The notes under the pieces were generated by a model, which saw only the letters and a list, made by a program, of their open reading frames with translations, was not told the DNA's origin and made no database searches. Source: Candidatus Gastranaerophilales bacterium (GTDB lineage Bacteria > Cyanobacteriota > Vampirovibrionia > Gastranaerophilales > Gastranaerophilaceae). Taken from it: 64,000 nt of DNA. Positions 1 to 64,000 of this stretch are shown piece after piece. Every line of letters begins with the position of its first letter. The first letter of the stretch is position 1. The stretch covers positions 248,001 to 312,000 of the forward strand of contig CALVFT010000001.1 in the NCBI GenBank assembly GCA_944326915.1, written 5' to 3'. A program made the translations under genes and the position numbers.

Positions 1-178
1 AGCGTTTCATATCAAACTTTTTTCGATTTTCTTTATCTTTCATACGTTTATCTAAATCTTTCAACCCCTCTTTATAATGTTCAGATATCTCTTTTCTCCC
101 AATAAAAGCAAGTATACCCGCAGTAACTACACCGGTTATTGCAATTATGTAGAGTAAATTTTGAAATTTTTTATCCAT
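1..178 (-). CDS. Small single-pass membrane protein, partial
   Basis: The reading frame opens at an ATG at 178 and runs off the left edge, so only the first 59 residues are seen. A Shine-Dalgarno-like AAAGGGG lies about 9 nt upstream. Residues 8-26 form one hydrophobic segment (NLLYIIAITGVVTAGILAF) followed by a highly charged Lys/Glu/Asp-rich stretch that is probably cytoplasmic and helical. I recognise no family. It is divergent from the ferritin gene and shares the 179-356 intergenic region with it. Confidence 0.6.
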   Translation of the reverse strand, partial: MDKKFQNLLYIIAITGVVTAGILAFIGRKEISEHYKEGLKDLDKRMKDKENRKKFDMKR

Positions 179-249
179 TATACAAACCCCTTTCATATTT
201 ACATACTCATAGCGGTATTTAATTATGTCCCCAGCCAGAATACTTTTTC

Positions 250-267
250 ATTATCAAAATTGATAAT
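250..267. promoter_or_regulatory. Palindrome upstream of ferritin, candidate metal/peroxide operator
   Basis: ATTATCAA-AA-TTGATAAT is a perfect 8-bp inverted repeat in the divergent intergenic region, about 90 bp before the ferritin start. Its AT-rich shape recalls Fur/PerR-type boxes, which often control ferritin genes. The regulator is inferred and no Fur or PerR gene lies in the window. Confidence 0.45.
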
Positions 268-356
268 AATTTATTAATTGGTTAGATAATATTTATGTTT
301 TATTTCTTGTTTTACATGATAAAATTTTGTCAGGAAATAAATGAAGGGAGATAAAT

Positions 357-866
357 ATGATTAACGAAAAAATGGAAAAAGCCTTTAATGATCAAATCAA
401 CAAGGAACTTTATTCAGAATATTTATATCTTTCAATGCAAGCTTATTTTGAAAGATTAAACCTAAAAGGTTTCGTAAACTGGATGCAAGTACAAGTACAA
501 GAAGAACATGCACATGCTTTAGGAATGTTTGATTACCTAAACCAAAGAGGCGGAACTGTTATTCTTGAAGCTATAGACAAACCTCAATCAGAATGGGAAA
601 GCCCTCTTGCTGTATTTGAACATGTACTTGAACATGAAGAATACGTTACATCAAGAATTAATGCTCTTATGGATGTTGCAGAAGAAGTTAAAGACAGAGC
701 TGCAATGTCTTTCTTGAACTGGTATTTGAAAGAACAAGTTGAAGAAGAAGATAATGTAGGCAATGTACTTGCTACTTTAAAACTTATCGGAGACGACAAA
801 AAAGCTCTTCTTATGTTAGATAAAGAATTAGCTACAAGAACTTTCGTAGCTCCGGTTATTGGTTAA
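357..866 (+). CDS. ftnA: Ferritin, bacterial non-heme type
   Basis: Iron-storage ferritin of 169 residues, the normal size for the bacterial FtnA family, which oxidises Fe(II) and stores Fe(III) in a 24-mer shell. The ferroxidase ligands sit at the usual places: E17, E50, H53, E94, Q127 and E130. The start is supported by AAGGGAG 7 nt upstream. An extended -10 (TGATAAAAT, 318-326) and the palindrome at 250-267 lie upstream, and a strong hairpin terminator follows at 879-911. This indicates a single-gene transcript, probably under iron or oxidative-stress control. The cytoplasmic location is inferred from the family. Confidence 0.96.
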   Translation: MINEKMEKAFNDQINKELYSEYLYLSMQAYFERLNLKGFVNWMQVQVQEEHAHALGMFDYLNQRGGTVILEAIDKPQSEWESPLAVFEHVLEHEEYVTSRINALMDVAEEVKDRAAMSFLNWYLKEQVEEEDNVGNVLATLKLIGDDKKALLMLDKELATRTFVAPVIG

Positions 867-878
867 AAATAGATTGAT

Positions 879-911
879 AAAAGAGGCCGCAAAAAGCCTC
901 TTTTATTTTTT
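879..911 (+). terminator. Rho-independent terminator of ferritin
   Basis: AAAAGAGGC (879-887) pairs with GCCTCTTTT (896-904) across an 8-nt loop and is followed by a T-rich tract. Confidence 0.85.
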
Positions 912-926
912 ATGGTAAGAATTTAT

Positions 927-1421
927 ATGACAGATTTTATTAAAGTAGATGAACAAAATTTAAATAATTTAGCTGCTCTTGCATCAGAAATTTGGCATGA
1001 ATATTGGCCTGTAATACTTTCCTCTGAGCAAATAGATTATATGGTAGAAAAATTCCAATCACTTAATGCAATAAAAAATCAAATTGAATTTGAAAACTAC
1101 AGCTATTATTTTATCAAACTTGATGAAGAATATGCAGGATACTTTGGAATATCAAAGAAGGAAAAATATTTATTCCTGTCAAAACTCTATATCAAAAAAG
1201 ATTTTAGACACAAAGGAATAGGTAAACAAGCTTTTGAAAAAATCAAATTAATAGCTCAAGAAAACAATTTCAATTCTATTATACTCACTGTCAACAAGTA
1301 CAATGCAAATACAATTAGTGCATACCAAAAGTGGGGATTTGAAACAATTGATTCAGTCGTCACAGATATTGGAAACGGCTATGTGATGGATGATTATATA
1401 ATGGAATACAAATTTTTATAA
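927..1421 (+). CDS. GNAT-family N-acetyltransferase
   Basis: A 164-residue protein of the GCN5-related acetyltransferase fold. The acetyl-CoA-binding motif A is visible as the strand SKLYIKKDF followed by RHKGIGKQ (R-x-x-G-x-G type), then ILTVNKYNANTISAYQKWGF, typical of motif B. Substrate cannot be told. An in-frame ATG at 912 lies inside the T tract of the ferritin terminator with no ribosome site. ATG 927, giving MTDFIKVDE, is therefore preferred although its own SD is weak. A hairpin terminator follows at 1432-1466. Confidence 0.85.
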   Translation: MTDFIKVDEQNLNNLAALASEIWHEYWPVILSSEQIDYMVEKFQSLNAIKNQIEFENYSYYFIKLDEEYAGYFGISKKEKYLFLSKLYIKKDFRHKGIGKQAFEKIKLIAQENNFNSIILTVNKYNANTISAYQKWGFETIDSVVTDIGNGYVMDDYIMEYKFL

Positions 1422-1431
1422 AAAAAAGAAA

Positions 1432-1466
1432 CCCTCGTGTAATGTACAGTATGCGAGGGATTTTAA
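1432..1466 (+). terminator. Hairpin terminator after the acetyltransferase
   Basis: CCCTCG (1432-1437) pairs with CGAGGG (1454-1459), followed by ATTTTAAAT. Because the next gene converges from the other strand, it may act in both directions. Confidence 0.6.
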
Positions 1467-1501
1467 ATATAATATAAGAAGGTGTAGAAAATTCATATAA
1501 G

Positions 1502-2551
1502 TTAAGTTAAATTCAAATTGTTTCCGTTTCGGTATCCGACTCCTGCTCTATAACCTGATATGAAATACATAAAAGGTAAAGCAGGCTCAATCCATTTGAA
1601 ACCAGATAAAATTCCCGCAGTAGCAATATCATCAGCATGCAGTGCTATATCTAACGGTTCCGGTTTCCTCTCACAATAAATACCTTTACCTGATTTTTTT
1701 TCTCCAAAAATCGGATTTATACACTTTTTACTAATATAATTTGCGATATAACTGCCCCCAACAATTCCTGTCGCAGTAATACCTGAAAGAATTACCAGCA
1801 ATTTTTGAGTTGGTTTAAGAGGTTTTATTTTTCCATGCTTTTCTAACTGCTCTGAAAAAAATAAGGCTGCACCAGCACCGACGTTACATAGGAAGATATT
1901 AGCAAGATATTGGTACAGCCCCTCTTTGACCTTATTGGCCGTCCTTTTTTTATTATTTGTATGTGTAGAAAAGTCAGCAATCAAACCTCCAGTGACACCT
2001 CCAACTACCGGTACAAGTCCAAGTAGTGAAAGCCTGCCTATCTCAGAAAAAATTTCTTTTGAATTCAAATTTTTCTTCTCAGGAAGTATCACACTGAATA
2101 AATCCTTTTTGTGTTCATTATTTGGTAATTTATCAATTAAAATCTGTATTTGCTTTGGCAAAAGCTCTTTTTTCTCAGATCGTTTTAATATGTTTAAAAT
2201 AGATTTATCTTCAATTTTAACATTCGTTAAATAGTTTTTCACAGCTCTTGTCTGTGATTTTTGTATTTGCTCTAATGGAGTGTTCTCCATCAACCCGTTA
2301 AATATTTTTTTGCTACCTAATTTTAATCCCCTAGTTCCGACTAAAGAAGCACCAATTGTAGAAGATATGACAATCATATTTTTCAAAAAATAATTTCTAT
2401 CAGGACTGTTTTTATGATTTTTTGAATATTTAAAAGAATCAACAACCCCAAATGAACCACCTGCAACAATTAACAAAGCCGGCATATGCATATGCAATTT
2501 ATTCAATATAATCGGTTGGTCTACGTATTTTGCAATAGTTCCTAGTTTCAT
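1502..2551 (-). CDS. Hypothetical multi-pass membrane protein
   Basis: A 349-residue protein of no family I recognise. Hydrophobic segments lie near residues 23-40, 57-76, 174-196, 212-232, 250-274 and 308-335, many of them Gly/Ala-rich (VPVVGGVTGGLIA, LSGITATGIVGGSYIA). This resembles hairpin-forming or tightly packed helices. The central part (about 80-170) is polar and Lys-rich. It starts MKLGTI, similar to the unknown protein at 12761-13435 (MKLGSI), and it broadly resembles the membrane protein at 57124-58122. It lies directly downstream of the DtxR-type regulator on the same strand. A perfect palindrome (2571-2586) and a candidate promoter (2587-2613) lie between them, so it may be a regulated target of that protein. 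Confidence 0.7.
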   Translation of the reverse strand: MKLGTIAKYVDQPIILNKLHMHMPALLIVAGGSFGVVDSFKYSKNHKNSPDRNYFLKNMIVISSTIGASLVGTRGLKLGSKKIFNGLMENTPLEQIQKSQTRAVKNYLTNVKIEDKSILNILKRSEKKELLPKQIQILIDKLPNNEHKKDLFSVILPEKKNLNSKEIFSEIGRLSLLGLVPVVGGVTGGLIADFSTHTNNKKRTANKVKEGLYQYLANIFLCNVGAGAALFFSEQLEKHGKIKPLKPTQKLLVILSGITATGIVGGSYIANYISKKCINPIFGEKKSGKGIYCERKPEPLDIALHADDIATAGILSGFKWIEPALPFMYFISGYRAGVGYRNGNNLNLT

Positions 2552-2570
2552 AAAATTTATTAACCCATTT

Positions 2571-2586
2571 GTTAGTCTAGACTAAC
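2571..2586. promoter_or_regulatory. Perfect 16-bp palindrome, likely DtxR-type operator
   Basis: GTTAGTCTAGACTAAC is exactly self-complementary. It sits 20 bp before the start of the 1502-2551 gene and directly after a -10-like TATAAA. Known DtxR/IdeR operators are of the form TTAGGTTAG-CTAACCTAA, so the half site resembles that class. The gene for a DtxR-family protein ends 45 bp away. Confidence 0.65.
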
Positions 2587-2613
2587 TTTATATGAAATAA
2601 TTATTTTTGTCAA
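2587..2613 (-). promoter_or_regulatory. Candidate promoter of the 1502-2551 gene
   Basis: On the minus strand TTGACA (2613-2608) and TATAAA (2592-2587) are separated by 15 bp, slightly short. Transcription would begin inside the palindrome at 2571-2586, the usual layout for repression. Confidence 0.45.
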
Positions 2614-2631
2614 GTAGCAAAAGACAAAAAA

Positions 2632-3036
2632 CTAATACAAATCTTTAGTGCTGATTTTGGAATTATTAATAAAATCAGTAAGTTTTAACATATTTTCAAA
2701 AAGTTTTTCAGATACAATATGTTCCATTTTACAAGCAATTTCAGCAGATTCAGTTTCATCCAATCCCATCACATCTGTAAAAAATTTAGCTATATTTTCA
2801 TGTTTTTCCAAAACTTGTTTAGCAATTTCTTCTCCTTTTGCTGTTAAAGTAATAGGAGAATATGGAGTATAATTAACCAATTTTTTTTCTGATAATGTAT
2901 TTAATGCCCCTGTAACTGAAGCCTTTCTAACATTTAATGACTTTGCTATCTCAGTTACTTTCGCATTCCCATTTTTTAAAACTTGAGAATAAATTTCTTC
3001 AATATAATCTTCAAGGCTGCAAGACAATTTTTCCAT
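2632..3036 (-). CDS. DtxR-family metal-dependent transcriptional regulator
   Basis: A 134-residue iron or manganese sensor with an N-terminal winged helix (about 1-65) and a metal-binding dimerisation domain. It lacks the C-terminal SH3-like domain, as MntR does. Candidate ligands are D10 and E13 (MntR-type positions), H79 in EKHENIAKFF, and C102, E105 and H106 in ACKMEHI. The cysteine is the DtxR/IdeR arrangement, so iron is at least as likely as manganese. The frame extends to a TTG at 3054, but ATG 3036 has GAGGAG at the right distance. The stop of the upstream HAD gene (TGA, 3040-3038) precedes it by one base, so the two are translationally coupled. A palindromic operator lies just downstream at 2571-2586. 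Confidence 0.9.
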   Translation of the reverse strand: MEKLSCSLEDYIEEIYSQVLKNGNAKVTEIAKSLNVRKASVTGALNTLSEKKLVNYTPYSPITLTAKGEEIAKQVLEKHENIAKFFTDVMGLDETESAEIACKMEHIVSEKLFENMLKLTDFINNSKISTKDLY

Positions 3037-3037
3037 A

Positions 3038-3688
3038 TCAAAGCTCCTCAACAAGTTTTATAATTGCGTCAGTACTGTTTACAATCATTTCACACCCCTC
3101 ATTTTTGAGAACTGTTTCATCTCTAAATCCCCACAGAACTCCTATACAAGGCAATGATGCATTATAAGCAGTTTTGACATCAACTTCTGAATCCCCAATG
3201 TATACACAATTTTTTCTATCAACACCTAATTCTTGAATAGCTTTATAGACACCATTCGGAGCTGGTTTTTTAGGCACATCATCCATCTGCCCGATAGCTA
3301 CATCAATCAAGTTTGTAAAATATTTATCGCACAACTCTTTTACAGCTGCATCAAACTTATTTGATACAACAGCAATTTTATAACCTTTTTCTCTCAAATT
3401 CACCAACAACTCCATAATCCCCTGATAAGGAGCTGTATGATTGTACATATTTTGAGAATAATTTTCTCTAAAAAGCTTCAAACAATCTTGGAAATCAGGA
3501 TTTTCAACTCCATCAGGAATAGCTCTTTCAATAAGTTTTGCAACACCATTGCCGACAAAACACCTAACTTCTTCCAAAGACCTTTCTGGATAACCAAAAT
3601 ACCTAAGAGCATAATTAGTACTATCTTTCAAATCTTCTAAAGTGTTGAGCAAAGTCCCATCTAAATCAAAAATTAAAGCTTTAATCAT
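3038..3688 (-). CDS. HAD-superfamily phosphatase, phosphoglycolate phosphatase-like
   Basis: A 216-residue hydrolase of HAD subfamily IA. Motif I is DLDGTLLNT (nucleophile D8, acid/base D10), followed by a helical cap. Motif II is VVSNKFD (the Ser), motif III is the Lys in KKPAPNGVY, and motif IV is YIGDSEVDVKTA. This matches Gph/PpaX-like enzymes that dephosphorylate phosphoglycolate or pyrophosphate, though subfamily IA substrates are hard to predict. It is the first gene of a two-gene unit with the DtxR-type regulator, and the metal link is unexplained. Confidence 0.88.
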   Translation of the reverse strand: MIKALIFDLDGTLLNTLEDLKDSTNYALRYFGYPERSLEEVRCFVGNGVAKLIERAIPDGVENPDFQDCLKLFRENYSQNMYNHTAPYQGIMELLVNLREKGYKIAVVSNKFDAAVKELCDKYFTNLIDVAIGQMDDVPKKPAPNGVYKAIQELGVDRKNCVYIGDSEVDVKTAYNASLPCIGVLWGFRDETVLKNEGCEMIVNSTDAIIKLVEEL

Positions 3689-3740
3689 GCAAACATATTA
3701 GCATAAAATCATTGAGCAATATAAATAAAAAGTTAAATTA

Positions 3741-3770
3741 TTAACAAATTCTCAAATAATTTGTTATAAT
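3741..3770 (+). promoter_or_regulatory. Promoter placing the kinase start at +1 (leaderless)
   Basis: TTAACA (3741-3746), an 18-bp spacer and TATAAT (3765-3770) are followed by only 7 nt before ATG 3778. No SD-like sequence exists between them. Confidence 0.7.
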
Positions 3771-3777
3771 CAATGCT

Positions 3778-4503
3778 ATGGATAATAATAGTTACGAAGA
3801 TTTTATTTCTACAGTAAGCCATGAGCTTAGAACACCTTTGACATCTATCAGAGGATTCTCCCAAACTATGCTGAATTCTTGGGACAAACTTGATGATGAA
3901 AGTAAGAAAAAGTTCCTAAAAATTATTGAGGAACAATCAAACAGATTAATAAATCTTGTAGAAAATATGCTTTCAGTTACAAAATTACAAACAGCTAAAA
4001 ATTCAGTTATCTTAAAAGAAATTAGTATAAGACCTGTCATTGATACAATTACTTCAATAGTAAAAAATCAATACAAAGACAGAAAATTTAATATCGAAAT
4101 TAACCCGCAAACACCTGCAATCCTAGCTGACAAAGATAAATTTCAACAGGTTATGACCAACTTAATTGAAAACGCAGCAAAATATTCAGAAGAAAATTCG
4201 ACTATATTTATTCAGGCACAACCTTCCAAATGTACAGAATTTGTATCAATAAGAGTTACAGATACAGGCATAGGAATAGATGAAGCTGATTATGAAAAAA
4301 TATTTAACAAATTTTCAAGAATAGATAATCCACTGACAAGAAAAGTTCAAGGCAGTGGACTCGGATTATATATTACAAAAAATCTTGTAGAAAAAATGGA
4401 CGGGAAAATATCAGTACATTCAGAAAATAACACTACAACTTTTGAAGTTCTTATTCCTTCAGCAGATATCGAACGTCAAGCGAGGATAAAATGCAAACAG
4501 TAA
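3778..4503 (+). CDS. Soluble sensor histidine kinase
   Basis: A 241-residue two-component kinase core with no membrane segment and almost nothing before the H-box. The HisKA domain begins at once, with phospho-acceptor H15 in SHELRTPLTSIRGF. The HATPase domain shows the N box NLIENAAKYS (128-137), G1 box DTGIGI (162-167), F box IFNKFSRID and G2 box GSGLGLYI (192-199). With no sensor domain it must receive its signal from a partner or carry it in the helical dimerisation region. It overlaps the next gene, a double-receiver protein, by 13 nt, which is the presumed cognate partner. It appears to be translated from a leaderless message. Confidence 0.92.
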   Translation: MDNNSYEDFISTVSHELRTPLTSIRGFSQTMLNSWDKLDDESKKKFLKIIEEQSNRLINLVENMLSVTKLQTAKNSVILKEISIRPVIDTITSIVKNQYKDRKFNIEINPQTPAILADKDKFQQVMTNLIENAAKYSEENSTIFIQAQPSKCTEFVSIRVTDTGIGIDEADYEKIFNKFSRIDNPLTRKVQGSGLGLYITKNLVEKMDGKISVHSENNTTTFEVLIPSADIERQARIKCKQ

Positions 4504-5795
4504 CTCTCATTATTGATAAAAGAAAAGAACTTTCAACAAAGTATAAAAAAATTCTTGAAAGTGCTAATAATAAAGTAATAGTATCAAAAAATCTTCTCTC
4601 TGCTATAAAACTGATACAAGATTTAGAACCTGATTTGATAATAATATCAGATAGTATTGACAGCAATTTATCAGATTATTGCAAAAAAATCAGAGCTCTT
4701 ACGTACAATATGCGTCCGATTATCATAGCTACTTCCAAATCTGCTGAGCTTGAAGATAAAATTGATGTGCTAGCAAATGGAGCTGATGACTTTATATCAG
4801 AGCCTGTTAATCCTGAAGAATTTATAATGCGTATAAAAGCACATTTGAGAAGGGAATTAGAATCAAATCTTGATACAAAAAAAATGCTGCCAAATAAAAA
4901 TTACTCTCTTAGAGCACTCAAAAGAATTGTAAACAACAATTTTCCTTGGGCTTGTCTTTTGGTAAGCATAGAAAACTTTGAAAACTACAAAGAAAACTAC
5001 ACACAACTAGCTTCTGATAAGTTAGTTCAAACTTATTGCGCAATAATCAATTCTGCCATGGCTGAAAATGATTACCTTGGCTCAATTTCAGAAAATGAAT
5101 TTTTAATAATAACAGATAGGTTTAAAGCTGAACAAATAGCAAATTACCTGACTTTTGCATTTGATTCTGTTGCATCAAAATTCTACTCTACACAAGACAA
5201 CAGACGAGGATTCATGCTAATGCAAGGTGATGAATTCGCTGGAAGAAGATCAAATTTTGTACATACAACTATTGGGGTCGTTACTAATGAATTTATAAAT
5301 TACCAGAATTCATCTATGCTTATGAATGCACTAATTCAAATTCATAACATGGCAGATATGCCAAACAAGTCCAATTATATGATTGAAAGACCAAGAATTA
5401 CTGCTGAAAATGCAATAGAAAAATCCTCTTTTAACAATAAAATTGTTATTGTTGAAAATGATGAGTCAATGACACTGCTTTTAACAACAATTTTTAATTT
5501 GCAAGGTTATGATGTTGATGTAATAAATAACAGTAAAAGCATAAACCCTAAAAGTGCTCCTCCTGCAGTTATGATTATCGACGCAGGAAATGCTGAAACA
5601 TTGACCGGATTAGAAATATGTAAAAAAATTAAAGAGAACCCAAAATATTCCAAAACCAAACTAATTGTTACATCAATCTATCATGATAAAGAAACAATAT
5701 TAAGTTCAGGAGCAGACCTTTATATACCAAAACCTTATGAACTGTCAGTACTTATAAAATGGGTGGAAAAACTTATTACAGAAACAAACCACTAA
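4491..5795 (+). CDS. Response regulator, REC - degenerate GGDEF - REC
   Basis: A 434-residue signalling protein. Residues 1-120 are a receiver-like domain, but the acid position reads PDLIIISDS and the conserved Lys region reads ISEPVNP with Glu in place of Lys, so this domain is probably not a normal receiver. Residues about 140-300 look like a GGDEF fold in which the signature is replaced by SENEF (LGSISENEFLII), so cyclic-di-GMP synthesis is unlikely. The C-terminal receiver (about 320-434) keeps acidic ENDE, the acceptor Asp in MIIDAGN and Lys in YIPKPYE. It is translationally coupled to the kinase. The output is likely protein-protein, because no DNA-binding domain is present. Confidence 0.85.
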   Translation: MQTVTLIIDKRKELSTKYKKILESANNKVIVSKNLLSAIKLIQDLEPDLIIISDSIDSNLSDYCKKIRALTYNMRPIIIATSKSAELEDKIDVLANGADDFISEPVNPEEFIMRIKAHLRRELESNLDTKKMLPNKNYSLRALKRIVNNNFPWACLLVSIENFENYKENYTQLASDKLVQTYCAIINSAMAENDYLGSISENEFLIITDRFKAEQIANYLTFAFDSVASKFYSTQDNRRGFMLMQGDEFAGRRSNFVHTTIGVVTNEFINYQNSSMLMNALIQIHNMADMPNKSNYMIERPRITAENAIEKSSFNNKIVIVENDESMTLLLTTIFNLQGYDVDVINNSKSINPKSAPPAVMIIDAGNAETLTGLEICKKIKENPKYSKTKLIVTSIYHDKETILSSGADLYIPKPYELSVLIKWVEKLITETNH

Positions 5796-5980
5796 CCTAA
5801 TAATTGCTCTAATTTTGCAGCATTATCAGAAGCCTTTTGAGTATCTTTAATTCCCGTACGTTTCATATAAGTTCTCAAAGCTTCACGTATAAGTTCACTT
5901 CTGGTTCTTTGTTCAAACGATGCGATGCCATCAATTTTATGTAAAAATTCGTCTGGCATTGTAACCAATATCTTAGCCAT
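5792..5980 (-). CDS. Ribbon-helix-helix (CopG/Arc-type) regulator
   Basis: A 62-residue DNA-binding protein. The N-terminal strand AKILVTMPDEF and the two helices with RTRSELIREALRTYMK are a standard ribbon-helix-helix fold. The frame is open further upstream, but ATG 5980 has AAGGA 8 nt away and gives the family-like start MAKILVTMPD. The gene converges on the regulator at 4491-5795 with a 4-nt overlap. No toxin partner is adjacent. Its promoter has an inverted repeat right after the -10 box (6012-6023), which suggests self-repression. Confidence 0.85.
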   Translation of the reverse strand: MAKILVTMPDEFLHKIDGIASFEQRTRSELIREALRTYMKRTGIKDTQKASDNAAKLEQLLG

Positions 5981-6011
5981 TTCACTAATCCTTATTATTC
6001 TTAACCCAAAA

Positions 6012-6052
6012 ACTACACGTAGTATCATATCACATAAAAGTTGTTTTTTCAA
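6012..6052 (-). promoter_or_regulatory. Promoter and operator of the RHH gene
   Basis: On the minus strand TTGAAA (6052-6047), a 17-bp spacer and TATGAT (6029-6024) form a good promoter. The inverted repeat ACTAC-AC-GTAGT (6012-6023) lies immediately after the -10 box, over the start of transcription, as expected for an autoregulated RHH protein. Confidence 0.6.
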
Positions 6053-6156
6053 CCCACTTGTAAAATATTGCAAAATGGATTAGACTAACTAGGCTATGGA
6101 CAATTGTTAATTATTTGAAATACTAAAAATGTTACTTACAAGAAAGGAGTTTTATT

Positions 6157-6687
6157 ATGGAAGATAACAACAAAAATGAAGAACATGAAAATTGTATTTT
6201 CTGTAAAAATCCTGTTATGCGGTCTATATTCACGGGAATTTTAATATTTTTAGGTGCATTCGCTGCATTTTATGTTGTCTCTGATTGGCATTTTAAGAGA
6301 ATGATGGATCCTGCTTATCAAATGAGAAGAATGGATCGTGTAATGATGAGAGATGCTGACAGAATTGAACATATGGCAAGAAAACAATTAATGCACCAAT
6401 ATAGAATGGATGAAAAAATTGCAAGTTTTGTCCGCATGGAAAAAACGAATGATGCATATAAAATTATTATCAACCTAAAGCCGTTTGATAATAATGAAAA
6501 AAATGTGAAAGTATCAGTTAACAATAACGTACTAAACATTTCTGCAGCAGGAGAAAGAGCTACCGGACATAATCAAGAAATTGTCAGATATAGTCAAAAT
6601 TTCACTTTCAGGGATGATGTTGATTTAGATAAATTGACAAAAATGAAAGATGGCAACGATTACATAATTACAATTCCAATGGACTAG
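6157..6687 (+). CDS. Membrane-anchored Hsp20/alpha-crystallin-like protein
   Basis: A 176-residue protein. Residues 13-16 are a CxxC (C13, C16) and 23-42 form one membrane span. Residues 45-85 are a Met/Arg-rich charged helix, and 88-176 have the strand pattern of an alpha-crystallin domain (AYKIIINLKPFDNNEKNVKV, NNVLNISAAGE, DYIITIP). Ordinary small heat-shock proteins are soluble, so the single-span anchor is unusual. The topology is not clear: a short N-terminal cytoplasmic tail would put the domain in the periplasm. AAAGGAG precedes the start, a terminator follows, and a TTAGACTAAC sequence like half of the 2571-2586 palindrome lies at 6080-6089 upstream. Confidence 0.75.
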   Translation: MEDNNKNEEHENCIFCKNPVMRSIFTGILIFLGAFAAFYVVSDWHFKRMMDPAYQMRRMDRVMMRDADRIEHMARKQLMHQYRMDEKIASFVRMEKTNDAYKIIINLKPFDNNEKNVKVSVNNNVLNISAAGERATGHNQEIVRYSQNFTFRDDVDLDKLTKMKDGNDYIITIPMD

Positions 6688-6710
6688 ACACTAATAATCG
6701 CAAAAAGAAA

Positions 6711-6748
6711 AATACGGTTTTTAACAAAATAAAAAGCCGTATTTTTTA
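6711..6748 (+). terminator. Terminator after the Hsp20-like gene
   Basis: AATACGGTTTTT pairs with AAAAAGCCGTATT (one bulged base) around AACAAAAT, then TTTTTTA. Confidence 0.75.
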
Positions 6749-6757
6749 TGCTAAAAT
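6749..6757 (+). promoter_or_regulatory. Extended -10 giving a leaderless receiver mRNA
   Basis: TGC-TAAAAT is an extended -10 box with 6 nt to ATG 6764. No good -35 is seen and no SD precedes the start. Confidence 0.5.
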
Positions 6758-6763
6758 CAAACT

Positions 6764-7147
6764 ATGAAAAGAATATTAATAGTAGATGATTCCTCAAATT
6801 GGGTAGCATACCATACACAAATAATTAGAGAAATTTTTAAAGACAATGATATAGAAATTGATACAGCTAAATCAGCCCAACAAGGCTTGGAAAGAATTAC
6901 TGCATCCATTGATGAGCCATATGACATAATACTTACAGATATGCAAATGGAACCTGATTTTATACCACTATATGCAGGTGAATGGTTGGTTAAACAAATT
7001 AAATTTTTTAATGAATACAAAAACTCACAAATTATAATAATTTCTGCGGCAAGTAACATTAAACAAATTGCAGAAAATCATGATGTGGATTATATCCCAA
7101 AATACAAGTGCAGAGATATTAATGCTTATATCGATGTAATAAAGTAA
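6764..7147 (+). CDS. Single-domain response regulator
   Basis: A 127-residue stand-alone receiver. The acidic pair is in ILIVDDSS (D8, D9), the acceptor Asp in IILTDMQME, the Thr/Ser switch in IIISAAS and the conserved Lys in DYIPKYK. No output domain is present, so it probably relays phosphate or binds a partner protein. No kinase is adjacent, and the histidine kinase at 3778 is the nearest candidate. It is likely translated from a leaderless message. Confidence 0.88.
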   Translation: MKRILIVDDSSNWVAYHTQIIREIFKDNDIEIDTAKSAQQGLERITASIDEPYDIILTDMQMEPDFIPLYAGEWLVKQIKFFNEYKNSQIIIISAASNIKQIAENHDVDYIPKYKCRDINAYIDVIK

Positions 7148-7254
7148 AAAACTAATTGTAACAAATACTTAATATTAGACACAGATTATTAAAGTTTTAC
7201 TTCAGAACTACCGAATATATAAATGTGGTTAGTCAATACGGAGTGTATAATCTG

Positions 7255-7392
7255 ATGAACAAATACGAATATATGATGTGGCCTGGTGCTTATAGTTTTA
7301 AAAATGAAATAAGTCTGTTTCTTGAATATATAAAAGAACAAATTGACGAAATTATGAAAAAGATTGAAGCATCGGAAGATGAAAAAGTGTAG
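7255..7392 (+). CDS. Possible small protein, 45 residues
   Basis: An open frame from ATG 7255 encodes a 45-residue protein starting MNKYEYMMWPGAYSF, with a charged amphipathic helix (FLEYIKEQIDEIMKKIEAS). A GGAG lies 11 nt upstream, and an 8-bp GC-rich hairpin begins at the stop codon. The composition looks coding, with Glu/Lys/Ile helix periodicity, but no homologue is known to me and the start is uncertain because the frame is open further upstream. Confidence 0.45.
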   Translation: MNKYEYMMWPGAYSFKNEISLFLEYIKEQIDEIMKKIEASEDEKV

Positions 7393-7414
7393 GGCGTTGT
7401 ATAACGCAACGCCC
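7392..7414 (+). other. GC-rich hairpin after the small ORF
   Basis: GGGCGTTG (7392-7399) pairs with CAACGCCC (7407-7414) around TATAACG. No T tract follows, so it is an mRNA 3' structure rather than a classic terminator. A second hairpin (AATCAACA with TGTTGATT, 7429-7449) follows. Confidence 0.5.
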
Positions 7415-7434
7415 GTTGTGGATTTAAAAATCAA

Positions 7435-7463
7435 CATAGCCTGTTGATTAAAGATATGTGTTT
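7435..7463 (+). repeat. Intergenic repeat copy A
   Basis: CTGTTGATTA-AA-GATATGTGT (7441-7461) matches 33951-33971 at 19 of 21 positions, and both are preceded by CATAG. Both copies are intergenic and follow a hairpin. No coding role is seen. Confidence 0.4.
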
Positions 7464-7517
7464 ACATTATTTTCCTTCTACTACGTTTACTAATTATTAC
7501 TACTACTACACACAAAA

Positions 7518-7545
7518 GGTCAGCAAAAGCTGACCGTTTTTATTA
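7518..7545 (+). terminator. Strong Rho-independent terminator
   Basis: GGTCAGC (7518-7524), AAAA, GCTGACC (7529-7535), then GTTTTTATT. It ends whatever transcript covers 7147-7517, the small ORF or a non-coding RNA. Confidence 0.85.
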
Positions 7546-7565
7546 TCTGGAAACAAGACTGAAGT

Positions 7566-10175
7566 TTATTTACTAAAAGTAAGTTTTTCTCCATCAAAAT
7601 CCAACGTAATCTTATCACCTTTTACAAATTCTTGTTCAAGAATTTTAGTAGATAAAGGAATTTCTACAAGATTTCTAATTACTCTGCGTAAAGGTCTTGC
7701 ACCATATAATGGTTCATACCCTTCATCAGCAAGATGTTTTCTAGCTTTATCAGTAATAATTAATTCTATACCCTGATCTGCAAGACGTTTTTTCAAAGAC
7801 GATGTCTGAATTTCAACTATTTGAGTTAATTCTTCTAACGTTAATGGTTCAAAGCATATTATCTCATCAATTCTGTTTATAAATTCAGGCTTAAATTTTT
7901 CTCTTAGAGCTCGATTAAGAAGCTCTCTTCTTTCATCATCTGAAATTTCTTTATTTAAAATAACATCACTTCCAAGGTTACTTGTCATAATCAAGACAGT
8001 ATTTTTAAAATCAATAAGTCTTCCTTGTCCGTCAGTTAACCTTCCATCATCAAACATTTGAAGCATAATATTAAATACGTCAGGATGTGCCTTTTCTACT
8101 TCATCAAAAAGTACAACAGAATATGGCTTACGTCTGACAGCTTCTGTTAGTTGACCACCTTCTTCATAACCTACAAAACCTGCTGTAGAACCAACTAAAC
8201 GTGATATGTTATGCTTATCCATAAACTCACTCATATCAATTCTTATCAAAGCGTCTTCATCATTAAATAGAATTTCAGCGAGTGTTTTACCCAATTCAGT
8301 TTTACCAACACCTGTAGGGCCTAAAAATAAGAATGTTCCAATTGGTCGTTTAGGATCTTTTAGACCTGAACGAGACAATCTTATAGCGTTGGAAATTTTT
8401 TTCACAGCCTCATCTTGTCCAACAACCCTTTTGTGCATAACATCTTCCATTCCGATAAGTTTTTGTGACTCATCTTCGTTTAAACGATTTACAGGAATAC
8501 CTGTCCATTTTGCAACAATTTCTGCAATATCATTACCATCAATTTCTTCTTTTAAGAGACGGTGTTTTGGAGAAATTTTTTGGAGTTCTTCCAATTTCTT
8601 TTCAAGGGTAACCAGTTGAGAATATTTTTTCTCTAATTCTGATGACTTTTCAGTATTTTTCTTGATTAATTCAATTTGAGCGCGTAATTTTTCAATATTA
8701 TCACTAAGTTTGGCAATGCTTTCAATAAGTTTTTTCTCTTGAAGCCATTGAGTTTTTAGCTTTTCTATCTTTAAATCTAGAGTGGATATTTTCTTTTCAA
8801 GTTTAGCTATTTTGGCACTGCTATCAACATTTCCATCCTCTTCCAAAGCTTTTTTATCCATTTCCAGTTGAACTTTTTCTCTTATAAAAGAATCTATTTC
8901 ATCCGGCATAGTATCAATTTCAATTCTTAAAGCAGATGCAGCTTCATCAATCAAATCTATCGCTTTATCAGGAAGACATCTGTCTGAAATATATCTGCGA
9001 GATAATTTTACAGCCTCAGTTATTGCACTATCCATAATTTTTATACTATGGTAGCCTTCATATTTATTTTTCAGACCTCTTAAGATACTTATTGTAGTAT
9101 CTATGGAAGGTTCTTCTGCGACAACGGGCTGAAAACGTCTTTCTAGAGCTTTGTCTTTTTCTATATATTGACGATATTCATCAGTTGTAGTAGCACCAAT
9201 TACTCTTACTGTCCCTCTTGCAAGCATTGGTTTTAGTAAGTTTCCGGCATCACCTGCACCATCAGATGAACCCATTCCAATAATTGTGTGAATCTCATCT
9301 ATAAAAAGAATTAAATCATCTGTTTTGGCCTCAATTGCTTTTAATACAGCTTTTAGACGTTCTTCAAATTCACCTCTGTATGAAGCCCCGGCAAGTAATG
9401 AGCCTAAGTCAAGAGAAAGAATTTTATCATTTTTCAAACTTTCAGGAACATCTCCTGATACAATTCTTTGTGCTAATCCTTCGATAATAGCAGTTTTACC
9501 AACACCTGGTTCTCCTATAATTACAGGGTTATTTTTTGATCGTCTATTAAGAATTTGAATAACTCTTCTTATTTCTTCATCTCTACCAATTACAGGGTCC
9601 AATCGGTTTTGAGAAGCGATTTCTGTAAGGTCGGTTGTATATTTTCTTAAAGCTTCATCTTCAAAATTGTCTTTTTTCTCGATATTATCTTTCCCAGACT
9701 CATTTGATGTCCCATCAGGATTTACTTCAACAGTCGTAATATTTTTTACGACATCTACCATTTTTTCATAAAGTTCAAGCTTATTAATGCCGCTTTGTTC
9801 CCATAAAAAGTTCAAAACTTTATTATCGATTCTAAACAAAGCTAAAAATAAGTGTTCAATACTTATTTGTGTATCATTATACTTTTCAGCCTCACTTTGG
9901 GCAACTTTCATCATCTTAATTGTTTCTGAAGATAATCTTACTTCAGAAAACTTTCCACGAGCCATATATGCACGTTTGGATACATAACTGTTTAATCTTT
10001 CAACAATTTCAGGGTTTTCAAGACCTACCTTTTCCAACAAAATTTTAGGTAAATCATTTTGATCCAACATCAAAGCAAGCATAACCTGCTCCGGATTAAG
10101 TTCAGGATAATTCCTTGCAACCACAATTGACTTTGCACTTTTGATTATCGCCTGCACATGATCTGTTAAAAGCAT
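7566..10175 (-). CDS. clpB: ATP-dependent chaperone ClpB
   Basis: An 869-residue Hsp100 disaggregase, full length for the family. It has an N-terminal Clp-N repeat domain (1-150) and a first AAA+ module with Walker A GEPGVGKT and Walker [10 protein letters not shown] long coiled-coil middle domain (about 415-540, very Lys/Glu-rich) separates this from a second AAA+ module with GPTGVGKT and [11 protein letters not shown], followed by the D2-small domain. The middle domain and the lack of a ClpP-binding IGF loop separate it from ClpA and ClpC. It works with DnaK to rescue aggregated proteins in the cytoplasm. The start has AGGAG 7 nt upstream. I saw no CIRCE element in the 51-bp upstream gap. 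Confidence 0.97.
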
Positions 10176-10226
10176 AATAACTCCTATCTTTTAGCTCAAT
10201 TGTAAAAAAATAGGACTGCTTTGTAA

Positions 10227-11015
10227 TCATACATTCACATGACTTAAAAATTTATCAATTTCACGTGGATGAATATTATTTATTCCACCTATTAAATTCT
10301 TGTAACTATAACCCCATCTGTATTTTAGCTGTAAAGGTTCAAAATATTTTTCAACAATTTTTAAATAAGCACTACTATCAAACTTAAAATAATGCATCAA
10401 AAGTTCAATAGGCAAATTACCAGCTCCTCTACCTATTCCAAAAGTTGTGGCATCTATACTGTACGCTCCTAATTCTATAGCTTTTATACTATTAGCAAAA
10501 GCTAATTGTAAGTTATTATGCCCATGAAAACTTATATTTTTGTATCCGCAATTTTTTAACTTATTATATATTTTTTCAACATCAGAAGGTAAAAATGAAC
10601 CAAAGCTATCTGCATAATAAATTGATGTCAAAATATCTTTCTTCTGCCAGTTTTTCAATAATACATAGTGCTCATCAGATAATTTATCAGCAGTCATCAA
10701 ATGTAAAAACACTTCATACCCTATTTTGTGATAGTCCTCACAGGCTTTCATTCCTATCTCAATTTCATCTGGATAACAAGCTACTCTGATGCAATCTACC
10801 TTTTCATCTACAGATCGAAGTGCAGAAGCATTTATCATTAAAACTAATTTTACACTTGATTTTTTTACACAATCAGGCATTGTATAACCGACTTCAAAAT
10901 AATCAATAGAAGATTTTTCAGCCGCATCAAGTGATGCTAAAATACACTCATCACTAAATTCCCAATTATTTACGTGTCCGCCATCTCTTATTGTGCAATC
11001 TAATATCTTTGTCAT
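10227..11015 (-). CDS. DRE-TIM aldolase/lyase-like protein
   Basis: A 262-residue TIM-barrel protein of the HMGL/pyruvate carboxyltransferase superfamily. LDCTIRDGG (R10, D11) is the signature with the catalytic Arg and metal-binding Asp. SFHGHNNLQLA carries the two metal-ligand His residues, and GIGRGAGNLPIE is the C-terminal loop. It resembles 4-hydroxy-2-oxovalerate aldolase but lacks that enzyme's C-terminal extension and has no acetaldehyde dehydrogenase partner. The substrate is therefore unknown. Short versions like this occur beside surface-polysaccharide genes, but no such context is present here. Confidence 0.8.
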   Translation of the reverse strand: MTKILDCTIRDGGHVNNWEFSDECILASLDAAEKSSIDYFEVGYTMPDCVKKSSVKLVLMINASALRSVDEKVDCIRVACYPDEIEIGMKACEDYHKIGYEVFLHLMTADKLSDEHYVLLKNWQKKDILTSIYYADSFGSFLPSDVEKIYNKLKNCGYKNISFHGHNNLQLAFANSIKAIELGAYSIDATTFGIGRGAGNLPIELLMHYFKFDSSAYLKIVEKYFEPLQLKYRWGYSYKNLIGGINNIHPREIDKFLSHVNV

Positions 11016-11036
11016 AGCCGTATTTTAGCACAAAAA

Positions 11037-11070
11037 AAAACAAAGGGTAGAAAAATCTACCCTTTGTTTT
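11037..11070 (-). terminator. Terminator of the beta-lactamase-like gene
   Basis: A 15-bp perfect stem (11037-11051 with 11056-11070) with a 4-nt loop and U-rich ends lies between the end of the 11098 gene and the start of the aldolase-like gene. Confidence 0.85.
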
Positions 11071-11097
11071 TAAATTATTAATCTTTTACCAATAAAA

Positions 11098-12321
11098 TTA
11101 ATTTGTCATATTATTGTAAATAATTTCAGAAGCTTTTACAATAAATTCTTTACCCAAAGGTGAATTATGCGGACGATTTGCTAGAATTACAACAATATAT
11201 TTTTTGTCATTCGGAGCGAATACAATCCCTGCATCACCAAGCATTTTACCGATATCACCGGTTTTGTGCATAAAGACAGTTCCTGCAGGTAATCCGGCTT
11301 GGATTAAACGATTGTTATGAACATGTCCCATATAATCAAAAATTCTTTCACGGGAACTTACGCTCAAAAAGTTAGGATTGTCTAAGTTATACAAAATCGT
11401 TGCCATATCTCTTGCTGTAGTATGGTTTGTACCTTCATAATCAGGAAGCCAAGTCTGTACTCCTGTATGTTTCAGACCCCAATTTCTTATAGCTCTGTTG
11501 ATATCTGTCATAGAGCCAAGTTTTGCCATAAGCATATTTGTTGCAGAGTTATCCGATTCAGTAATCATCATTCTTGCAAGTGTGTCTATTGTATAAGTCG
11601 AATTAGCAGCCTTAAACTGTAAACTTCCTGAACCTTCTGTACGATAATACTCTGTCAAAGGCATTTCATCATATACAGTTAACTCACCTTGTTCTATTGA
11701 ACGGAACAACTCTGCTAAGACAGGTAATTTTATAATGCTAGCAGTCGCAAAAATTTCATCAGCATTTACATCTGCGTAATTTCCATTTTCATAATCCCAT
11801 ACATAAATTCCTGGATGAATAGAAGGATACATTGCAGCAAGATTTTGTAACTGACTTTCAAGACCTGTTAATCTTTGCCCCTCAGTCAATGAAGTCATTT
11901 GAGGCTTTTTAGATTCTACACCTTGCAATGAATTTTGTCCCAAAAACCAATGATTTGAGAGGTAATTTGCAGTCGGAGACAGAAAATTTTGATAATCTAC
12001 CTTAACATTTTTATAAGGTGTACCAGTAAACATTGGTTTTGCAAATTTTTCAAACCCTTTTGGAAGAACAAAAATTCCCATAAGCATAACCAAAGAAATA
12101 GATATTAATCTATGAATTGATTGATTTCTTTGAACTTTTTTTGTATCAACTCTACGTCTTACGTACCTTGTCTGGTTAGGCGTCTGCTGAACTCTTTGAG
12201 TATAAGCTTGATGTTGCGGGGTACGTGTATAAGTTCTGTATGAAACATCTGAAGAACGGTAATAATTTTCATAATTATATTGGTTGCGTTCTCTGTTGTA
12301 TTGTCTTGCTAATTCCGGCAT
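11098..12321 (-). CDS. Class A beta-lactamase-like serine hydrolase
   Basis: A 407-residue protein with an unusual N-terminal cytoplasmic tail (1-68) rich in Tyr, Arg and Gln and one membrane span (about 71-90). The extracytoplasmic hydrolase domain follows. The penicillin-binding signatures are all present: S195-I-I-K198, S256-D-N258 and K353-T-G355. The class A deacylating Glu is not clear. The loop reads DYEGTNHTTARDMA, with E296 three rather than four residues before Asn, so efficient beta-lactam hydrolysis is uncertain and a cell-wall role is possible. The frame extends upstream to a TTG (12387), but ATG 12321 with GGAGG upstream, spaced a little wide, is the better start. Confidence 0.85.
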   Translation of the reverse strand: MPELARQYNRERNQYNYENYYRSSDVSYRTYTRTPQHQAYTQRVQQTPNQTRYVRRRVDTKKVQRNQSIHRLISISLVMLMGIFVLPKGFEKFAKPMFTGTPYKNVKVDYQNFLSPTANYLSNHWFLGQNSLQGVESKKPQMTSLTEGQRLTGLESQLQNLAAMYPSIHPGIYVWDYENGNYADVNADEIFATASIIKLPVLAELFRSIEQGELTVYDEMPLTEYYRTEGSGSLQFKAANSTYTIDTLARMMITESDNSATNMLMAKLGSMTDINRAIRNWGLKHTGVQTWLPDYEGTNHTTARDMATILYNLDNPNFLSVSSRERIFDYMGHVHNNRLIQAGLPAGTVFMHKTGDIGKMLGDAGIVFAPNDKKYIVVILANRPHNSPLGKEFIVKASEIIYNNMTN

Positions 12322-12452
12322 AAGTGGTAAATTTCCTCCAAAGACTTCCCCAAGATAATAATACAATTTTACATTAGCTGAATACAATTGGCAAGTTAGT
12401 TACATTTTTTTAAGTTATAATATTTTACATAAAAAAATAGGAGAGAATAATT

Positions 12453-12764
12453 ATGAGTAATGATTGTATTTTTTGCAAAATTATTAATGGAGAATTTAAC
12501 ACAGAATTTGTCTATGAAAATGAATATGTTGTAGTTTTCAAAGACATTAATCCAAAAGCTAAAACTCATTTATTAGTAGTACCAAGAGTTCATGTTGAAT
12601 CATTAAATGAACTTGAAGATAAAAATTTAATGAGCGAACTACTTATGGCAGTAAAGGAAACTACTAAAAAACTTGGCATAAAATCATATAAAACTTTAAT
12701 TAATACAGGCAAAGAAGCAGGACAAGAAGTTTTTCACTTACATATCCATATCTTAGCTGACTAA
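12453..12764 (+). CDS. HIT-family nucleotide hydrolase (HinT-like)
   Basis: A 103-residue histidine-triad protein. The triad H95-L-H97-I-H99 lies at the C terminus, with C5/C8 near the start as in Zn-binding members. The family hydrolyses purine nucleoside phosphoramidates such as AMP-lysine, in the cytoplasm. It is slightly shorter than E. coli HinT and ends ILAD directly after the triad. GGAGAG precedes the start and TATAAT lies further upstream. Its stop codon overlaps the convergent gene at 12761 by 4 nt. Confidence 0.93.
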   Translation: MSNDCIFCKIINGEFNTEFVYENEYVVVFKDINPKAKTHLLVVPRVHVESLNELEDKNLMSELLMAVKETTKKLGIKSYKTLINTGKEAGQEVFHLHIHILAD

Positions 12765-13435
12765 AGTTTGTTAAAATATTCAACAGCTCTATCAGCTCTA
12801 ACAAAATTTACATCAGGGAATTTTCTTTGTAAGTCATCAATGATGCTATAATATGCATCATTTACTATAACATGTTTAATTCCACTGTCAGCAATCAATT
12901 TCCCTTTTTCGCCAACCAGAATAAAAGATCCGTCACGATATGCACTACCTGCAGTTCCAAATCCTGAACCAACACCTTTTGGAGCGACAAGAGGTGCTGT
13001 ATAGAAATCCCTTGAGCTATCAATTCCTTCTGTTAAAAGTCTGTTCAATTGTTTTAAATGATCGGTAACAGAAATCTTAGCTATACCATGGGCATCAAAT
13101 TTTGAACCTACTGATTCTGACAATTCATTCAAATAAATCATAGCATCTGTATTTACATCGGTTGGAACTTTTATGTTTGGGAAAGCTTTTTTATACAATG
13201 CTTTTAATTCGCCGCCGTCAAAGCCCTTTTTAGTATTATCTAAAATATTACAAACTGCCTTTAAATCATTACCGTCATATTTTGCGAATTGTGCAATATC
13301 ACCTTCAGGTAACACTTCTAAAATATATGGATTTTTTAAATCAAATTTCAACCCCTTAGGCATTCTACTCACTCCACCAGAAGATAGTGGATGCGATTTT
13401 ACGACAGCACTATATATAATGGACCCTAATTTCAT
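12761..13435 (-). CDS. Hypothetical protein, possible lineage-specific family
   Basis: A 224-residue protein with no family I recognise and no membrane segment. It begins MKLGSIIYSAVVKSHPLSSGG, echoing the MKLGTI start at 2551. The middle contains EVLPEGDIAQFAKYDG and DAHGIAKISVTDHLKQLNRLL. The C terminus (HVIVNDAYYSIIDDLQRKFPDVNFVRADRAVEYF, split here only by reading) looks like an alpha/beta unit. It faces the HIT gene and is divergent from speE, across a 109-bp intergenic region. Confidence 0.7.
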   Translation of the reverse strand: MKLGSIIYSAVVKSHPLSSGGVSRMPKGLKFDLKNPYILEVLPEGDIAQFAKYDGNDLKAVCNILDNTKKGFDGGELKALYKKAFPNIKVPTDVNTDAMIYLNELSESVGSKFDAHGIAKISVTDHLKQLNRLLTEGIDSSRDFYTAPLVAPKGVGSGFGTAGSAYRDGSFILVGEKGKLIADSGIKHVIVNDAYYSIIDDLQRKFPDVNFVRADRAVEYFNKL

Positions 13436-13544
13436 TAATCATTTCCCCTTACCAATATATAAAAACTTTTTATTTGAAAAAATTGACACATATTTATGAT
13501 ATAATTCGTAAAAGTATTGTAATTATCATCAGAAAGGAGAATAG

Positions 13545-14396
13545 ATGAAAAACGGAATAGAAAACGGATATTATCATGAAATTACACCAGCCGGTTTTGG
13601 TATCGCTATAAAAGCAGGAAAAGTTTTGTTCTCAAAACAATCAGATTTTCAAAAAGTAGAAGTATTTGAGACAGAAAGCTCCTTAGGCAGAGTATTAACT
13701 CTTGATGATTTGATGATGACAACTGAAGGTGATGAATTCCATTATCATGAAATGATTTCACATGTTCCTATGATGCACCACAAAAATCCTGAAAGTGTTC
13801 TAGTAATCGGTGGCGGTGACGGCGGAACAGTAAGAGAAGTTCTAAAACATAAATCAGTAAAAAAAGTTGTACTTTGTGAAATTGATGGTATGGTAATTGA
13901 TGCCTGCAAAGAATTTTTACCTACAATTTCTTGCGGTTTGTCAGATCCTCGTGTAGAAATCAAAGTAGAAGATGCTATCGAATTTATTAAAGATAAGAAA
14001 AATGAATATGATATTGTCCTAATCGATTCAACAGACCCTATGGGGCCTGGAGAAGGTTTATTTACTGAAGAATTCTATACAAACGTAAAAAATTCTCTAA
14101 AAAAAGGTGGAATTATTGCAGCTCAATCAGAGAGCCCATTTGTAAACAAAGAAGAAATCAAAAAAATGTATACTTTGTTGAAAAAAGTATTCCCAATTTG
14201 CTCAACATACACATCAAATATTCCAACATACCCTGGTGGATATTGGGCTTGGGCATTCTGCTCTGTTGACGTAGAACCTCTATCATATTTTGCAGATGAC
14301 AGATGTGACGATATCGTAAAAACTTGCAAAATTTATAACAAAGAGTACCATAATGCAAGATTTGCATTACCAAACTATTTAAAAGAACTGTTATAA
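13545..14396 (+). CDS. speE: Spermidine synthase
   Basis: A 283-residue aminopropyltransferase that moves the aminopropyl group of decarboxylated S-adenosylmethionine to putrescine, forming spermidine. The nucleotide-binding loop is VIGGGDGGTVREVL, followed by CEIDGMVID (acidic ligand). The catalytic-loop Asp is in LIDSTDPMGPGEGLF, and NIPTYPGGYWAWAFCS is the family's substrate-binding region. The size is typical. GAAAGGAG precedes the start and a perfect stem terminator follows. An amino-acid decarboxylase that could supply putrescine or agmatine lies at 21913-23340. Confidence 0.95.
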   Translation: MKNGIENGYYHEITPAGFGIAIKAGKVLFSKQSDFQKVEVFETESSLGRVLTLDDLMMTTEGDEFHYHEMISHVPMMHHKNPESVLVIGGGDGGTVREVLKHKSVKKVVLCEIDGMVIDACKEFLPTISCGLSDPRVEIKVEDAIEFIKDKKNEYDIVLIDSTDPMGPGEGLFTEEFYTNVKNSLKKGGIIAAQSESPFVNKEEIKKMYTLLKKVFPICSTYTSNIPTYPGGYWAWAFCSVDVEPLSYFADDRCDDIVKTCKIYNKEYHNARFALPNYLKELL

Positions 14397-14420
14397 ATTT
14401 AATCCATAATATAATCAAAA

Positions 14421-14461
14421 TAGTTACTTAAATTTCACAAACTTTTAAGTAACTATTTTTT
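14421..14461 (+). terminator. Terminator of speE
   Basis: TAGTTACTTAAA (14421-14432) pairs exactly with TTTAAGTAACTA (14444-14455), followed by TTTTTTAT. Confidence 0.85.
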
Positions 14462-14500
14462 ATGATACAATTTCGACATTCAGATTATACAGAGAGAGGG

Positions 14501-15880
14501 ATGATGATGTCTATTATAATAATGATTCTGCTATTAAGTATCTTAGTTTTAGTCCACGAAGCAGGACACTATTTTGCCGCAAGAATGTTTAAAATAAAAG
14601 TTGATAAATTTGGATTTGGGCTTCCAATTGGACCTACTTTATATGAAAAAAAAGTTGGAGATTTAACAATTCTTGTACACGCATTTTTACTTGGTGGCTA
14701 TGTATCATTTCCTGACGATGAAAAAGACTCTGACCTCCCTAAAAATTCTCCTGACAGATTTGCAAACAAACCAATTTACCAAAGAATGGTTGTAATTTCT
14801 GCAGGCGTAATAGCAAATATTATTTGTGCATTTGTGCTTGTACTTCTCACTGCATTCTTGTGGGGCAATATCCCTTCAGGGAAATATGATATTTATATTA
14901 ACAAAATAGTTGCGCCAAAAAGCGAATCTATTTGGCACTCAGGATTGCAAGCCGGTGATAAAATTTTAGAAATCAATGGAACTCCGACAGACAGAGGGGA
15001 AACATTACTTACTTTTGCAAAGAAAAGCAAAAAGAATGATGGAAAAATTGACCTCAGCATTGCAAAACAAAATTATGACAAACTAAAAGCTATAAATCCT
15101 GCATACTCTGAAGATGAAATTATTCCTCAAGGTGTTACTATTAAATTACCTAAAAAGGTTACTGAAAAAGAGGTTAAACTAAATAAAAATCAAATTCTCG
15201 GATTACAAAAAATTAAAGATACTCAAGAATCTCTAACAGAACATCAAAAAGCTCTTAGAGATGAAATTACAGACAAAACATTCTACGAGTCTGACGGGAA
15301 AACATCATTGAATGACCTTGCAAGAGCAATGTCTGATACTGCAAGACCTATTTATGTTAAAGTTTTGAGAAATAATAAAGTTATCGCCCTAAAGCCTATT
15401 TATGCAGACAAATCAGGTAAAGTTGGCGTTGAATTTAGTGCTAAAGAAGTACTTATTCCTGTAAAAGGTCCAAAATCAGCAATTATCTTGAGTACAAAAT
15501 ACCTTTGTGACCAAACGTATTTATTACTTTATGGCCTAAAACAGATTTTTACAGGTCAAATTCCACTAAAAGAGTTACACGGTATTGTTGCTATAACAAA
15601 AATTGGAGGAGATACAATAAGCAAAGCTCAAAATGGTATTTTTTACGGTCTATTGTTAACAGCAATCATATCAATGGATTTGGCAATAGTAAATTTCTTG
15701 CCTATACCGGCATTAGATGGTGGACATTTTATGTTTTTACTTATTGAAAAACTAAGAGGCAAACCTCTTGACGAAGATGCCGTAAATATGGTTGCCAATA
15801 TAGGATTTATGCTACTAATAATACTTATGGTGCTTGTTGTATTTAATGATATATATGCACTTGTAACCCACAAGTTATAA
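14501..15880 (+). CDS. rseP: Site-2 protease RseP (M50 metalloprotease)
   Basis: A 459-residue intramembrane zinc protease. The first span carries HEAGH (19-23), and the second metal motif is LPIPALDGGHFMF near the C terminus. A PDZ-like region lies after the second span (around LQAGDKILEINGTPTD). A large Lys-rich insertion (about 180-280) makes it somewhat longer than common bacterial RseP. The family cleaves membrane anti-sigma factors. The frame opens at 14462, but that ATG lies in the speE terminator. The AGAGAGGG before the ATG triplet at 14501-14509 marks the real start. Confidence 0.93.
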   Translation: MMMSIIIMILLLSILVLVHEAGHYFAARMFKIKVDKFGFGLPIGPTLYEKKVGDLTILVHAFLLGGYVSFPDDEKDSDLPKNSPDRFANKPIYQRMVVISAGVIANIICAFVLVLLTAFLWGNIPSGKYDIYINKIVAPKSESIWHSGLQAGDKILEINGTPTDRGETLLTFAKKSKKNDGKIDLSIAKQNYDKLKAINPAYSEDEIIPQGVTIKLPKKVTEKEVKLNKNQILGLQKIKDTQESLTEHQKALRDEITDKTFYESDGKTSLNDLARAMSDTARPIYVKVLRNNKVIALKPIYADKSGKVGVEFSAKEVLIPVKGPKSAIILSTKYLCDQTYLLLYGLKQIFTGQIPLKELHGIVAITKIGGDTISKAQNGIFYGLLLTAIISMDLAIVNFLPIPALDGGHFMFLLIEKLRGKPLDEDAVNMVANIGFMLLIILMVLVVFNDIYALVTHKL

Positions 15881-15884
15881 AAAA

Positions 15885-16220
15885 TTATTCAGTCTCATCG
15901 ACCCATCTTTTTGGGTCAAAACGTAAATCTTTTACATTCATTTTTAATGATTTTAAATAAGGTTCAAATTTAGCTAAGAGTTGAAACTTCCTCAGAGTCA
16001 ACTCTTGCGCTACAATTGCATTTTCACAGGCAATCACCATAACACCACCAGGCATCATAGAATATGGTCTGGATTTGTCAGCAAACTTTTTACCTGCGAC
16101 TTTATCCCAAAACTTATATAAATTGCTTCTTGTGATAGCTTTTTTTATCTCCTTTTTATCCAATAAACTTTCGACAAGAGAGCCTGTTGTTACAAAATCT
16201 GTATATAGTACCTTTTTCAA
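15885..16220 (-). CDS. DciA/DUF721-like protein
   Basis: A 111-residue protein matching the DUF721 pattern: LYKFWDKVAGKKFADKSRPYSM, then GGVMVIACENAIVAQELTLRKFQLLAKFEPYL. In other bacteria DciA loads the replicative helicase DnaB, so a role in replication initiation is likely but inferred from the family. The gene is convergent with rseP (4-bp gap) and divergent from nrnA (36-bp gap). Confidence 0.8.
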   Translation of the reverse strand: MKKVLYTDFVTTGSLVESLLDKKEIKKAITRSNLYKFWDKVAGKKFADKSRPYSMMPGGVMVIACENAIVAQELTLRKFQLLAKFEPYLKSLKMNVKDLRFDPKRWVDETE

Positions 16221-16221
16221 T

Positions 16222-16250
16222 TTGGAATTCCTAAAATTTTGTGCTAAAGT
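16222..16250 (+). promoter_or_regulatory. Promoter of nrnA, leaderless layout
   Basis: TTGGAA (16222-16227), 17 bp and TGC-TAAAGT (extended -10, hexamer 16245-16250), then AATGAA and ATG 16257. There is no SD. Confidence 0.65.
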
Positions 16251-16256
16251 AATGAA

Positions 16257-17222
16257 ATGGATTGCACTAATATTAATGATATCATAAAATCTTCCAAAAA
16301 TATATTAATCATATCCCACGTAAACCCTGATGGTGATACATTAGGTTCTATGTGCGGGTTATGTACCGCAATAAACCAAAATTTTAAAAAACATTGTGAT
16401 ATGCTTGCTATATCCAAAATTCCAAGTATATATGAGTATTTGCCTAATATCTCATCAGTAAAACATATAGAAGATATTGACAAATCAAGAGAATATGACC
16501 TTGTAATAAATGTTGATGTCGCTGCAATTGATAGGATTTGTGATGCAAAAATTCTTTTTGACAAAGCAAAGAAAACTATAAACATTGACCATCACAAAAC
16601 AAATAATTCATATGGTGATATAAATATCATTAATCCTGATGCAAGCTCAACAGGCGAAGTGTTATATTATTTTATGCAGCAATCTGATTGGAAAATTGAT
16701 TTAGACACTGCGAATTGTCTTTATACCGCTATATTGACAGACACAGGATCTTTCAGATTTAATAATACAAAACCTGCGACTTTGCATGCAGCAGCTGAGC
16801 TTGTAAAACTCGGTGTTGATCCAACAGATATTTATAAAAAGGTTTATGAATCAGATTCTAAAACTTTGGTAATGTTTCAGTCATATTGCATAAGTAAAGC
16901 TAAATTTTTAGATGATGACAAAATTGCATACACAACAGTTTATAAAAAGGATATGGAAAAGTTTGGCGCAAACGATGAGTGTATGGAAGGGCTAACTGAA
17001 AAGTTACGTGCAATAGTTACAACACGTGTTGCATTCGTAGCTAAAGAAATGAAATCAGGTGCTACAAAATTTTCTATGCGCAGCAAATTTGTAGATGTAG
17101 CGGAAATATGTGGAGTATTTGGCGGCGGAGGTCATAGATTTGCTGCCGGATGCACAATCAAAGCTAAACCTGAAGATGCAATTAAACAAGTTTTAAAGGA
17201 AATTAAGAAACGCGAGATATAA
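16257..17222 (+). CDS. nrnA: DHH-family nanoRNase/pAp phosphatase
   Basis: A 321-residue DHH/DHHA1 phosphoesterase. Metal-binding motifs are HVNPDGDTLGS near residue 21, NVDVAAID and NIDHHKTN. The DHHA1 domain ends with GGGGHRFAAG. The family degrades 2-5-nt RNA and removes the 3' phosphate of pAp. The size fits B. subtilis NrnA. The promoter leaves no 5' leader. It is followed 3 nt after its stop by a YihY-type membrane protein, so the two are co-transcribed. Confidence 0.93.
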   Translation: MDCTNINDIIKSSKNILIISHVNPDGDTLGSMCGLCTAINQNFKKHCDMLAISKIPSIYEYLPNISSVKHIEDIDKSREYDLVINVDVAAIDRICDAKILFDKAKKTINIDHHKTNNSYGDINIINPDASSTGEVLYYFMQQSDWKIDLDTANCLYTAILTDTGSFRFNNTKPATLHAAAELVKLGVDPTDIYKKVYESDSKTLVMFQSYCISKAKFLDDDKIAYTTVYKKDMEKFGANDECMEGLTEKLRAIVTTRVAFVAKEMKSGATKFSMRSKFVDVAEICGVFGGGGHRFAAGCTIKAKPEDAIKQVLKEIKKREI

Positions 17223-17225
17223 TAT

Positions 17226-18134
17226 ATGAAGTTTGGCGGATTTATCAAAGCTTTAAGACGACTAATTATGTCTGTAATAGAAAATGATTTTTTCGGAATG
17301 GCTGCAGAAATGGGCTTTATGATGGTCATTGGCGTTTTCCCTTTTATGCTTTTTTTAATGGCTGTCTTCGGCTGGATGGGTAATAAAGAATTAATAGCTC
17401 CCGTTTTAAGATTTTTGGCAACATTTATGCCAGAACAGGCTATGGATTTAATTTTGACAGTACTATCTGAAGTTATGATTTTCTCTCAGGGTGGTATTAT
17501 GGCTATCACTGGTTTTTGTGTAACATTGTTTTTGTCCACAAATGCAATCGCTGTCGTATTAAAGGGTTTAAATAGAGCTTATAAAGTTGCAGAAACAAGA
17601 AATCTCATATATACACGATTACTTTCATTGCTGATGGTATTTGTTGATACAATGGTGATGTTTTTGAGTATAAACCTTATTATCTTCGGGAAGGCTATTA
17701 TAAATTTAATGGTGTCACATTTCCATATGTCAAATGGGATTGCAATAACTCTTTTAACATTACGCTGGCCGGTTGCCTTTGCAGCCTTATATTTAATGGC
17801 TTTTCTCAGCTATTATATACTACCTGACTTACGTGGAAACGACAAATTTAAAAGAGAAAGTGCATTACCGGGAACTTGGTTTTTCTGCACATTTTGGTTA
17901 ATAGGTTCTTGGGGCTTTTCATTGTATGTAAACAATCTAAGAACATATAATATGGTATATGGAACCATCGGAGCATTTGCTGTACTTATGGTTTGGTTTT
18001 ATTACACATCAATACTGATACTTATTGGTGGAGAAATTAATTCACAAGTGTATAACAAGTTGGAATCAAAAGCTGCGGAAATTAGAGCAAGTTTTGCTGC
18101 ATTGCAAAAATTTAACGTCGATGCAGAAGATTAA
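17226..18134 (+). CDS. YihY/BrkB-family inner membrane protein
   Basis: A 302-residue protein with about six membrane spans. The opening FFGMAAEMGFMMVIGVFPFMLFLMAVFGW, ALPGTWFFCTFWLIGSWGFSLYV and YGTIGAFAVLMVWFYYTSILILIGGEINSQV are the conserved regions of the YihY (formerly RNase BN) family. The molecular function of the family is not settled. It starts 3 nt after the nrnA stop without an SD, so translation is likely coupled. It is convergent with the small HAD gene (4-nt overlap). Confidence 0.9.
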   Translation: MKFGGFIKALRRLIMSVIENDFFGMAAEMGFMMVIGVFPFMLFLMAVFGWMGNKELIAPVLRFLATFMPEQAMDLILTVLSEVMIFSQGGIMAITGFCVTLFLSTNAIAVVLKGLNRAYKVAETRNLIYTRLLSLLMVFVDTMVMFLSINLIIFGKAIINLMVSHFHMSNGIAITLLTLRWPVAFAALYLMAFLSYYILPDLRGNDKFKRESALPGTWFFCTFWLIGSWGFSLYVNNLRTYNMVYGTIGAFAVLMVWFYYTSILILIGGEINSQVYNKLESKAAEIRASFAALQKFNVDAED

Positions 18135-18466
18135 GACTTGTACCAAACTTTAAATTCTGAAATTTTCTTTAACAAATTTGAATAGTCACCGTCAAACGTT
18201 ATACATCTATCGTCCACTTGAATATAAGCGGGCTCTTTAATATTAGTTACACCTGATATGTAGTCAAATAAATTATATTTTTTTAACCAATTAGTCGCCA
18301 TTATTATATCTCTTGCAGTGAATATTTTTACTTCATAATCAAAATTTAATTTTTGAAGAAGAATATCAGCGCCTTCCTTTGGAGGAGGAATAACATCCTT
18401 ATCAAATTCTCCTTCATATTGATTTAGCACACCATCTAAATCCATTAACAAAGTTTTTTTCTTCAT
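18131..18466 (-). CDS. Small HAD-like hydrolase, 5'-nucleotidase C type
   Basis: A 111-residue protein with HAD motif I, LLMDLDGVLNQYEGEF. It continues with PKEGADILLQKLNFDYEVKIFTARDIIMATNWLKKY, which resembles the deoxy-5'-nucleotidase/polynucleotide-phosphatase group. It is short: motif IV is reduced to VDDRCITFDGDY and no cap is present. The frame is open to 18493, but ATG 18466 has AAGGG 8 nt upstream and gives the normal start MKKKTLLMDLDG. The substrate is unknown. Confidence 0.75.
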   Translation of the reverse strand: MKKKTLLMDLDGVLNQYEGEFDKDVIPPPKEGADILLQKLNFDYEVKIFTARDIIMATNWLKKYNLFDYISGVTNIKEPAYIQVDDRCITFDGDYSNLLKKISEFKVWYKS

Positions 18467-18517
18467 TGAATGTCCCTTAAATACAAACTCCATTAGATAA
18501 AAAACTTTTTGATATTA

Positions 18518-18564
18518 CAATTGTCAATATGGCTACAATTTAAGTGCATTTTAATTGACAATTG
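18518..18564. repeat. Inverted repeat overlapping the hisS -35 box
   Basis: CAATTGTCAAT (18518-18528) is the exact reverse complement of ATTGACAATTG (18554-18564). The second arm contains the -35 box of hisS. It could be a binding site or form a loop in DNA. Confidence 0.5.
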
Positions 18565-18583
18565 AAGACCGCCATAATAAAAT
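18555..18583 (+). promoter_or_regulatory. Consensus promoter of hisS, leaderless layout
   Basis: TTGACA (18555-18560), exactly 17 bp and TAAAAT (18578-18583), then TGACTT and ATG 18590. With a start point 6-7 nt after the -10 box, the AUG is the first codon. There is no SD. Confidence 0.8.
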
Positions 18584-18589
18584 TGACTT

Positions 18590-19828
18590 ATGGCTAAGAT
18601 AATAAATGTAATTAAAGGAACAAAAGATATTTTGCCACAGGATATTGAACAGTGGCATAGATTGGAAGAAAAAGCTCTTGAAGTTTTTTCAAAATACGGA
18701 TATAAAGAAATAAGAACTCCAATTTTTGAAGCAACAGAATTATTTGCACGTGGAGTTGGAGATACAACAGATATAGTTAATAAAGAAATGTACACTTTTG
18801 AAAAAAGTGAACGTTCTTTAACACTAAGACCTGAAAACACAGCAGGAGTGGTTCGTTCATATATCGAAAACGGAATGTCAAGATTATCTGCTCCTGTAAA
18901 ATTATGGTACAAAGGTCCGATGTTTAGATATGAACGTCCTCAAGCAGGAAGACAAAGACAGTTTCACCAAGTAGGTGTTGAAATGTTTGGAATCAAACAA
19001 CCTACTGCTGATGCAGAAGTTATTTTACTTGCAGTAAATTATTTAAAATCTTTAGGCTTAAATGACTTGGAAGTTGAAATTAACTCTCTTGGTTGTCCTA
19101 AATGCCGTGAGGAATATAAAAGAAAAATTAAAGAAGTATTAAAACCTGAGTTTGAAAATCTTTGTGAAGATTGTCAAAATCGATATGAAAAAAATCCGTT
19201 GAGATTATTGGATTGCAAGGTTGAATCTTGCAAAGCTATTTTTGAAAAACCTGAAATCCAAAAAGTTATCCAGTCTGATTTTATATGCGAAGAGTGTGCT
19301 GCACATTATAAAGAATTAAAGTCATACTTGGACAAACTTGAAGTCCCTTATGTAGAAAACAAACTTCTTGTAAGGGGTCTTGATTACTATAACAGAACAG
19401 TTTTTGAAATAAAATCAAACAATTTAGGATCTCAAAATGCCGTATGCGGTGGCGGAAGATATGATAGCCTTGTTAGAAATTTAGGTGGCGAAGATACCCC
19501 TGCTGTCGGTTGGGCTATGGGTATGGAAAGATTAAACTCTTTGTTGCCTGAAATTGAACCTAAAAAACTAAAAGCATATATCGTTTCAAACTACCCAACA
19601 GAAGCATTTTCACTTGCAGAAGAAATTAGAAGTTTTGGATTTGACGTTGAGTTTGATCTTGCAAACAAGAAATTTACAAAACAACTTGAAAAAGCTTCAA
19701 AAGTTGCAGAATATGCCGTAATTTTGGGAGAAGACGAAATTAAAAATAACGAAGTTTCAGTTAAAAATTTAGCGACATCAAATCAAGTTACCATTAAGAG
19801 AAATGAATTGAAATCACACTTGTTATAA
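18590..19828 (+). CDS. hisS: Histidine--tRNA ligase
   Basis: A 412-residue class II aminoacyl-tRNA synthetase, normal length. Motif 2 is MFRYERPQAGRQRQFHQ, the HisA signature is LVRGLDYYNRTVFE, and motif 3 is GWAMGMERL preceded by GGGRYDSLV. The C-terminal anticodon-binding domain starts at about 325. Four CxxC-type pairs (CPKCREE, CEDC, CKVESC, CEEC) near 165-235 suggest a metal site in the insertion. The promoter leaves no 5' leader. A small nucleotidyltransferase-like gene follows. Confidence 0.96.
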   Translation: MAKIINVIKGTKDILPQDIEQWHRLEEKALEVFSKYGYKEIRTPIFEATELFARGVGDTTDIVNKEMYTFEKSERSLTLRPENTAGVVRSYIENGMSRLSAPVKLWYKGPMFRYERPQAGRQRQFHQVGVEMFGIKQPTADAEVILLAVNYLKSLGLNDLEVEINSLGCPKCREEYKRKIKEVLKPEFENLCEDCQNRYEKNPLRLLDCKVESCKAIFEKPEIQKVIQSDFICEECAAHYKELKSYLDKLEVPYVENKLLVRGLDYYNRTVFEIKSNNLGSQNAVCGGGRYDSLVRNLGGEDTPAVGWAMGMERLNSLLPEIEPKKLKAYIVSNYPTEAFSLAEEIRSFGFDVEFDLANKKFTKQLEKASKVAEYAVILGEDEIKNNEVSVKNLATSNQVTIKRNELKSHLL

Positions 19829-19852
19829 ATATCAAAGGAAAGAGAGTTGATA

Positions 19853-20182
19853 ATGGATAATTCTGTTGATTCAGTAATCTTTAGACTCGCAAAGGACTTC
19901 AATAAAAACTTTGACGATTTTCAAGGCATTTATTTGTTCGGAATTTTTTTGGATGGGGAAATGCATCCAGATGAAGATATTGAACTTGTTGCAATTTTTG
20001 AAACTGAAGATAAGTCAAAACGAGAACAGATTTGGCCTATCATTGGTAAAATAGAAACTGAAATGAATGTATGCATTGATCTTTATCCTTATACAAAAGA
20101 AGAATTTAAAAATGATGAAGATTTATATGATGAAGTTATGGATGAAGGAATTTTTTATAACAAGCTTGGAATGAAAGAATAA
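19853..20182 (+). CDS. Degenerate nucleotidyltransferase-like small protein
   Basis: A 109-residue acidic protein. The segment GIYLFGIFLDGEMHPDEDIELVAIFE has the spacing of a pol-beta/MNT nucleotidyltransferase (GS-x-G ... D-x-D). The Gly-Ser is FG and the acid pair reads DEDIE, so catalysis is doubtful. CIDLYPYTKEEF fits the third strand. It lies 24 nt after hisS and probably belongs to the same transcript. The start may also be TTG 19847. ATG 19853 is preferred, with AGAGAG 6 nt upstream. The function is unknown. Confidence 0.6.
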   Translation: MDNSVDSVIFRLAKDFNKNFDDFQGIYLFGIFLDGEMHPDEDIELVAIFETEDKSKREQIWPIIGKIETEMNVCIDLYPYTKEEFKNDEDLYDEVMDEGIFYNKLGMKE

Positions 20183-20195
20183 TTAGCTTTGAGGC

Positions 20196-20224
20196 TTGAT
20201 TTATCTAAAAAAATAATGTATAAT
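20196..20224 (+). promoter_or_regulatory. Promoter of the 62-residue protein gene
   Basis: TTGATT (20196-20201), 17 bp, TATAAT (20219-20224). A 5' leader of about 33 nt with AAGGA before ATG 20265 makes this an ordinary SD-led gene. Confidence 0.7.
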
Positions 20225-20264
20225 ATTTGACGCGTAATTATAGCTTATAAAAAGGAACTAAAAA

Positions 20265-20453
20265 ATGGACAAAATTACAATCCGTTCAGACAGACAAGAC
20301 GATTACAAATTCACTTACAGAGGAGAAGAAGTTGTACTTGGAGCAGGTAAAATTATTAGCATTGCAAACGGGCTCAATGATGTAGTATTGCCGACTTGCG
20401 CAATGAAAATTATTAACAACCTAATCGTAATCAAAGATGACGTGAAAAAATAA
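20265..20453 (+). CDS. Hypothetical small protein, 62 residues
   Basis: This has its own promoter, AAGGA before the start and a terminator, so it is very likely real. The protein is predicted to be all beta (ITIRSD, YKFTYRGEEVVLG, KIISIANG, NLIVIKDDV) with no cysteines or membrane span. I recognise no family. A strongly expressed small cytoplasmic protein is plausible from the promoter. Confidence 0.75.
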   Translation: MDKITIRSDRQDDYKFTYRGEEVVLGAGKIISIANGLNDVVLPTCAMKIINNLIVIKDDVKK

Positions 20454-20480
20454 AACTTTATTAAATATAAATTACTAAAA

Positions 20481-20514
20481 AAACAGGTTTTGCAATATCC
20501 AGACCTGTTTTTTT
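20481..20514 (+). terminator. Bidirectional terminator
   Basis: AAACAGGT (20481-20488) pairs with ACCTGTTT (20503-20510), flanked by A and T tracts. It serves the 62-residue gene and probably the convergent porin gene. Confidence 0.8.
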
Positions 20515-21850
20515 ATAGCAATATTTGTGTTCCGAGAATAATTCTGTGACTATCTTCTGTATCTTCATTATCACAAAAAACATAATTCAAAATTAAACGT
20601 AGAGCCTGACCTTTTATAAAATAGTTTATACCTGCCGAATACTCTCTACGAAGATTGCTTGCAACATCACGATTAGGGTCAAACTGATCATATCGAGCCA
20701 AGATATGTAATTTTTGTGTAAGTCTGTATTGTATAGTAGTATAAAAACCTGTAGCTTTATCAGTACTAATATAAGTTCCATTGTAGCCATCTGCAATAGC
20801 ATATTCAAAATTAGTCATAAATTTTTTGTATCTGTAACTTGCATAAGCACCACCCACTGTATAGTTAGTGTCATTATGACCTGCATTAAGACCACCACCT
20901 AACACAAGTGTTCCATACTTACCATCGGTTTTGCCCAAAGGTTTAAAGTTTACCCAACCGGTAAATTCTGCTCCAGGAAAAAATTCCTTAAAGAATCTAT
21001 CAGAACTGTTTAAAGCAACACTATAATCAACCAGATCATAATCTCCTACCACACGAACTCCCAAAGCTCTTGTGTTACCAAAAGTTCTCGAAATTTGTGA
21101 ACGCATAGCAAAAGGTAATACATAAGACCCCATACCTCCTTCAAAACCTACTTGGTTACGAGAATTACCAATGATAATTTTATGATGAGGAATTCTTGTA
21201 TTCATTATATAAGCATCAGTAACAAGACCTTGTAAATAAGTTCTATTTTCACCCTTTTTAAAGTTAAATTGGAGTTTAAAATCAGTATTTTTATCTTTAA
21301 AATCTCCAACTACACCAGCTTCCATAAATCCAAAGCCATAATCAGTATCATAATCAGATCCTGAAAAATCAAACCCCATATTACCCTGATAAGCACCGTA
21401 AAACTGTACTTTATCAATAATTCCCTTTTTATATTTGAAAGTCAACTCATCTTTTAATAAGAATGAAGGAATGGAAGTTCTTTCAAGCTTTTTTTTATAA
21501 ATACGCCCAAATAAAGACTCCTCCTCAATCTTAAAAGGATGATCAGAATCTTTATCAGTATCAATCAAGTTATCAAAAATTGAGAATTCGGTATCTACGT
21601 TATCCCTAATAATATCTTTTTGAATCCAATCAGAAGTGTTATTTTTTTTATTATTTTCTCGGTTTTCAAAATTGTCATCAGGAATTTCCTGCTTGTCTAC
21701 AGAATCATTTTTTGAAACATCAAGATGTATTACCTCTTGCTCTTGTGGAGGATTTACATCGGAAGTAGGTTTAACTTTTCCAAAAGCAAACGTAGGCGGG
21801 GCAAGCATTATAGCAATAAATATTAAAGCTATTCTTAAAAAACAATTCAC
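20513..21850 (-). CDS. Outer-membrane porin, phosphate-selective O/P-like
   Basis: A 445-residue exported beta-barrel. Residues 1-22 are a signal peptide (LRIALIFIAIMLAPPTFAFG). Residues 23-115 are an acidic, Asp/Asn-rich linker, and from about 130 alternating amphipathic strands run to the end. GFEGGMGSYVLPFAMRSQISRTFGNTRALGVR resembles the core of the OprO/OprP porin family. The protein ends in Leu-Leu rather than the usual aromatic residue. It proves an outer membrane. Ion selectivity cannot be told. The acidic linker could sit in the periplasm or contact the wall. Confidence 0.8.
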   Translation of the reverse strand: MNCFLRIALIFIAIMLAPPTFAFGKVKPTSDVNPPQEQEVIHLDVSKNDSVDKQEIPDDNFENRENNKKNNTSDWIQKDIIRDNVDTEFSIFDNLIDTDKDSDHPFKIEEESLFGRIYKKKLERTSIPSFLLKDELTFKYKKGIIDKVQFYGAYQGNMGFDFSGSDYDTDYGFGFMEAGVVGDFKDKNTDFKLQFNFKKGENRTYLQGLVTDAYIMNTRIPHHKIIIGNSRNQVGFEGGMGSYVLPFAMRSQISRTFGNTRALGVRVVGDYDLVDYSVALNSSDRFFKEFFPGAEFTGWVNFKPLGKTDGKYGTLVLGGGLNAGHNDTNYTVGGAYASYRYKKFMTNFEYAIADGYNGTYISTDKATGFYTTIQYRLTQKLHILARYDQFDPNRDVASNLRREYSAGINYFIKGQALRLILNYVFCDNEDTEDSHRIILGTQILL

Positions 21851-21874
21851 AATTATTAATATATCATAAAACTT

Positions 21875-21904
21875 TTGTAAATTATATTTTTTTTAGTGTA
21901 TTAT
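21875..21904 (+). promoter_or_regulatory. Promoter of the decarboxylase, leaderless layout
   Basis: TTGTAA (21875-21880), 18 bp, TATTAT (21899-21904), then 8 AT-only nt and ATG 21913. There is no SD. Confidence 0.5.
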
Positions 21905-21912
21905 TAATAATT

Positions 21913-23340
21913 ATGACAGATGTAATAAAAAAAGAAAATAAACTAACAAAAGTTAAAGCCCCAATAGTTGAAGCCCTAAAAAAAGCTTATGAAAACCCTA
22001 CATACCAGTTTCATATTCCGGGACACACTAAAGGTAATGGGTCTTTGCCTGAATTTAAAAAACTTATAGGCAAAAAAGCTTTGAGCATAGACACAACAGA
22101 TGAGTTTGATAATCTTGGAACACTTCATCCTGCGACAGGTCCGATTAAAGAAGCTCAAGAATTAGCAGCTAAAGCTTTTGGTGCTCAAAAGACATTTTTC
22201 TTACTTAATGGTTCTACTGCAGGAAACTTAGCACTTGCAATGGGATTGACAAAAAAGGGACAAAAAATTATTGTTAACCGTAATTGTCACCGTTCAATCT
22301 TGACTGGGATGATTATTTCAGGAGCAGAACCATTATGGCTTGTTCCAAATCGATTTGAAGAATGGGGTATATGGGGTAATGTTACTCCTGAATCTGTCGA
22401 AGATATGCTAAAAAACAACCCTGATGCAGGAATGGTATGGATTACCAATCCGACTTATGAGGGTGTTGTTTCTGATATAAAATCTATTTCTGCAGTTTGC
22501 AAAAAGTACAATGTACCATTACTTGTAGATGAAGCTCATGCGTGTTTGTGGAATTTTAATGACCATCTTCCAACAACTGCTTTAAAATTAGGAGCAGATG
22601 CAGTTGTACATTCTTTACACAAAACAGGCGGAAGCATGAGCCAAAGCTCTATGTTACATATTGCAGAAAATTCAAGCTTGAATGTCGATGCAGTAGAAAA
22701 AGCTTTAAAATTGTTACATACAACAAGTCCTTCATTAATGTTACTTGCAAGTCTTGATGCAGCTAGAGCTAATCTTGACAGTCAAAGAGGAAGAAAGCAG
22801 CTTGAAAGAGCTGTAAAAAATGCTAAATATTTAAGACGTGAAATCGATAAATTAGAACATATTCATCATCTAAAACCTGATTTTGGATACAAAACAGATA
22901 TTACTAAAGTATTTATAAAAGATGACAGATTATCAGGTAAAAGATTAGAATCTATTTTAGAAATTGATTTTAACATAGAAGTAGAAAGTGCTTCTGATGC
23001 AGGACTTTTAGTGCTTTCCAATATTGGAAATACAAGAGCTGATATGCAATATCTTGTAAAATGTTTACAAAAAATAGATCAATCACATTATTCAGATATA
23101 TGTTACTTAGAAAACAAAAAGCATATGCCAATGTTGGAACCTGTAATAAAAATGAGTTTACGAGATGCATATTATGCAGAAAAAGAAACTCTTCCAAAAG
23201 AAAAATGTATAGGAAGAATAGCTGGTGAAGTTATTGCAGAATGTCCTCCCGGTATTGCAGTATTACTTCCTGGAGAATTGATTACTGAAGCGCATATGCC
23301 TTATCTTGTTGATTACGAAACTATTGAAGTTATCAAATAA
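21913..23340 (+). CDS. Arginine/lysine/ornithine decarboxylase
   Basis: A 475-residue PLP-dependent enzyme of the short Firmicutes/cyanobacterial type of the Orn/Lys/Arg decarboxylase class I family, without the N-terminal wing domain. FHIPGHTKG is the family opening, D206 in LVDEAHA contacts PLP nitrogen, and K237 in VVHSLHKTGG is the Schiff-base Lys. The C-terminal domain has the CPPGIAVLLPGE motif. B. subtilis SpeA of this form makes agmatine from arginine. Which amino acid is used here cannot be told from the sequence. It probably feeds spermidine synthase (13545). The divergent neighbour is the porin. Confidence 0.92.
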   Translation: MTDVIKKENKLTKVKAPIVEALKKAYENPTYQFHIPGHTKGNGSLPEFKKLIGKKALSIDTTDEFDNLGTLHPATGPIKEAQELAAKAFGAQKTFFLLNGSTAGNLALAMGLTKKGQKIIVNRNCHRSILTGMIISGAEPLWLVPNRFEEWGIWGNVTPESVEDMLKNNPDAGMVWITNPTYEGVVSDIKSISAVCKKYNVPLLVDEAHACLWNFNDHLPTTALKLGADAVVHSLHKTGGSMSQSSMLHIAENSSLNVDAVEKALKLLHTTSPSLMLLASLDAARANLDSQRGRKQLERAVKNAKYLRREIDKLEHIHHLKPDFGYKTDITKVFIKDDRLSGKRLESILEIDFNIEVESASDAGLLVLSNIGNTRADMQYLVKCLQKIDQSHYSDICYLENKKHMPMLEPVIKMSLRDAYYAEKETLPKEKCIGRIAGEVIAECPPGIAVLLPGELITEAHMPYLVDYETIEVIK

Positions 23341-23414
23341 AGCTAATCTACTACAATTGTACGATTTAAAATTGTTCGTAAGCATATAGAATAACCCTTG
23401 GAGGTTGAAGAAGT

Positions 23415-23738
23415 ATGTTAATGACGAATATTGAAACTGTACCTGGAATGAATATTATTGCACAGTATGGTCTAGTTACAGGTAGTACAGTAAGAGCCAA
23501 AAATGCTATTAAAGATTTTGGTGCAGGCCTAAAAAATATGGTTGGTGGTGAATTAAAAAGCTACACTGAGCTTTTAACAGAAGCCAGAAAAGAAGCTATT
23601 GAAAGAATGAAAGAACAAGCAAAAAGACTTGGGGCTAATGCTATAATCAATATAAGATTAGCGACTTCTTCAGTAACTGTAGGTGCTGCTGAAGTGTATG
23701 CCTATGGAACAGCTGTAAAAGTAGAACCGAAAGGATAA
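23415..23738 (+). CDS. YbjQ/UPF0145-family protein
   Basis: A 107-residue protein of the YbjQ family (Pfam heavy-metal-binding domain, related to dodecin-like oligomers). The family motif is ATS-VTVGAAEVYAYGTAV, preceded by ARKEAIERMKEQAKRLGANAIINIRLAT. Members form pentamers, and their role is poorly defined. GGAGG precedes the start. It is the first of five genes in tight succession (23415-27130). The second is a membrane-anchored paralogue. Confidence 0.9.
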   Translation: MLMTNIETVPGMNIIAQYGLVTGSTVRAKNAIKDFGAGLKNMVGGELKSYTELLTEARKEAIERMKEQAKRLGANAIINIRLATSSVTVGAAEVYAYGTAVKVEPKG

Positions 23739-23742
23739 TTTA

Positions 23743-24195
23743 ATGGAAGATATAATATTTCTATTGATTATACTTAGCGTAACTTACGTAACAGGTTCTA
23801 TCATTGAAAAGAAACATTTTGAGAGTATCAAAAAAAGAGAAAGAGCACTTATTAGAAAACCTATTATAAGTTTTGGTGCAAAAACTTGGAATACAAACAA
23901 AAAAATTAAAAAGATTGAGCTTGTAACAGGTGAAGTCGTAATTAGTGGTGATTATTTTAAAAACTTCGTAGCTTCATTAAAAAACCTTTTTGGCGGTAGA
24001 TTAACAACTTTTGAATCAGTCTTAGACAGAGGAAGAAGAGAAGCAGTTTTAAGAATGAGAGAAAAAGCAATTGGTGCACACTACATCATAAATGCAAGAA
24101 TAGAATCAATTATGATAAATGATAACTATTCATCAAAAGAGAGTGTTCCTCAATGCGCAATAATCGCATATGGTACAGCAGTAACTTATGAATAA
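23743..24195 (+). CDS. Membrane-anchored YbjQ paralogue
   Basis: A 150-residue protein. Residues 1-18 form one hydrophobic segment (IIFLLIILSVTYVTGSII), residues 19-60 are a basic linker, and the rest is a YbjQ domain (RGRREAVLRMREKAIGAHYIINARIES ... IIAYGTAVTYE). About half of its core residues match the preceding gene product, so the two arose by duplication. It begins 4 nt after that gene's stop and overlaps the protease gene by 8 nt. This arrangement would give a mixed soluble and anchored YbjQ oligomer. Confidence 0.88.
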   Translation: MEDIIFLLIILSVTYVTGSIIEKKHFESIKKRERALIRKPIISFGAKTWNTNKKIKKIELVTGEVVISGDYFKNFVASLKNLFGGRLTTFESVLDRGRREAVLRMREKAIGAHYIINARIESIMINDNYSSKESVPQCAIIAYGTAVTYE

Positions 24196-24976
24196 AGATC
24201 TTGAAGAAAAATACCTGAGTGTAATAGAAGATAACGTCAATGTTGGCAAGTCCAATGTTGGCGTTGAGTTTGTAATCTTAATTTTAGGTATTGCAGCTAT
24301 TTTTGGTATGGTTTATATTTTTGCGGATAATATCTCAAACCTATTTATCGACAAAATGTCAACAGAAACTCAGATGAAAATAGAAAATTCGATATCCTCA
24401 AATGTGTCACTAGATATAGATAAAAATAGCAAGCATGTAAAAAAATTAAATGAATTAAGAGACAAAATTATAAGCCTTGATCCCGAACTTCAAAATAAAT
24501 CCTCCTTCAAAATTTTTGAAGTGAAAAATAAAGAAATAAATGCATTTGTTATTCCGAATGGAACCATATATTTTACATCAGGCCTCTTAAATAAAATAAA
24601 TGACGAAGAAACTCTTGCGTTTATACTCGCTCACGAAATGGGACATTATGCACATAGAGACCATCTAAAAAGTATAAGTAGAGATATTATTGTTTATACT
24701 TTAACATCAATATTTTCAAATAACCAACAAAATGTTAATATGACCCTAAATAGTATATCCGGTCTACATGCACTAAAATATTCAAGAAACCAAGAAAGAA
24801 ATGCTGATAGGTATGCAAATACAGTAGTATACAAATTGTATGGAAATAATAATGGGGCTGTTAAATTTTTCGAATTTCTTGAAAAAGAAGAAAAAACACC
24901 CGAATTTTTACAATATTTTTCTACCCACCCTGCAACTAGGGAAAGAATCAAAATGCTAAAAGGAAGGAATTTTTAA
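24188..24976 (+). CDS. M48-family membrane metalloprotease
   Basis: A 262-residue zinc protease of the Ste24/HtpX/BepA group. One span lies near 28-47, and the catalytic domain follows. HEMGH is in LAFILAHEMGHYAHRDH (about 147) and the third metal ligand is Glu in RNQERNADRYAN. STHPATRERIKML is the usual M48 C-terminal motif. It has a single anchor, unlike HtpX with four spans, and lacks the TPR domain of BepA. That TPR function could be supplied by the last gene in the operon. It overlaps both neighbours (8 nt and 1 nt). Confidence 0.92.
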   Translation: MNKDLEEKYLSVIEDNVNVGKSNVGVEFVILILGIAAIFGMVYIFADNISNLFIDKMSTETQMKIENSISSNVSLDIDKNSKHVKKLNELRDKIISLDPELQNKSSFKIFEVKNKEINAFVIPNGTIYFTSGLLNKINDEETLAFILAHEMGHYAHRDHLKSISRDIIVYTLTSIFSNNQQNVNMTLNSISGLHALKYSRNQERNADRYANTVVYKLYGNNNGAVKFFEFLEKEEKTPEFLQYFSTHPATRERIKMLKGRNF

Positions 24977-25896
24977 TGAAAATCACTAATGTTTCTGCAA
25001 AAATATCACTTAAACCTGTTTTATTAACATTTGCAATAAGTGTTGGGATTACTATATTGTTTTGTTTACTATTTTTATCTTCAGGACCTGCTGAAATATC
25101 ATTTTCAGAGTTTTTCAAATGGTACGGAAGTTTTATACAATATCTAACAGCAGACCAACCGACATACGTAATAGAAATATGGCTTTTTGTTGGATTAGGA
25201 CCAATTATTGTTTATGGAACTTTCTTCTTTATGCTTATATACAGACAAATTCAATTATCACAATTTAAATCAGGACTTAATCTAAAATATATTAATTTGA
25301 AAGATGGAAATATTGATTTTGTATTTAACAAAAAAGGATTCGACTTTTCATGCGGATACAAAGATATTGAAAAAATTGATATGATAATAAAGACTGAACG
25401 TACCACACGCTATGTTAATAAATATTCCAAACGTTACGTAATTGTAATTTCAGAAATTCAATTAGCTTTTTATCTACTTAATAAGAAAAAATTTAAAATA
25501 GCTAATACTGGATGTTTATCTCCAATTAACATGATTTACAAAATTATTGATAACACACGTCCTATTTCTAACCTTATTAATTATGAAGTTGATGGACCTG
25601 ATGATGGCATAATGGAAAAGGTCCAAACTTACGTCAAGAAAAATTACAAACAAAAATATACATTGCGCGAAAGAAATAGATTAAAATTTGCTTCTGTTGG
25701 ACTTTTGATAATGGCTATTATGTTCATTTTAGTATTCAAAGATACATTAATTAAAAATCCATATGACTCATTCCTTTTACAAATGTTACTTATCCCATTA
25801 GCAATACTTATTATCCCATCAATAATAATAGATATTTTAGTAATCATTGACGAAAATAATGAGAAAAAGTATGGTAACAGGGGGTTAAATGGATAG
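24976..25896 (+). CDS. Hypothetical four-span membrane protein in the M48 operon
   Basis: A 306-residue protein. Hydrophobic segments lie near 14-36, 68-90, 236-254 and 262-292. The central soluble part (about 95-220) contains strands such as GNIDFVFNKKGFDFSCGYKDIEKIDMIIK and RYVIVISEIQLAFYLLNKKKFKI. It has the feel of a bacterial PH-like domain inside membrane segments, but this is a guess. The start codon shares its A with the stop of the protease gene, and the end overlaps the next gene by 8 nt, so all are translated together. Confidence 0.75.
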   Translation: MKITNVSAKISLKPVLLTFAISVGITILFCLLFLSSGPAEISFSEFFKWYGSFIQYLTADQPTYVIEIWLFVGLGPIIVYGTFFFMLIYRQIQLSQFKSGLNLKYINLKDGNIDFVFNKKGFDFSCGYKDIEKIDMIIKTERTTRYVNKYSKRYVIVISEIQLAFYLLNKKKFKIANTGCLSPINMIYKIIDNTRPISNLINYEVDGPDDGIMEKVQTYVKKNYKQKYTLRERNRLKFASVGLLIMAIMFILVFKDTLIKNPYDSFLLQMLLIPLAILIIPSIIIDILVIIDENNEKKYGNRGLNG

Positions 25897-27130
25897 TATA
25901 CATAAAAAAGAACTTGAAAATATAATCAAAATACTTCAATCAGAAGATTATTCTAACTACGAACAAGCTTATAACAAGTTACTTGAACTAGATAGAACGT
26001 ATCCAGATAACCCTGACATACAAATCTGGATAGCATACTACTTACTTTATACTGATCTCGATCCAAGGGAAGCAATGGATTACTGCAAAAGATGTCTTGA
26101 AATAAACCCTGATAATGAAATCGCAAAAACAGTACTCGAAGATTGTTACATTGCAATTAAACTAAAAAAGAAACAATCAGAACCTCCAGTATATAATACT
26201 CAGACATATAATTTTCCTCCAGCAAAATACATATTGATTGTAAAAATAATCATTATATTAGCTGTCATATATTTTCTATTTCCTAATGTTCTATTTGGCT
26301 CAAATGATTTTAAAATTGCAAAAATAAATTCTTACATAGGTAATTACAAAACCGAAAATATATTACCAATAAACCCTCCACAAGAATATAACGGGTTTAC
26401 TAAACAGCAAATTTATGATATCAGAAAAAACTTTGTAAAAAAATCAATCTTTAATACTCCACAATACAGCCCTAATGATGAAATTTTTGGACGTATAGTT
26501 GATGGAAAACCTTGGTGGGGCATAAATCAAATTGTATGTTCACCATACAAACAAAAAGATTTTGATAGAACAACAGGTATTTCTGCTGTAAGTAAATATA
26601 TTAACAACCCAAATATGTTAATCCAAGTTATGTTCCCATTCAATTACAATTTGGAATATGACCGAATAGGATATTGCAGTTCAGAATATTCAAAAACTAT
26701 TCCATATCAACTAGTTTATTTAAAGAAAGAAAATTTAATCATAGCAAAATACAAACTAGATAAAAGAGTTTTAAAATCATACTTAAATTGGAATGGAGAA
26801 AAAAGAAAATATTTTCTTAACATAGTAGGACTCAATGCAAAAGATTTTGGATATAATTATGCTTACGCATACAATCTAAAAAATATGCATATGACAGAAA
26901 AAAATAATTTATCTAACAAATTGACCTCATTCCTTGATTTTATCCATCTTGGTGGCAGTTGTAAACATCCTCAGGGATGTAACAATTTATCTCCTTATCA
27001 AGCAAACCTTGATTTTGAGTTAGATTACCTGCCAGCAGAAATGACAATAAAATTATGGAAAAAGAAACCAATGAACAATTATACAAAAGCTGATTTTTAT
27101 TACAGACTCGTATTTGAAAAACTACATTAA
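25889..27130 (+). CDS. TPR-domain membrane protein in the M48 operon
   Basis: A 413-residue protein. Residues 1-95 hold two to three TPR-like helical hairpins (YEQAYNKLLELDRTYPDNPDIQIWIAYYLL; DPREAMDYCKRCLEINPDNEIAKTVLEDCY). One membrane span lies near 112-132. The remaining 280 residues have no family I know, are Tyr/Asn-rich and would be extracytoplasmic (cysteines in IVCSPYK, GYCSSEYS, GSCKHPQGC could form disulfides). The TPR part would be cytoplasmic. It is the last gene, followed by a strong terminator. Confidence 0.78.
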   Translation: MDSIHKKELENIIKILQSEDYSNYEQAYNKLLELDRTYPDNPDIQIWIAYYLLYTDLDPREAMDYCKRCLEINPDNEIAKTVLEDCYIAIKLKKKQSEPPVYNTQTYNFPPAKYILIVKIIIILAVIYFLFPNVLFGSNDFKIAKINSYIGNYKTENILPINPPQEYNGFTKQQIYDIRKNFVKKSIFNTPQYSPNDEIFGRIVDGKPWWGINQIVCSPYKQKDFDRTTGISAVSKYINNPNMLIQVMFPFNYNLEYDRIGYCSSEYSKTIPYQLVYLKKENLIIAKYKLDKRVLKSYLNWNGEKRKYFLNIVGLNAKDFGYNYAYAYNLKNMHMTEKNNLSNKLTSFLDFIHLGGSCKHPQGCNNLSPYQANLDFELDYLPAEMTIKLWKKKPMNNYTKADFYYRLVFEKLH

Positions 27131-27141
27131 TAATGTGAAAC

Positions 27142-27177
27142 AAAAAAGAACCGATTTGTTAATCGGTTCTTTTTTTT
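27142..27177 (+). terminator. Bidirectional Rho-independent terminator
   Basis: A 15-bp perfect stem (27142-27156 with 27161-27175) with a TGTT loop and A/T ends separates the M48 operon from the convergent rpsF-ssb-rpsR operon. Confidence 0.9.
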
Positions 27178-27195
27178 ACATCCTTTGACAATATA

Positions 27196-27429
27196 CTAGT
27201 CAAAAACGTAGTTGATAATAGCAGCTTCTCTAGCACGTTTAATTGCTTTTGCAATCATTCTTTGGTGCTTAGCGCAGTTACCAGTAATTCTGCGAGGAAT
27301 AATTTTTCCTGCTTCTGTTAGGTATCTTTTCAATTTAGCAGCATCTTTAAAATCGATAGCTTCTACTTTGTCTGCGCAAAGACTGCAATTTTTACGTTTT
27401 TTCTTGTCATCGTTGTTTTGTCTTGCCAT
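27196..27429 (-). CDS. rpsR: 30S ribosomal protein S18
   Basis: A 77-residue small-subunit protein that pairs with S6 on the platform of the 30S subunit. The signature [39 protein letters not shown] is clear. C19 and C22 in NCSLCADK, with C49 later, are the ancestral zinc-type form. It is the last gene of rpsF-ssb-rpsR. A CCAATC/GATTGG hairpin lies in the 101-bp gap before it. Confidence 0.97.
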
Positions 27430-27530
27430 TTTTACAATTAGCCTTTCTAGCCATTTTATTTTGTACTACTTGTTATTTTAAATATTTTCCAATCTTCTAG
27501 ACCCGATTGGAGGGTGAATATACTACGTTA

Positions 27531-27929
27531 CTAAAATGGAATTTCATCTTCGTTAATCAAATCATTTGAAAGATCATCTGATTCAAATTTAACGATTTCT
27601 TCAGTACCATAGTCAGAATTAGAAGAAGTTGAACCTTCTCCAAGTTTTTCAATTGTATTGGCATCAATTTCATAAATTCTTTTTTCAGTACCATCATCCA
27701 TTTTTACAGCTGCAGTCTGAAGTCTACCTTCTACTAGGACTTTTTCTCCTTTAGAAATAGATGATACTACTTCATCTAAGCTGTTTCTTTTAGAGATAAT
27801 TCTCATAAGAATTTCTTCTCTTTCGCCAATATTAAGAACAAATGCAGAGACCGCAACGTTATTTTGTGTAAAACGTTTTTCCGGTGCTCTATATACTGTT
27901 CCTGTTACAACTGATTTTGCAATACTCAT
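27531..27929 (-). CDS. ssb: Single-stranded DNA-binding protein
   Basis: A 132-residue OB-fold SSB (domain about 1-105: AKSVVTGTVYRAPEKRFTQNNVAVSAFVLNIG, KVLVEGRLQT). It is followed by a short acidic tail ending in NEDEIPF, the classic SSB-Ct that recruits DNA-repair and replication partners. The tail is unusually short. It sits between rpsF and rpsR, as in many bacteria. Confidence 0.95.
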   Translation of the reverse strand: MSIAKSVVTGTVYRAPEKRFTQNNVAVSAFVLNIGEREEILMRIISKRNSLDEVVSSISKGEKVLVEGRLQTAAVKMDDGTEKRIYEIDANTIEKLGEGSTSSNSDYGTEEIVKFESDDLSNDLINEDEIPF

Positions 27930-27948
27930 TTTTTCTTCTCTCTATTAA

Positions 27949-28248
27949 TTAAACATTAGCTGTTTTTGCTGCTTCTAAAAACATAATTCTTAAGATGTTA
28001 TCATTCAATCTTAATTGTCTGTTGAAATCAGCAACTTTTTCAGCAGGAATGCTTAATACAGAATTTACTAAAAATCCATCTCTGAAATTTTGGATTTCAT
28101 AAGCTAATTTTTTTCTACCAATTTTGTCTGTAGATTCAACTTTTCCACCGAAGCCAGTAACATCAGAGTTGATTTTTTCAACTAATTTATCTACTTCTTC
28201 TGCATCTAAGTTTGGTTTAAATACAGTTAATAATTCATAAGTTTTCAT
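27949..28248 (-). CDS. rpsF: 30S ribosomal protein S6
   Basis: A 99-residue small-subunit protein with the family start MKTYELLTVFKPNLDAEEVDKLVEKI and the motif GRKKLAYEIQNFRDGFLV. It binds S18. It is the first gene of the operon, with AAGGAG upstream. dapF lies upstream on the same strand with a 60-bp gap. Confidence 0.96.
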   Translation of the reverse strand: MKTYELLTVFKPNLDAEEVDKLVEKINSDVTGFGGKVESTDKIGRKKLAYEIQNFRDGFLVNSVLSIPAEKVADFNRQLRLNDNILRIMFLEAAKTANV

Positions 28249-28308
28249 TTTATAATTCTCCTTTTATATTTTGACTGTGTCTCAATAATATCATGAAAAT
28301 ACAGATAT

Positions 28309-29151
28309 TTACAATACATACTCTCCAAAAAAGCTGTAGTTAGCAGAGCCTATTAAGAAAATATCTTGGTTAGGATTGTCGGAATTCCCTTGCCATTCCA
28401 CAAATACAGGGCCACCAAGCAAGTTTACCTTAACCTTTTGTTCTGTTAAGTTATTTAAAACACAAGCTACAACACTTGCACAAGCTCCGGTACCACAAGC
28501 AAGAGTGATACCACAACCTCTCTCATAAACTCTCATATCTATTTCATGTTTTGAAATTACTTTAACAAATTCTGTATTTGTCTTTTCTGGGAAAAATTCA
28601 TGTTTTTCCACATAAGGGCCATATTTTTGAGCAAGTTCTAACGGGTCTTCCTCCGTAAAGATTACACAATGCGGATTACCCATTGATACAGGGTGAATTT
28701 TAAAAGTCTTGTCTAAAACTTCTATCTGTTTTGTATCACCCCAAAACGGAATCTTTTTCTCTTCTAAAATCGGGGTACCCATATTTACCTTAACCAAATT
28801 TGCATCAACAATTTGAGGTTTAATTACTCCTGCAAGAGTTTCTACGCTGAATTCTTTTTTATCTACAAGTTTTTTCTCATAAACATATTTTGCAAAACAT
28901 CTCATACCATTTCCGCACATCTGCGCAGTTGTTCCGTCAGAATTGTAAAAATACCAACCGATATCAGTTTTATCAGTATCTAACTTTGGAATAATCAACC
29001 CGTCAGCACCGATTCCAAAATGTCTGTCACATAATTTTATAGCAAGGTCAGACATCTTCATACCTGTCTTTTCGTATTCTTCATAATCCAAAATAACGAA
29101 ATCATTTCCACAACCTTGCATTTTTGTAAATTTTATTTTTTTCATTGTCAT
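28309..29151 (-). CDS. dapF: Diaminopimelate epimerase
   Basis: A 280-residue PLP-independent racemase making meso-diaminopimelate for lysine and peptidoglycan. The two catalytic cysteines are C79 in MCGNGMRCFAKY and C219 in GCGITLACGTGACAS. KMQGCGNDFVILD is the N-terminal motif. The start may be ATG 29151 or 29145, and AAGGG precedes both. The frame also reaches 29169. The presence of this gene points to a DAP-type cell wall. Confidence 0.95.
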   Translation of the reverse strand: MTMKKIKFTKMQGCGNDFVILDYEEYEKTGMKMSDLAIKLCDRHFGIGADGLIIPKLDTDKTDIGWYFYNSDGTTAQMCGNGMRCFAKYVYEKKLVDKKEFSVETLAGVIKPQIVDANLVKVNMGTPILEEKKIPFWGDTKQIEVLDKTFKIHPVSMGNPHCVIFTEEDPLELAQKYGPYVEKHEFFPEKTNTEFVKVISKHEIDMRVYERGCGITLACGTGACASVVACVLNNLTEQKVKVNLLGGPVFVEWQGNSDNPNQDIFLIGSANYSFFGEYVL

Positions 29152-29275
29152 ATTTCCCTTTATTATCATTCTTTTCAGTTAAGATTATTATAGCACAATG
29201 CAAAATTTTAAAAATTTATACTATAATAATTTCGTTGATTTTCTGTAAAACATCAGACAATAAAAAGGGGTAGTA

Positions 29276-30982
29276 ATGAGAGTAAATGCAATTAATTTGG
29301 GAATATACAAACAAACTTATAACAATAATAATCTTTCTGGACAAAAAGTCCATATAAAAAACCAACCAATATCTGATACCGTGAGTTTTTCAGGCAAAGG
29401 AATTCAAAGTATATTTTCAAAATACAACCCGGTTATAAAAAATTTTGTAAACTATCAAATTCCGGTACATAACAAAAAAATTGCACAAAAACTTGCAACA
29501 ACATACACTCCTCAAAGTTTTAAAAAATTATTTAACTTTGCTGATAAAAACGGTGTATTCAATTTACATTTCAATGAACAAACCGGATTTTTCAAAACAA
29601 GTTTAATTTCTTCAAAAGAGAATCACCTTATGGCAGATTTAGTCTGGGTTACAGATACTGCAAGATACATGCCGATACTAAAAGATAAATATCCCGACAA
29701 AATTGTTCCATTGATGGAAAATATTTCTCACTACTACAAAAAACAAGAACGCTCAATGGAAAAAGTTATAAAAAATCCTCTTTTGTATGAAATGAATTAC
29801 GGGTGGCCTAATACCTCAAAAAACGGCTGTGGACACGTGTTTAATCCACTAAACTACAAAACACATAAATGGTATCCTAAAACAAGACTTGAATCCGTTG
29901 GATTATATATGCAAACTATGGCTGATTTAATAAAAAACGGGCTTGAAAATACAAAAATTAGTTTTAAAAACGATCCAACACCTCATGCTTTATTAAAAAC
30001 CATAAAAAAACCTCCTTATGGATATTTTGAAGCAAAACAAATCAGTAAAGATACCGCAGATTCAATCGGCACAGTAACTAAGTATTTAAAATCAATCATT
30101 TATCCGTATGCAAAATCATGCAATTCTTGGGAAGAAAATACGTTCATTGGGACTGCTACAAGCGATACTGCAATCATTAATGAAGGTCTTAGAAGGATTA
30201 TGGATTTAATGTATTCTCCTACAGAAAACAAAGAGCTTCTAAATGTAAGAAAAATAATTTTGAACTCACGAAACGGTGATGTTTTCAAAGATAAAAAATC
30301 CCTTGAAGAACTTCTTAAAATCGGAGAATACAGAATCAAAAATGATGATATGGCAGAGGGCTTCAAAGATAGAAAGTATGATGCAGCATTATCATTTGTA
30401 TCTCATTCAGAATCTTACAGCTCTAATGTCATAGAAGATATTTCCCAAAATGTAAAAAGATTGATGGCTCTTGAGCAAAACAAAATTGATGATATATCTG
30501 AACCACTAGTGAGAGAAAACGGTATCATAAGATACAACCGTGATAAATACATTAATCTTGACTATGACCTGCTTGCTAAAAAGTCAGAAACTACAAACAA
30601 TGATGAAGCCCAATGGTTTATGGTAACTGATATATCCAAAGGTTATGGAATTCAATTAAAAAAACTTTTGAATCATATAGAAAAAAATAATGGAAAAATT
30701 TCTACAGAAGAACAAAAACTAAAAGATTTTCTACTAAACAAAGAAACCGAATACATAAACAGAGGTTATGCACGTATTACAGGTGAAAATAGTTACAAAG
30801 CTAATGGCAAACCATGTCTACCATGGCAAGTTCCAGAAGCATACCAAGCAGTAACAACCACCCAAGGAATAAAATACGTACCTGGTACACATACTCCACT
30901 TGCTTGGGCACAAGCATCTTTGTATGACGCTTCAAAATTATTCAGTGAAAATCTACAACGAATACAAAATTTAACAAAATAA
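29276..30982 (+). CDS. Hypothetical protein with Asn/Gln-rich leader and VSFSG motif
   Basis: A 568-residue protein with no family I recognise. It starts MRVNAINLG, has an Asn-rich leader (N16-N19) and reaches the motif DTVSFSG at 34-40. The rest is basic and globular: WVTDTARYMPILKDKYPDK, NYGWPNTSKNGCGHVFNPL, NSWEENTFIGTATSDTAIINEGLRRIMDL, WQVPEAYQAVTTTQGIKYVPGTHTPLAWAQASLY. The last part, with helical pairs, faintly recalls glycoside hydrolases of the alpha/alpha barrel type (GH15-like), a weak suspicion only. No signal peptide or membrane span is present. AAAAGGGG precedes the start. Other proteins nearby share the leader style. Confidence 0.72.
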   Translation: MRVNAINLGIYKQTYNNNNLSGQKVHIKNQPISDTVSFSGKGIQSIFSKYNPVIKNFVNYQIPVHNKKIAQKLATTYTPQSFKKLFNFADKNGVFNLHFNEQTGFFKTSLISSKENHLMADLVWVTDTARYMPILKDKYPDKIVPLMENISHYYKKQERSMEKVIKNPLLYEMNYGWPNTSKNGCGHVFNPLNYKTHKWYPKTRLESVGLYMQTMADLIKNGLENTKISFKNDPTPHALLKTIKKPPYGYFEAKQISKDTADSIGTVTKYLKSIIYPYAKSCNSWEENTFIGTATSDTAIINEGLRRIMDLMYSPTENKELLNVRKIILNSRNGDVFKDKKSLEELLKIGEYRIKNDDMAEGFKDRKYDAALSFVSHSESYSSNVIEDISQNVKRLMALEQNKIDDISEPLVRENGIIRYNRDKYINLDYDLLAKKSETTNNDEAQWFMVTDISKGYGIQLKKLLNHIEKNNGKISTEEQKLKDFLLNKETEYINRGYARITGENSYKANGKPCLPWQVPEAYQAVTTTQGIKYVPGTHTPLAWAQASLYDASKLFSENLQRIQNLTK

Positions 30983-31050
30983 ACTCAAATTACGCAATTT
31001 TTCATAACAAAAATACTTTATATTAATGTAGGTTAGTAAAAAGGTTAGTT

Positions 31051-31518
31051 ATGAATTATCCATATTCAAATAATGCCGTCATGTATCCACGGCAAGTTCG
31101 CAGGCGACCAAATCAAGCTGCGATGATGAACCCTATTTATTCAAGACCGCCACTTGAAAAAATAGAAATTTCTCCTGAATTTATGAATCAAGTTAGTGCA
31201 GAAGTTTTTAAGAACCAAGCACTAGCTAATATGTTAACGAAAAATCCATTACGTTATGGCATGTCCATAAGCGATTATGGAGCGAGCCTTATGCGAATGG
31301 GTAAAATCCCCAAAAAAGATTTTATTGTCTCAGATAACAAATTGATAGAGTTTAATAGAGTAGGTGAACGACTGAAAGAAACTACCTTTTACAAACAGTC
31401 CAATGACTCACCACCACTGATTGAATGTGATTTTTATAACGCATCCACACAGGAAAAATACAAAACAATTAAATACTCACCCACAGAAACAAAAACTTGT
31501 AGGTATACACAAATATAA
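31051..31518 (+). CDS. Hypothetical protein, 155 residues
   Basis: The N-terminal 35 residues are rich in Asn, Tyr, Pro and Arg (MNYPYSNNAVMYPRQVRRRPNQ) and look disordered. The rest contains SPEFMNQVSAEVFKNQALANMLTKNPLRYGMSISDYGASLMRMGKIPKKDF and a C-terminal beta region. No family is recognised. AAGG lies just before the start. The upstream sequence has two GGTTAGT repeats (31031 and 31043), of unknown meaning. Confidence 0.65.
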   Translation: MNYPYSNNAVMYPRQVRRRPNQAAMMNPIYSRPPLEKIEISPEFMNQVSAEVFKNQALANMLTKNPLRYGMSISDYGASLMRMGKIPKKDFIVSDNKLIEFNRVGERLKETTFYKQSNDSPPLIECDFYNASTQEKYKTIKYSPTETKTCRYTQI

Positions 31519-31594
31519 TTAAAAAATTTTTACATATTGCCTTTTTAATTTTGTTTTTATAGATTTATAGATATAGAAATTAAAAAAGGCATAT

Positions 31595-32263
31595 ATGTTT
31601 AAAATATGGAAAAAAATAAAAAATAAATACGGACAGATCAAAAACAATATTTTTATTAGAAATGATCTTAAACTCTCTCACCCTAAACGCTATCCTATAG
31701 CTCTTTCAAACAATGAAAGAAAGTTTTTAATAAAACATTGTACTGATTGTAAAAATTATTTGGAATTCGGTTCAGGAGGTTCAACTTTCCTTGTATTAAT
31801 GAATACAAATATAGAAAATATTACATCAGTTGAATCTGATCCAAAATGGATTTCACACCTAGAAAAATGGGAATTTATAAAACAAGCAGAACAAAAACGA
31901 TTAAAATTTAAATATATAAACATTGGAGAAGTAGGATTCTTAGGCATACCAAAAGATTTAAGTGTTAAAGAGTTATATCCAGATTATTCAAGTAAAATTT
32001 TTGCAGAAAATAACAATTTTGATTTGGTTTTTATCGACGGAAGATTTCGTGTAGCATGCGCTCTACAGACGATTTTAAATTGCAATCAAAATACCAAAAT
32101 ACTAATGCATGATTTTAACAACAGAGAAGAATACCATTGTATTCTAAAATACTTAGATATATTAGACACAATGGATACAATGAGTCTTTTCAGAATAAAA
32201 AATAATATAGATAAAGAAGAACTTCATAAAGATTATGAAGATTACAAATATAACTGGGCATAA
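31595..32263 (+). CDS. Class I SAM-dependent methyltransferase-like protein
   Basis: A 222-residue protein with a Rossmann methyltransferase pattern. Motif I is YLEFGSGGSTFLVL, motif II is ITSVESDPKWISHL (acidic Glu end), and motif IV-like is FDLVFIDGRFRVACAL with LMHDF later. This type is often found near glycan or capsule genes. The substrate is unknown. AAAGG precedes the start. The N-terminal 35 residues are basic and may be a membrane-binding helix. Confidence 0.78.
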   Translation: MFKIWKKIKNKYGQIKNNIFIRNDLKLSHPKRYPIALSNNERKFLIKHCTDCKNYLEFGSGGSTFLVLMNTNIENITSVESDPKWISHLEKWEFIKQAEQKRLKFKYINIGEVGFLGIPKDLSVKELYPDYSSKIFAENNNFDLVFIDGRFRVACALQTILNCNQNTKILMHDFNNREEYHCILKYLDILDTMDTMSLFRIKNNIDKEELHKDYEDYKYNWA

Positions 32264-32340
32264 GTAATCTTATATATCTAAATTTACTGAACATCTAGCG
32301 GATTAAACAATTCATTCGTTATTTCTTTTTGGGGGAAGGG

Positions 32341-32368
32341 AATGGTATGTGCCATTTGTCTTTTTTTA
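32341..32368 (+). terminator. Probable terminator of the methyltransferase gene
   Basis: AATGG (32341-32345) pairs with CCATT (32352-32356), followed by TGTCTTTTTTTATT. The stem is short. Confidence 0.5.
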
Positions 32369-32390
32369 TTTAAGATTAGAAAAACGCACT

Positions 32391-32417
32391 AAAAAAGAGC
32401 CTTTTCAGGCTCTTTTT
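32391..32417 (-). terminator. Terminator of the tRNA-Ser transcript
   Basis: AAAAAGAGCC pairs with GGCTCTTTTT with a 6-nt loop. On the minus strand it ends in a T tract just after the tRNA. Confidence 0.8.
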
Positions 32418-32420
32418 AAA

Positions 32421-32510
32421 TGGAGGAGGAGGTGGGATTCGAACCCACGGAACGCGTGAACGTTCGACAGTTTTCAAGACTGCTCCAATCAACCGCTCTG
32501 GCACTCCTCC
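32421..32510 (-). tRNA. tRNA-Ser (UGA)
   Basis: A 90-nt tRNA. The acceptor stem is GGAGGAG with CTCCTCC. The anticodon loop CTTGAAA has anticodon TGA (32476-32474), and a long variable arm (GAACG/CGTTC) is typical of serine. The T arm is GTGGG-TTCGAAT-CCCAC. If the acceptor is taken as above, the discriminator is T (32424) and CCA is encoded (32423-32421). A U discriminator is unusual for tRNA-Ser. Confidence 0.96.
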
Positions 32511-32622
32511 AGAAGTTATTGTTGGATCTGTTTTTATTTTATTATATCAAAATATTTTGTCAAGATACTAAAAAAAGTTATTTTTGCTAGCAAAAAATAT
32601 TTTTACATTATTTCTAAAGAGT

Positions 32623-33915
32623 ATGAAAATTCAAAATACACAACAAAATAACAATTTCAAAGGCTATGATGCAAGAAAATTGAAAGGTTTTATTATGAAT
32701 TCAAATTTTGCAGGAATAGCTGATGAAATGAGAAAAATTGGCGAAATTGAAAACTTTAAAGTTTTTCTATTTGAACATGGGCCAAAACAATTTATTCTAA
32801 AAAATGACTGCTTTGAAATTACGCCACATAGTAAAGGTTGTTGGGCTCAAGATTGTTGGGGAATAGTAAAGAATTCTCTCCTTTCTCTTGATAACTTGGA
32901 CAAAACACAAATTCTTAAAAAGACATTCAAACTACAATCTAATAAACTTCAAGAATTTGCTCAAGAAATGCTTAATATCAACAAGTTGCAAGAATATGTA
33001 GATATCTTATACAATCTGCCTGTTGTTGAAAAAAATGGAAAAAAATATGTTCAGATAGTAACCGAAAATGGCATAGAGCATATAGACAAAAATATTTTTA
33101 ACATGGAATTCAACAGAAACGTAAAAATCCTTGAAAAAGCTAGAAATCAAACTCATGTAAAAGGTGGAAATTATTTTCTTACCAAAAATCAAAATGGAGA
33201 AGATGAACTACTTATTGGAGAAAATGAGTTAAAAAAATTTAGCAGGGAAGAATTACAACAAATGTTTAAAGTAAAAAATATTTTCCCTATTCCGCTCGCT
33301 GATTTTCACATAGATCTTTTTATCAGACCGTTAAAAGACAAAAAAGTATTAATAGCAGATGATAACATGATGCTTGACATTTTGGCTGAAGGAGTAGAAA
33401 AAATTAAAAATGCAGCTATTCGAACACCAAAAGATCAACGAGAAAAATTCAGAACTCCATTGGCACAAACAAACTTGTACCTACAACAATTTAAAGAAAT
33501 TATAAATCAAAATCCTTATGCAAAAATGCAGGATGTTGAAAAAGCATTGATTGATGCAGGGTATGAACCAATAAAAGTTCCTGCACGTGTCTTTGAAATT
33601 TATGGTAACAAAGGTACACCTAACAGTTTCTATCTAAAGCAACTACATAATTATATGAATGCAAATGTACTGATAAATGACAAAAATGAAGTTATATATA
33701 TTACTAACAAATCCAATTTGGATGAAACTCTTGGACTTACGAAAGAAATCAAAGATAATATAGGATTTAGTCTTGAAAATGAATTTATCAAACATATAAA
33801 ACCACATGTAGACAAAATCTATTTTGTATCAGGAGAAAATAATGCTATTCCAAAAACACTTTTGCCAATACAAAATGGCGGCATACACTGCATGTGTGCA
33901 GAAATTCCTAAATAA
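32623..33915 (+). CDS. Deiminase-fold protein (PAD/agmatine deiminase superfamily)
   Basis: A 430-residue protein of the guanidino-modifying enzyme superfamily. The expected catalytic set appears in order: D77 in CWAQDCWG, the HVKGGN loop (178-183), H229 and D231 in DFHIDLF, Asn in NANVLIND (near 347-352) and nucleophile C423 in NGGIHCMCAEIP. Bacterial peptidylarginine deiminase and agmatine deiminase show the same order. The usual Glu before GGN is Lys here, so the reaction (deimination, amidino transfer or dihydrolase) is open. The start MKIQNTQQNNNFKG is an Asn/Gln-rich leader like that of its neighbours. The frame opens at a TTG (32584), but ATG 32623 is preferred. No secretion signal is seen. 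Confidence 0.8.
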   Translation: MKIQNTQQNNNFKGYDARKLKGFIMNSNFAGIADEMRKIGEIENFKVFLFEHGPKQFILKNDCFEITPHSKGCWAQDCWGIVKNSLLSLDNLDKTQILKKTFKLQSNKLQEFAQEMLNINKLQEYVDILYNLPVVEKNGKKYVQIVTENGIEHIDKNIFNMEFNRNVKILEKARNQTHVKGGNYFLTKNQNGEDELLIGENELKKFSREELQQMFKVKNIFPIPLADFHIDLFIRPLKDKKVLIADDNMMLDILAEGVEKIKNAAIRTPKDQREKFRTPLAQTNLYLQQFKEIINQNPYAKMQDVEKALIDAGYEPIKVPARVFEIYGNKGTPNSFYLKQLHNYMNANVLINDKNEVIYITNKSNLDETLGLTKEIKDNIGFSLENEFIKHIKPHVDKIYFVSGENNAIPKTLLPIQNGGIHCMCAEIPK

Positions 33916-33933
33916 TAATAAAAAAAAGCTATG

Positions 33934-33971
33934 TACTTTGAGGTGCATAGCTGTTGATTAGGGATATGTGT
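33934..33971 (+). repeat. Hairpin and intergenic repeat copy B
   Basis: A hairpin of AGCTATG with CATAGCT begins just before, and CTGTTGATTA-GG-GATATGTGT (33951-33971) follows. It matches 7441-7461 at 19 of 21 positions. The rest of 33916-34147 shows no gene that I can support. Confidence 0.4.
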
Positions 33972-34179
33972 ATCTTAGTCTCTAAGGAGTATGGTTTTAT
34001 ATTATCAGAGCTTTCTAAAAATGAAATCATACATTTTTATGATTGTTTTTTAAATTTAGAAAAAATCAGCATGTGATGAGAAAAGATACAATGTAAAATA
34101 ATGTAAAATTTATATTACACAGGTAGCATAAAAAGTTTTTTTGGACTTATAATGCATGCATACATTAAAGAGGTTAAAA

Positions 34180-34515
34180 ATGTTTATTCAAAAGGTTTCT
34201 TCACACAATTTATACAACAGCTATTTAAACAATAATAAAACTAATCACCAAAACAAAAATCAAGTGTCTTTCGGAGTAGGGGAAGATTATGGTGCTGAAG
34301 ATGACGTATTTAACAAAATGGAAGAAAGAAGCAATGCAAAATATGCATATGCTGAACTTGGTGATGACACAACATATTGGGAACTACTTTTCGGACCTAA
34401 AAAAATAAAATATCCTATTGATAAATCAAAACTCGAAAGTCTTAAAGAAGATCCTATAGATTCTTTAGAAGAAGAACCCCTTATTGATTACGAAGCTGAA
34501 GAATACTACGATTAA
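34180..34515 (+). CDS. Hypothetical acidic protein with VSFGVG leader
   Basis: A 111-residue protein. Residues 1-28 are Asn/Gln/Lys-rich (MFIQKVSSHN ... NNNKTNHQNKNQ) and end in VSFGVG (29-34). The remainder is strongly acidic, with EDYGAEDD, DSLEEEPLIDYEAEEYYD and a central WELLFGPKKIKYPIDKS. No family is recognised. AAAGAGG supports ATG 34180 over the in-frame ATG 34156. A TATAAT lies at 34148-34153. It shares leader style with the products at 29276 and 32623. A terminator follows. Confidence 0.7.
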   Translation: MFIQKVSSHNLYNSYLNNNKTNHQNKNQVSFGVGEDYGAEDDVFNKMEERSNAKYAYAELGDDTTYWELLFGPKKIKYPIDKSKLESLKEDPIDSLEEEPLIDYEAEEYYD

Positions 34516-34539
34516 TGATAGACAAATGGATTAGAAAAG

Positions 34540-34567
34540 AAGAAGTTTATAACTTCTTTTTTTTTCA
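34540..34567 (+). terminator. Rho-independent terminator
   Basis: AAGAAGTT (34540-34547) pairs with AACTTCTT (34551-34558), followed by a run of T. Confidence 0.8.
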
Positions 34568-34613
34568 TGCTAAAATATGCTTAATTTATTAATCAAATAG
34601 TAGGATATCGAAT

Positions 34614-36047
34614 ATGTTTGACAGTCTTAGCGAAAAATTACAAAACATTATAAGCAAAACACAAGGAAAAGAATTAACTCAAGATAACATGCAAGAAGCT
34701 TTGAGAGAAATTCGCAGAGCACTTCTTGAAGCTGACGTAAACCTTCGTGTTGTAAAAGCGTTTATTTCTGCAATAAAAGATAAAGCAGAAGGCGAAAAAG
34801 TTTTGGAAGGTGTAAATCCTTCACAACAATTAATCAAAATTGTTCATGATGAATTAGTAAATCTTTTAGGAAAAGAATTAAAACCTTTAGATTTATCAGG
34901 TTCACCCAACATAATTATGATGCTTGGGCTTCAAGGTTCAGGAAAGACAACATCTTCAGCTAAATTGGCAGTAAAACTGAAAAAAGAAGGCCGAAACCCA
35001 TTGCTTGTTGCTTGTGATGTATATCGACCTGCAGCGATATCACAACTTCAAACTCTTGGAAAAGAAATTGACACAGAAGTATTTACAATCCCTGAAAGCC
35101 AAGATGTTCAACATATTGTAAAAAGTGCAATAGAATACGCAAAAGAGCACAATTTTAATACAATAATTCTAGATACAGCAGGCAGATTACAAATCGATAC
35201 TGATATGATGGCAGAGCTTTTGCTGATTGATAGAATATTCCATCCGAATGAAAAACTGCTGGTAATAGATGCCATGACAGGTCAAGAAGCAGTGAATGTT
35301 GCCGAAAACTTCGATGCTCAACTTAACTTAACAGGTTTGGTATTGACTAAACTTGATGGAGACAGCAGAGGAGGTTCTGCACTTAGCGTTGCATACTGTA
35401 CAGGAAAACCTATTAAACTAACCGGTACAGGTGAAAAATTGAATGCCCTTGAAGATTTTTACCCTGAAAGAATGGCAACAAGAATTCTTGGAATGGGTGA
35501 TATTGTATCACTTGTTGAAAGAGCTCAAGAAGTATTTGATGAAAAACAAGCAAGAGAATTAGAAGAAAAAATGGCTAAATCTGAGTTCTCTTTTAATGAC
35601 TTTTTGAAAATGCAAAAACAAATGCAAGCTTTTGGTTCAATGGGAAATCTTCTTGGAATGATTCCTGGACTAAATATCGGGAAAGACGACAGAGATAAAA
35701 TTTCTCATGAAGGTGAAAAACAATTTAAAAGAATAGAAGTTTTTATCCAAAGTATGACTCCTCAAGAACGTGAAAACCCTGCATTGATTAATACAAGCCG
35801 TAAAAAACGTATTGCAAAAGGTTGTGGCATGGAGATGCATGAAATAAATCAGTTTATGCAACAATTTGAACAAATGCGCATGATGATGAAAGGTATGCAT
35901 GATATGAAAAGCATGTTTGGCAAAATGGGTTCAGGCATGCCAGATCTTAGTAAAATGGGTAACTTAGGCGGACTAGGCGGTTTTAACGGCAAACTTGGAA
36001 AACACGCAATGAACAAAGCTATGAAAATGATGCGTCGTTTCAAATAA
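34614..36047 (+). CDS. ffh: Signal recognition particle protein Ffh
   Basis: A 477-residue SRP54-family GTPase that binds signal peptides at the ribosome and hands them to FtsY. The N domain is 1-95. The G domain has GLQGSGKTT (G1), DVYRPAA, DTAGRLQ (G3) and TKLDGDSRGG (G4 region). The Met-rich M domain begins at about 320 (FLKMQKQMQAFGSMGNLLGMIPG, QQFEQMRMMMKGMHDM). TAGGA precedes the start. I looked for the SRP RNA near it and did not find one. Confidence 0.97.
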   Translation: MFDSLSEKLQNIISKTQGKELTQDNMQEALREIRRALLEADVNLRVVKAFISAIKDKAEGEKVLEGVNPSQQLIKIVHDELVNLLGKELKPLDLSGSPNIIMMLGLQGSGKTTSSAKLAVKLKKEGRNPLLVACDVYRPAAISQLQTLGKEIDTEVFTIPESQDVQHIVKSAIEYAKEHNFNTIILDTAGRLQIDTDMMAELLLIDRIFHPNEKLLVIDAMTGQEAVNVAENFDAQLNLTGLVLTKLDGDSRGGSALSVAYCTGKPIKLTGTGEKLNALEDFYPERMATRILGMGDIVSLVERAQEVFDEKQARELEEKMAKSEFSFNDFLKMQKQMQAFGSMGNLLGMIPGLNIGKDDRDKISHEGEKQFKRIEVFIQSMTPQERENPALINTSRKKRIAKGCGMEMHEINQFMQQFEQMRMMMKGMHDMKSMFGKMGSGMPDLSKMGNLGGLGGFNGKLGKHAMNKAMKMMRRFK

Positions 36048-36104
36048 AAGAAATTGAAATAAATTTTTATTAAATAAAATTCCTTAACAATTCTGAATCA
36101 ATGT

Positions 36105-36133
36105 TTTACAAAATGTTTAAAAAATGATAGAAT
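36105..36133 (+). promoter_or_regulatory. Promoter of the TonB-C protein gene
   Basis: TTTACA (36105-36110), 17 bp, TAGAAT (36128-36133). The start would fall just before AGGAG and ATG 36153. Confidence 0.6.
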
Positions 36134-36152
36134 TGCTACCAGGAGTTATGGT

Positions 36153-36881
36153 ATGGTGAAAAAAATATTTCTGCTTTTAAGTTTAATCTTGATGTCATTT
36201 TCAAATCTTGCGTATTCAGATGAGACAGATCCAAATAGTTTTGTCGACTCATACGGTCAGGAAGTACAAGCTATTATAAAAAGTAATTTAAAATATCAAG
36301 GCCTGGAAAATGCTACAACAGCTGTTACATACAAAATTCACCCTGATGGAAGTGTAACTGACATAAAACTTGAAAAACCAAGTGGAACCGGCTTTGACCA
36401 AGCAGTTATCCAAGCTGTGCAAAAATCTGCTCCTTTTAAACCATTCCCTAAAGGCTCAAACATTTCTGATATCGTTATGACTAGTGGTTTTCAACATCAA
36501 GTAAAAAAATATCAGTCAGTTAGAATGTCCATAATGCCTGTTGAGCCAACTGACGAGGCACAACAAAGTTATAAAAAATACATGGATAATATTGGTAAAA
36601 TCTTTTTTGATCATATCCCAACAATATATGATTATATTCCAAATGAACCGGTTGTATCATGTGTAATTCTACAAGATGGTAGCGTAACAAATGTCAAAGT
36701 TGAAAAATCATCCGGTATTCCTGAATATGATGCAAAAATTATAGAAACATATTCTAAAATAAAACTTCCACAATTTCCTCAAGAGCTTAGCGGATACAAA
36801 CAATTACCGTATTCTGCACGCTTATATAGACAATACAGATTTACACCTCCTGCAGGGAATCCAAGCATTATGTTTAGATAA
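36153..36881 (+). CDS. Exported protein with two TonB C-terminal-like domains
   Basis: A 242-residue protein. Residues 1-22 are a signal peptide or anchor (KKIFLLLSLILMSFSNLAYS). Two copies of a TonB C-terminal-like unit follow. The first, near 45-110, reads TYKIHPDGSVTDIKLEKPSGTGFDQAVIQAV. The second, near 165-230, reads SCVILQDGSVTNVKVEKSSGIPEYDAKIIETY. Single TonB-C domains bind outer-membrane transporters. The duplication without the Pro-rich spacer or an ExbBD pair is unusual, so its role in energy transfer is uncertain. Confidence 0.82.
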   Translation: MVKKIFLLLSLILMSFSNLAYSDETDPNSFVDSYGQEVQAIIKSNLKYQGLENATTAVTYKIHPDGSVTDIKLEKPSGTGFDQAVIQAVQKSAPFKPFPKGSNISDIVMTSGFQHQVKKYQSVRMSIMPVEPTDEAQQSYKKYMDNIGKIFFDHIPTIYDYIPNEPVVSCVILQDGSVTNVKVEKSSGIPEYDAKIIETYSKIKLPQFPQELSGYKQLPYSARLYRQYRFTPPAGNPSIMFR

Positions 36882-36897
36882 AATATAATTAACAAAC

Positions 36898-37131
36898 CTA
36901 TTTCTTTTTGACAACAACATTATACCCGAGTATATCAAAAACCTCTAAAAGCTCACTGACTTTAATTGTGCCGTTTCTTAGTTTATTAGTTAAATTTTCA
37001 AGAGAATCAGTCTTGTTATACTTATGATTAATATCAACTTTTAAACGCGTTAAAGTCTTGCCTTCAAAGGCTGTCAAAAGCTTAATTAAATTTCTCACAT
37101 TATCTTTTTGCAGAATATATTCATTTTTCAT
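36898..37131 (-). CDS. Small HTH-like regulator, DUF6471/XRE-like
   Basis: A 77-residue basic protein. The C-terminal part (SLENLTNKLRNGTIKVSELLEVFDILGYNVVVK) has the helix pattern of XRE-like DNA-binding proteins, with NKLRNGTI as the recognition region. The first part is a Lys-rich helix. It is divergent from the prepilin-like gene across 93 bp that contain a promoter and overlapping repeats, so it may control that promoter. Assignment is by pattern only. Confidence 0.6.
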   Translation of the reverse strand: MKNEYILQKDNVRNLIKLLTAFEGKTLTRLKVDINHKYNKTDSLENLTNKLRNGTIKVSELLEVFDILGYNVVVKKK

Positions 37132-37156
37132 TTCATAACTATATATTGTTCAAGAA

Positions 37157-37185
37157 TTGACAACCTAATTATAAAATGATACTAT
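37157..37185 (+). promoter_or_regulatory. Promoter of the prepilin-like gene
   Basis: TTGACA (37157-37162), 17 bp, TACTAT (37180-37185). The -10 box overlaps the TATCTAAG repeat at 37183. Confidence 0.7.
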
Positions 37186-37210
37186 CTAAGTATATAATTA
37201 GATATCTAAG
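37183..37210. promoter_or_regulatory. Operator-like repeats over the pilin promoter
   Basis: TATCTAAG occurs at 37183-37190 and 37203-37210, 20 bp apart (two helical turns). The reverse complement TTAGATA lies at 37198-37204. The array covers the -10 box and start point, suited to a repressor dimer pair. Confidence 0.55.
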
Positions 37211-37224
37211 CATGGAGTTAAGAT

Positions 37225-37893
37225 ATGAAACAAGGGTTCACATTAGCAGAAACTCTAATAACCATAGGAATAATTGGTATCGTTGCTGCTATGACATTAC
37301 CTGTAGTAATAGCAAAATATCAAGAAATTGAATTTGCAACTGCATTCAAAAAAATATATTCAGAACTGCAAAACAGCATAGATTATATAACATTATCAAA
37401 TGGCATAACTGAGTGTTACACTTATTTCCCTGAAGGAGTAGGTAGTTATCAACGAAAAACTCAAGATTGCGAGCAACTTTTTTCAAACATAGTAGAGAAA
37501 TTACAACTTACAAAAGGGCGTGATAGTCTAAGAAATTTATATGCAGATTCAAATACTGTTTATGCTAACGGAGGAGAAGCAATAAATAGAACATGCTCAT
37601 ATGATACTTCCATAAAAAATTCACAAATTTATGTTACTAAAAATGGCATGACAATATTTTTGACAAAGACTTACGTTCCACTATCAATTATTATTGATGT
37701 AAATGGAGAAAAGGGACCTAATAAATGGGGATATGATACCTTTTATATGATGCTCACAAGTCATAATGAAAAAACTAATAGAATACTATTAACAGATGAA
37801 ATGTGCTCTATCATTGAAAAAGGAGGAAAACTTCCAAGAACTATATTACGAAATGAAAAAGAAAACACAGATTTTTCAATATTCTGGCAATAA
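37225..37893 (+). CDS. Type IV prepilin-like protein
   Basis: A 222-residue protein with a class III prepilin leader. MKQG is followed by FTLAETLITIGIIGIVAAMTLP: cleavage after G4 leaves N-methylated F5, E9 is the conserved Glu, and the hydrophobic helix is 5-30. The rest contains cysteines (ITECYTYFPEG, TQDCEQ, NRTCSYD, EMCSIIE) that may form disulfides. It is a pseudopilin or minor pilin of a type II secretion or type IV pilus machine, which is not in the window. GGAG precedes the start. Confidence 0.88.
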   Translation: MKQGFTLAETLITIGIIGIVAAMTLPVVIAKYQEIEFATAFKKIYSELQNSIDYITLSNGITECYTYFPEGVGSYQRKTQDCEQLFSNIVEKLQLTKGRDSLRNLYADSNTVYANGGEAINRTCSYDTSIKNSQIYVTKNGMTIFLTKTYVPLSIIIDVNGEKGPNKWGYDTFYMMLTSHNEKTNRILLTDEMCSIIEKGGKLPRTILRNEKENTDFSIFWQ

Positions 37894-37901
37894 TGATATT
37901 A

Positions 37902-40442
37902 TTAGAATTTTTTCAATTTTGCGTAAGCTGCATCCATAGCTTTGACACCTTGTTTGCCAAAATCTATCGTATACATCATACTATCACCAATTTGAGTAAC
38001 CTCTTTGATATGTCCTATGCCTAGTTTGTCATGGAATACTCTTTCACCTTCATTAAATACATACTCAATAGGTTTTGTAGTTTCCATTTGACGTTGACGT
38101 TCTTCCTCTGCTTGTTTCATAGCTTTTTCTTTTTGGCGCTTTTCTTCAAGCATACGTTTAATCGCATTATCTTTAAAAAATTCTTTTACTTTTTCTTCAT
38201 CTCGCTGTTTATTTTCTTTTGATTTAACAAGAATAGTACGAGATGGACTTCTCATTGGTTGGGAATATGCAGAATTTTGTCTTTGTCTATCGCTTTGTGT
38301 ATTACCTGTAGCCAGACCGCGCGTTGGAGCGACAAAGTTTTTACCAAAACCTGATGATGGTTTTACAAATCCATAGCTATCTGATTGAGCCTTTGATGAA
38401 GAGTAACTTGTATTTGAGCTGTAACCTGATTTTGCTCGTGATACTGCACTTTGGAAAGTGGAAGAACCACTTGTTGAACCTTCGAAAGATGTCATATTCA
38501 AAAGGTTTCTTGGTATTTCTTCTATAAATCGTGATGGGTTGTAGTATTTGTATTCACCCCACATTTGACGACGTTTTGCAGATGTTAGGTACAATTTTTC
38601 TTCTGCACGAGTAACTCCAACATACATTAGACGTCTTTCTTCTTCCATTTCTGATGGGATATTAAAAGTTCTTTGGTGCGGGAATACACCTTCATCGCAG
38701 CCTGCAAGGAATACTATCGGAAATTCCAGACCTTTTGCTGAGTGCAAAGTCATTAAAGTAACGTTATTTGAAATATCATCCATTCCATCAATATCTGATA
38801 CTAATGCTACTTGTTGCAAAAATTCTCCAAGGGTATTGTCTTCTTCCTCTGCAACAAATTCTCCGGCAACGTTAACTAACTCTTGCAAGTTTTCGATATC
38901 TGCTTCTGCTTCAGGAGTATTTTGTGATTGTAATTCAGCTAAATATCCTGTTTTTTCTATTACTAAAGTGACAAATTCTTGTAAAGAATATGATTTTACG
39001 GCATCTTTAAATTTTAAGACTAGTTCTGTAAAATCCTTTAGTTTTGAACGAGTTCTAGGAGGGATTTCCTCTGCTTCTTCAATTCTTTGACAAGCTTGGA
39101 AAAGACTTATGTCTTCTTTATCCGCAAATTCCTGAAGATTTTTTATCGTTGTATCACCGATAGATCTTTTAGGAACATTTACTATACGTTTAAAACTTTG
39201 GGAATCATCAGGATTATATATTAATTTCAAATACGCTATTATATCTTTAATTTCTTTACGGTCATAGAATTTTAGACCACCGTAAATTCTATAAGGTATT
39301 CCTGCAGCCATACAAGCTTCTTCAAGTGCACGAGATTGAGAATTTGTACGGTACAAAATTGCATATTTGTTATAATCACCGTTCGCAGAATTTTTGATGT
39401 TACTTACGATAAAGTTTGCTTCATCAGATTCATCTTGAGCTTCAAAATAATCAATTAACTCACCTTCACCTTTATTTGAATACAAAACCTTATCTACACG
39501 TTCGGTATTATTCTCAATAATAGCATTCGCTACATTCAAAATATTCGCAGTAGAACGATAGTTTTGCTCAAGTTTAATTAGCTTTGTATTTTTAAAATCT
39601 TTTTGAAAGTTCAAAATAATTGTATAATCTGCACCACGCCAACTATAAATCGATTGGTCAACATCACCGACTACACACAATGAACGTTCTTCTGGAATTT
39701 CATCATACAAACCGGTATATAACATATTCACTAATTTGTATTGAGCCATGTTTGTATCTTGGAACTCATCTACAAGAAGATGTTTAAATCTATTGTAATA
39801 AAAATCCCTTACTTCTTTGCTTTGTTCAAGCATTTTAACAGTCAAAAGCAACATATCATCAAAATCAATAGCGTTGTTGTTATTCAAGGAATTTTCGTAT
39901 TCTTCATAAATTGCTGCTATCTTTTGGGATTTGAAATCTCTTGCAAAAGTTGCAAACGTATATGCATCCTGCATTTTGTTTTTAGCATTAGAAATAACTG
40001 ATTTAACAAGCTTTGGTTGATAAATTTTGTCATCTAAATTTAATTTTTTTATAGCCTGTTTTATAACAGCATTTGAATCATTTTCATCATATATTGAAAA
40101 ATTCTTGTCTAATTTTTTACCTGACTGAAATGCGTAATTTTCGATATTTTCACGCAGCATTCTTCCGCAAATCCCGTGAAAAGTTCCAACCCACATGTAT
40201 TTTACAACATTTTCACCAAGGATTTTACCAAGACGCTCTTTCATTTCTTTTGCAGCCTTGTTTGTAAATGTTACTGCCAAAATATCTCTTGGTCTTACTC
40301 CGTTTTGTATGAGGTAAGCTATTCTTGAGGTAAGTAATTTAGTTTTTCCACTACCTGCACCTGCTAAAACTAATAGTGGTCCCTTGACTGTTTCAACAGC
40401 TTCGCGCTGCTCTTTATTAAGATTATCCAATATATTTTCCAT
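37902..40442 (-). CDS. pcrA: UvrD/PcrA-type DNA helicase
   Basis: An 846-residue superfamily 1 3'-5' helicase. Walker A is LAGAGSGKTKLL and motif II is VDEFQDTN. GDVDQSIYSWRGA, LEQNYRST, LMTLHSAKGLEFPIVFLAG and YVGVTRAEEKLYL are further SF1A motifs. The C-terminal tail (about 660-846) is Ser/Gln-rich, then a Lys/Glu-rich coiled coil, and ends with a KOW/Tudor-like PcrA domain (EGERVFHDKLGIGHIKEV). That domain binds RNA polymerase in PcrA. The frame begins at a TTG (40457), but ATG 40442 is chosen. Confidence 0.95.
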   Translation of the reverse strand: MENILDNLNKEQREAVETVKGPLLVLAGAGSGKTKLLTSRIAYLIQNGVRPRDILAVTFTNKAAKEMKERLGKILGENVVKYMWVGTFHGICGRMLRENIENYAFQSGKKLDKNFSIYDENDSNAVIKQAIKKLNLDDKIYQPKLVKSVISNAKNKMQDAYTFATFARDFKSQKIAAIYEEYENSLNNNNAIDFDDMLLLTVKMLEQSKEVRDFYYNRFKHLLVDEFQDTNMAQYKLVNMLYTGLYDEIPEERSLCVVGDVDQSIYSWRGADYTIILNFQKDFKNTKLIKLEQNYRSTANILNVANAIIENNTERVDKVLYSNKGEGELIDYFEAQDESDEANFIVSNIKNSANGDYNKYAILYRTNSQSRALEEACMAAGIPYRIYGGLKFYDRKEIKDIIAYLKLIYNPDDSQSFKRIVNVPKRSIGDTTIKNLQEFADKEDISLFQACQRIEEAEEIPPRTRSKLKDFTELVLKFKDAVKSYSLQEFVTLVIEKTGYLAELQSQNTPEAEADIENLQELVNVAGEFVAEEEDNTLGEFLQQVALVSDIDGMDDISNNVTLMTLHSAKGLEFPIVFLAGCDEGVFPHQRTFNIPSEMEEERRLMYVGVTRAEEKLYLTSAKRRQMWGEYKYYNPSRFIEEIPRNLLNMTSFEGSTSGSSTFQSAVSRAKSGYSSNTSYSSSKAQSDSYGFVKPSSGFGKNFVAPTRGLATGNTQSDRQRQNSAYSQPMRSPSRTILVKSKENKQRDEEKVKEFFKDNAIKRMLEEKRQKEKAMKQAEEERQRQMETTKPIEYVFNEGERVFHDKLGIGHIKEVTQIGDSMMYTIDFGKQGVKAMDAAYAKLKKF

Positions 40443-40525
40443 ATCCCCTATTCCCAAAATGAAATTTTTGTGATATAATCAGCATAAACTAAAAATGGTT
40501 ATATTGCAATTAGAAAGTAGGAAAA

Positions 40526-41128
40526 ATGGTGAAAACAGACATGAATGAAATTAGATTAATGAGTTCTGAAGATGATGCTAAAGAAAAACAAGGATCAATT
40601 GTTGTTCCCTTTGATGATATGGATACAGTGTCGTCAGATTCACCTGATACAGTTGATGAATTAGCTATGGAATTAGCTACAATTCAACAGTCCGCTAAGA
40701 AAATTGCTATTATCGGTAGCCGTAATCTCCCAATTACGCACCAACAGATGATTGAAACGCTAACAACAGCTCTTGTTATGCAAGGAAATACAATTATTAC
40801 ATCAGGAGGTTCTTCAGGAACTAACGCTGCTGCAATCCGTGGAGCTATGAAAGCTAATCCTGATAAATTGAAAGTAATTTTACCGCAAACTATCGGTCAA
40901 CAACCTAGCGATGTTCAAAACCAACTTATTGGTGTACCTAATATTGTTGAACATCCTGACAGAGCTATGATGACTTTGGCTGATGCATCTCGTGTTTGCA
41001 ACAGAGAAATTATTGATGATTGTAATCAATTAATTTGTTTCTTGTCACATACAAGTAAAACTTTGCATAATGCAGTTCAATATGCAGAAGAAGGTCACAA
41101 AGTTATTACCGTTTTCTATCTTGACTAA
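40526..41128 (+). CDS. DprA-like SLOG-domain protein, cyanobacterial type
   Basis: A 200-residue protein. Residues 1-50 are an acidic, Ser/Asp-rich leader, and 55-200 are a Rossmann-like SLOG domain: KIAIIGSRNLPITHQQMIE, TSGGSSGTNAAAIRGAMKANPDKLKVILPQ, ICNQ-type CNREIIDDCNQLICF, GHKVITVFYLD. From memory, cyanobacterial proteins called DNA recombination-mediator protein A have nearly the same motif order, although they are much shorter than true DprA. The function is unproven. SLOG folds bind nucleotides or nucleotide signals. TAGGA precedes the start. Confidence 0.82.
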   Translation: MVKTDMNEIRLMSSEDDAKEKQGSIVVPFDDMDTVSSDSPDTVDELAMELATIQQSAKKIAIIGSRNLPITHQQMIETLTTALVMQGNTIITSGGSSGTNAAAIRGAMKANPDKLKVILPQTIGQQPSDVQNQLIGVPNIVEHPDRAMMTLADASRVCNREIIDDCNQLICFLSHTSKTLHNAVQYAEEGHKVITVFYLD

Positions 41129-41144
41129 TACATAAAATGGACAA

Positions 41145-41172
41145 TTGACATTGCAGATTTAGTTGGTAAATT
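41145..41172 (+). promoter_or_regulatory. Promoter of the HEAT-repeat gene
   Basis: TTGACA (41145-41150), 16 bp, TAAATT (41167-41172). ATTGC/GCAAT arms flank the spacer. Confidence 0.55.
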
Positions 41173-41212
41173 GCAATGATACAAGGCTAATTTTGTTCTG
41201 CAAAGGATAGAT

Positions 41213-42382
41213 ATGACAGAAGAATTCAAAAAACTTACAGGCAAAAATAAAAATGATTATACTCAAGTGGCTAATCATTTGATTAATAATGCTGATGTTG
41301 GTCTTTTTGCAGAATTAGTGGAAAAAGATGCTTTTTTATTTGATTTTGTCAGACAAAATGTAGTACAAAGACTTACAAATGAAGTTAATGAGAGCAATTA
41401 CAAAAATTTATTGGCCTTTTTGAAATATTATGCTCCTACTTATGAGGATTTTATCATTTCTGAATTGGTAAAATATACAGATGAAGACTTGACTGATCAT
41501 ATGCTAAATTTGCTTGAAAATGGAAATGATAATGAAAAAACTTATGCGGCAAAATATTTTTCATATATACAAGATCCTCTGGCAGTTGATGCATTAAAGA
41601 AAAATGCGTACAGTGACAATGAATTTCTTGCCGCAAATTGTGCATCAACGTTAGCTGCGATGGGTGATAAAGAATCTTTCAATGTTGCTGTACAAAAATT
41701 AAGCAATGGAGATGATTTTGAAAAACTTGCAGCAGTTAAATTCCTCATCGCATATGGAGATCAATCGGCTGTACCTGTAATCATTGATGAAATGAAACAA
41801 TCTTCTCTTGCCGAAAATATTGCAGGAGAAATCCCTTATCTTATAAGTCTTTTTGACCTTATTGAAAGAGATTACGAAAATGCACTATTAGTAATCAACC
41901 ATATTATTAACGGTCTTGGAGAAATTCTTGGATTGTCTGTGGTATTTGACTTTGAACTATTTGAATTGTTTGAAAAACTAATAACAAACCACAATGATAG
42001 TAAATCAGCAATAGTTATCTTGAACGCAATAGAAAAATTTGATATCTTAACTGAAAATGATGAGTATTTATTTGATGAAGATAAAGATACTAAAAATGAA
42101 GTTATGGATATCAAAAAACTTTTGAAAAGCGTTAATAAAAAAGAATTAGAAAAACATATTAATGAAGAATTAAATGAAAGTAGTCCATTCGTTTACACTG
42201 CACTAGAATTCGCAACAGATATTGCAGCAATTCGAGAGCTTTTAAAATCCAACAATCAGACAGTGATTTTAAAAACAATAGAAGTTTTGAAAAATCTTGG
42301 TAATCTCGATGAAAGTACAAAAACTGTTGCATTATTGAAAGTTAGTGATAATAACATTAAATCTATTATTAGAGCTTTATAA
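41213..42382 (+). CDS. HEAT-repeat protein
   Basis: A 389-residue all-helical protein. HEAT-like units are seen at about 105-200 (NEKTYAAKYFSYIQDPLAVDALKKNAY, NEFLAANCASTLAAMGDKESFNVAVQKL, DDFEKLAAVKFLIAYGDQSAVPVIIDEM). The middle (200-300) is more irregular and acidic, and a last repeat lies near the C terminus. No catalytic motif is present, and a protein-binding scaffold is likely. AAAGGA precedes the start. Confidence 0.8.
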   Translation: MTEEFKKLTGKNKNDYTQVANHLINNADVGLFAELVEKDAFLFDFVRQNVVQRLTNEVNESNYKNLLAFLKYYAPTYEDFIISELVKYTDEDLTDHMLNLLENGNDNEKTYAAKYFSYIQDPLAVDALKKNAYSDNEFLAANCASTLAAMGDKESFNVAVQKLSNGDDFEKLAAVKFLIAYGDQSAVPVIIDEMKQSSLAENIAGEIPYLISLFDLIERDYENALLVINHIINGLGEILGLSVVFDFELFELFEKLITNHNDSKSAIVILNAIEKFDILTENDEYLFDEDKDTKNEVMDIKKLLKSVNKKELEKHINEELNESSPFVYTALEFATDIAAIRELLKSNNQTVILKTIEVLKNLGNLDESTKTVALLKVSDNNIKSIIRAL

Positions 42383-42437
42383 CAGGTATTTTCTATTACC
42401 AGCTTTCATGATATGATAGACATATAGGAGAGCTTGT

Positions 42438-42980
42438 ATGAAATTTGAAGAAAAAACACTCGATACACAACTTGTATATGATGGAAAAATTTTGAAGATA
42501 TACAAGGACAATGTAGAAGTATCTGATGGGCACAAATCTTTCAGAGAGGTGGTAAAACACTCTGGAGGAGTTGTCGTTGTTGCATTGAAAGATGCTGAAA
42601 CTATTTTATTAGTTAAACAATTCAGATACCCGATACAAGAAACTATTCTTGAGCTTCCTGCAGGGAAACTTGAACAAGGTGAAGATCCTTTTGAAGCCGC
42701 AAAAAGAGAACTCGAAGAAGAAACAGGCTATTGTGCAAATAACTGGAGTTCTCTTGGATTTATTTATACATCTCCCGGATACAGCAACGAAAAATTATAT
42801 TTGTACCTAGCTCAGGACCTTAATTTTACGCAGTGTCACCCTGATGAAGGAGAAATTATAGAAAGTTTTGAATACAAAATTAAAGATGTACTAAAAATGA
42901 TTTCGAACAACGAAATTAACGATTCAAAGACTTTATGCGGAATAAATAAATGCATAATCGAAGGAGTTATAAAAGTATGA
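42438..42980 (+). CDS. Nudix hydrolase, ADP-ribose pyrophosphatase-like
   Basis: A 180-residue enzyme. The Nudix box runs from G76 to Y98 with E82, R90-E91-L92 and E94-E95 in place. The N-terminal strands and the SPGYSNEKLYLYLAQDL motif after the box fit the ADP-ribose diphosphatase (NudF/YqkG) group. GGAGAG precedes the start. Its TGA overlaps the ATG of the next gene (ATGA, 42977-42980), so the two are coupled. Confidence 0.92.
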   Translation: MKFEEKTLDTQLVYDGKILKIYKDNVEVSDGHKSFREVVKHSGGVVVVALKDAETILLVKQFRYPIQETILELPAGKLEQGEDPFEAAKRELEEETGYCANNWSSLGFIYTSPGYSNEKLYLYLAQDLNFTQCHPDEGEIIESFEYKIKDVLKMISNNEINDSKTLCGINKCIIEGVIKV

Positions 42981-43774
42981 TTAAGCTTATCGCAACTGAT
43001 ATTGACGGTACAATACTGAAACCGGATTTTGAATTTTCTCCAAAGTTAAAAGAATGTGTAAAAAAACTTACACAAAATGGAATAAAAGTTGTACTTGTCA
43101 CAGGACGTATGCACAAAGCTACGACTTTTCTTGCAAAAGAATTAGGTATAGACACACCTGTTGTATCGTATCAGGGTGGAATGATTAAAGATAACTGCGA
43201 AAAAGGAAAAGTTCACTACAGAAAAGATCTTGATTCGCAAAAAGCTAAAGAAATTTTAAAATGGGCTAAAGCTAATAACATCCACATAAATTTGTACATG
43301 GATGATATTTTATATGTAGAAGAAGACAACGACACAATAAAAAAATATACTGATGCAAGATTCATTGAATATAAGGTGTGCAATTTTGATGACCTTGAAA
43401 TAAAAAATGTAAATAAAGTTCTTGCAATAAAATACGGTGATGCACAAACTGTAACAGATTGGGTAAATTATCTAAGTGAAAAATATCCTGACCTATATAT
43501 AGTCAAATCTACACCGTACTTTTGCGAAATTTCACATAAAGATGCAAGAAAATCTTGTGCTGTAGAATATCTTTGTAAAGAATGGGGAATTTGCAAAGAT
43601 GAAGTTCTCGCAATCGGTGATCAAAATAATGATATTGAACTGCTTAAAGCTGGTGGTATAAAAGTCGCAATGGGAAATGCAACAGAAGAGTTAAAAGCAT
43701 GCGCTGACTTTGTTACTGACACAGTAGACAATGACGGTTGGGTAAAAGCTGTAGAAAAATTCTGTAAAAATTAG
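42977..43774 (+). CDS. Cof-type HAD phosphatase
   Basis: A 265-residue hydrolase of HAD subfamily IIB. Motif I is ATDIDGTILKPDFEFSP (with the second Asp two residues on), motif II is VLVTGRMHK, the large C2 cap follows, and motif IV is AIGDQNNDIELLKAGGIKVAMGNA. Such enzymes dephosphorylate sugar phosphates or flavin and pyridoxal phosphates. The frame opens at 42950, but ATG 42977 has AAGGAG upstream and couples to the Nudix gene. Confidence 0.93.
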   Translation: MIKLIATDIDGTILKPDFEFSPKLKECVKKLTQNGIKVVLVTGRMHKATTFLAKELGIDTPVVSYQGGMIKDNCEKGKVHYRKDLDSQKAKEILKWAKANNIHINLYMDDILYVEEDNDTIKKYTDARFIEYKVCNFDDLEIKNVNKVLAIKYGDAQTVTDWVNYLSEKYPDLYIVKSTPYFCEISHKDARKSCAVEYLCKEWGICKDEVLAIGDQNNDIELLKAGGIKVAMGNATEELKACADFVTDTVDNDGWVKAVEKFCKN

Positions 43775-43799
43775 TAGGTATAAAATTTATAGGTAAAAT
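43771..43799 (+). promoter_or_regulatory. Candidate leaderless promoter of ispF
   Basis: TTAGTA (43771-43776), 17 bp, TAAAAT (43794-43799), then AAAATT and ATG 43806. The -35 is weak. There is no SD. Confidence 0.45.
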
Positions 43800-43805
43800 A
43801 AAATT

Positions 43806-44282
43806 ATGTATAGAATTGGATTAGGATACGATATTCACAAATTGACAGAGGGACGAGATTTAATTATCGGCGGTGTAAAAATTACTCATGAAAAAGGGCT
43901 TCTAGGACATTCAGATGCTGATGTATTAATTCACACAATAATTGATGCAATGCTTGGAGCACTTGCACTAGCTGATATTGGAACTCTTTTCCCTGACACT
44001 GATCCTAAGTATAAAAATATTGATAGCACAATACTTTTAAAACACGTGTATGAACTAATTCAAACAAAAGGCTATGCAATCGAAAATATCGACAGCAACA
44101 TAATTGCTCAACGCCCGAAAATGATGCCTTATATTCCAAAAATGAAAGAAACTCTTTGTCAAATCTTAAATATTGAAGAAGATAGACTTTCAATAAAAGC
44201 AAAAACCAACGAAAAAATGGATGCAGTAGGTCAAGAACAAGCTATCCAAGCAAATGCATCAGTTCTTTTGAAAAAAATATAA
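43806..44282 (+). CDS. ispF: 2-C-methyl-D-erythritol 2,4-cyclodiphosphate synthase
   Basis: A 158-residue enzyme of the MEP isoprenoid pathway. GYDIHKL (metal D8 and H10), GLLGHSDADVLIHTIIDAMLGALALADIGTLFPD (His metal ligand) and KAKTNEKMDAVGQEQAIQANASVLL are the family motifs. The length is standard. It ends 2 nt before the AlkD-like gene. Confidence 0.96.
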   Translation: MYRIGLGYDIHKLTEGRDLIIGGVKITHEKGLLGHSDADVLIHTIIDAMLGALALADIGTLFPDTDPKYKNIDSTILLKHVYELIQTKGYAIENIDSNIIAQRPKMMPYIPKMKETLCQILNIEEDRLSIKAKTNEKMDAVGQEQAIQANASVLLKKI

Positions 44283-44284
44283 TT

Positions 44285-44974
44285 ATGAATATCAATGAGC
44301 AAATTAAACAACAAATTCTTAATGCGGCAGAACAAAATTACCAAAAATTTTCTGCTTCACTTATTCCTAACATAAATAATGTTGCTGGAGTAAGAATTCC
44401 TAAACTTAGAAGTATTGCAAAAGATTTCTACAAAAAATATAAAGATGATTGCCTAATTCCTTTTGATGCAGAATATATGGAAGAAATTATGGTACGAGGT
44501 ATCATCATCGGACTTTTGAAAAAAACTTCTGATGAGATGTTAAATATAATAAAAGATTTCATTCCTCTAATAGACAACTGGGCTGTGTGCGATATTTTTT
44601 GTGGCGGGCTTAAATTTACACAAAAAAATAAAGAAAAGGTCTGGGAATTCATCTATCCATATCTAAATTCAAAAAAAGAATATGAAATAAGATTTGCTCT
44701 TGTAATGTTGCTTTCATACTTTGTTGAAGAAAAGTACCTCACAAAAATATTTGCAATTTTAGATAGATTTAGTCATGAAGGGTACTACGCGCGTATGGCT
44801 GCAGCATGGTTGCTATCCATCTGTTATGTAAACTATCCTGAAATAACAGAAAAATATTTACTTAAATCAAAACTTGATAACTGGACTTACAATAAGTCAA
44901 TACAAAAAATTTGTGAATCATTAAGAGTAGACAAAGAAACTAAAACAAAACTTAAAACTTTTAAACGAAAATAA
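44285..44974 (+). CDS. DNA alkylation repair (AlkD-like) protein
   Basis: A 229-residue HEAT-like protein of the AlkD/AlkC fold. The motif AGVRIPKLRSIAKDFYKK opens the first repeat, and FIPLIDNWAVCDIFCGGLKF holds the conserved Trp-Asp pair region. YEIRFALVMLLSYFV and YYARMAAAWLLSICYV follow. AlkD removes positively charged alkylated bases without base flipping, but many members of this fold have no proven activity. It starts 2 nt after the ispF stop with no SD, so it depends on coupled translation. Confidence 0.87.
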   Translation: MNINEQIKQQILNAAEQNYQKFSASLIPNINNVAGVRIPKLRSIAKDFYKKYKDDCLIPFDAEYMEEIMVRGIIIGLLKKTSDEMLNIIKDFIPLIDNWAVCDIFCGGLKFTQKNKEKVWEFIYPYLNSKKEYEIRFALVMLLSYFVEEKYLTKIFAILDRFSHEGYYARMAAAWLLSICYVNYPEITEKYLLKSKLDNWTYNKSIQKICESLRVDKETKTKLKTFKRK

Positions 44975-45003
44975 TTTACAAGTTAAATTTGATGTGACAT
45001 AAT
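44975..45003 (+). promoter_or_regulatory. Promoter of the cation exporter, leaderless layout
   Basis: TTTACA (44975-44980), 17 bp, CATAAT (44998-45003), then AACTCTT and ATG 45011. There is no SD. Confidence 0.6.
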
Positions 45004-45010
45004 AACTCTT

Positions 45011-45919
45011 ATGAAAATAGCGTTTCAAAAAAAACTGGCAGCAGGTCTATCTATTACATCTAATGGAATAATCATTGTACTTAAATTAATTGCAGGAGTA
45101 ATATCAGGCAGTATCAGTATTATTTCTGAAGCAATACATTCTTTAAGTGACTTTTTAGCTTCTGTTTTGACGTTCTTTGCAGTTATGAGATCTTCTGAAC
45201 CTGCAGATGCTGAACACCCTTTTGGTCACGGAAAATATGAAGATATGTCAGGTTTTATAGAAGGCGGATTAATTATTTTTGCAGCTTTTTTCATTATCTA
45301 TGAAGCTATAAAAAAACTTACTTCTGGGCACAACATGGAAGTTGAAACGACTTTAGGTATAAGTGTTATGCTTTTTGCAGTAATTGCAAATTACCTTGTA
45401 AGTTCATACTTATTTTATATTGCAAAAAAATCAAACTCAATATCTTTATTTGCAGATGCAGAACACCTGAGAACAGATATATATTCATCAGTTGGTGTAC
45501 TAGTCGGATTGGTATTGATTAAAGTTACAGGCATTTATATTCTTGACCCTATTATCGCAATATTAGTAGCATTAATTATTCTAAAAGCAGGTTATTCTAT
45601 TTCAAAAGATACGTTAAACAATCTCCTTGACGGAACTTTACCAACAGATGACTTAGAGCAAATTGAAAATATAATAAACGGATATGAAAAATGTATTTTA
45701 GGACACAGAAGTATTAAAGGCAGACGAGTTGGCCCTGACAAAGATATTGAAATGACACTTCTTTTCCCTAAAGATATGACAATTGCAGAATGTCATGATA
45801 TTTGCGATGAGATTGAGGATTTAATCCAACAAAAACTCGGTTCTTCTACAATAATTATTCACGCAGAACCCGAAAATTGCGAAAAATGTAATCGTAAATG
45901 TAACAAATTGGATAAATAA
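45011..45919 (+). CDS. Cation diffusion facilitator (metal exporter)
   Basis: A 302-residue CDF transporter exporting Zn, Fe, Mn or similar ions in exchange for protons. It has six spans. The metal site in span 2 is SEAIHSLSDFLAS (H and D), and HPFGHGKYEDMSG is the usual loop. Span 5 carries the second pair (FADAEHLRTDIYSS). The cytoplasmic ferredoxin-like domain is 205-302 and ends with CEKCNRKC, a possible metal site. Metal preference is not clear. The message is probably leaderless. Confidence 0.93.
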   Translation: MKIAFQKKLAAGLSITSNGIIIVLKLIAGVISGSISIISEAIHSLSDFLASVLTFFAVMRSSEPADAEHPFGHGKYEDMSGFIEGGLIIFAAFFIIYEAIKKLTSGHNMEVETTLGISVMLFAVIANYLVSSYLFYIAKKSNSISLFADAEHLRTDIYSSVGVLVGLVLIKVTGIYILDPIIAILVALIILKAGYSISKDTLNNLLDGTLPTDDLEQIENIINGYEKCILGHRSIKGRRVGPDKDIEMTLLFPKDMTIAECHDICDEIEDLIQQKLGSSTIIIHAEPENCEKCNRKCNKLDK

Positions 45920-45954
45920 TAACGAATTGTAAAAATATACTTTTAAAAATTATA

Positions 45955-46001
45955 TTTTTTAAGTATGCTTAGCGTGTGTGCAAACACGCTTACTTAAAAA
46001 A
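45955..46001 (+). other. Long hairpin before the phosphate genes
   Basis: AGCGTGT (45971-45977) pairs with ACACGCT (45984-45990). Outside it TTTTTTAAGTA (45955-45965) pairs with TACTTAAAAAA (45991-46001), leaving TGCTT as a bulge. It ends 5 nt before AAGGAG of the DUF47 gene. It may be a terminator of the exporter gene or a leader structure controlling phosphate uptake. Confidence 0.6.
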
Positions 46002-46018
46002 ATATAAGGAGAATATGC

Positions 46019-46660
46019 ATGCCTAAATTTAATTTAATGTCTTACATTATGCCACCGGAAGACAAAATGTTTTTTACCCTATTTCAAGACAGCGCAGAAA
46101 TATGTAAAGAATCTGCTAAATTGTATAACGAGGTACTTGAAACAAAGTTAACTGATGAACAGAAAGAATGTGCTTTAAAATATAGAAAAAAAGGAAAATT
46201 ATCTTACAAAACCGTACTTAAACAACTCAATAAAAGTTTTATAACCCCAATTGAACGAGAAGATATTCAATACATAGCTGTTCAGTTAAACAAAATAAAT
46301 AAAAAAATCGTAAAAGCTTGTCTTAACTTGGAAGTGTATCATTTGACAGAATATACTCCGGAAATGAAAGAACAAGCTTTAACTTTGTTAAATGCCACAG
46401 AACAAATGGGTGAAATTATCAAAAAGTTTAAAAAAGTCAGCGATGTCGATGATATAACAAAATCAAATATTGCAATGAAAGAACTTGAAACACACGGAGA
46501 TGAAGTTCATTTAAAAGCCATGAGAGAACTATTCTCAGGGAAATTTGATGCACTGGATGTAATCAAACTAAGAGATATGTATAAAGAAATTGAAAATGCT
46601 CTTGATGCTTGTTTCAATGTTTCAGATACTATTTTGAATGTTGTACTAAAACAATCATAA
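46019..46660 (+). CDS. DUF47/PhoU-like accessory protein of Pit
   Basis: A 213-residue all-helical protein of the DUF47 family, with the PhoU-like pattern MPPEDKMFFTLFQDSAEICKESAKLYNEVL, helical repeats, and DMYKEIENALDACFNVSDTILNVVLK at the end. DUF47 proteins are commonly paired with Pit transporters and are thought to gate them. AAGGAG precedes the start. The pit gene begins 36 nt after its stop. Confidence 0.9.
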   Translation: MPKFNLMSYIMPPEDKMFFTLFQDSAEICKESAKLYNEVLETKLTDEQKECALKYRKKGKLSYKTVLKQLNKSFITPIEREDIQYIAVQLNKINKKIVKACLNLEVYHLTEYTPEMKEQALTLLNATEQMGEIIKKFKKVSDVDDITKSNIAMKELETHGDEVHLKAMRELFSGKFDALDVIKLRDMYKEIENALDACFNVSDTILNVVLKQS

Positions 46661-46695
46661 TTTATTTATAAAAATATAAAAGGAAATTATTTTTT

Positions 46696-47718
46696 ATGAC
46701 AATTACAATAATACTTTTAATATCAGTAATCGCTGTAGCTCTGGCTTTTGAATTCATAAACGGTTTTCATGATTGTGCCAATGCTATTGCAACTGTTGTA
46801 TCGACAAAAGTGCTGTCACCTAAACAAGCTGTACTATTTGGTGCGAGCCTTGAATTTATCGGAGCTCTAACTGGCACACATGTTGCAAAAACAATCGGAG
46901 CAGGCATAGTAAATGCTGATATGATTACACTTACTGTAATATTTTGTGCATTATCAGCTGCTGTATTATGGAATTTATTTACTTGGTGGCTTGGTTTACC
47001 TTCCAGCTCATCACATGCGCTAATTGGAGGTCTACTGGGTGCTACTATTGTAAAAGCAGGAGTCGATGCAATACATATACAAACACTAATGGATAAAGTT
47101 ATAATCCCTATGTTCACATCTCCTGTTCTTGGTTTTTGCGTAGGATTTACGCTAATGCTGCTTATTGCTTGGGTAGTTATTTTACTAAAAGAAGGTCCTC
47201 AAAAAGTTAATAATCAATTCAGGAAGTTACAGTTACTTTCATCAGGACTTATGGCACTAAGTCACGGTTCTAATGATGCACAAAAAACTATGGGGATAAT
47301 TACTCTCGCTCTGCTCGCAGGAGGAGTATTGCATAAAAGTCCAACCGGTGATTTTGAAATTCCTATATATGTAATCATTACTTGTGCACTTACAATGGCT
47401 GCTGGAACTATGAATGGCGGATGGAAAATTATTAAAACAATGGGACATAAAATTATTAAACTAAAACCAATCCATGGTTTTGCTGCCGAAACCTCTGCAG
47501 CAGGTTTAATTTTGACAGCTTCTCATTTTGGAATTCCACTCAGCACAACCCACGTAATCTCTACAGCAATCATGGGAGTAGGATCAACTTTCCATGCACA
47601 TGCAGTAAAATGGAGAGTGGTAGGCAACATAGTTATTGCTTGGGTAGTGACAATTCCTGCTTGTATGCTTTTATCGTCAATAATTTATTATTGCATATAT
47701 CACTTTTTAGTTAAATAA
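46696..47718 (+). CDS. pit: Inorganic phosphate transporter, Pit family
   Basis: A 340-residue multi-span transporter moving phosphate with H+ or as a metal-phosphate complex. Both copies of the family signature are visible: GFHDCANAIATVVST near the start and GLMALSHGSNDAQKTMG near residue 178. GLPSSSSHALIGGL and IPLSTTHVISTAIMG are the substrate-loop repeats. About 10 spans. It forms a two-gene unit with the DUF47 protein. AAAAGGAAA precedes the start. Confidence 0.95.
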   Translation: MTITIILLISVIAVALAFEFINGFHDCANAIATVVSTKVLSPKQAVLFGASLEFIGALTGTHVAKTIGAGIVNADMITLTVIFCALSAAVLWNLFTWWLGLPSSSSHALIGGLLGATIVKAGVDAIHIQTLMDKVIIPMFTSPVLGFCVGFTLMLLIAWVVILLKEGPQKVNNQFRKLQLLSSGLMALSHGSNDAQKTMGIITLALLAGGVLHKSPTGDFEIPIYVIITCALTMAAGTMNGGWKIIKTMGHKIIKLKPIHGFAAETSAAGLILTASHFGIPLSTTHVISTAIMGVGSTFHAHAVKWRVVGNIVIAWVVTIPACMLLSSIIYYCIYHFLVK

Positions 47719-47746
47719 TAACTTTTTTATAGTGAATATTTTATAC

Positions 47747-48430
47747 TTAATTCCGTTTCTTTTCTACATGGAACGGAGTTTCGTATTTTAGCATTGATTT
47801 TTTTATATTATCCAACTCCTTTTCAAGTCTTCTAAAGAATTTAGCATTTTTTTGTTTTGTTAGTTTTGGAGATTTAATCATTCCCCATAATTCACCACCG
47901 CTTAATTTTTTATTTCCTAGCCCACAATACTCTTTAAATAGAATTAAATAGGCTTTTACATATGGTAATTGCTGTTCTGCTGAAAGTTTTTTCAATTTTT
48001 CAACTGTAATATCTTTTTTTAAGCCCTCTGCACGACCTTCTTTAATAGCATCTTTTATCGCAGCTTTCAATGAAGGTTCGTAAAATTGTATAAGACCATG
48101 ATATTTTTTGTTTCCACTAGTTTTTTTAGGATTAAGCTCTGATTCCCCATACATAAGAGCAACCAAATCCTCTGGGTCACATTTTACTTCTTTTGAAATA
48201 TTCACTACTTCTTTGAAAAAAGCTGGTGTTAATTTGGGATTAGCATTTTTCCAAACATCATATAATTGTTTGTCCTTTGTTTTTGGAGATTCTTCCTTTT
48301 TTACTGAAGTAATTGAATTACTATTAGCTCCAAACAAAGAAATATTATCAAATCCTGAAGCCTTTACATCTGCAAAGCTATAAGGACAAGATTTACCAAT
48401 CATAATGTCACTGGAAATTTTTTCAAACAT
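47747..48430 (-). CDS. Lysozyme-like (SLT) domain protein
   Basis: A 227-residue protein. The segment EDLVALMYGESELNP contains the likely catalytic E96, followed by GNKKYHGLIQFYEPSLKAAI (the G-L-x-Q motif of lytic transglycosylases). Residues 55-90 are the first helix, and 1-50 are a Ser/Asn-rich leader with SLFG (31-34). It has no signal peptide, which is odd for a wall enzyme. A helper system or a phage-like tail role is possible. It is convergent with pit. Confidence 0.75.
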   Translation of the reverse strand: MFEKISSDIMIGKSCPYSFADVKASGFDNISLFGANSNSITSVKKEESPKTKDKQLYDVWKNANPKLTPAFFKEVVNISKEVKCDPEDLVALMYGESELNPKKTSGNKKYHGLIQFYEPSLKAAIKDAIKEGRAEGLKKDITVEKLKKLSAEQQLPYVKAYLILFKEYCGLGNKKLSGGELWGMIKSPKLTKQKNAKFFRRLEKELDNIKKSMLKYETPFHVEKKRN

Positions 48431-48524
48431 AATTATTCCTCAATATACTTCTATGAGAGTATATACGGAAACAATTCCCAAAACTTTAATATTTTAAACG
48501 TAATTGATATAATTCTTAGCAAAA

Positions 48525-49439
48525 CTAGTGAATAATTGTTTTCCCAAGCTTTGAAACAGTTTCAATATCCTCTTGTGGAGCTTTTCCAACAGTGGTTAGA
48601 TAATTCCCGACCATTATACCTTCAACACAAGTTTTTAAAGCTTTTTCCTGATTTTCTTCACTCAAACGCATTCTACCGCCACAAAAACGAAGAACTGATT
48701 TTGGATTGGCAATCTTAAAGATAGCTAAAGTTCTCAGAATATTCTCTTCATCAATTTTATCAAAATAGTTTTCAAAAGGGGTTTCAGGAATTGGCATCAA
48801 GATATTTATTGGAATAGAATCAGGTTGGATTTCAGCTAACTCCAAAGCCATTTCTACCCGTTGTTCAACACTCTCTCCCATTCCTAAAATGACACCACAG
48901 CACAACTCCATACCATATTTTTTCACTAATTTACAAGTATTTAATCTATCATCCCAACTATGAGTAGTACATACTTCAGGGTAATATGATTTTGATGTAT
49001 TTATATTGTGATGAAAACGTTTAAGTCCAACTTGAGAAAGACGTTGAGCTTGTTCTTCGTTCAAAATACCTATTGATGCACAACTTTTGAGACCGTCTAT
49101 TTTATTGACTTCTTTAATCATTTCAAGCATTTTATCAAAATCACTTTCATCAGGAGTCTTGCCTGATGTGACAATTGCAAAGCGAGATGCAAGATGTGAT
49201 TTTGCTTCCTGCGCAACTTTTTTTACTTCATCAATATCTACAAGAGGATAGGATTCTATATTTGTACAATAGTGTGAACTTTGCGCGCAATATTTACAAT
49301 TTTGTGAACATTTTCCGTTTCTTGCATTGATTAGGGAACAAAATTCAACATTATCTGACACATATTTAGATGAAATTGATAACAATTCGTCTAATTCTAG
49401 ATTATATAACCTTAATAGTTCATCTTTATCTATTTTCAT
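48525..49439 (-). CDS. bioB: Biotin synthase
   Basis: A 304-residue radical SAM enzyme that inserts sulfur into dethiobiotin. The 4Fe-4S cluster cysteines are C44, C48 and C51 (GKCSQNCKYCAQS). The Cys residues in the 90-190 region (LKSCASIGIL, VCTTHSWDD, MELCCGVILGMGES) and the Arg in LRFCGGR fit the second, sulfur-donating cluster. The frame extends to 49478, but GGAGG supports ATG 49439. No other bio gene is near. A shared palindrome lies upstream at 49477-49494. Confidence 0.95.
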   Translation of the reverse strand: MKIDKDELLRLYNLELDELLSISSKYVSDNVEFCSLINARNGKCSQNCKYCAQSSHYCTNIESYPLVDIDEVKKVAQEAKSHLASRFAIVTSGKTPDESDFDKMLEMIKEVNKIDGLKSCASIGILNEEQAQRLSQVGLKRFHHNINTSKSYYPEVCTTHSWDDRLNTCKLVKKYGMELCCGVILGMGESVEQRVEMALELAEIQPDSIPINILMPIPETPFENYFDKIDEENILRTLAIFKIANPKSVLRFCGGRMRLSEENQEKALKTCVEGIMVGNYLTTVGKAPQEDIETVSKLGKTIIH

Positions 49440-49476
49440 AAATCCTCCAAGATATCTTAGCTTATGGTACAACGCC

Positions 49477-49507
49477 AATTGACTAAAGTCAATTCATATG
49501 CTAGAAT
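49477..49507. promoter_or_regulatory. Palindrome and divergent promoters of bioB and the zinc-ribbon gene
   Basis: AATTGACT-AA-AGTCAATT (49477-49494) is a perfect inverted repeat. Its two TTGACT boxes act as -35 for opposite directions: forward with TAGAAT (49502-49507) after 17 bp, reverse with a weak TACCAT (49469-49464) after 17 bp. Confidence 0.6.
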
Positions 49508-49531
49508 TTAAGCACAAATTAGAGGTGAAAT

Positions 49532-50278
49532 ATGTTCTGTCCTAATTGCGGAAAACAAGTTAAAGATAATGATAATTTTTGCAGATACTGCGGTGCAAAT
49601 CTAAAAGAAGAAGATTCTATGGTGCATTCATATGTTGAAAGTACTCCAAAAATTGAATCTGTAAATGATTATCAACATGATAAACAAACAAATTCTGATA
49701 GTTATGAAAATTATGAAAATATTTATCATAACGAAGAAAATAATAGGAATTTTGATAATCAAGAAGATGTTCAAAAAGAAGATATTGAAATTCCTGAGTA
49801 TGATTTTCCAAAAGAGGATTCAGAAGAACTTGTTTTATATGATGTACAAAAACATTTTATGGCTCTTTTTTGGCCAATCGTCCTTACGCCTGTGTTTTTT
49901 GTCTATTTTTGGCAAATTTTCTTGAATACACACAGCTTTTTTAGCTGGGTGGTAGCGTTTGCTATTTTGACACCAATTGTATATCCAATTTTGAGATATT
50001 CATCTGATAAAATTATTATTACAACAAAATATATGCGTATTCAGACAGGAATTATAAAAAAACAAGAAATAAATATTCCACTTAGACGTGTAAGTCAATT
50101 GGTACTTGAACAAACTACTGTTGGCAGAATATTAAATTATGGAACACTTGTTTTTAAATCAAGCCTTCCTGACAGAGATACAGAAGTTTATGGATATATC
50201 AAAGATTTTGACGAATTCGCAGGGATTATTGACAACCCCGTTGAATTCGTTAGAGAATCTTTAAATGATGGATATTAA
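49532..50278 (+). CDS. Zinc-ribbon and bacterial PH domain membrane protein
   Basis: A 248-residue protein. Residues 1-22 are a zinc ribbon (C3, C6, C17, C20). Residues 28-105 are an acidic, Asn-rich disordered linker. Two spans lie at about 112-130 and 136-152. Residues 155-240 are a YdbS-like bacterial PH domain (SSDKIIITTKYMRIQTGIIKKQEINIPLRRVSQLVLEQTTVGRILNYGTLVF). The fold is clear and the function unknown. AGAGGTG precedes the start. It is divergent from bioB. Confidence 0.85.
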   Translation: MFCPNCGKQVKDNDNFCRYCGANLKEEDSMVHSYVESTPKIESVNDYQHDKQTNSDSYENYENIYHNEENNRNFDNQEDVQKEDIEIPEYDFPKEDSEELVLYDVQKHFMALFWPIVLTPVFFVYFWQIFLNTHSFFSWVVAFAILTPIVYPILRYSSDKIIITTKYMRIQTGIIKKQEINIPLRRVSQLVLEQTTVGRILNYGTLVFKSSLPDRDTEVYGYIKDFDEFAGIIDNPVEFVRESLNDGY

Positions 50279-50280
50279 TA

Positions 50281-50736
50281 TTACAAGTTTTCAAGTACTT
50301 CGTCAACGTGGCCTTTCACTTTGACTTTAGTCCAAGTCTTTTCAACATCACCATGTTCGTTAATTAGGTATGTTGAACGGATTATTCCCATGTATTTTTT
50401 ACCATACATACTCTTTTCGCCCCAAGCTCCAAAAAATTCAGCCAATTTATGCTCAGGATCTGAAAGAAGTGTAAAATTAAGTCCATGATTTTCTTGAAAC
50501 TTGTGATGACTTTTTATACTATCAGGGCTGACTCCTACTACTTGAGCTTTCGCAGTCCAACGATTTAAATTATCTCTAAAATCACAAGCTTCTTGTGTAC
50601 AACCTGATGTGTTATCTTTTGGATAAAAATACAAAATTGTTTTTTGACCTTCAAAATCTGCAAGAGAGTACTCTTTTTCATTCCCTTCTGCATCAATACC
50701 TTGAAGTTTAATATTTGAAATTTCCTTTATATTCAT
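50281..50736 (-). CDS. bcp: Thioredoxin-dependent thiol peroxidase (BCP)
   Basis: A 151-residue peroxiredoxin. Peroxidatic C46 is in PKDNTSGCTQEACDF and resolving C51 lies five residues on, the atypical 2-Cys arrangement of BCP. FGAWGEKSMYGKKYMGIIRSTYLI is the family motif. It reduces H2O2 and lipid peroxides using thioredoxin. AAGGAG precedes the start. It lies 15 nt after the amidase gene and forms an operon with it. Confidence 0.95.
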   Translation of the reverse strand: MNIKEISNIKLQGIDAEGNEKEYSLADFEGQKTILYFYPKDNTSGCTQEACDFRDNLNRWTAKAQVVGVSPDSIKSHHKFQENHGLNFTLLSDPEHKLAEFFGAWGEKSMYGKKYMGIIRSTYLINEHGDVEKTWTKVKVKGHVDEVLENL

Positions 50737-50751
50737 AAATTTTCTCCTTTT

Positions 50752-51558
50752 TTATTCCATTTCTGCTACAGGTACGGTAGTTTTAAACTTGCGCACCAAA
50801 GACAAATCTAAATCAGCATATATCGCATTATCACCCATGCCTGCATTTGCTACAACCTCCCCGAGTGGAGCACAAATCATTGAATTACCTATACTATATA
50901 GGTATTTATTAGCATTACCCGTTAGGTTGGCAGAAACAAAATATACCAAACTTTCTGTAGCACGACAAATATTCATTGCCTGCCAAGTTGTTGTAAAATC
51001 TTGCTTTTCTTTTTCTGAAAGTGAAGTTAATGTACTCCAAGCTGATGGAGATACTATTATTTCAGCACCCTTTTGTATCAATTTGCGATACAACATAGGA
51101 AATTTTATATCAAAACACATGCTTATTCCTACTTTTGCACAATCAAGATCTACTACCACTGGAATATCACCAGGAGTTGTATATGTTCCCTCATTGCCGC
51201 CAAAATAGTTATACAAATGGATTTTTCGGTATTGTGCAACAACTTTCCCTTCTCTATTGATAATAAAACAAGTGTTATATAATTTGCCATTCTCTTGGAT
51301 TAATACAGAACCGCTAATAATATTTGTATTAAACTTCTTAGCGGTGTTTTGCATAAATTCTACAACATCACCACCTGAAGCATCTTCAGGACGTTCTATA
51401 AATGCTCTATCATCTATACCTGTACTGAAAAATTCAGGCAAAACTACTATATCAAGTTGTTTTGAAGAATTCTTTTCTATAAAATCATAAGCCTTTTGTA
51501 AATTTGCTTCTTTATTACCAATTACAGGCGTAAATTGAACTGACAAAATTTTTACCAT
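50752..51558 (-). CDS. Carbon-nitrogen hydrolase (nitrilase superfamily)
   Basis: A 268-residue amidase with the Glu-Lys-Cys triad: E42 in VVLPEFFSTGI, K112 in YRKIHLYN and C148 in VGISMCFDIKFP. SPSAWSTLTSLSEKEKQDF and MNICRATESLVYFVSANLTG are typical of the omega-amidase/N-carbamoyl group. The substrate is open: omega-amidase, N-carbamoylputrescine and nitrilase-like uses are all possible. It is co-transcribed with bcp. Confidence 0.87.
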   Translation of the reverse strand: MVKILSVQFTPVIGNKEANLQKAYDFIEKNSSKQLDIVVLPEFFSTGIDDRAFIERPEDASGGDVVEFMQNTAKKFNTNIISGSVLIQENGKLYNTCFIINREGKVVAQYRKIHLYNYFGGNEGTYTTPGDIPVVVDLDCAKVGISMCFDIKFPMLYRKLIQKGAEIIVSPSAWSTLTSLSEKEKQDFTTTWQAMNICRATESLVYFVSANLTGNANKYLYSIGNSMICAPLGEVVANAGMGDNAIYADLDLSLVRKFKTTVPVAEME

Positions 51559-51687
51559 TATCTACAGACCTCCAGTATTGGTAATATAACATAAAGTTTT
51601 TTATTACTCATCAATATATCGGATACAAAATAGTTATTTTTGGGAAAAGTATATAAGAACAATTTTTTATATTGAGGAACTTAATGT

Positions 51688-52389
51688 ATGGGAAACGCTT
51701 TTGTATATATGTTTTCTGACAAAACTTTTGGGATAAAATTTTTCTGTATTTTCTTAATAGTTTTGGTCACATTGTTAATTGGAAATTTTAGTAATAATAA
51801 CCCTATTATGATTTCAGGTATCATTGCAGGGATATGCGGAATAATTACACTCGGACATTTTATAGAATGTATTAACAGCGTAAAAATTTCTATAGATAAA
51901 GTATATTTGCCATTCATAAGCATAAAAACTCTATGGGTTGGAATAAAAGCAAGTATCGGAGCACTGTTACTAAATACTATAACAGGTATTATTTCTATTT
52001 TTACACTCTATATTCCTGCCATAACTATTGCATTATTTTCTCCTGCGTTACTCTCAATATTTAGTGATGATTACAAAATTAAATCATATTTTGCTTTTGA
52101 CAAGTGTTTCTGCATTATAAAAAATGATTTCTGGAAATATTTTATTACGCTTCTTGCACTAATTTTTTATACTACATTCATCACTACAGGAATGTTTTTA
52201 TTGTTTAACAAACTCGGAATAAAACCTGAGGATTTACTAACCAGTGGTAATATTACTTTAAATATATTTACTGTTGCAATATTCACAGCATTTGTATATG
52301 CATATAACTTATATGTGTTTGCATTTTGGATAGGCGACTTATACAAGTTACACAGATACGATACTGAAGAAGAATATTTTAGACATTAA
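51688..52389 (+). CDS. Multi-span membrane protein, DUF4013-like
   Basis: A 233-residue hydrophobic protein with about six spans, beginning AFVYMFSDKTFGIKFFCIFLIVLVTLLIGNF. The DKTF/DKCF and WVGIKASIGALLLNTITGIISIF segments recall DUF4013 proteins, but I am not sure. The C terminus is short and charged (RYDTEEEYFRH). It overlaps the convergent repeat-protein gene by 11 nt. GAGGA precedes the start. Confidence 0.65.
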   Translation: MGNAFVYMFSDKTFGIKFFCIFLIVLVTLLIGNFSNNNPIMISGIIAGICGIITLGHFIECINSVKISIDKVYLPFISIKTLWVGIKASIGALLLNTITGIISIFTLYIPAITIALFSPALLSIFSDDYKIKSYFAFDKCFCIIKNDFWKYFITLLALIFYTTFITTGMFLLFNKLGIKPEDLLTSGNITLNIFTVAIFTAFVYAYNLYVFAFWIGDLYKLHRYDTEEEYFRH

Positions 52390-53230
52390 TATATTCAAAT
52401 TTAGATTGTTTATTTCTGAATAGATTGTCTATTAATCTCGCCATTCGTTTTTTTGTCTCTTTATCAATATCTGCAACATAGCTGTAATGAGATTTTGTAT
52501 AAGTTTGCTGAGATTGTTGTTTTTCTTTATTATTAGGCATTTTTAATTTATGCCAATGACCATCTTCTGTGTATTCATGAATATCTTTTACAGTCAAACC
52601 ATCATTATAAAAATAGAGAGTTCTTATAGGCAGTCCTGTCACAGAATCATATTCTGAAACAGAATTGATAGTTTTTCCATCTTCTTTATAACTTGTCCAT
52701 TTAAAAACTTTTCCTGTATCAGGATTAAGCTCTTTCAATATACTTAAAGTATTAGTACGTTTTCTATAAATATAAACTTTTGCTAATTTTTCTGTTGAAA
52801 AATCGTATTCTTGAATAGAAGAAATTTTATCTGTTTCAGACAAATTATAATTTATTGTTCTTATTTTTTTGCCTGTATTTAAATCAAATTCAGTAACGGA
52901 TTTATAAAGAATAAAATTTGTAACTCTTATAATTTTCCCTGTTTCAATATCGAACTCATCAATAGAACGAATTTTTTTGTCGTTAAAATAATCGAAATGT
53001 GTTGTCTTTATTTTAGCTCCTGTCGCAAAATCAAATTCATGAATTTTGTCAATGGATTTTCCATTTTTTCTGAAAACAGTTTCCTCTTTATTTTTAGGAA
53101 TTGATAGAGGAAGTAATTTTTCTTCATTTTCCACTCCTTTGCATAAGTTTATGTGCTCCAAAATAAACTCTTTGTTAAAAAAATGCTTTTTATTTTGCTC
53201 AATTTTTTTGGATGCTACAATTGAATTCAC
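52379..53230 (-). CDS. DUF2963-like repeat protein
   Basis: A 283-residue protein. From about 55 to 225 it holds seven or so imperfect 19-28-residue units of the form I-x-E-[FY]-D-x-x-T-G-K-x-[IL]-[RK]-x-T (e.g. IDEFDIETGKIIRVTNF, VTEFDLNTGKKIRTINY, VSEYDSVTGLPIRTLYF). This unit matches DUF2963, best known in phytoplasmas and mollicutes. The repeats may stack as beta hairpins. The flanks are Lys-rich and helical. There is no signal peptide. The function is unknown. Confidence 0.75.
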   Translation of the reverse strand: MNSIVASKKIEQNKKHFFNKEFILEHINLCKGVENEEKLLPLSIPKNKEETVFRKNGKSIDKIHEFDFATGAKIKTTHFDYFNDKKIRSIDEFDIETGKIIRVTNFILYKSVTEFDLNTGKKIRTINYNLSETDKISSIQEYDFSTEKLAKVYIYRKRTNTLSILKELNPDTGKVFKWTSYKEDGKTINSVSEYDSVTGLPIRTLYFYNDGLTVKDIHEYTEDGHWHKLKMPNNKEKQQSQQTYTKSHYSYVADIDKETKKRMARLIDNLFRNKQSKFEYINV

Positions 53231-53320
53231 GATATAATCCCCTTTTTAATTATCTTTCACTTTTGAATGATTATATCAGAGGGAAGTAGAAGTATTAATT
53301 GCCCAATCGGGGAAAATAAG

Positions 53321-53665
53321 TTAAATTTTTCGTTTCTCAAGTAATTTTAAAAATGTCCTATAATCAGTTCCCCAACTTGCCATAGCATCAAGCACAGGAG
53401 CAAGACTGTAACCAACGTCAGTTAATGTATATTCAACACGAGGAGGTACTTGAGCATACACTTTTCGCATTACAAGACCATCATCTTCCATCTTACGCAA
53501 ATTTGTAGTCAGCACTTTTTGAGTGATACCTGAAACAGCTTTTTTTAACTCTCCAAAACGCTTAGTACCAGTGAGTAATTCACGTATTATTATAATTTTC
53601 CACTTTTCACCGATCATACATAAAGTTGTCTCAACAGGACATTTTGGCAAGTCTTTTAATTCCAT
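53321..53665 (-). CDS. HxlR-family transcriptional regulator
   Basis: A 114-residue winged-helix protein. The family signature is CPVETTLCMIGEKWKIIIIRELLTGTKRFGELKKAVSGITQKVLTTNLRKMEDDGLVMRKVY (given in parts when read). C8 and C15 near the N terminus are where redox-sensing members carry reactive thiols. It is divergent from the O-acetyltransferase gene and may control it and its operon. Confidence 0.93.
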   Translation of the reverse strand: MELKDLPKCPVETTLCMIGEKWKIIIIRELLTGTKRFGELKKAVSGITQKVLTTNLRKMEDDGLVMRKVYAQVPPRVEYTLTDVGYSLAPVLDAMASWGTDYRTFLKLLEKRKI

Positions 53666-53777
53666 TATTTCTCCATTAGTATATTTTAGTAACTACACTA
53701 CTTTTATATACTAATACAAAATATCTGGATTATGCTATAATTTAATAAAAATTTATACTATTTAGGAGAGCTTTTTT

Positions 53778-54326
53778 ATGAAAACAGAATACGAAAAAAT
53801 GATATCAGGAGAATTATATCAAGCATTTAAAGACCCTGAATTGGTCAAAATGAGAGAAAATGTACGAAAAATATTTAGAACGTTCAATAGCACTGCTGAT
53901 CAGAAATATTTGAAAGACATTTTTCAGCAAGATCTTGATGGAGTTTTTATAGAGCCTCCATTCCAATGTGATTATGGTATAAACATTGAACTGGGAAAAA
54001 ATGTTTATATGAACTTTGGTGTGACAATCCTTGATTGTGCGAAAGTAAAAATTGAGGATAATTGTATGATTGCACCAAACGTACAAATTTATACTGCAGC
54101 ACACCCAATCGATGTAAAAACAAGAAATAGCGGACTTGAGTATGCATTACCGGTAACAATTGGCCAAAATTGTTGGATTGGTGGCGCATCTGTCATTTTG
54201 CCTGGAGTAACTATCGGCGATAATTGTGTAATTGGAGCAGGAAGCGTTGTTACAAAAGATATTCCGGCAAACTCAATAGCTGTCGGAAATCCTGCACGCG
54301 TTATAAGGAATATACAAAATGACTAA
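53778..54326 (+). CDS. Maltose/galactoside O-acetyltransferase-like (LbH)
   Basis: A 182-residue acetyltransferase with a left-handed beta-helix. The N-terminal Mac domain (YEKMISGELYQAFKDPELVKMREN) precedes hexapeptide coils (FGVTILDCAKVKIEDNCMIAPNVQIYTAAHPID, where H115 is in the catalytic AHP). It ends ITIGDNCVIGAGSVV-type coils. The family transfers acetyl from CoA to sugars. GGAG precedes the start. It overlaps the next gene by 8 nt. Confidence 0.94.
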   Translation: MKTEYEKMISGELYQAFKDPELVKMRENVRKIFRTFNSTADQKYLKDIFQQDLDGVFIEPPFQCDYGINIELGKNVYMNFGVTILDCAKVKIEDNCMIAPNVQIYTAAHPIDVKTRNSGLEYALPVTIGQNCWIGGASVILPGVTIGDNCVIGAGSVVTKDIPANSIAVGNPARVIRNIQND

Positions 54327-55125
54327 AACTCAAATAATTCAATATATTGTTAATAAATTTTCTCAATTAGATTACGTTGAATCAATAGTCCTTTCAGGTT
54401 CACAAACCAATTTAATTCATGATCAAAATTCTGACTATGATATATACATATACTCCATAAAACCCATTCCTGTAGAACTAAGAACAGAAATCGCAAAATC
54501 TTTAGCATTCAAATTTGAAGTTGGTAATAGTTTTTTTGAAGATGGTGATGAATTAATAATTAACGAAAATAATACCAATGATTTTTGCATTGATATCATG
54601 TACAGAAATCCTCAATGGGTAGAAAATGAAATAGATTGGATATGGCGTAAACATAATGCTAAAGTAGGTTATACCACATGCTTTTTACATAATGTAAGAA
54701 CTTCGAAAATTTTATTTGATAGAAACAAAAAATTCCAACAATTTATTGACGAATTAAATGAAAAATTTCCTAAAAAATTGATAGAAAATATTATTGCAAA
54801 AAATTATCCGCTTCTTATGAAAAAAAATGCCTCTTATTACGATCAAATTAAACTGGCTATATCACGCAAAGATATTGTTAGCATTAATCATAGAATTACA
54901 GCATTCCTCGTAAGTTATTTTGATATTATATTTGCAATAAATGCCCAAACACATCCTGGTGAAAAAAAATTAATTGCATATGCACAAGAACTATGCTCCA
55001 TATTACCTAACAATTTTCAAGAAAATATAGAAAAAATAATACAGCCTACAAATAACACCGATATTTTATTGAATTTAAGAAATATAATTGTTGAATTAGA
55101 CACTATGCTCGAAACAATGATTTAA
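54319..55125 (+). CDS. DUF4037-type nucleotidyltransferase-domain protein
   Basis: A 268-residue protein. The pol-beta nucleotidyltransferase core is VLSGSQTNLIHDQNSDYDIYIYS (G-S and D-Y-D) with a third Asp in DFCIDIMYRN. The C-terminal part is helical. This fits the DUF4037/minor nucleotidyltransferase type, related to aminoglycoside adenylyltransferases. The substrate is unknown, and resistance cannot be inferred. It is translationally coupled to the acetyltransferase. The end overlaps the convergent acyltransferase gene by 23 nt. Confidence 0.82.
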   Translation: MTKTQIIQYIVNKFSQLDYVESIVLSGSQTNLIHDQNSDYDIYIYSIKPIPVELRTEIAKSLAFKFEVGNSFFEDGDELIINENNTNDFCIDIMYRNPQWVENEIDWIWRKHNAKVGYTTCFLHNVRTSKILFDRNKKFQQFIDELNEKFPKKLIENIIAKNYPLLMKKNASYYDQIKLAISRKDIVSINHRITAFLVSYFDIIFAINAQTHPGEKKLIAYAQELCSILPNNFQENIEKIIQPTNNTDILLNLRNIIVELDTMLETMI

Positions 55126-56194
55126 TCCATTTCCAAGATTTTTGTTGCCATACACCAACAAAAGTCGTAATAACCATTACAAGAACAAAGTATAAATATG
55201 TAGTCTGTACAGGATTGTAGATCCAATAAATATCATGCAAAGCTCTTTGTGTAATTGGTATTCCGTGTATATTCAAAAATGCAGCTGTAATAAAATACAT
55301 AACAAGCAAATGATTTGCCATAATATGATATGTTACATTTCCCATATCATTTATGAATTTAATATCTTTTACGTATGGGTATAAAACTTTCACAGAAAAC
55401 AAAGAAGCCCAAATTCCAGTTAGCGCAGTAATAACGGGTACTATTAGCTGGTCATCAAATCTTGCCCAAACCAATACATAGCTCAACCCGATTCCATGTT
55501 CAGGATCATAATCTCTATTAAACATCCATAAAATAGATTGCAATGCAATTACAGAACCTATCCATTTTGCAGTAAAAATGTCATATTTACCTTCAATAAA
55601 ATGCTTATAAAAATATCCAAGATAAACAAACAATAGTGAAAACATCGTACGTATAACAACAAGCATTAAAGGAGTCAGTGCAAATATTTTAGCGAAAGGA
55701 ATCGCAAGAACCCCTATAATTGAAAAAACTGACAAATGGAAAATTTTGTTATCTTTAATTCCCCTCAACACCCTAAATACAAATAAAAAGACAATCATAG
55801 TCATAAATAATTGTGTCACAAACCACAAAGGACAAGATAAATCAAACTGATGTCCATTAAGAAACGGAGTTATAAAAAAGTTCTTCCAAGAAACAGGCAT
55901 TCCCCAAAACTTCCCTGTCCACTTCGCAATTAAAACTGTGACACCAAAATAAAAACAGTTATACAAAAAATATGGCAACAAAAGTGTTTTCATTCTTCTT
56001 TGTACAAAAGTTGCAACATCATCAAGATATTTTTCTTTGAACAAATATCCTGAAATAAAAAAGAACAGAGCTAACTGAAAAGAATATGGAGGAAACATAC
56101 CAAGTAATGAAAACTCTAAATGACCTGATACAACAAGTAAAATTGCTAACGCCTTCAGTACAGTGACTTTATTATCACGAATATTTTCTGCCAT
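55103..56194 (-). CDS. Acyltransferase family 3 membrane protein
   Basis: A 363-residue protein with about ten spans. NKVTVLKALAILLVVSGHLEFS holds the catalytic-site His of the family, and FFISGYLFKEKYLDD and RRMKTLLLPYFLYN hold the conserved Arg residues. It transfers acyl groups to extracytoplasmic glycans or lipids (OafA/Fringe-like). GCAGCT-type features are absent and the substrate is unknown. The gene is convergent with the DUF4037 gene. Confidence 0.88.
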   Translation of the reverse strand: MAENIRDNKVTVLKALAILLVVSGHLEFSLLGMFPPYSFQLALFFFISGYLFKEKYLDDVATFVQRRMKTLLLPYFLYNCFYFGVTVLIAKWTGKFWGMPVSWKNFFITPFLNGHQFDLSCPLWFVTQLFMTMIVFLFVFRVLRGIKDNKIFHLSVFSIIGVLAIPFAKIFALTPLMLVVIRTMFSLLFVYLGYFYKHFIEGKYDIFTAKWIGSVIALQSILWMFNRDYDPEHGIGLSYVLVWARFDDQLIVPVITALTGIWASLFSVKVLYPYVKDIKFINDMGNVTYHIMANHLLVMYFITAAFLNIHGIPITQRALHDIYWIYNPVQTTYLYFVLVMVITTFVGVWQQKSWKWIKSLFRA

Positions 56195-56240
56195 AATCTC
56201 TTAACCCTCTGATTTTATTTCTCGAATATATTACCATAGA

Positions 56241-56262
56241 AAAAACCGTGATAAAACACGGT
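56241..56262 (-). terminator. Terminator of the DJ-1-family gene
   Basis: On the minus strand ACCGTG, a TTTTAT loop and CACGGT are followed by TTTTTCT. Confidence 0.8.
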
Positions 56263-56280
56263 CTTTTCTACTAAATTTAA

Positions 56281-57003
56281 TTATTTTGAAAGGTAATTTA
56301 AAATAGCTTCTGCAAATTGCCTACTTGATTGAAAATTTTGACCTGTAATTAAATTTCCATCCTCCACAACATTTATTGCACCATTTTTATCCGCAGTAAA
56401 AAATGCATTCTCATTTTTCAACATATCTTCTAAAAAGTATGGAACCAATTTATCTTTACCGGCACTAATTTCTTCGTCATTGGTAAAACAAGTCAGTGTC
56501 CTTCCGTTCACAAAAGCCAGTCCATCTTTTTGTTTGGCTGACAAAAGTGCTGCAGGTCCATGACAAATTGCAGCGATTAATTTGTCATTCTCTGCAAAAT
56601 ATTCTATTAATTTTGCAACTAATTCACTCCTTGCAAGGTCATACATTGGTCCATGCCCACCAGGAAAAACTATTGCATCATAGTGAGTATAATCAACATT
56701 TTCTAATTTTTCGGTATGTGATAAAATTTCTTTTGCCTTGTGCCATTTTATATCTTCAACCAAATTCTCACTCAATGGATCAATAGGAGATTTGCCTCCA
56801 TTTATCGATGCAACCGTAACCTTACAACCTTGATCAATAAATTTATTATAAGGAATTGCAAATTCTTCAAACCAAACCCCTGTTCTATGATGTTCATCAA
56901 ACTTGTCTGTATTAGTTACAATCATTAGAATTTTTTTCTCTGCTTTTGGTATTTCAAAACTGCAACTTTCCATATTCAATTCATATTCTTTATCTTCAGA
57001 CAT
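56281..57003 (-). CDS. DJ-1/PfpI-family protein (HchA-like)
   Basis: A 240-residue class I glutamine-amidotransferase-like protein. The nucleophile C147 is in LIAAICHGPAALL. GVWFEEFAIPYNKFID contains the Glu of the active site, and VFPGGHGPMYDL is the family loop. Members of this length include Hsp31 chaperone/deglycase proteins and general stress protein types. The reaction is uncertain. AGGAGGG precedes the start. Confidence 0.9.
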   Translation of the reverse strand: MSEDKEYELNMESCSFEIPKAEKKILMIVTNTDKFDEHHRTGVWFEEFAIPYNKFIDQGCKVTVASINGGKSPIDPLSENLVEDIKWHKAKEILSHTEKLENVDYTHYDAIVFPGGHGPMYDLARSELVAKLIEYFAENDKLIAAICHGPAALLSAKQKDGLAFVNGRTLTCFTNDEEISAGKDKLVPYFLEDMLKNENAFFTADKNGAINVVEDGNLITGQNFQSSRQFAEAILNYLSK

Positions 57004-57123
57004 AAAAAAGCCCTCCTTTGGTTTCTAGGAAAACTCAAATTGAAAAGATTTTATATTAGAAAGTTGCATACCAAAACAGACAATCAAGTAAAATGCTAAA
57101 TAAGTTTTCTGCTTATAAGCATA

Positions 57124-58122
57124 TTAAGAAAACAGTTTTGTATTTTTTCTATCGACTCTATCTGCTAAAAATGTAGAAATTATAGGAATTACAATGTAAT
57201 AAATTCCACCAAGGATTAAAGTTGTTTTGGCAATTTTTAATCCTTCGATGTAATCAGCTAATTTTGGAGAATTTTTATTAGCTTCAGTAAATTTTTCTAC
57301 AAATTTGTCAAACTTTTTCTTAACCAAACTATTTACTGCATAACCACCTGTCAAACACAATCCTGTTGATATTGCTGAGTTATACATAAGTGGTTTTTTA
57401 CGAGCTTCTTTTATTTTTTTATTATGCTTAGTTTGTTGCATAAAAGATGCCGTAATCAAAACATCAGTCAAAGACATAATATGTTGTTCAAAATTTGTAT
57501 TATGAAATTTTTCAGATAATTTTTGAAGAGATTGTGTATCCATTATTTTCCCGATACCTTTTGACAATCCCTCAATAACTACCGATTGAGAACCTGTAAA
57601 AGACGGTGATGGAGATTTTTTCTGCATTTTAGAATTATTGATATCATCTTTTTTGTCTGAATCACGTTTCGGAAATATTTTTGACATTAAAGGCGGTATA
57701 AGTGCACATGTCATAATAGATTTTGGAACAGCTATTACAAATCCGACACCTAGGGTAAATAATTGTGTTGCAAAATTGTATGTACTTGATTTATCTAGAT
57801 TTTTATTCTCTTTTTTGAAAAAATCTACAGTTGATTTTTTTAAATATTTTAAAGGTGCTTGATTAATATTTTTGATAGCTTTTGCAACAGGCACAGATGC
57901 AAGCAACATCAAAAAATAACCTACCGCACTTGAAGAAAATGATTTTGCACAAGCATATTTTTTATTTTCTTTATCTGTATTTGGTGTCGCCATAATCGCA
58001 ATAGGACGAGCAATTGTAGACATTACAAGAGATGCGGTACCTGCAAATAATGCACCGTTTTTTTTCGCAAACTCCAAACTGTTTTTGAAATATTTATTTG
58101 TATATATCCCTTGTACTTTCAT
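57124..58122 (-). CDS. Hypothetical membrane protein with a SPSFTG segment
   Basis: A 332-residue protein beginning MKVQGIYTNKYFKNS. Hydrophobic segments lie near 22-46, 64-84, 120-150, 240-260 and 295-318. A Lys/Asp-rich loop (about 150-175) ends in KKSPSFTGSQ, a motif like that of the leaders at 29276 and 32623 but internal. I recognise no family. It resembles the protein at 1502-2551 in the style of its Gly/Ala-rich spans. Its start is 26 bp from the divergent pnuC start. Confidence 0.7.
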   Translation of the reverse strand: MKVQGIYTNKYFKNSLEFAKKNGALFAGTASLVMSTIARPIAIMATPNTDKENKKYACAKSFSSSAVGYFLMLLASVPVAKAIKNINQAPLKYLKKSTVDFFKKENKNLDKSSTYNFATQLFTLGVGFVIAVPKSIMTCALIPPLMSKIFPKRDSDKKDDINNSKMQKKSPSPSFTGSQSVVIEGLSKGIGKIMDTQSLQKLSEKFHNTNFEQHIMSLTDVLITASFMQQTKHNKKIKEARKKPLMYNSAISTGLCLTGGYAVNSLVKKKFDKFVEKFTEANKNSPKLADYIEGLKIAKTTLILGGIYYIVIPIISTFLADRVDRKNTKLFS

Positions 58123-58140
58123 GTAAATTCATTATACAAT
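58111..58140 (+). promoter_or_regulatory. Promoter of pnuC, leaderless layout
   Basis: TTGTAC (58111-58116), 18 bp, TACAAT (58135-58140), then GCTGATA and ATG 58148. The promoter overlaps the start of the divergent gene. There is no SD. Confidence 0.6.
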
Positions 58141-58147
58141 GCTGATA

Positions 58148-58843
58148 ATGAAAATAATTCAATTTGTAAAGCAAGAATTAAAAGGTTGGAATAAATTCGA
58201 AATTTTTGGATTTATTCTTGTGGTAAGTACCATTTTATCAACTGCAATATCTGTCAAAGACAGTCCTGCTGCGGTTATAAATGCGATTTGTGGAATCTTG
58301 TATACAATTATTGCCGGAAAAGGTAAAATTTCTTGTTACTTTTTTGGTCTTGCAGGCTCTGCAGGATATGTTTATTTGTCTTTTCATAATGCATTGTGGG
58401 GGAATTTATTATTGTATTTACTTTATTACATCCCAATGCAAATTGTCGGGATTTTCAAATGGAAAAAACATCTAAATAGTGAAACCAAAGAAATTGTAAA
58501 AACTAAATTGTCAAAATCAGAACTTATAAAACTTACATCTGTTTCATTTATCGGATGTTTTACAGCTATTGTCTTATTACATAACTTTCAAGACAGCCAC
58601 CCGATAATCGATGGAATTACAACAGCTTTATCTATTGTAGGAATGTATCTGACTGTTAAAAGATGTATTGAACAATGGATTATCTGGATGTTTGTAAACG
58701 GTCTTTCTGCAATAATGTGGATTAATCTCGTCATACATGGAACAAAAGCTTATTCAACGGTTATGATGTGGAGTGTATATTTTATTCTTGCAATATACTT
58801 TTTTTATAAATGGAAAATTGAAATACATAATAAAAATATTTAA
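58148..58843 (+). CDS. pnuC: Nicotinamide mononucleotide/riboside transporter PnuC
   Basis: A 231-residue transporter with seven or so spans. NALWGNLLLYLLYYIPMQIVGIFKWKKH is the conserved substrate-site region, and QWIIWMFVNGLSAIMWI is the second Trp/Asn motif. It imports nicotinamide riboside or a related vitamin for NAD synthesis. The frame also opens at ATG 58139, but that codon lies within the -10 box, so 58148 is chosen. No NAD kinase or NadR is adjacent. Substrate is by family. Confidence 0.92.
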   Translation: MKIIQFVKQELKGWNKFEIFGFILVVSTILSTAISVKDSPAAVINAICGILYTIIAGKGKISCYFFGLAGSAGYVYLSFHNALWGNLLLYLLYYIPMQIVGIFKWKKHLNSETKEIVKTKLSKSELIKLTSVSFIGCFTAIVLLHNFQDSHPIIDGITTALSIVGMYLTVKRCIEQWIIWMFVNGLSAIMWINLVIHGTKAYSTVMMWSVYFILAIYFFYKWKIEIHNKNI

Positions 58844-59730
58844 TTAAACCTTTCTTGTAATTTTTCCAAAAATAGCTTTGCAGCAGGAGAAAATACCTGA
58901 TACTTTTTCCAGATAATTCGCCAATCAGTTTCTATTAAAGGATATATGGGACGAAAACATAAATTGCTGTATTTTGAGGTATTAGCAAGGTTATTTAGTG
59001 TAAACATATACCCAATACCACATTCTACCATCAATGCTGCATTGTAGAACAATGTATGTGTCGCTGCGATATTCAATTTATCTCTTTTTTCATGGAACCA
59101 TTTAAAAATTTCATTATCCACTACAGGTTTTCTAAATGCTTTTTTAGATAAAATTAATGGTAAATTCTCTATATCCTCAAAAGTTAAAAACTCTTTTTTA
59201 GCGAGTTCATCATCCTTACGCATAACTATTCCCCAAATATCTTTATCAGGAAGATTTATGGCGTTGTATTTAGATAAATCTGAAGGTTGCATAATTATAC
59301 CAAAATCCAGTAGCCCATTGTCTATTCGCTCTGTTACGTCTTCTAGAATCCCGCTATACAGATGGAAAATTATTTTAGGATATTTATCGCGAATCTCTTT
59401 TATTACATCCATTACACTCGTTAAAGTACTCGTCTCACCACTACCGACAAAAATTTCTCCCGCAATTTCATGCTTTAAAGACGAAAATTCTTTTTCTGTT
59501 TTCTCGACCATATCCAGAATCTGCTCTGCACGTTTTCTCAAAATTATCCCCTCAGGAGTCAAAGAAACGTTATGGTTTGTTCTAATCAACAACTTTTGTC
59601 CTAATTCTTTTTCTAAATCTTGTAATTGACGTGATAACGTAGGCTGAGTTAAGTGTAAATAATTTGCAGCAGCAGTGATTGAACCCTCTTGTGCTACTGT
59701 TAAAAAATATCTTAATACGCGAATTTCCAT
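58840..59730 (-). CDS. LysR-family transcriptional regulator
   Basis: A 296-residue regulator. The N-terminal HTH is FLTVAQEGSITAAANYLHLTQPTLSRQLQDLEKELG. The effector domain has IFVGSGETSTLTSVMDVIKEI and IMRKDDELAKKE. The frame reaches 59769, but MEIRVLRYFLTVAQEG at 59730 is the normal start. The -10 box TATCAT ends 6 nt before it. It is divergent from a hydrolase/CMD-cupin pair across 127 bp with two inverted repeats, so it likely controls them and itself. Confidence 0.93.
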   Translation of the reverse strand: MEIRVLRYFLTVAQEGSITAAANYLHLTQPTLSRQLQDLEKELGQKLLIRTNHNVSLTPEGIILRKRAEQILDMVEKTEKEFSSLKHEIAGEIFVGSGETSTLTSVMDVIKEIRDKYPKIIFHLYSGILEDVTERIDNGLLDFGIIMQPSDLSKYNAINLPDKDIWGIVMRKDDELAKKEFLTFEDIENLPLILSKKAFRKPVVDNEIFKWFHEKRDKLNIAATHTLFYNAALMVECGIGYMFTLNNLANTSKYSNLCFRPIYPLIETDWRIIWKKYQVFSPAAKLFLEKLQERFN

Positions 59731-59736
59731 ACCATT

Positions 59737-59765
59737 ATGATATAAATATTTGCTATGTCTGTCAA
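59737..59765 (-). promoter_or_regulatory. Promoter of the LysR gene, leaderless layout
   Basis: On the minus strand TTGACA (59765-59760), 17 bp and TATCAT (59742-59737), then AATGGT and ATG 59730. The inverted repeat at 59748-59776 covers the spacer and -35 box, so autorepression is likely. Confidence 0.7.
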
Positions 59766-59795
59766 GCATAACAAATAATACGATATAAGTATTTG
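59748..59795. promoter_or_regulatory. LysR-type binding region, two inverted repeats
   Basis: ATTTGCTATG (59748-59757) pairs with CATAACAAAT (59767-59776), one mismatch. CAAATA (59772-59777) pairs with TATTTG (59790-59795). The two overlap by five bases. LysR proteins bind paired dyads of this spacing in divergent promoters. Confidence 0.6.
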
Positions 59796-59857
59796 CTATT
59801 TAGAACCACATCGTAAATAATTAGTATATTAGTTCACAAAATCAAGGATAAAAAACA

Positions 59858-60730
59858 ATGAAAATAATAAATGTTCCAACCAAACGAGGTCTAGTTTTAA
59901 GAACCGCTATGTATGAAGCAGAAAATTCTGACACTATTTTTATACTAATGAGTGGCATATGCTCAAATATTTTTAATAACCAGTTACTTCAAACAACAGG
60001 AGAAGTTTTAGAAGAACATAATATTTCTTATATAGTTGGTCAAGCAATGGATGCTTTTTCTGTATTACATTTTTCAAATAACGTTACACATAAACAAGAA
60101 CTCAAAGGAGTTGCAATAGATGACTTTAGCTTAATTAATGAAGATATTCAAGCTTACATAGACTATGCTAAAGATTTGGGACATAAAAACATAATTCTTG
60201 GAGGACATTCACTGGGCTCAAATAGAATTATTAACTATTTATCGCAAAATCCTGATTGCGGTGTTAAATATTTTATAATATCAGGTCCTGTAGATTTTGC
60301 AGATATGTTTGAAAAAATGGTATCCAAAGAACAAATAGAAATCGCTAAAAACTTTGTGGATAATGGTCATGGAGATGATATTTTACCGTTTTTATTTGGA
60401 GAATTTTCTCCAATGAGTGCAAATACTTTTATCAACAATTGGTACAATAATCAAATATATAAAAATTGTCCTTTCTTAAGTAATGACGGAGAGACAGAAT
60501 CTTTAAGCAAAATAAAAATAGACGGCATGATTTTGATTGGAGAAAAAGATAATTGTGCAGGCACAAATCCTTTAGAATTTGCTCAAAAAATTAGTGAATG
60601 TATGCCAAATTCAAAACAAAATATTATTAATATTTTAGATGGAGCAGGCCATATTTTTTATAACAAACATAATGAATACGCTAAAGCTGTATTAGAATTT
60701 ATAAAAAGTAAAGAATTAGTAAACGTATAA
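59858..60730 (+). CDS. Alpha/beta hydrolase
   Basis: A 290-residue hydrolase. The nucleophile elbow is G116-H117-S118-L119-G120. The oxyanion region is FILMSGICSNIF. GMILIGEKDNCAGT holds the acid and GAGHIFYNKH the catalytic His. It has no signal peptide. The substrate is unknown. AAGGA precedes the start. It is followed after 9 nt by the CMD-cupin gene, likely as one unit under the divergent LysR protein. Confidence 0.9.
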   Translation: MKIINVPTKRGLVLRTAMYEAENSDTIFILMSGICSNIFNNQLLQTTGEVLEEHNISYIVGQAMDAFSVLHFSNNVTHKQELKGVAIDDFSLINEDIQAYIDYAKDLGHKNIILGGHSLGSNRIINYLSQNPDCGVKYFIISGPVDFADMFEKMVSKEQIEIAKNFVDNGHGDDILPFLFGEFSPMSANTFINNWYNNQIYKNCPFLSNDGETESLSKIKIDGMILIGEKDNCAGTNPLEFAQKISECMPNSKQNIINILDGAGHIFYNKHNEYAKAVLEFIKSKELVNV

Positions 60731-60739
60731 GGAATAGAT

Positions 60740-61762
60740 ATGAGAAAGTTATTTACTTGTCTAATTTGTCTAATGGTTATGATATTTGCAATTGGAGATA
60801 AAGCTATGGCAAAAGATATTTTAAATAAAAAACAACAAAATATTGTTATGATTTCATCATATACTGCAAATGGTGATATAGAAAATCTTGAAAAAGCACT
60901 AGAAAAAGGTCTTGATGAAGGATTAACCGTTAATGAGATAAAAGAAGTTTTAGTACAAATGTACGCTTACTGTGGCTTTCCTCGAAGCTTAAATGGCATA
61001 AGTACTTTTATGAAAGTTGTAAATTCCAAGAATGATCTAAAACAAGGAGAACAAAACAAAACTCTAGCAAAAGATATAGACAAACACAATTATGGAAATA
61101 ATGTTCAAATTGAATTGACAGGAGCACCGGTAAAAGGTGAGATTTTTGAATTTGCACCAGCTATAGATACATTTTTGAAAGAACATTTATTTGCAGATAT
61201 TTTTAGCAGAGGTGTACTTACCTATCAAGAAAGAGAAGTTGCAACAATTGCAGCACTATCAAGCATAAAAGGAGTAGAGTCTCAACTTCAAAGTCACATT
61301 GCAATAGGAAAACATATCGGTCTTAGCGATGAAGAAATTAATGAAATACTAAAACTTACAAGTTCTGTAAATAAAGGTGGAGAATTTGGACTAGGAGAAA
61401 AAAATACTGCTTATGACAAATATTTTGTAGGACAAAGTTACTTAAAACCTCTGACTTCTGACGGTGTAAGCAGTGCGAACGTAACATTTGAACCAGGTTG
61501 CAGAAATAACTGGCATATTCATCACAAAGGCGGTCAAATTCTTCTTGTAACCTCTGGTCGTGGCTACTATCAAGAATGGGGAAAACCTGCTCAAGAACTT
61601 AAAGCTGGTGATGTTATAAATATTCCACCAGAAGTAAAACACTGGCATGGAGCAGCAAAAGACAGCTGGTTTTCTCACATAGCTATCTCTGTACCTGTAG
61701 AAGGAGCAACTACTGAATGGCTAGAAGAAGTTAATAATGAAGAATATTACAAATTGAAATAA
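60740..61762 (+). CDS. Exported CMD-cupin fusion protein
   Basis: A 340-residue protein. A signal peptide (1-24, LFTCLICLMVMIFAIGDKAMA) is followed by two carboxymuconolactone-decarboxylase-like helical units (about 30-110, with YAYCGFPRSLNGI; and 150-220, with AALSSIKGVESQLQSHIAIGKHIGLSDEEI). A cupin follows (about 245-320), with metal ligands in NWHIHHKGGQILLV and HWHG. The second CMD unit lacks the CxxC seen in AhpD peroxidases, and the first has a single Cys. The periplasmic location is inferred from the leader. The reaction is unknown. Confidence 0.88.
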   Translation: MRKLFTCLICLMVMIFAIGDKAMAKDILNKKQQNIVMISSYTANGDIENLEKALEKGLDEGLTVNEIKEVLVQMYAYCGFPRSLNGISTFMKVVNSKNDLKQGEQNKTLAKDIDKHNYGNNVQIELTGAPVKGEIFEFAPAIDTFLKEHLFADIFSRGVLTYQEREVATIAALSSIKGVESQLQSHIAIGKHIGLSDEEINEILKLTSSVNKGGEFGLGEKNTAYDKYFVGQSYLKPLTSDGVSSANVTFEPGCRNNWHIHHKGGQILLVTSGRGYYQEWGKPAQELKAGDVINIPPEVKHWHGAAKDSWFSHIAISVPVEGATTEWLEEVNNEEYYKLK

Positions 61763-61805
61763 TATTTTTTATCTCAGTTTAAAGGTAACGTTTTATAAAA
61801 AAAAT

Positions 61806-61889
61806 ATAGCTTACTAGTTTTTATGTTATGATTAATCTATGCTATTTGGCAACAGATAATAGTAACATAGTGTGTAAGCTATTTTTTTA
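61806..61889 (+). other. Long nested hairpin with T tract, RNA element or terminator
   Basis: ATAGCTTAC (61806-61814) pairs with GTAAGCTAT (61874-61882), followed by seven T. Inside, TATGTTA (61822-61828) pairs with TAACATA (61863-61869) and CTATT with AATAG. The element spans 77 nt, too large for a simple terminator. It may be a small RNA or a leader of the glycan genes. Confidence 0.6.
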
Positions 61890-61904
61890 TACAAAAGGGA
61901 AGTA

Positions 61905-62303
61905 ATGAATTATAAACTTATTAATATGCAAGTTTTTGGAGATGAGAGAGGGAAATTAGTCTCATTAGAGGGGAACAAAAATATTCCTTTTGATATTAAA
62001 CGTGTGTATTATATTTTTGATACTTTACCTGATCAAGAAAGAGGTAAGCACGCTCATAAAGAATTAGAACAAGTAATTGTTGCAATGGATGGAGCTTGTC
62101 AGTTTGTTTTAGACGATGGAAAAACAAGAGAAGAAGTTTGGTTAAATCGCCCTGATATTGGTCTTTATATCGGGAAAAATATGTGGAGAGAGATGAGACA
62201 TTTTTCTTATGGTTGTAAGTTAATGGTTCTTGCAAGTACACATTATGATGAAAAAGAATACATCAGAAACTATGATGAATTCTTAAAAGAGGTAAAAAAT
62301 TAA
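61905..62303 (+). CDS. Sugar 3,4-ketoisomerase-like cupin (FdtA/QdtA type)
   Basis: A 132-residue single-domain cupin. GKHAHKELEQVIVAMDGACQFVLDDG has the catalytic His of the FdtA family, and RVYYIFDTLPDQERGKHAHK is the family opening. The family converts dTDP-4-keto-6-deoxyglucose to the 3-keto form for amino-sugar synthesis. AAAGGGAAG precedes the start. The next gene overlaps by one base. The glycan locus continues to the right edge. Confidence 0.9.
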   Translation: MNYKLINMQVFGDERGKLVSLEGNKNIPFDIKRVYYIFDTLPDQERGKHAHKELEQVIVAMDGACQFVLDDGKTREEVWLNRPDIGLYIGKNMWREMRHFSYGCKLMVLASTHYDEKEYIRNYDEFLKEVKN

Positions 62304-63802
62304 TGATAAATGTTTTATTATTAACTTGTGGAACAAATGCCTCTTTTCATTTTACCAAAATTATAAAAGAGAAATTTAAAGATAATTTCAAAATTGTTGG
62401 AACAGATATTAACAATGAGTATTTAGTTGCTTCAAGTATATATCTCGATAAATTTTATAAGGTTCCATATTCTTCTAGTCCGGAATTTTATCAACTAATT
62501 TTAAATATATGCAAAGAAGAAAAAATTGATTATATATTACCATCATTTGATCTTGACCAAAAATTATTCTATTCAGGAAATCCTGATTTAGAAAAATTGG
62601 GTGTAAAATCTTTTGCTATAAACAAAAATCTTTTAGAAATATATGAAGATAAACAGAAAATGAATGTTTTTCTAGAACAAAATTCATTCAAGTTACCCCA
62701 AATATATAATATACAAGAATTAAAAGATGGCGAAAAATATATAATCAAACCTATCAAAGGAGTAGGCTCTTCTGGAATAGAATATTTAAATAAAGACGAA
62801 ATTTTACAAAAAAATAATATTGAAAACTTTCTTATTGAAGAAATTTGCACAACACCTGAAATTACTCTAGAATGTTTTAATTTTCAAGGACGCATATCTT
62901 CAGTAGCAAGAGAACGTATTGAAAGTAAATCAGGAGTATGTACAAAAACAAGAATTTACAAAGATTTTGAACTTGAAAAAATTGCAAAACGTTTTGCTTC
63001 AATCATTGATTTACCGATGTTTTTTAATATTCAATTTATGAAAAATTGTAATAATGAATACGTAATAACTGATGTTAATTTAAGATTGGCAGGAGGTATG
63101 AGTCTTTCTTATGCCGCAGGATGGGATGAAATATCTGCAATTGCAAATGTTATGCTAAAAAAAAGTCCAGAAGAGATATTCTCAACATTACCTAATAATA
63201 TTCAAGAACAATATATTGTAAGAACTTATACTGATATAGTTACTAAAAAAGTTCGTCCTACAGTTGCTTTTGATTTAGACGGAACTTTATTGGATAGCAG
63301 AGAAAGACATCAAATTGTATTGGATTATGTTTTATCGAAAAATGGGATCAAATTGGATACATCCAATTTGATTGAATTCAAAAAATCAGGTAAAAATAAT
63401 ATAGATTTTTTGATATCAAAAGGAATTAATCAAGATATTGCAAAAGAAATTCAAAAAGAATGGATAGAAAATATTGAGCAATACCAATTTTTAAAATTTG
63501 ACAAATTATATCCACATACACTTACTTTATTAAATGAATACAATGAAAAAAATGATTTAATATTAATTACTGCAAGAAATAATCAAAGCAATTGTAAAAA
63601 ACAATTAGCAGAGTTAGGTTTGAATCAATATTTTAAAGAAATTTATATAGTAGAACCTTGTCGTAAAACAGCAAATTTAAAAGCAGATGTTTTGGAAAAA
63701 AATAATGCAATCTTAATGATTGGTGACACTGAAGTTGACAAAACAGCTGCAGAAATCGCAAATATCGAATTTAAATTGATTAAAGGCGGATTTAGAAATT
63801 AA
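62303..63802 (+). CDS. ATP-grasp and HAD fusion protein
   Basis: A 499-residue fusion. Residues 1-310 form an ATP-grasp ligase (carbamoyl-phosphate-synthase-like: NVLLLTCGTNASFHFTKII, YIIKPIKGVGSSGIEYLNKDE, DVNLRLAGGMSLSYAAGWDE). Residues about 320-499 are a HAD hydrolase (VAFDLDGTLLDSRERHQ, LILITARNNQSNCKKQL, LMIGDTEVDKTAA). Its partners in the glycan locus suggest activation or loading of an acyl or amino acid group on a sugar, but the substrate is unknown. It starts in the stop of the ketoisomerase gene. Confidence 0.88.
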   Translation: MINVLLLTCGTNASFHFTKIIKEKFKDNFKIVGTDINNEYLVASSIYLDKFYKVPYSSSPEFYQLILNICKEEKIDYILPSFDLDQKLFYSGNPDLEKLGVKSFAINKNLLEIYEDKQKMNVFLEQNSFKLPQIYNIQELKDGEKYIIKPIKGVGSSGIEYLNKDEILQKNNIENFLIEEICTTPEITLECFNFQGRISSVARERIESKSGVCTKTRIYKDFELEKIAKRFASIIDLPMFFNIQFMKNCNNEYVITDVNLRLAGGMSLSYAAGWDEISAIANVMLKKSPEEIFSTLPNNIQEQYIVRTYTDIVTKKVRPTVAFDLDGTLLDSRERHQIVLDYVLSKNGIKLDTSNLIEFKKSGKNNIDFLISKGINQDIAKEIQKEWIENIEQYQFLKFDKLYPHTLTLLNEYNEKNDLILITARNNQSNCKKQLAELGLNQYFKEIYIVEPCRKTANLKADVLEKNNAILMIGDTEVDKTAAEIANIEFKLIKGGFRN

Positions 63803-63817
63803 GAAAGGAATAATTAC

Positions 63818-64000
63818 ATGTTTGAATTAAAAAAATATAAAAAACTAATTTACAATTGTGTATGGGATAATGGTTTTAAAATAGTTCATGCATACGCTAA
63901 ACACTATAATTTTGGAGATAATGCTTTAGCATATGGTGTAAAAAATATGATTTCAAAATACTTGACACCAGATGCTAGGTATGAAAATATTGATGTTCAC
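63818..64000 (+). CDS. Polysaccharide pyruvyltransferase-like protein, partial
   Basis: The first 61 residues are present and the gene runs off the right edge. NFGDNALAYGVKNMISKY matches the N-terminal G-D-x-A-L/I motif of polysaccharide pyruvyltransferases, which add pyruvate ketals to glycans. AAAGGA precedes the start, 15 nt after the fusion gene's stop. This is the third gene of the same locus. Confidence 0.72.
   Translation, partial: MFELKKYKKLIYNCVWDNGFKIVHAYAKHYNFGDNALAYGVKNMISKYLTPDARYENIDVH

Follow-up and report, generated by a model that had tools for sequence, protein, structure and literature searches.

Two separable modules, a YbjQ–M48 protease operon and a D–E membrane-protein pair, adjoin in a five-gene array of a Gastranaerophilales bacterium

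Five closely packed genes in a Candidatus Gastranaerophilales genome raise the question of whether their products form one membrane complex, as a preliminary description had proposed, or belong to separable units. ORF translation of the 64-kb window (the whole stretch of DNA analyzed) gave five open reading frames, here called A to E, all on the plus strand (Table 1). Their recomputed borders, with a gap of +4 nt between A and B and overlaps of 8, 1 and 8 nt for B-C, C-D and D-E, agree with the gaps and overlaps given at the outset (4 nt and 1–8 nt). A Shine-Dalgarno-like GGAGG lies close by on the 5′ side of A, and a search for a promoter of A's own found no excess of promoter-like matches (30, vs 26.9 ± 5.2 in shuffles). 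Five same-strand ORFs, near-zero spacing and a strong terminator after E bear out the view of the array as a single tightly packed unit. The order A-B-C-D-E, whose conservation had been proposed as a check, recurs complete at the same locus in 10 other related genomes (11 with the window), between an Orn/Lys/Arg decarboxylase gene on one side and rpsR/ssb/rpsF on the other, and is therefore real and beyond chance.

Table 1. Coordinates of the five genes and of the features at their 3′ border, numbered from the first nucleotide of the window.
Feature	Description	Position	Strand	Basis or remark
Gene A	Soluble YbjQ_1 protein, 107 aa, without Cys or His	23415..23738	+	PF01906
Gene B	150 aa, YbjQ domain after one N-terminal TM (~residues 3–21)	23743..24195	+	PF01906
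Gene C	Single-span M48 zinc metalloprotease, 262 aa	24188..24976	+	PF01435
Gene D	306 aa, four-span, PH-like domain (~residues 100–200) between two helix pairs	24976..25896	+	AF2 model
Gene E	413 aa, TPR-like (~20–95), TM (~114–132), extracytoplasmic 152–413	25889..27130	+	Profiles/model
E-domain	~255 aa, unclassified, extracytoplasmic	26342..27130	+	Alignment, model
Terminator region	Operon end, 3′ of E	27128–27180		Computed −19.7 kcal/mol, z −6.23
Rho-independent terminator hairpin	Between E and convergent rpsR	27143..27177	.	U-tract on both strands
rpsR (S18)	Convergent with E	27196–27429	−	

Across relatives, the five genes are two separable modules, A-B-C and D-E. Three close relatives (G022, G066 and G349) carry A-B-C without D-E, six genomes (G084, G249, G130, G241, G262 and G267) carry D-E without A-B-C, and co-occurrence of the two at the shared locus is not significant (11/3/3/4, Fisher p = 0.16), so that the five proteins can no longer be regarded as one set. 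In three genomes D and E are a single fused protein, which places D with E and not with the protease, and the loci inspected hold no fusion of either one to a gene of A-B-C. Although the shared order and tight spacing in the 11 genomes favor one obligate membrane complex of all five proteins, serving quality control or surface-protein processing, the presence/absence pattern and the fusions rule out such an obligate assembly, and we consider this reading very improbable. Alternatively, D-E might be a small cassette for conflict or defence that came to lie behind A-B-C by chance. The pair is patchy at its fixed locus and decayed in G235, D diverges fast (30–36% identity where A retains 85–89%), and in G039 and G118 a Mokosh-like helicase-nuclease gene precedes that of a related stand-alone E-domain protein, all of which would fit. 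However, PADLOC returned no match for D or E (nor for A or B, with a weak match of C to capP, and a defence system was rejected), neither protein matched a toxin-like or nuclease family, and most of the stand-alone E-domain proteins inspected do not adjoin defence genes, leaving the cassette improbable in our judgment.

The AF2 model of D has a mean pLDDT of 75.7, with 85–88 across residues 90–140. Set beside bacterial and eukaryotic PH domains, its central domain resembles the N-terminal PH domain of SSRP1 (5umr; Foldseek prob 1.00 and TM(target) 0.60, yet E 0.05), but it sits between two TM hairpins and is without a sequence-family match: D hit no Pfam family (PH and bPH included) and no PDB sequence, and an assignment to DUF2207 (E 0.07) fell far short of the cut-off. 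E had been described as a TPR membrane protein with a large extracytoplasmic part, which stands with the amendment that the TPR part covers only ~80–100 aa and is cytoplasmic; the TPR match is weak (~5e-4; TPR_8 at 20.5 bits vs a gathering threshold of 25.7, at residues 59–76). The E-domain is modelled with a pLDDT of 90.3 and a pTM of 0.89, and R179, Y193, W209, N316, D319, H353, C364, N365 and N366 are invariant in 29 aligned members. C358 and C364 make up a conserved pair. Searches found no fold match among PDB or viral structures, no PDB sequence match and only scattered weak hits in Pfam. Its position outside follows from the odd number of spans (3 or 5) predicted ahead of it in the three D-E fusions and from the lipoprotein-like or signal-peptide-like N-termini of some stand-alone relatives, and the positive-inside rule puts the YbjQ domain of B on the membrane face opposite to the large domain of E. 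The D-E pair was found in the window organism's family only; among 194 genomes sampled from the phylum, the E-domain was confined to that family, and it is also present in further families of the class.

The A-B-C operon is old and self-contained, and most bacteria that carry it have it alone, without D-E. Scanning GTDB genomes with the B protein gave at least 544 B loci, of which the 80 best-scoring were compared; A-B-C stands in that order in 72 of these 80 (70 by whole ORFs and two cut by contig ends), a figure biased toward closely related operons because the loci were ranked by how closely they resemble a single B protein. Within the same best 80, median spacing is 8.5 nt for A-B and 0 nt for B-C. 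Flanking genes share the strand of the operon at random (37/70 upstream, 31/67 downstream), so that A, B and C are the whole unit. Among the best B loci, with phyla taken from record titles, the operon occurs in at least 11 diderm phyla: Thermodesulfobacteriota, Pseudomonadota, Nitrospirota, Nitrospinota, Omnitrophota, Goldiibacteriota, Elusimicrobiota, Spirochaetota, Cloacimonadota, Acidobacteriota and Cyanobacteriota. Isolates that carry it include Desulfoluna limicola, Desulfosarcina widdelii, Desulfosediminicola flagellatus, Desulfuromusa kysingii and Azonexus hydrophilus, and it was also found in other families of the window organism's class and in two more cyanobacterial families (f12 and f13). 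The earlier view of a membrane protease with two YbjQ partners, one soluble and one anchored, is supported, as is a conserved gene order. A LemA-type neighbourhood was considered and rejected: the genes upstream of A-B-C in the family's other genera encode a TPR protein and a HAD hydrolase, and the random-strand neighbours of the broad locus set contradict it as well. In the literature searched, no earlier description of either module was found, which fits the initial statement on the five-gene set, and no paper joins YbjQ with M48; the four papers mentioning YbjQ, metalloprotease and operon together are, by title, proteomics or genomics studies.

Both A and B contain the full UPF0145/YbjQ domain (PF01906; E. 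coli YbjQ, PDB 1vr4, 2gtc and 1y2i). A matches PF01906 (YbjQ_1) with E 5.5e-38 and 130.2 bits over positions 1–103 of 103, and B with E 1.2e-17 and 64.9 bits over positions 12–102 of 103, against a cut-off of 23. YbjQ structures are pentamers (PMC4092069), the three solved relatives appear in the PDB listing with five chains each, and A is colinear with them. The solved members are soluble and have no known role; in the present operon a protease is linked to a pair of YbjQ paralogues, of which one is soluble and the other anchored by a TM helix. The B proteins form one clade in the tree (support 100/99). K/R residues are richer on the C side of the B helix in 75/79 relatives and the reverse in 0, from which the positive-inside rule predicts a cytoplasmic YbjQ domain; E22, H25, R32, E33 and an RxRREA-LR motif are invariant or nearly so, with 94–100% conservation of the TM-proximal motif. 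By Dali comparison, YbjQ has its fold in common with RcsF and DUF1471 (PMC4092069). RcsF, a sensor of envelope stress, differs in being a monomeric lipoprotein of the outer membrane, and its likeness to YbjQ is one of fold.

C matches Peptidase_M48 (PF01435, E 8.6e-31), and H149/E150/H153, E203, D207, H247-P248 and R253 are kept in 92/92 relatives, corresponding to the zinc ligands and HP active-site plug defined for M48 enzymes (PMC7950410); HEXXH, the downstream Glu ligand, the HP plug and the Arg are thus all present. These features are common to LoiP, YcaL, BepA and HtpX of E. coli, but C has one N-terminal TM anchor and is not a lipoprotein (no lipobox), a TPR fusion or of the multi-span HtpX type, and unlike those four it stands in a fixed operon with two YbjQ genes. 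Its best NCBIfam profile, LoiP (NF052399), scores 59.9 bits vs a cut-off of 365, and BepA (NF052400) 49.9 bits vs 570. The absence of a TPR partner domain, initially thought unusual, is not so, since among the four M48 proteases of E. coli it is for BepA that a TPR domain is described as required to recognize substrates (PMC7950410). The orientation signal of C is weak (K/R richer on the N side in 45/92 and on the C side in 17/92, and equivocal with 15-aa flanks); from it we infer that the catalytic domain may face outward, and a cytoplasmic one would change the mechanism drawn below.

Of the two modules that meet at this locus, we hold it an even call that the first is an A/B ring that organizes or gates protease C and the second a D-E envelope device. 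A and B would build a homo- or hetero-oligomeric YbjQ ring, probably pentameric, tethered to the cytoplasmic face of the inner membrane via the TM helices of B. C, a single-span M48 enzyme presumably held shut by its HP plug, would set its N-terminal tail and TM helix beside the B helices; the ring may recruit, cluster or gate C, which could then cleave damaged or unassembled envelope or membrane proteins. D would hold its PH-like domain in the cytoplasm and E, or the E half of the fusion, the new domain outside, such that the two may act as a transmembrane sensor or binder, placed behind A-B-C in the window lineage. HflK/HflC with FtsH likewise comprises two paralogues from a family that forms oligomers, at least one of them tethered to the membrane, and a membrane zinc protease, and would share the proposed scaffold/regulator logic, a comparison that serves as a working principle only: Pfam assigns YbjQ and M48, not SPFH (Band 7) and AAA+, and the A-B-C complex itself is putative. 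More tentatively, A-B-C may constitute an undescribed, phylum-spanning diderm membrane protease complex in which a YbjQ ring tethered by its anchored paralogue controls M48, with a new fold in the outer domain of E.

It is rather unlikely, in our estimate, that the three genes are merely co-regulated, with an A-B complex having its own job at the cytoplasmic membrane surface and C acting as an independent LoiP-like envelope protease under shared envelope stress. No C could be detected beside A-B at six of the 80 best loci (five of them well within a contig, the sixth at the end of one), so A-B may also work by itself; orphan YbjQ proteins are common, and the catalytic domain of C may face the side opposite to A and B. 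Yet the A-B-C order and near-zero spacing are kept over at least 11 phyla with nothing else kept around, and C has a conserved N-terminal tail of its own (N18 in 96% of 92). That YbjQ binds heavy metal or zinc, supplying or sensing zinc for protease C, would accord with the Pfam title of PF01906 ('Putative heavy-metal-binding') and with C being a zinc enzyme, but we give it almost no credence. The A protein of the window has neither Cys nor His, 113/126 A-type proteins lack Cys, no His or Cys reaches 90% conservation in the alignment of 126 A proteins, and the sole conserved His/Cys in B is H25, adjoining the membrane. Metal binding by YbjQ was rejected because the residues that the title implies, though it sets no formal criterion, are absent.

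YbjQ is an old, widespread family with solved pentamers and no known function, and the A-B-C operon, present in at least 11 phyla with an active-site-complete M48, makes its role directly testable in cultured bacteria and speaks against calling the family 'heavy-metal-binding'. With D-E comes an extracytoplasmic domain that is modelled with confidence but unclassified, and that is typical of these relatives of cyanobacteria, which do not photosynthesize. If true, the proposed mechanism would provide a first function for the YbjQ family and a dedicated non-SPFH scaffold for M48.

The five open reading frames of the preliminary description were borne out in position: a soluble YbjQ protein (A) is followed after 4 nt by a membrane-anchored YbjQ protein (B), and overlaps of 8, 1 and 8 nt then lead to an M48 protease (C), a four-span protein (D) and a TPR protein with one transmembrane (TM) helix (E). 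Pfam assigned YbjQ to A and B and M48 to C, matched no family to D, and left E with a weak TPR stretch, then the TM helix and ~255 aa without a family (the E-domain, predicted extracytoplasmic). The upstream flank is an Orn/Lys/Arg decarboxylase gene and the downstream flank rpsR/ssb/rpsF (rpsF assigned from its own sequence), and E is separated from the convergent rpsR gene by a strong terminator hairpin (z -6.2). A further gene encodes a 445-aa protein that begins like a signal peptide and keeps 82-87% identity in most of the relatives that have the locus; it gave no Pfam match at 1e-5 and is, judged by eye, possibly a porin.

The five genes are most simply explained as two adjacent modules, A-B-C and D-E. 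The searches covered as many as 146 genomes in the class Vampirovibrionia and as many as 292 in the phylum Cyanobacteriota, and gene maps were drawn from the retrieved loci. The gene order, which had been put forward for checking in relatives, recurs complete and between the same flanking genes in ten genomes of a sister genus (G004, G010, G028, G033, G053, G061, G069, G071, G090 and G219), two of which (G069, G090) carry an additional D copy upstream of A. At the same place, A-B-C stands alone in G066, of the same genus, and in G022 and G349, D-E stands alone in G084 and G249, and D is fused to the E-domain in G130. Whole-genome searches found no D in G022, G066 or G349, and no B in six genomes with D or D-E (G084, G249, G130, G241, G262 and G267). 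Association at the locus was non-significant (11 both, 3 A-B-C, 3 D-E, 4 neither; p = 0.16, for rows that are not phylogenetically independent). In G235 a 30-aa piece of D adjoins a 71-aa piece of the E-domain, which suggests a decayed D-E pair.

A-B-C extends beyond the family: G002, G011, G047 and G038, from other families of the class, carry it, as do, elsewhere in the phylum, the families f12 (three genomes of ~5 Mb) and f13. Scanning one genome per GTDB species with a B alignment gave at least 544 confirmed relatives; among the 80 best-scoring, A-B-C was ordered on one strand at 70 loci, C was cut off by a contig end at two more, and six had A-B without detectable C. Besides Cyanobacteriota, record titles name Thermodesulfobacteriota, Pseudomonadota, Nitrospirota, Nitrospinota, Omnitrophota, Goldiibacteriota, Elusimicrobiota, Spirochaetota, Cloacimonadota and Acidobacteriota, all of them generally described as diderm. 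Many carriers are MAGs; isolates include Desulfoluna limicola, Desulfosarcina widdelii, Desulfosediminicola flagellatus, Desulfuromusa kysingii and Azonexus hydrophilus. The neighbouring gene shared the strand in 37/70 cases before A and 31/67 after C, about the half expected by chance, and the conserved unit is therefore exactly A-B-C.

B carries a basic stretch after its N-terminal TM helix (K/R excess on the C-side in 75/79 proteins, on the N-side in 0/79), a charge pattern that predicts a cytoplasmic YbjQ domain, on the same side as A. Membrane-adjacent E22, H25, R32 and E33 and an in-domain R-x-RREA-x-LR motif are 98-100% conserved. The B proteins form one fully supported clade (arbitrary root, bootstrap incompletely settled), pointing to a single origin of the anchored form as the most likely history. 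Solved YbjQ structures contain five chains per entry and are described as pentamers, with a fold common to RcsF/DUF1471 (PMC4092069). The Pfam title "putative heavy-metal-binding" is unsupported: A of the window has neither Cys nor His, and Cys is absent from 113/126 A-type proteins. G071 and G066 encode a second YbjQ protein of ~230 aa, an orphan that the tree places at a distance from both A and B; it is absent from the window's genome, where A and B are the only YbjQ proteins. B of G002 reaches 466 aa, with ~200 additional N-terminal residues, a second TM helix and a long C-terminal tail.

In C, H149, E150, H153, E203, H247, P248 and R253 are present in 92/92 relatives and comprise the M48 zinc ligands together with the HP plug of the active site, which is regulatory in BepA (PMC7950410). 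A conserved ~25-aa tail precedes a single TM helix, and K/R counts (45 versus 17 of 92) weakly favour an orientation with the tail inside and the protease outside.

The monomer model of D (pLDDT 75.7) has a strand-rich domain that ends in a helix and is flanked on either side by a TM hairpin. Foldseek matched it to the PH domains of SSRP1 (5umr; prob 1.00, TM 0.60 on target) and Rtt106 (prob 0.96-0.99), with E-values of ~0.05 or higher; the PH-like assignment is therefore a lead. The E-domain model, likewise of a monomer, is of high confidence (pLDDT 90.3, pTM 0.89) and matched nothing among solved or viral structures, Pfam families or PDB sequences. The domain was found in 34/194 sampled genomes of the phylum, all 34 in the window's family; in other families of the class it appears in stand-alone one-TM or signal-peptide-like proteins. 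In three D-E fusions (G130, G241, G262) the E-domain is preceded by three or five predicted spans, which, with the N-terminus inside, would put the PH-like domain inside and the E-domain outside. The TPR region is absent from these fusions and is thus dispensable for the D-E link. Tandem stand-alone copies in G259 and G264 show local duplication of this unclassified domain. In G039 and G118, the gene for an E-domain membrane protein follows, after 9-14 nt, a gene for a ~1037-aa SF1 helicase, which matches the Mokosh MkoC and PDC-S37 models at 1e-50 to 1e-55 and in G039 ends in an MTES_1575 nuclease domain. The two genes are a possible defence pair.

Coordinates of the operon and of features noted in the window and its relatives
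Feature	Location	Strand
Operon A-B-C-D-E	window 23415-27130	+
445-aa protein	window 20513-21850	-
Orphan YbjQ (G071, G066)	L105:17135-17818, L111:4678-5376	
466-aa B (G002)	L095:4387-5787	
D and E-domain remnants	G235:C4:65182-65565	
Tandem E-domain proteins (G259, G264)	L259:3903-5774, L260:4228-6319	
SF1 helicase and E-domain protein (G039, G118)	L116:1703-5868, L117:5115-9278	

In the collection of papers searched, none links YbjQ to M48. The proposed A-B-C arrangement resembles HflK/HflC-FtsH in principle, an arrangement recently exemplified in Plasmodium mitochondria by FtsH and a stomatin-like protein (PMC12912694), but has neither SPFH nor FtsH domains. From oligomeric relatives, the constancy of the gene order and the conservation of motifs in the tail and linker, we infer a YbjQ ring and its contacts: B would tether the ring, which would organise or gate protease C at the inner membrane. 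D-E may serve as an envelope sensor or binder.
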